In this document: positions 1 through 10,956 of the stretch, piece after piece
How the letters are laid out: every line of letters begins with the position of its first letter
Position numbering within the stretch: position 1 is the stretch's first letter
Assembly (NCBI GenBank): GCA_031287505.1
Contig: JAITSW010000036.1
Span: 1-10,956, forward strand
Source of the DNA: Propionibacteriaceae bacterium
Lineage (GTDB): Bacteria; Actinomycetota; Actinomycetes; Propionibacteriales; Propionibacteriaceae
DNA: 10,956 bases
Direction of reading: 5' to 3'
Program-made: the position numbers and the translations under genes
Notes under the pieces: model-generated
Databases searched by the model: none
What the model saw: the letters and a program-made list of their open reading frames with translations, nothing else
What the model was told of the DNA's origin: nothing

Positions 1-917
1 GCCGAGCCGATATCGGTAAGCGGCGCCGACCCAAAACCGAAAGCCTCAGCCTGTTCGAGAAGCTTGTCGGCACCCAATTCGGCACCCAAACGGGCAAAGC
101 CGGGGTTGCAGGAAACGAGCAGCGCCCGAGCCAGGGTGATTTCCCGGCCACCGCAATTGGCCTTCATCACCTTGTTCTTCGAAACCCGGTATTCGGAGGC
201 GTCGATATGGGTGTTGGGGGTGAGGCCGTCCTCTAGCGCCGCAGCGGCCGTCACCAATTTGAAGGTAGAACCAGGCGGGTAGATTTCGCGCGTCGCGCGA
301 TTGGCCATCGGACGGGACGGATCGGCGGTGAGCTTGTCCCACGCCTGCTTCGAAGCATCCAGATCGTGCGTTGAGAGCAGATTTGGATCATAGCTGGGCG
401 ATGTCACCAGCGTGCGAATCGCACCCGTGGAGGTGTCTAGCGCAACCACAGCGCCCTTTCGTCCGCCCAAAGCCTTCCACGCCGCCTTCTGGGCCTTGGC
501 GACGAGCGTGGTTTCAACCGCCCCACCCTCAGGCTGCGAACCTGAGATTTGGTTTAGCAGTCTTTCAAAAGCCTGGGAGTCGTCGATGCCGGCCAACTCG
601 TTAGACCTGGTCTCTTCTAAGCCTGAACGTTTGTAATAGTAGGAGTAGAAACCGGTGACCGGAGCGTACAGCGGGCCGTCTTTATAGACGCGCAAATACT
701 TGAACCGGTCTTTCACCTTCTCAGATTGCACAACGGGAGTGTTGCCCACCATGATCGGGCCGCGCTGCTGCGCATATTGGGCGTCCAATACCCGGCGGTT
801 ATGCGGGTTGGCGTCCAGCGAATCGCTGTTGACGATGTAGCTCACCGAAGAATTGGCCAGCAAAGCGGCAAACATCAGCATTGCCACGACAGAGACATTC
901 CTAATCGGCCCGTTCAT
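1..917 (-). CDS. pbpA: Penicillin-binding protein A (class B transpeptidase), C-terminus beyond window
   Basis: Class B penicillin-binding protein: a membrane-anchored DD-transpeptidase that cross-links peptidoglycan together with the SEDS glycosyltransferase encoded just upstream (rodA). The visible 305 residues show an uncleaved N-terminal membrane anchor (about residues 5-28), a non-catalytic region with FKYLRVYKDGPLYAPVTGFYS, and the start of the transpeptidase domain with the acylation motif STFK (Ser217-Lys220, preceded by YPPG) and the second motif SCN (269-271). The KTG box and the C-terminus lie off the left edge. The ATG at 917 overlaps the rodA stop by 4 bp (ATGA), which implies translational coupling. 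The order rodA-pbpA and the SCNPGF motif match mycobacterial PbpA. I see no disruption in the visible part. Confidence 0.93.
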   Translation of the reverse strand, partial: MNGPIRNVSVVAMLMFAALLANSSVSYIVNSDSLDANPHNRRVLDAQYAQQRGPIMVGNTPVVQSEKVKDRFKYLRVYKDGPLYAPVTGFYSYYYKRSGLEETRSNELAGIDDSQAFERLLNQISGSQPEGGAVETTLVAKAQKAAWKALGGRKGAVVALDTSTGAIRTLVTSPSYDPNLLSTHDLDASKQAWDKLTADPSRPMANRATREIYPPGSTFKLVTAAAALEDGLTPNTHIDASEYRVSKNKVMKANCGGREITLARALLVSCNPGFARLGAELGADKLLEQAEAFGFGSAPLTDIGS

Positions 918-2290
918 GCGCCCTGCCTCTGCAGCACCATGGTGGTGTCGGACGTAAAATCTATGATCGGAGTCTCGCTGCGAAGCTGTTGCGGTCGCCG
1001 GGCGTGGTGCGTGATGATGAGCAGCAGCGCCATCATGGACCAGTTGGCCACTAGCGAAGAGCCGCCTTGCGACATAAAAGGCGTAGTCAGACCGGTAAGC
1101 GGAAGCAGCCTGGTGACGCCGCCCAGAATCGTGAAGACCTGGATTGCGAAAGTGAAGCTCAGACCGGCAGCCAGCAACTTGCCAAAAGGATCTTGTGAGC
1201 CCAGCGCGGCCCGCAAGCCCCGAGCCACGATAATCGCGTAAACCAACATCAGGGCTACCAGCCCGGCCAAACCCAGTTCTTCGGCCAAAGCCGCGGCGAT
1301 GAAGTCCGTCTTGGCAAGGGGGGTGAGATTCGGACGTCCCAAACCCCAGCCGGTGCCAATCGCGCCACCCCAGGCGATACCGAATTGGCCGGTGATGATC
1401 TGATAGTTCTGATCGTAGTCAGAGAAAGGATTCAGCCACGAGGAAACCCGCACCTGCACGTGTGAGAAGTTGAAATAAGCCGCAGTCGCACCGCCTGCGA
1501 AAAGCAGGGTGCCCAGGATTGGCCAGATCGGACGTTCGGTGGCGATATAAAGCATCACCACCACCATGGAGAAGAAGAGCAGCGAGGTGCCCAAGTCTTT
1601 TTGGAAAACCATGATGGCCATCGACGCCAGCCACATAATCGCAATCGGCCCTAGGTCGCGGGCTCTGGGCATTTCGATGCCCAGCAGTTTTGGGCCGGCG
1701 GACGCGAGCACCTCGCGTTTGTCTACCAAATAGGCTGCGAAAGCGATACACAGCACGATTTTCGCCACTTCAGCTGGCTGGAAGGTAAAGGTGCCTATGG
1801 CAATCCAGATTTTTGATCCGTGATTTTCCCGGCTGAGCCCCGGAACTAACGGGAGCATCAACAGGGTCAAGCCGAATAGGAAAAGCAGATAGGGGTAGCG
1901 GTGCAGCGCCTCGTAGTTGCGCAGGAAGATCACGACAAGGCAAAAGACCACTACGGCGCCGACCATCCAGCCCAGCTGCCGTTCGGCCGAATGGAGCCGT
2001 TCGCTCCCGCCTAAATCCAGACGGTGGATCACGGCCAATCCCAAGCCGTTGAGCAGCATTATCAAAGGCAGAATGACTGGGTCGGCATAGGGAATGCGGA
2101 TCCGGACGACAATATGCGCAGCCAATGCCAAACCGGTAAAGATGCCCAGCGCCCAAGGCCACTCGGCAGGTAGTTCAGCGTCGATATCCAGCCCCGTGAG
2201 CAGGTAGCCGGCCATCGCGGTGGCGATAGAGAAAAGCAGCAAGACCGCTTCCACTCCCCGCCGCTTGCGATAGACAGCCACATCGCTCAT
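914..2290 (-). CDS. rodA: RodA/FtsW family (SEDS) peptidoglycan glycosyltransferase
   Basis: Polytopic SEDS protein that polymerises lipid II into glycan strands and works with the class B PBP encoded downstream. The 458-residue product is strongly hydrophobic, with roughly 10-12 membrane segments. It carries family hallmarks: FQPAEVAKI (about 171), QKDLGTSLLF (about 230-239), the conserved loop FSDYDQNYQI, DFIAAALAEELG with the expected acidic residues (about 329), and the signature LPLTGLTTPFMSQGGSS (about 396-412). I chose the ATG at 2290, which overlaps the pstP stop (TGATG) and has AAGGA about 7 nt upstream. An in-frame ATG at 2296 sits directly on that Shine-Dalgarno sequence and is less likely. 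Length is normal for the actinobacterial pstP-rodA-pbpA type. FtsW proper is excluded by context rather than by sequence alone. Confidence 0.93.
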   Translation of the reverse strand: MSDVAVYRKRRGVEAVLLLFSIATAMAGYLLTGLDIDAELPAEWPWALGIFTGLALAAHIVVRIRIPYADPVILPLIMLLNGLGLAVIHRLDLGGSERLHSAERQLGWMVGAVVVFCLVVIFLRNYEALHRYPYLLFLFGLTLLMLPLVPGLSRENHGSKIWIAIGTFTFQPAEVAKIVLCIAFAAYLVDKREVLASAGPKLLGIEMPRARDLGPIAIMWLASMAIMVFQKDLGTSLLFFSMVVVMLYIATERPIWPILGTLLFAGGATAAYFNFSHVQVRVSSWLNPFSDYDQNYQIITGQFGIAWGGAIGTGWGLGRPNLTPLAKTDFIAAALAEELGLAGLVALMLVYAIIVARGLRAALGSQDPFGKLLAAGLSFTFAIQVFTILGGVTRLLPLTGLTTPFMSQGGSSLVANWSMMALLLIITHHARRPQQLRSETPIIDFTSDTTMVLQRQGA

Positions 2291-3726
2291 CAGCATTCCT
2301 TCGATTCCGGATCATAGGGCTCATTGACGGAAGGCGGGGTGATGGGTTTGCCGGTATCGTCTGGGAAGGGCAGGCTGGTGTCTGCCGGGTTCGGACTACC
2401 GGGCGTCGAAACTGAAGACACGGGGGATGAGCCGGCGCTTTGGCTCGAAGAGACACTCGGACCGGGCGTCATGCCGGGTGTCGCCGGCCTGGGGGGGGTC
2501 GCGGACTCTTGCCGTTTCATAATGCAATAACGGGCCTTTTGTTTGAGCTCGGTGAGCGTGGCCCGTCCGTCGATCACGGATTTCACCGCAATGGTGTCGC
2601 GCACCTTGCGCTGGTAGTACGGCGGCAGATCGGAGATCAGCGTGCTGTCTGGCTCGACGGCTTGCGAGAGGGGCAGATGTAGCACCGGGTCGTTGACGCC
2701 CTTGAAGATAGCGATAGTGTCGCCGTTGGCTCCCACAAAGTACTGCTGCTGCGTGTAGCCAAGCCATGCGGCACCGCCTCCGGCCACCAGAAGGACGGGG
2801 ATGAGGATGGAAAGCAGCACTTTCATCACGACGCGCGGACGGCGCTTGGCGGTGGGCGCGTAGCGCTGTTCTTCGTCGGTAAGAGTCAAGGACGCCTCTT
2901 GGGCAGCCACAATCGCCGGAATCTTGGAAGTAATGTCGGCCAGCGGTTCGTCCAAGTCAATCAAGGCGGCAGCTCCGAGAATAACCCGCTCTTGGGGCGG
3001 TGCCTGCGGATCATGCTCTTGAACGTCCGCAATCACAAAGGTGATGTTGTCTGAGCCGCCATGCTCGTGGGCCAAGTCGATGAGCTGATCGCGGACCTCT
3101 TCGAGATCACCCGCGATGAGTTCCGCGATGGCGTCGTCCACCACTAGGCCGGACAGTCCGTCAGAGCAAAAAAGAAGGCGGTCGCCAAGTTCAAGCTCCA
3201 CCAGGCTCAAATCTGGATTGTGCTGGGTTTCACCGTTGATGACGCGCAGGATTAGCGAGCGATGCGGATGGATAAGCGACTCTTCCTCGGTGAGACGACC
3301 CTCGTCCACCAGTGTCTGAACCCAAGAATGATCGTGGGTAATGCGGGTGAGTTGGCCGCCGCGGAATAGGTAGCCGCGAGAATCGCCGACATTGAGCACT
3401 CCAAGGCGTTCGCCGTCAAACAACGCACCGCAAACGGTGGAGCCCATGCCGTCAAGCTCGGGGTCGTCTAAAACCAAGGCCTCGATCTGCGCGTTTGCCT
3501 CTTCGACAGCTTCGCCCAGCTTGTCTAGCATCTCCGCGCCGACCGTAGAGCCGTCGATTTCGCGGAACGTGCGGATGACCACCGCAGAAGCCAAATCTCC
3601 AGCGGCAGCGCCGCCCATGCCATCCGCCACCAGCAGCATGCCAGGGGAAGCGTAGACAGAATCCTGATTGTTTTTGCGCACCAACCCGATTTCGGAGTGG
3701 GCGAGATAATTAATGGTAAAACTCAT
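2290..3726 (-). CDS. pstP: PP2C-family Ser/Thr protein phosphatase PstP, membrane-anchored
   Basis: Metal-dependent PP2C phosphatase that reverses phosphorylation by PknA/PknB-type kinases. The cytoplasmic catalytic domain (about 1-236) has the metal-binding motifs KNNQDS (18-23), VADGMGG (33-39), NVGDSRGYL (112-120), FCSDGLSGLV (186-195) and GGSDNITFV (223-231). A juxtamembrane linker follows, then one transmembrane helix (about 300-322) and an extracytoplasmic domain of about 150 residues ending in a Ser/Pro/Thr-rich tail. This is the architecture of M. tuberculosis PstP (478 residues here). The gene follows fhaB after 14 bp, has AGGTGG upstream of the ATG, and overlaps rodA by one base. 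Within the tail the codons ACC CCC CCC AGG make a run of eight C on the coding strand (2491-2498), a slippage-prone site in a region of low constraint. Confidence 0.95.
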   Translation of the reverse strand: MSFTINYLAHSEIGLVRKNNQDSVYASPGMLLVADGMGGAAAGDLASAVVIRTFREIDGSTVGAEMLDKLGEAVEEANAQIEALVLDDPELDGMGSTVCGALFDGERLGVLNVGDSRGYLFRGGQLTRITHDHSWVQTLVDEGRLTEEESLIHPHRSLILRVINGETQHNPDLSLVELELGDRLLFCSDGLSGLVVDDAIAELIAGDLEEVRDQLIDLAHEHGGSDNITFVIADVQEHDPQAPPQERVILGAAALIDLDEPLADITSKIPAIVAAQEASLTLTDEEQRYAPTAKRRPRVVMKVLLSILIPVLLVAGGGAAWLGYTQQQYFVGANGDTIAIFKGVNDPVLHLPLSQAVEPDSTLISDLPPYYQRKVRDTIAVKSVIDGRATLTELKQKARYCIMKRQESATPPRPATPGMTPGPSVSSSQSAGSSPVSSVSTPGSPNPADTSLPFPDDTGKPITPPSVNEPYDPESKEC

Positions 3727-3740
3727 CAGCGAAACACCAC

Positions 3741-4202
3741 CTACTTTTCCAGCACCATAACCGACTGGCCGATGCGAATGGAATCGCCGGGGCCAACCTG
3801 GGTCGGTACTGAAATGCGCTGATTGTTTACGAAGGTGCCGTTCGTGGAACCGAGATCTTCGACGACGTCGTAATTGTTGTTGCGCGCCAGCCGGGCGTGA
3901 TGGGTGGAAACATAGTCGTCTTCAAGGATCAACTGGCAATCGTCGGCCCGTCCGATAACTATGGGAGAACCCAGCGACAAGCTGGTGCCAGCCTGCGGGC
4001 CATGGGTGAGCTTCAACTTTTTCGCCAGCCGCTTGGCGTCTTTCATTTGCTTGCGCGATGCCGCCTCCGCCTTGGCGAGATCGTTGGTGGAGATTTTGCG
4101 GCCGAAAACGTCCGTGCGGATGGCTCCGGCGGTGAAAAGGACAGCCAGCCATAGCAAGGCTAAAAAGCCCAGCTTCAGACCGAGGGTGACCAAATCAGGC
4201 AT
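3741..4202 (-). CDS. fhaB: FHA-domain membrane protein FhaB (FipA)
   Basis: Short membrane-anchored phosphothreonine reader of the pknAB operon. An N-terminal transmembrane helix (about 9-28) is followed by a basic/alanine-rich linker (35-66) and a C-terminal FHA domain (about 72-153). All FHA contact motifs are present: IGR (83-85), STHHARL (99-105) and LGSTNGTFVN (117-126). Length (153) matches mycobacterial FhaB/FipA, which is linked to FtsZ/FtsQ and cell division under stress. The ATG lies inside the end of fhaA (8-bp overlap), so the two FHA genes are probably translationally coupled. pstP begins 14 bp after this stop. Confidence 0.93.
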   Translation of the reverse strand: MPDLVTLGLKLGFLALLWLAVLFTAGAIRTDVFGRKISTNDLAKAEAASRKQMKDAKRLAKKLKLTHGPQAGTSLSLGSPIVIGRADDCQLILEDDYVSTHHARLARNNNYDVVEDLGSTNGTFVNNQRISVPTQVGPGDSIRIGQSVMVLEK

Positions 4203-4899
4203 CAGCGCCTGCCACTATTTTGAGCTGGGTCTTGCCGATGTCTACGACGGAGCCGACGATCAAGGGAGCCCCCGGCGTTTTTTGCCCGTTTACTTTAAGG
4301 CCGTTCGTCGAACCCAGGTCGGTGATTTTGATGGCCAGGCCCATCCCGCTTGATTCAGCGTCGATGCGCGCATGCTCGCGGGAAATGCCCGGGTCGTTGA
4401 TGCGCAGATCAACTTCATTTCCGCGTCCGATAGTGAGGGAACCGGGGATGAGCGGATGCCGTACCCCGTTCACCTCCACAAAAACCGAATTCCTGCGCGG
4501 CGGGATGATTTGTTCGTCGGAGGCGACGCTGGCTTCAGAAGTGGCAACTACGCGCATCTTGCCGATAGGGAGTTTTTCGTCCTCTTCATAGTCAATTGAG
4601 ATAGTCCCGTTAAGGACGTAATCATGCTCGAGGGCATAGGCGGAAAGCTGGGCGGAAATCTCAGCGTTCATCGTCTTTGAATAGGGGATGAGCCGGGCAA
4701 AGTCGTGGGTAGAAAGCGAAACGTGAAAACCGTTGGGGGCAAGTTTGCGATCTTTATCGAGGACGGTAGCCTCTGAGTCCATCTCGCGCTGCAACCGGGC
4801 GGTAATCTCAACCGGCTGGACTTCACCCTTAAACGCTTTGGCGAAAACAGAGCTCACGGCACCCTCGAGCTTCTTCTCTATTGCATCAAATACGCCCAT
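4195..4899 (-). CDS. fhaA: FhaA: DUF3662 (FhaA_N) plus FHA domain
   Basis: Cytosolic FHA protein. In mycobacteria FhaA binds phosphorylated MviN and PBPA-related partners and restrains peptidoglycan precursor flipping. The 234-residue product has the FhaA_N/DUF3662 domain (about 1-125, beginning MGVFDAIEKKLEGAVSSVFA) and a C-terminal FHA domain with TIGRG (156-160), SREHARI (173-179) and LGSTNG (195-200). The long disordered, repeat-rich linker of M. tuberculosis FhaA (about 530 residues) is essentially absent here. I take the ATG at 4899 because an AGGAGG lies 4 nt upstream and the family N-terminus begins here. The frame stays open to 5025, but that extension matches nothing in the family. 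This is the first gene of the operon. I could not find a convincing promoter between 4900 and 5030. Confidence 0.92.
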   Translation of the reverse strand: MGVFDAIEKKLEGAVSSVFAKAFKGEVQPVEITARLQREMDSEATVLDKDRKLAPNGFHVSLSTHDFARLIPYSKTMNAEISAQLSAYALEHDYVLNGTISIDYEEDEKLPIGKMRVVATSEASVASDEQIIPPRRNSVFVEVNGVRHPLIPGSLTIGRGNEVDLRINDPGISREHARIDAESSGMGLAIKITDLGSTNGLKVNGQKTPGAPLIVGSVVDIGKTQLKIVAGADA

Positions 4900-5029
4900 G
4901 ACCCTCCTGCCGGTTAGGGTAAAAGTATTGCCCACTGTCCCCACAAGCCTACCGACCGGCACGCGCCAAGCGCATATTGCCTGTGCGAGCCTCACCTTCA
5001 GGTCGAGCTTAGATCCAAGAAACACTTCG

Positions 5030-5059
5030 TTGTTTGCCCGCTCATTGCTGTGATAGCCT
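5030..5059 (+). promoter_or_regulatory. Candidate promoter of tRNA-Leu
   Basis: TTGTTT at 5030-5035 and TAGCCT at 5054-5059 are separated by 18 bp and end 22 bp before the mature tRNA 5' end at 5082. The spacing suits a housekeeping sigma factor with a short 5' leader. Both boxes match the consensus only in part, so this is a plausible call from position rather than a proven one. Confidence 0.4.
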
Positions 5060-5081
5060 CTTGGTTGCTGTTTTCAGCAAA

Positions 5082-5164
5082 GCGCGAGTGGCGGAATGGC
5101 AGACGCGCACGGTTCAGGTCCGTGTGCCCGAAAGGGCGTGGAGGTTCAACTCCTCTTTCGCGCA
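5082..5164 (+). tRNA. leuT: tRNA-Leu (anticodon CAG)
   Basis: An 83-nt class II tRNA. The 7-bp acceptor stem GCGCGAG pairs with TTCGCGC (5157-5163), followed by discriminator A5164. A D-arm with AATGGCAGAC is present. The anticodon stem is CACGG/CCGTG with loop TTCAGGT, and the anticodon CAG at 5115-5117 reads CUG. A variable arm with GCCC/GGGC pairing and the T-arm GGAGG-TTCAACT-CCTCT complete the fold. CCA is not encoded (the next bases are CTA). Class II form plus the CAG anticodon identify leucine. A tRNA-Leu divergent from fhaA is the same context as leuT of M. tuberculosis. The 3' end is the apparent target of a former integrative element, because part of it is duplicated at 5585-5603. 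Confidence 0.96.
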
Positions 5165-5212
5165 CTAATGGGTATGGCTCAGGTCGAAAGCCTGAGCCAT
5201 ACCCATTAGTGC
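5162..5212 (+). terminator. Perfect 22-bp hairpin overlapping the tRNA-Leu 3' end
   Basis: Arms 5162-5183 and 5191-5212 are perfectly complementary over 22 bp around the 7-nt loop TCGAAAG. The left arm starts in the last acceptor bases of the tRNA. No T-tract follows; the next bases are the 16-bp target duplication of the inserted element. The likely role is a U-less terminator or processing hairpin for the tRNA transcript. A palindrome formed at an integration or recombination junction is an alternative. Confidence 0.6.
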
Positions 5213-5228
5213 ATGAAGATTGCCAGCG
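5213..5228. repeat. 16-bp target-site duplication, left copy
   Basis: ATGAAGATTGCCAGCG, repeated exactly at 5447-5462, immediately abuts the left end of the 218-bp element. The length is at or just beyond the range known for the IS481 family (about 4-15 bp), consistent with transposition of this copy as a discrete unit. Confidence 0.9.
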
Positions 5229-5446
5229 TGTCTGATTCGGGGACATAGTTGACACTTCACGTGAGCCAACGAACCTGCACTGACTAGGGCTTTTTCTTTA
5301 GCCATAAAACAGTCTGCCACTCGACCTAAGTCGCTTTGACTAGACAAATCACCCACTTAGTCGCGAACCAAACGACAAACCCCGAAGTCAGAGCCACGTA
5401 AACAATGACCCAAGACATAGCGTCAACTATGTCCCGAGACATCACA
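5229..5446 (+). mobile_element. 218-bp non-autonomous element with IS481-like ends (MITE), copy 1
   Basis: Discrete element starting TGTCTGATTCGGGGACATAG and ending CTATGTCCCGAGACATCACA. Its ends are imperfect inverted repeats that share the core GGGACATAGTTGAC. It is bounded by exact 16-bp direct repeats. A second copy lies inverted at 8285-8502 with only 3 mismatches in 218. A third related motif lies just inside the right end (5399-5420, GTAAACAATGACCCAAGACA followed by TA). The same sequence type terminates the IS481-like transposase remnant near 10890-10913, so the element is probably an internally deleted IS481 relative. It has no transposase; the short open frames inside it (for example MAKEKALVSAGSLAHV on the minus strand) are at most a leftover N-terminus. 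The boundary call is strong, while the family assignment rests on end similarity only. Confidence 0.85.
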
Positions 5447-5462
5447 ATGAAGATTGCCAGCG
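5447..5462. repeat. 16-bp target-site duplication, right copy
   Basis: Exact duplicate of 5213-5228 on the right side of the 218-bp element. It also begins a 63-codon open frame (ATG 5447 to TGA 5635) that has no Shine-Dalgarno sequence and is not called as a gene. Confidence 0.9.
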
Positions 5463-5591
5463 GAGTTGAACCTGCGAAGGCGCGAGCGTCGGAAGGAAGT
5501 CCGGTGGACTTCCGAGCAGTGAGCGGTCCGAAGCTGACCGGAGGGAAGCTGAGGACGGCGGATTTGCTGAAAGGAAATCCGCGGCAACTCC
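5462..5591. other. Hairpin-rich region enclosed by GGAGTTG/CAACTCC, possible structured RNA
   Basis: The outer arms GGAGTTG (5462-5468) and CAACTCC (5585-5591) are complementary and enclose several local helices. GGAAGTCC-GGT-GGACTTCC lies near 5492-5510, with an alternative TCGGAAG/CTTCCGA pairing around it. CGGTC/GACCG is near 5524-5541. GCGGATTT/AAATCCGC is near 5558-5583. The left arm is contained in GGAGTTGAACCT, which is the reverse complement of the tRNA-Leu T-arm, and the right arm is the start of a direct copy of the tRNA 3' end. It could be a folded non-coding RNA, a recombination site or a decayed tRNA-derived palindrome. No known RNA family was recognised. Confidence 0.35.
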
Positions 5592-5603
5592 TCTTTCGCA
5601 CAC
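5585..5603 (+). repeat. Duplicate of the tRNA-Leu 3' end (att-like)
   Basis: CAACTCCTCTTTCGC is identical to tRNA-Leu positions 5147-5161, and the match continues as ACAC against GCAC (18 of 19 bases). Integrases of the tyrosine type commonly recombine at tRNA 3' ends and leave such a direct repeat at the distal junction. Here it lies only about 440 bp away, and about 220 bp of that is the later 218-bp insertion, so the original element may have been deleted almost entirely or the repeat may mark a nested junction. Confidence 0.55.
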
Positions 5604-5783
5604 AAGCGATTGAGGCTCAAAACAAGCTTGCTTGATTTTGTGCCGATTGAAGCTTGTGACAGGGAGCGTAAGCGATCGAACACAGGTGAATGTGGTTTTA
5701 CTAGGGGAAACGTTGGAGTTCCTAGGAAACTGAGGAAAACGCTACCCTATCGCTACTCTGGCATGGAGGTTCTTAACCACAAA
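5604..5783. other. Intergenic region without a recognisable gene
   Basis: No supported coding sequence. It holds a small T-rich hairpin at 5618-5640 (stem CAAAA-CAAGC / GCTTG-A-TTTTG, loop TT), which could act as a weak plus-strand terminator. At 5735-5748 it holds GAAAACGCTACCCT, which recurs exactly at 8260-8273 inside the 5' part of the HTH pseudogene. Otherwise nothing stands out. Confidence 0.4.
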
Positions 5784-5821
5784 TAGCGCCTCACCTCTCA
5801 TGTTCGAGAAGTGAGGCGCTA
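5784..5821 (-). terminator. Stem-loop terminator downstream of the AlbA_2 regulator gene
   Basis: TAGCGCCTCAC (5784-5794) pairs perfectly with GTGAGGCGCTA (5811-5821). After one mismatch the stem continues with TCTC/GAGA around a 6-nt loop. Read on the minus strand it lies about 40 bp after the stop of the 5863-7200 gene and is followed by TTTGTGG, a weak T-tail. It is a plausible intrinsic terminator. Confidence 0.65.
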
Positions 5822-5862
5822 CTGATGTTTGGGCGGTTAGAGGCACTCGGTCGACGGGGTCG

Positions 5863-7200
5863 TTACTTGACCTGCCAGGTTCCGTTGCGGGCAGAGCCTT
5901 GCCGTTCGACCAAGCCCAAGGCCTTGAGTTTGGCGATGTTGACCTCCACCTGGCGCTTAGTGGTCCCAACCCGCTCCGAGATGACTTGCGTCGTGATGCG
6001 TGGATCAGCCGACATCAACCTCAAGATATTCACTTGGCTCGCGTTGAGCCGGACATCACCGATGTCTTCACCGAAGCGATCACCGAAGTCGACTTCGGTG
6101 ATCGGCGTGGTGAACCGGACCCTGATCTCTGTCCCGGTAGCAACAAACTCAGGCGCGGGATGGCCACCTGCCTTGCAGGCCTCCTCAATCTTCTCGATGC
6201 CCCGCCCCCAGGTCTCTATCTGTCCGGAGCGGAAGAAGGCGTTGGCGATGTTGGGGTTGTGGGGCATGGAACTGTGCCTGGCCAGCAGGTCAGCTACCGT
6301 CCAGTGCTCGGGCAGTTGTCCGACGTTGTAGATGATCACTTCGTCAGGGAACACCTTGATCTGGATCGGGACGCCCGTACCGTAGTCACGGTGGACGATG
6401 GCGTTGAGCACGGCTTCCCGGCACGCGGCAATCGGCACCGGGAACGTCTCAATGCGCTGGAGTCTGTCGTAACTGATCAGGCCCTTGAAGTACTTCGAGT
6501 AGAGGATGTCGACAACCTTGTCGGCCATCGTGATCAGCGAGCCATGCACCTCGTCCATGTACATCAGATCGGCACCAGTCTCGAAGTAGCCGATCTTCAC
6601 GTATGCGCCAATCACGTATTGCTCAGGTTGCTCGTGGAACAACAGCACAGCCGCCCGCTTCAGATAGTCGCCGTCCGTGAGCCGCAGACTACGTAGCAAC
6701 TCCGCATCGCTGACCGCCACGTCTGCCTCGGTCAGCCGCAGGCTGGACATCGCCCTTCGCCGGAACTCCCGAAACGCAACCATGTCGAGGTCTTCAACGC
6801 GGACCTGAGGCACGGGCACACCGTCCCACGTCCGCCCTTGCTTCTTCAGGATGAACTCGTCCAGAGCGTTACCAGTCAACTCCCTGTTCGTCGCACCAGA
6901 GCGGTAGTAGTACTTGCCGTGATAGCTGATCGGATACGGGTACGCCTCAACGGTGATGACCAGGTACTCCAGGCCGCCCTCCTCGCGCAGGTCGACGTCA
7001 GCCATGATGGCCATCGAACTGTTGATCTTGTTGGGGATGTCTTCAAGGAGCCTCTTCGAGTCGGTGAGACCGACGACAGCACCACGGTCGTCCTTGCCGA
7101 TTTCAAGCACGCCGCCCTGCGCGTTGGCGAACCCGCACACCCACTTGAGGTACTCGTCGCGCCATGACGACTTCCACTCGACCGTTTGCTTCTCAGGCAC
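5863..7200 (-). CDS. AlbA_2 (Schlafen-like) / HATPase-type DNA-binding regulator
   Basis: Putative DNA-binding, ATP-binding regulator of the type often misannotated as RecG-related helicase; its biological role is unknown. The 445 residues divide into three parts. The first is an AlbA_2 domain (about 5-120: EWKSSWRDEYLKWVCGFANA, GGVLEIGKDDRGAVVGL, YYRSGATNREL). The second is a HATPase_c_4-like part (about 255-362: REAVLNAIVHRDY, VIIYNVGQLP, HNPNIANAFFRSGQIETWGRGIEKI). The third is a C-terminal winged helix (about 385-445: NASQVNILRLM...TTKRQVEVNIAKLKALGLVERQG). The start is GTG at 7200 with AGGAGG 5 nt upstream. Length and domains look complete. Upstream on the same strand lies an integrase remnant, so the gene is accessory cargo, either a phage/element regulator or a defence or toxin-control gene. 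A 28-bp perfect palindrome (6077-6104) lies in the linker codons before the winged helix. Confidence 0.85.
   Translation of the reverse strand: MPEKQTVEWKSSWRDEYLKWVCGFANAQGGVLEIGKDDRGAVVGLTDSKRLLEDIPNKINSSMAIMADVDLREEGGLEYLVITVEAYPYPISYHGKYYYRSGATNRELTGNALDEFILKKQGRTWDGVPVPQVRVEDLDMVAFREFRRRAMSSLRLTEADVAVSDAELLRSLRLTDGDYLKRAAVLLFHEQPEQYVIGAYVKIGYFETGADLMYMDEVHGSLITMADKVVDILYSKYFKGLISYDRLQRIETFPVPIAACREAVLNAIVHRDYGTGVPIQIKVFPDEVIIYNVGQLPEHWTVADLLARHSSMPHNPNIANAFFRSGQIETWGRGIEKIEEACKAGGHPAPEFVATGTEIRVRFTTPITEVDFGDRFGEDIGDVRLNASQVNILRLMSADPRITTQVISERVGTTKRQVEVNIAKLKALGLVERQGSARNGTWQVK
6077..6104. repeat. 28-bp perfect palindrome inside the regulator gene
   Basis: CGATCACCGAAGTC (6077-6090) is followed directly by its exact reverse complement (6091-6104), centred on GTCGAC. 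It encodes part of the linker PITEVDFGDRF between the ATPase-like part and the winged helix. It has the size and symmetry of an operator or a cruciform, but may only reflect repeated Gly-Asp/Thr-Glu codons. Confidence 0.8.
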
Positions 7201-7277
7201 CGCGGCCTCCTGTCGTCATGGTTCCGATCACGAGAACAATCCTACGGGCTGGGTCTGACAATTCTGGGAGTCGCAAC

Positions 7278-7487
7278 TCACGCCTCCTTGCTCTCGTCGA
7301 TGGTCTCGGAGAGCCTGTCGTAGACGCAGGTCGGGTGTTCATCGGCGACTTCCTGGTAACGCATGGCCATCGTGGCGGTGGTGTGGCCTGCGATGACCTG
7401 AAGTTCGCGGACGGTCGCGCCGGACAGCGCCAGGTAAGTGAGGTTAATCTTGCGTAGATCGTGGAAGTGGAGATCCTCGATTCCGGA
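7278..7487 (-). pseudogene. Tyrosine recombinase (phage integrase) C-terminal remnant
   Basis: The minus-strand frame encodes about 69 residues containing the end of an integrase catalytic domain: LHFHDLRKINL (box II HxLR with the second catalytic Arg), ATVRELQVIAGHTTATMAMRYQEVADEH (the GH motif and the nucleophile Tyr in MRYQ) and a typical acidic tail. The frame is closed by a stop at 7488-7490, directly before the homology begins, and no N-terminal or core-binding domain exists upstream, so the gene is a truncated relic. It fits the duplicated tRNA-Leu end as the trace of a tRNA-integrating element. The AlbA_2 gene begins 77 bp downstream on the same strand. Confidence 0.85.
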
Positions 7488-7518
7488 TCATCCACATAGA
7501 AAATCACGACCCAAAAAA

Positions 7519-7548
7519 GCACCAAGATATGCACCAAGAGCACCGAGA
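7519..7548. repeat. Three copies of a 9-bp repeat
   Basis: GCACCAAGA occurs at 7519-7527 and 7531-7539, followed directly by GCACCGAGA at 7540-7548. It lies in the 61-bp gap between the integrase remnant and the HTH pseudogene. It could be an iteron-like protein-binding site or a chance low-complexity run. Confidence 0.5.
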
Positions 7549-7551
7549 AGA

Positions 7552-8282
7552 TCAGAATAGCTCAACAGTCTTGGGTCGGCGTGGAACACAGATACTGGCC
7601 GTGCTTGCAGAACAGCCTTTGAGTCGCGCATACGACCAGCCATCCCTCTGCAGACAGATGATCTGGCTCCGATGCTCCGCCAGTTGCGATTGACGGCCCC
7701 GAGCACGAATCTGAACTTCACCATCAACCAGAACCTTCCGAACCGCACGACATCCCATTCTGAAACGCTTCCCGATCTCCGCAATATGCAAACCCTGTCC
7801 GTACAAGGAGATGGCCTCAGAAACTATCGCTGGCGATACCACCTTGGAATGGGGCAATGTTGGAATCCCGTTAAGCCTGGCATGTCGAAGAATTGTGTCC
7901 GTTGTAACTCCACACTCTTTTGCTAGTTCTGCCGCAGGAACATCAGCCGCATACTCGGCAAAAACCTCAGGAGTTACTCTCGAAGGTGGCGGAACAACCC
8001 GTGCTTCTTCGCATGCGCCCGAACCGTCGACTCATGAACTCCGAACTTGCCACCCACCTGAGCCGCTGTCATCCCAGAAGCATAAGTGGCCACCATTTCG
8101 TCTACTTCTGACTGGGTTAAAAAGGTTTGAGCGTTTTCAATTCGCGCAATACAAGCTCCTCTAGCGTCTGAAAATTCGACTTCAGAAGCTGCTCTCATCC
8201 ACTCTGAAGTGGGCTGTGACCAGCGGTTATACAATGCGCGAGCCTGCCGGGAAAGGTTTGAAAACGCTACCCTTGGGAGCAC
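7552..8282 (-). pseudogene. Tandem helix-turn-helix repeat protein, frameshifted
   Basis: Two abutting minus-strand frames (8282-7974 and the frame ending at 7552) join into one 243-residue product if a single base is restored in the GGG of CACGGGTTGTT (plus 7998-8000). The product is a chain of HTH units: SEVDEMVATYASGMTAAQVG with VHESTVRAHAKKHG; PEVFAEYAADVPAAELAKEC with TTDTILRHARLNG; VSPAIVSEAISLYGQGLHIA with GCRAVRKVLVDG; and a decayed fourth, QIICLQRDGWSYARLKG. Actinobacterial mobile-element proteins with two to three such resolvase-like HTH units are known. The GTG at 8282 is not a secure start: the frame runs open into the 218-bp element at 8285, so the 5' end was probably removed by that insertion. 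The C-terminus also looks degraded. If the frameshift is not a sequencing error, the gene is dead or split in two. Confidence 0.7.
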
Positions 8283-8284
8283 TA

Positions 8285-8502
8285 TGTGATGTCTCGGGAC
8301 ATAGTTGACGCTATGTCTTGGGTCATTGTTTACGTGGCTCTGACTTCGGGGTTTGTCGTTTGGTTCGCGACTAAGTGGATGATTTGCCTAGTCAAAGCGA
8401 CTTAGGTCGAGTGGCAGACTGTTTTATGGCTAAAGAAAAAGCCCTAGTCAGTGCAGGTTCGTTAGCTCACGTGAAGTGTCAACTATGTCCCCGAATCAGA
8501 CA
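8285..8502 (-). mobile_element. 218-bp non-autonomous element with IS481-like ends, copy 2 (inverted)
   Basis: Reverse complement of 5229-5446 with identical length and 3 substitutions. The near identity implies recent duplication. Unlike copy 1, it has no matching direct repeats: the left flank is TTGGGAGCACTA and the right flank is CCACCGTCACCGCCAT. One flank has therefore been lost or rearranged. With copy 1 it brackets about 2.84 kb of cargo (5447-8284). Confidence 0.85.
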
Positions 8503-8518
8503 CCACCGTCACCGCCAT

Positions 8519-8678
8519 TGTGATGTCTCGGGACATAGGAAACTGGTGAACCTGCGGTTGTGTGGGTTCATTTTGGTTTTGGGGTGTTTTTGGGTTGGTA
8601 GTCTCGGGTGGTGTCGATGGTGAGTTGTCGCAGGATTTCGCCGGTGTTGGTGTTGATGATGGTGAGGGACTGTGGTGC
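8519..8678 (-). mobile_element. IS481-type insertion sequence, truncated 3' end with transposase tail
   Basis: The terminal repeat TGTGATGTCTCGGGACATAG at 8519-8538 is the outer end, identical to the end of the 218-bp element. Read on the minus strand, the frame from about 8678 to the stop at 8568-8570 ends APQSLTIINTNTGEILRQLT and then IDTTRDYQPKNTPKPK. This is the C-terminus characteristic of IS481-family transposases (TGEILREL...DP..DYQP). The rest of the transposase and the other end are missing, so this is a relic. The inner boundary between about 8675 and 8700 is uncertain. The first 50 bp after the terminal repeat core (8531-8580) recur exactly at 10907-10956. Confidence 0.75.
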
Positions 8679-8735
8679 TATAGTCACTAGCAACGCAAAT
8701 CGATGAAAGGCGTTCAAATCCTGACAGGAGTTTCC

Positions 8736-8765
8736 ATGTTCGTTATCCCCCCCACGGAGCGTTGA
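8736..8765 (+). other. Nine-codon leader frame with a C7 tract before the secreted-protein gene
   Basis: ATG at 8736 is preceded by AGGAG with 7 nt spacing, the best ribosome site in the area, and reads MFVIPPTER before TGA at 8763-8765. That TGA overlaps the TTG start of the next gene (TTGA). The codons include a run of seven C (8747-8753). With eight C the ATG would read straight into the downstream gene (MFVIPPHGALIRKAKTVG...). It is either a coupled leader or a slipped or phase-variable start of the main gene. Confidence 0.5.
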
Positions 8766-10165
8766 TTAGGAAGGCCAAGACTGTTGGACTTGTGCTTTTT
8801 CTCGTGATCGCGATGTCGGGATCGTCGTTTGTGGTCGCGCATGCAAGCCCGTCAGTGCCAGTTGCGCCTGTTGAAATGCCGATCTTAGATACCTCTGAAG
8901 TGGAGCTTCCTTCGAGCACAGGCCTTTCGGATGATGTGGCAGCGATAGTCGATGCGGCTGGCGACTACGAGGCGGGCGATGCGGAAGCGGCGGTGGAGCT
9001 TGCGGAAGCAGCGTCCGCTGTCGATGGTGTGGAGTTGGAGCAAATCGGTGAAAAGTTGGTCGCTGAGACTGATACAGGTGAAGTTGTGATTGAAGGCGAC
9101 GGCAGTATCTCCCTTCACGCTGACGGGATGCCGGATATCGGCGTTCAGGTTCTGGGCGACGCCGAGGACGCGCAAGTAGTAGACGGGGCGCTGGTGCAAA
9201 ATGAAATAGCTCCCAGCACCGATGTGGTTACCCGGGCGACTGAAGACGGTGTGCAGATGGTAGCGATTCTTGGGGATGAGGATGCTCCGAACGAGATCGA
9301 GTTTGCTATGGAGCTTCCTGGGTCAGCACGCCTGGTCGAGCAGCTGGATGGCTCGATTGCGATTCTTGCCGATACGGAAGTTGAGACTATCGCTCCCGCT
9401 GAGGCGGAGCGTGTGCTTGCTCAGATCGTCTCAGTACTAGGGCTAGAGTACGACGGCCTCGCCGAGCTGACACCGGAACAAGAAGAGCGAATTGTTGAGA
9501 TACCGTCTCCTGAAATCACAACAGTCATCCAGTCTCAACAGATAGGGCTGATAGATATCCCGTGGGCGGTAGACGCCGACGGAGACTCAGTGGACACGCA
9601 TTATGAGATCACTGATGATGGGATTTTGCAGGTGGTCGACTTCGACAAAGACACAGCTTTCCCAGTGACTGTAGACCCGTGGTGGTCGTGGCTCGTCGCT
9701 TCCGCGCAAAGAATGTTTGCTCTTTCGAATCCTATTGGTATCAGTAATTACTCATTCGCTGTCAAACTCGGAGCTTGGGTGGCAGCCATTACTCTGGCGA
9801 CTAAAGGAAAATGCAGATACGAGCGGGATTGGCCTTTGCAGGTGTGCTGGGGAGGCAAATTGGCAATGCTGGATGGGTACGGTGGGGGAACCACCTATGG
9901 AACGACTTACTATGCCAGCAAAGATCCTCTAACTTTTTCCGGCATGAAGTCAAGCAACGGCAAGCCCACCCAAAAATACAAAGATCTCTTGCAGCATGAA
10001 TGGGTTCACACGCTGCAATGGAAGTCTCTCGGGCTAGGCATGGCTGGGGCGTATTTGGTATCTGAAGGTATCGGGCGTGGGTTGTTGACTGGAGGCAAGG
10101 CTGGGTGTGGAAATATCTTCGAGATCATGGCTGGTTTGAAGAAAGGAGGATACACGAATTGCTGA
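8762..10165 (+). CDS. Secreted acidic protein with HEWVH zinc-peptidase-like C-terminal domain
   Basis: Exported protein of 467 residues with no assigned function. A signal peptide (basic RKAK, hydrophobic core about 7-25, AHA before residue 29) leads into a long acidic region (30-260) and then IPWAVDADGDSVDTHYEI (266-283) and FPVTVDPWW (300-308). This is the prodomain/linker pattern shared by many secreted actinobacterial proteins with exchangeable C-termini. The C-terminal domain (about 310-467) has four Cys (351, 362, 449, 467), a Gly-rich stretch and QHEWVHTLQWKS with the zinc motif HEWVH (412-416). Glu435 or Glu454 (NIFEIMAGLKKGGY) could be the third ligand. The frame opens at TTG 8762, which has only a close GGAG; an ATG at 8736 would be in frame with one more C in the C7 tract. 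The next gene overlaps the stop. A toxin-like or housekeeping protease role is inference. Confidence 0.75.
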   Translation: MIRKAKTVGLVLFLVIAMSGSSFVVAHASPSVPVAPVEMPILDTSEVELPSSTGLSDDVAAIVDAAGDYEAGDAEAAVELAEAASAVDGVELEQIGEKLVAETDTGEVVIEGDGSISLHADGMPDIGVQVLGDAEDAQVVDGALVQNEIAPSTDVVTRATEDGVQMVAILGDEDAPNEIEFAMELPGSARLVEQLDGSIAILADTEVETIAPAEAERVLAQIVSVLGLEYDGLAELTPEQEERIVEIPSPEITTVIQSQQIGLIDIPWAVDADGDSVDTHYEITDDGILQVVDFDKDTAFPVTVDPWWSWLVASAQRMFALSNPIGISNYSFAVKLGAWVAAITLATKGKCRYERDWPLQVCWGGKLAMLDGYGGGTTYGTTYYASKDPLTFSGMKSSNGKPTQKYKDLLQHEWVHTLQWKSLGLGMAGAYLVSEGIGRGLLTGGKAGCGNIFEIMAGLKKGGYTNC

Positions 10166-10656
10166 AGAACGTCCGAGGGGCTTTCCTGTCTGTCGCGGTG
10201 TTTTTTTTGGTGGGTTGTTCTAGCGTTCCCCTCTTTTTCCCGTCTCGGCCTGGCTCACCGGGATATGTTACTGTCTCGGATGGCGGGTACCGCTTGAGCG
10301 TGGTTGATATCTGTCCTTCGTCGTCTTTTATGGAACGAGTGGAGGTCAAGTATTACATTGATGGCGACGATTTGAGCTATGAGGATTTTCCGACGGTGTG
10401 GAGTGCTCGTGCACTCGGGAGTCCGTCCTCGTCGGTGGGATTGTTCCAAGAGAATCCCTCTTGGGAGGTCGAACAAGCAACAACGGATCTTGATTTCAGT
10501 AAAGAAATGGTGTTCGGATGGTATGCCACCACCGGCGAACATAGTTTCAGTGGAGTGCTCACGGGCCTGACTTCGATGGATGTGTTGTCAGCGAAGGGTT
10601 TGGAGGACAAAGAGCGTTTTATCGATGAGATGTCCACACGCCCTTTTACCTGCTGA
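10159..10656 (+). CDS. Small putative lipoprotein, possible partner of the secreted peptidase-like protein
   Basis: Predicted lipoprotein of 165 residues with no recognised domain. The TTG at 10159 is preceded by AAAGGAGG (10142-10149, 9 nt spacing), a much better start than the ATG at 10105, which lies inside the upstream gene and would put a charged stretch before the signal peptide. From the TTG, a basic N-terminus and hydrophobic core run to the lipobox LVGC (Cys20). The rest contains VTVSDGGYRLSVVDIC, an acidic middle and a C-terminal FTC. The gene overlaps the peptidase-like gene by 7 bp, so the two are co-translated. A run of eight T (10201-10208) sits in the signal-peptide codons and is prone to slippage. 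An immunity or inhibitor role is only suggested by the pairing; a substrate-binding or anchoring role is equally open. Confidence 0.75.
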   Translation: MLKNVRGAFLSVAVFFLVGCSSVPLFFPSRPGSPGYVTVSDGGYRLSVVDICPSSSFMERVEVKYYIDGDDLSYEDFPTVWSARALGSPSSSVGLFQENPSWEVEQATTDLDFSKEMVFGWYATTGEHSFSGVLTGLTSMDVLSAKGLEDKERFIDEMSTRPFTC

Positions 10657-10717
10657 TAGGTGACGTCAAACTGGTTGATGCGCTTCGAGTGTCAAGGACG
10701 GTGGGCCGCTAACTCAC

Positions 10718-10914
10718 GGTTCCATATCTGACCGCCACCCATTTGGCTCAACTCGGGTACGACTCAGGTTTTCCTCACCGTGGCGGGGTGCGGGAAACGT
10801 CAGTGCCGGGGAAATCCTCGCCGAACTCACCTCGACCCGGCCAAGGACTACCAGCCACAAAAAAGCGTCAACAAACACCCGAGACACCAACGTAAACAAT
10901 GCCTCAGGACATAG
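10718..10914 (+). pseudogene. IS481-type transposase C-terminal remnant, frameshifted
   Basis: The plus-strand frame from 10718 reads DRHPFGSTRVRL and then SAGEILAELT (to 10831), followed after a one-base shift by DPAKDYQPQKSV and a stop at 10912-10914. Together these match the end of IS481-family transposases (TRV..L...TGEILRELTLDPAKDYQP), apparently with a missing base near 10831. The following sequence CGTAAACAATGCCTCAGGAC is the corresponding terminal repeat. No upstream transposase sequence was recognised, so only the tail survives. Confidence 0.6.
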
Positions 10915-10956
10915 GAAACTGGTGAACCTGCGGTTGTGTGGGTTCATTTTGGTTTT
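10907..10956 (-). mobile_element. End of another IS481-type element, continuing past the window
   Basis: The 50 bp are identical to 8531-8580. On the minus strand they hold the last codons of a transposase (stop at 10944-10946, preceded by the same Pro-Lys codons as at 8568) and its 3' untranslated end. The preceding bases GCCTCA differ from the GTCTCG of the other copy because here the end is merged tail to tail with the plus-strand remnant at 10718-10914. Confidence 0.7.

Follow-up and report, generated by a model that had tools for sequence, protein, structure and literature searches.

A 218-bp block bounded by identical 16-bp repeats lies just beyond a tRNA-Leu gene in a Propionibacteriaceae genome and raises two questions: what kind of element is it, and into what did it insert? 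The window that we analyzed, 10,956 nt in full, is the whole of contig C87, and the assembly from which it comes (1.64 Mb, 267 contigs) is 71% complete. Our main reading, to which we give a probability of roughly 0.8, is that a miniature element (MITE) moved by an IS481-type transposase landed in a member of a family of gene-less elements that nest against tRNA and tmRNA genes at their 3′ ends. The window contains the following features.

5082..5165 (+): tRNA-Leu (CAG), host gene of the nested element (ARAGORN, Rfam tRNA)
5157..5217 (+): long near-perfect hairpin (inverted repeat), 5′ part of the nested element, directly 3′ of the tRNA
5213..5228 (+): left 16-bp target duplication, ATGAAGATTGCCAGCG (exact repeat)
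5229..5446 (+): MITE copy A, 218 bp, TGT..ACA, without a complete internal ORF of at least 60 aa
5447..5462 (+): right 16-bp target duplication, ATGAAGATTGCCAGCG (exact repeat)
5456..5603 (+): folded portion of the nested element, scoring 131.9 bits with model R1, for which it was one of nine training sequences
5462..5472 (+): guide GGAGTTGAACC, which in reverse complement matches GGTTCAACTCC of the tRNA-Leu T-arm exactly
5585..5603 (+): second copy of the tRNA-Leu 3′ end (CAACTCCTCTTTCGCACAC; 18/20 over the last 20 nt)
8285..8502 (−): MITE copy B
8503..8518 (−): ATGGCGGTGACGGTGG (minus strand), ending in 15 bases from the 3′ end of the tRNA-Ser(cga) beside copy C
8519..8674 (−): remnant of an IS481-family element, inner limit approximate; transposase C-terminus at ∼8568-8669
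10700..10956 (+): second IS481-like remnant, C-terminus ..DPAKDYQP.., limits approximate

Structure and copies of the MITE

An earlier note, made from the letters of the window, had described the block as a non-autonomous IS481 derivative with imperfect inverted ends, a perfect duplication, and a second near-identical copy, and our analysis bears out each part of that description. Copy A (5229-5446) starts with TGTCTGATTCGGGGACATAGTTGAC and ends with GTCAACTATGTCCCGAGACATCACA; its inverted ends match over 17 bp at 94% (5240-5256 against 5419-5435), including the exact 14-mer GGGACATAGTTGAC, and the exact direct repeats ATGAAGATTGCCAGCG flank it at 5213-5228 and 5447-5462. Two families of IS481 ends aside, the only other exact plus-strand 16-mer repeat in the window is at 1609/7002. 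Copy B, at 8285-8502 on the minus strand, differs from copy A at 3 of 218 positions (39, 116, and 124).

Searching the host genome, as the note had proposed, recovered copy B and a truncated third copy, C, besides copy A. Copy C, 80 bp long, stands at the start of contig C220 and directly adjoins a tRNA-Ser(cga) gene at its 3′ end. The genome has three MITE copies in three contexts. The proposed search of relatives returned less: 59 other genomes contained no MITE copy, and one 26-bp end match was all that they yielded. An end pattern, run over 391 genomes of the order, matched only in the window's genome and in G042. No further MITE was found in genome_contigs (TIR-pair and end patterns), in viral_contigs (TIR-pair and end pattern), or by blastn of plasmids and phages, collections from which records of this or a very near genome are possibly excluded. 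The note had also asked whether relatives have homologous flanks that carry the 218 bp without the duplication; what we found is a same-genus locus, L118 (G019), that lacks the 218 bp, an outcome that favors the reading given in the note. L118 lies at another tRNA-Leu gene (GAG) and is therefore a homologous, not an orthologous, empty site.

Assignment to an IS481 lineage

By its sequence features, the block is an IS481-lineage MITE, one that adds modestly to known IS481 biology: it combines TGT..ACA ends with a perfect duplication and further copies. To place it, IS481-family loci were gathered from 60 relatives with NCBIfam NF033577 (38 of 60 genomes matched at E ≤ 1e-20), and TGT..ACA pairs with flanking exact repeats were sought in 71 stretches (L021-L091, a few of them overlapping). 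A clear pair was present in 19; the other 52 were left out of the count. Fifteen of the 19 pairs are flanked by 6-bp repeats, of which 14 read NCTAGN and one GTTAAC (L023). The remaining four have GGACAT ends and longer repeats (15 bp at L021 and L045, 16 bp at L042 and L064); the L064 repeats bracket a 2.7-kb stretch with two transposase matches, and L045 is from the same genus as the window. In the MITE, as in L021, L042, L045, and L064, the GGACAT core starts at base 12 from both ends.

According to the available text of PMC10045372, most IS481 members make 6-bp duplications but not a few make duplications of ∼15 bp. Because the relatives duplicate 15-16 bp and members with ∼15 bp are described in the available texts of PMC10045372 and PMC6305408, a 16-bp duplication is normal for this lineage; the note was right to see an IS481-type duplication here, but its range of roughly 4-15 bp needs correction. 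Within the portions of these two papers available to us, the closest parallels are ISArsp8 of an Arthrobacter plasmid (PMC6305408) and the IS481 elements with ∼15-bp duplications, the IS1202 group, and IS481EU (PMC10045372). ISArsp8 has the same end design as the MITE, with a TGTGAT..TC.. start, a 15-bp direct repeat, and repeated GGACATCG-type subterminal motifs ∼24-25 bp apart; unlike the MITE, it is a full-length element of 1718 bp with a transposase. The latter elements share the TGT..ACA ends and the 15-16-bp duplications, and IS481EU is likewise known to have non-autonomous families, whereas the case here is a bacterial 218-bp MITE, and we saw no 4- or 24-bp duplications.

Membership in the CTAG-targeting IS481 group, or in another IS family, appears highly improbable. 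TGT..ACA ends are common to both IS481 groups, and TnRErm46/ISRe46, a CTAG-targeting example in the available text of PMC6794481, shares family and TGT ends with the MITE; its target, however, is 6-bp NCTAGN and its end sequence differs. Copy A is flanked by ATGAAGATTGCCAGCG, a 16-bp duplication without CTAG, rather than by 6-bp NCTAGN, and has the GGACAT core at base 12.

The note had looked ahead to a full IS481 element with the same ends, but no intact one turned up in the 71%-complete assembly, nor did any IS481 transposase at E ≤ 0.001. We therefore infer the parent from the two remnants in the window. The first has 20 end bp (8519-8538) identical to the TGTGATG end of the MITE, and its transposase C-terminus (..NTGEILRQLTIDTTRDYQP) resembles that of L042 (..ATGEILRDLTIDPRRDYQP); the second leads, where the contig ends, into sequence that repeats 8523-8580 at 97% identity. 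Against plasmids, the 33-aa transposase remnant had no match, while the L042 transposase matched 590 records, all at <60% identity.

Flanks of copy B

As assembled, copy B lacks a duplication within the window. On one side it is flanked by the final 15 bases of tRNA-Ser, and on the other by unrelated sequence that occurs only once in the assembly. The left flank of copy B and the right flank of copy C, on the other hand, fit together as a 15-bp duplication. Either a contig was misjoined inside the MITE or the copies recombined; MITE bases 125-218 are identical in A and B and thus give no means of telling their right flanks apart, and recombination between copies would have the same appearance as misassembly. 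The simplest reading is that an IS481 element, and then the MITE, inserted at tRNA-Ser and that C87 and C220 were cut or joined within the identical part of the MITE, in which case the MITE at that site would have TGGCGGTGACGGTGG as its flank on either side.

Taken by itself, copy B without a matching duplication could suggest that the block arose by chance or by segmental duplication, with no transposon involved. We find this scarcely credible given the exact 16-bp duplication of copy A, ends of a known TGT..ACA lineage, and three copies in three contexts.

A possible target preference of the IS481 lineage

Read outward from the TGTGATG end, copy A shows its duplication and then GAGTTGAACC, while copy C shows 15 bp of tRNA-Ser and then GATTTGAACC, which is that tRNA's own T-arm in reverse. 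L165, where a single end was seen, has GACTCGAACC beyond the TGTGATG end, and L042 and L064 have CATTCGAACC beyond the duplication. GAACC, as in an inverted tRNA T-arm, thus lies 20-21 bases from the TGTGATG end at five of nine insertion sites, against a background of 894/219538 (0.41%) at offsets 19-21; since L042 and L064 have nearly the same target, the independent positives number four. The four sites without GAACC at this distance are L045, the G042 site (L021), the right side of copy B, and the IS481 remnant at 8519, whose 16 bp are now followed by the MITE. These counts are suggestive of a preference of the IS481 lineage for T-arm-like sequence beyond the duplication.

A mechanism that would fit is mobilization in trans: an IS481-family transposase from the lineage with 15-16-bp duplications would bind the GGACAT-type repeats starting at base 12 from each TGT end and would insert the TGTGATG end at a point 15-16 bp upstream of TYGAACC-like sequence, which is complementary to a tRNA T-arm. 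Repair would then duplicate the 15-16 bp and, at tRNA-Ser, regenerate the tRNA 3′ end, leaving the gene whole. The MITE thus hints at a lineage that inserts next to T-arm-like sequence while leaving tRNA genes unharmed.

A gene-less element nested at the tRNA-Leu gene

The note placed the block next to tRNA-Leu, correctly, but gave the location too little weight, for the landing site matters more than the MITE. Copy A sits inside a gene-less, structured element that extends from tRNA-Leu to a repeat of that tRNA's 3′ end. The arms of its hairpin (5157-5183 and 5191-5217) are complementary at 93%; as an intrinsic terminator, the hairpin was ruled out by eye, no T run following it. A search for empty sites in same-genus tRNA-Leu loci matched 29 of 30 genomes, that of the window included. 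L118 has the layout without the MITE: the tRNA 3′ end, a hairpin, an inverted T-arm, a structured stretch, and a copy of the 3′ end. Its hairpin is at the equivalent place but differs in sequence from that of the window.

A short motif search found the same layout at Ser, His, Thr, Lys, Val, and other Leu genes. As a pattern allowing ≤3 mismatches, the motif matched 50 of 197 genomes, with a backwards control at least about as frequent; most of these matches are chance or ordinary tRNA genes, and a handful (in G019 and others) are genuine elements. One match in a viral contig, L153, was taken as chance (R1, 16 bits). Twenty of the matches were fetched in addition, one of them being the L118 place again, and we inspected the 30 loci of the motif search with ARAGORN. 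Nine members, including the window and L118, were aligned without reference to structure; L157 was left out for its insertion of ∼70 bp, and L156, L159, L162, and L167 because they are incomplete or decayed. A covariance model, R1, was built from this alignment.

Distribution of the nested family

Of the 293 genomes of the order searched with R1 at E ≤ 0.001, 15 had matches, at 44 places in all, representing 4 of 37 genera and a single family; the other 278 genomes had no match at this threshold, whose stricter filters may lose weak members. Members are also present in G019, G029, and G388, outside those 15 genomes; G186, G267, G281, and G019 are among the genomes rich in them. The window's genome has two: the tRNA-Leu member and one after tmRNA on contig C129 (L217). 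The analyses below use 54 distinct matches at E ≤ 0.01 (59 less five duplicates), nine of which built R1. Seven of the 54 score <35 bits; since scores of up to 23.6 bits are obtained from ordinary tRNA genes in reversed orientation, the weakest matches may be chance. From host copy to host copy, most elements measure ∼140-200 bp.

No nested element was found in plasmids, phages, or viral contigs. Rfam reported nothing over 5463-5603 of the window at E up to 1, and over the elements of the nine aligned loci it gave only sub-gathering matches that start in the tRNA. Matches of the hairpin to miRNA- and sRNA-type Rfam families were rejected as far below gathering scores. Our literature search, thin in its coverage of subscription papers and preprints, found no description of this family, which in our judgment is new in kind and, going by its sequences, presumably mobile. 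In one locus, L155, a DUF3800-XI RNA (Rfam RF02975, 61 bits; 626-673, minus strand) lies ∼0.25 kb from the end of a tRNA-His element.

Host genes, 3′-end repeats, and the guide

Forty-seven of the 54 R1 matches follow a tRNA or tmRNA gene. ARAGORN places a tRNA upstream on the same strand in 43, at 2-134 nt or, in the window, at 291 nt because the MITE intervenes; the other four follow tmRNA. R1 excludes the upstream tRNA, so this adjacency is largely independent evidence. The seven matches without a recognized tRNA or tmRNA include L216, which has a tmRNA-like 3′ end, and L200 and L204, which have tRNA 3′ fragments (all by eye), as well as one at a contig start, the second tandem copy at L209, and a second L177 match with nothing upstream. 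At L207 (G267 contig 44), also one of the seven, a tRNA gene appears by eye to be split in its T-loop by the element, with no restored first copy; such a tRNA would need splicing to function.

Among ten members read base by base, the host 3′ end is followed by a hairpin in seven and a short loop in three. Most members have a second direct copy of the host 3′ end, which starts at the T-loop. In 32 of 54, the host 3′ end is part of an exact repeat of ≥18 nt (L193 and the second L209 match, which have another long repeat, are not counted), and in 14 of 54 no repeat of ≥11 nt was found. Exact repeats continue beyond the tRNA end into the flank, reaching 67 nt at L183 (the maximum), 56 nt at L211, and 46 nt at L178. 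Extension of this kind is frequent, and its reach into the flank makes the duplication look as if it was formed in place.

Directly before the core lies an inverted T-arm of the host, which we call the guide. Of the 54 matches, 40 were scored for agreement between guide and host, 13 having no scorable guide and one being too short; the hosts of the 41 matches used, the short one included, comprise 21 tRNA anticodon types and tmRNA. Beyond the invariant four, 7.8 of nine positions form Watson-Crick pairs with the guide's own host, compared to 5.88 (standard deviation, 0.15; maximum, 6.45) over 10,000 reassignments of hosts. The most variable T-loop base pairs with its own host in 38 of 40 cases, versus 23% for other hosts. 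A comparison of the longest runs pointed the same way (12.9 against 9.0), although only 8 of 37 guides beat every other host on this measure because T-arms are alike. Two tRNA-Ala genes of G020 (L193 and L202) carry cores that are 86% alike, and there the T-arm, guide, and second copy differ together. These comparisons of sequence show that guide and host change together. At L183 and L211, a guide is also present after the second host copy, which could reflect a further element now without its core or a native site that already had an inverted T-arm; a simple single insertion does not predict this extra guide.

Fold and strand

The alignment of nine sequences made without structure yielded a consensus fold of 45 pairs, 29 of which show compensatory changes; the conserved core is made up of several hairpins. 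When the 54 sequences were aligned to R1, and hence fitted to the structure, with nine of them having built the model, 93.4% of cells pair and 40 of 45 pairs have changed on both sides; the covariation score was 0.458, compared to 0.146 for shuffled and ≤0.074 for slid alignments. The core and its covariation rule out plain tRNA pseudogenes. G-U cells outnumber A-C cells by 92 to 31 in the fitted alignment and by 20 to 10 in the unfitted one, and this excess favors an RNA of the tRNA strand.

Possible mobility and origin of the nested elements

Is the element a fixed part of certain tRNA genes? A vertically inherited regulatory trailer would be structured, would lie on the tRNA strand, as it does in all 47 adjacent cases, and would leave the tRNA recognizable to ARAGORN, as it is. 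Yet the nearest core lies beside the same anticodon type in none of 54 cases (permuted mean, 2.1, so that the observed value is not far below it); 278 of 293 genomes have no element at E ≤ 0.001; and among 29 same-genus loci fetched by the tRNA-Leu stretch (L094-L122, whose anticodons are not all confirmed and some of whose contigs end early), L118 has the only R1 match of note. We consider a trailer of this kind very unlikely.

The cores do group by genome: the nearest core is in the same genome for 31 of 54, compared to a permuted mean of 4.3 and a maximum of 16 in 5000 permutations. Four of the 54 had too little overlap and were counted as misses, and three of the 31 neighbors are close copies on one contig (the L209 pair and the second L177 match). 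Gene conversion would be an alternative source of this likeness. The L209 locus (G186 contig 85) contains two nested cores in tandem that are 90% identical.

At L161 and L178, the hairpin on the tRNA side looks like the one that follows the second host copy, but with its pairing perfected, as fold-back synthesis would leave. Together with the duplications of hairpin region and guide at L183 and L211, these loci could be taken to mean that the elements have no dedicated mobility and form where they are, tRNA hairpins giving rise to them through fold-back synthesis and tandem duplication, with the core as a residue. Such an origin seems improbable for a core that is homologous across many host genes in four genera and groups by genome beyond chance.

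A stronger challenge comes from tyrosine-recombinase elements. ICEs, IMEs, and their remnants integrate at the 3′ end of tRNA and tmRNA genes, leaving a direct repeat of that end and an intact gene. Like them, and like cis-mobilized remnants, the nested elements target tRNA or tmRNA 3′ ends with a direct repeat and a whole host; they differ in being gene-less and in having an inverted, host-matched T-arm and a conserved, covarying fold. The nested elements could then be att-type scars or stripped mini-islands, formed by integration at the T-loop of circles that bring a copy of the tRNA 3′ end and so create the direct repeats, with the core acting as a DNA recombination site rather than an RNA. 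Direct repeats up to the tRNA end are the usual trace of tRNA-targeting integration, and tRNA fragments are said to stem from integrated elements, in the available text of PMC9897764; an integrase C-terminus recognized by eye lies downstream in the window, and the tandem copies at L209 would also fit. Elsewhere the evidence runs the other way. None of 19 chosen ORFs beside eight other elements is an integrase by Pfam (4 of 19 were unmatched); a host-matched inverted T-arm and covariation in every helix are unexpected for att sites; the balance of 92 G-U to 31 A-C cells favors RNA (fitted alignment; 20 to 10 in the unfitted one); and in several loci the repeats run well beyond the tRNA end, by up to 67 nt, seemingly having been made in place. 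We regard this origin as possible but doubtful.

The same 19 ORFs, 15 of them with a Pfam match, likewise included no transposase, reverse transcriptase, or shared partner. Their Pfam matches include phosphofructokinase, a response regulator, SmpB beside tmRNA (twice), an FtsX-type permease, and others. Neighbors seen in single cases are an AbiEii-type gene near L212, a PIN gene near L222, and a ribbon-helix-helix (TraY-like) gene near L220. No integrase gene was found within the nested element itself, where ∼140-200 bp leaves no room for one.

Proposed movement of the nested element

In our judgment, the most likely account of the nested element is one of an RNA and a trans-acting protein, with a recombinase-borne circle as its main rival. 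The element would be copied as RNA on the tRNA strand, and its guide would fold onto the second host copy; a protein encoded elsewhere would insert it at the T-loop, and staggered cutting or template switching would duplicate the 3′ end so that the host RNA survives. The guide might either select the target or be written upon arrival. The hairpins of L161 and L178 and the extra guides of L183 and L211 fit neither this account nor the recombinase circle neatly; they hint at fold-back synthesis or tandem copies.

Put together, we lean slightly toward a fuller picture in which several genera of one actinobacterial family would harbor a gene-less, mobile, structured RNA of ∼115-150 nt, re-addressable through an inverted host T-arm, that inserts at the T-loop and has its host rebuilt by 3′-end duplication, while T-arm-recognizing IS481 elements use such elements, as well as tRNA genes, as landing pads.

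Stretches complementary to the target are familiar from the bridge RNA of IS110 and the guide sequences of IS200/IS605. The nested element resembles both in carrying such a stretch, and it differs from both in that we found no associated protein, that the 3′ end of the target is duplicated, and that its hosts are tRNA and tmRNA genes. If the family moves, it would be a mobile element without a protein gene whose address is a short complementary stretch, raising the directly testable question of whether base pairing to a tRNA gene, or to its transcript, lets the RNA select a target or whether insertion writes the complement. Some of the partial tRNA 3′ repeats found in genomes would be explained as a class, and R1 could be used to find the missing protein by co-occurrence.

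Other features of the window

A remnant of a tyrosine integrase C-terminus (HDLRKINLTYLALSGATVRELQVIAGHTTATMAMRYQE, identified by eye) lies at 7250-7480 on the minus strand, cut at ∼7480. It is ∼1.7 kb downstream of the nested element, and outside it; being 3′ of the repeated tRNA-Leu end, it may be what is left of a larger element at tRNA-Leu. The interval separating it from the nested element contains, at 5863-7200 on the minus strand, a gene for a protein with a Schlafen/AlbA_2 domain and an ATPase domain of the RecG C-terminal type. The two IS481 remnants have as neighbors between them the ORFs 8762-10165 and 10105-10656, neither with a Pfam match; the former starts with a stretch that by eye resembles a signal peptide. 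Lastly, the exact 14-mer GAAAACGCTACCCT occurs at 5735-5748, in the stretch downstream of the tRNA-Leu element, and again at 8260-8273, in the flank of copy B.
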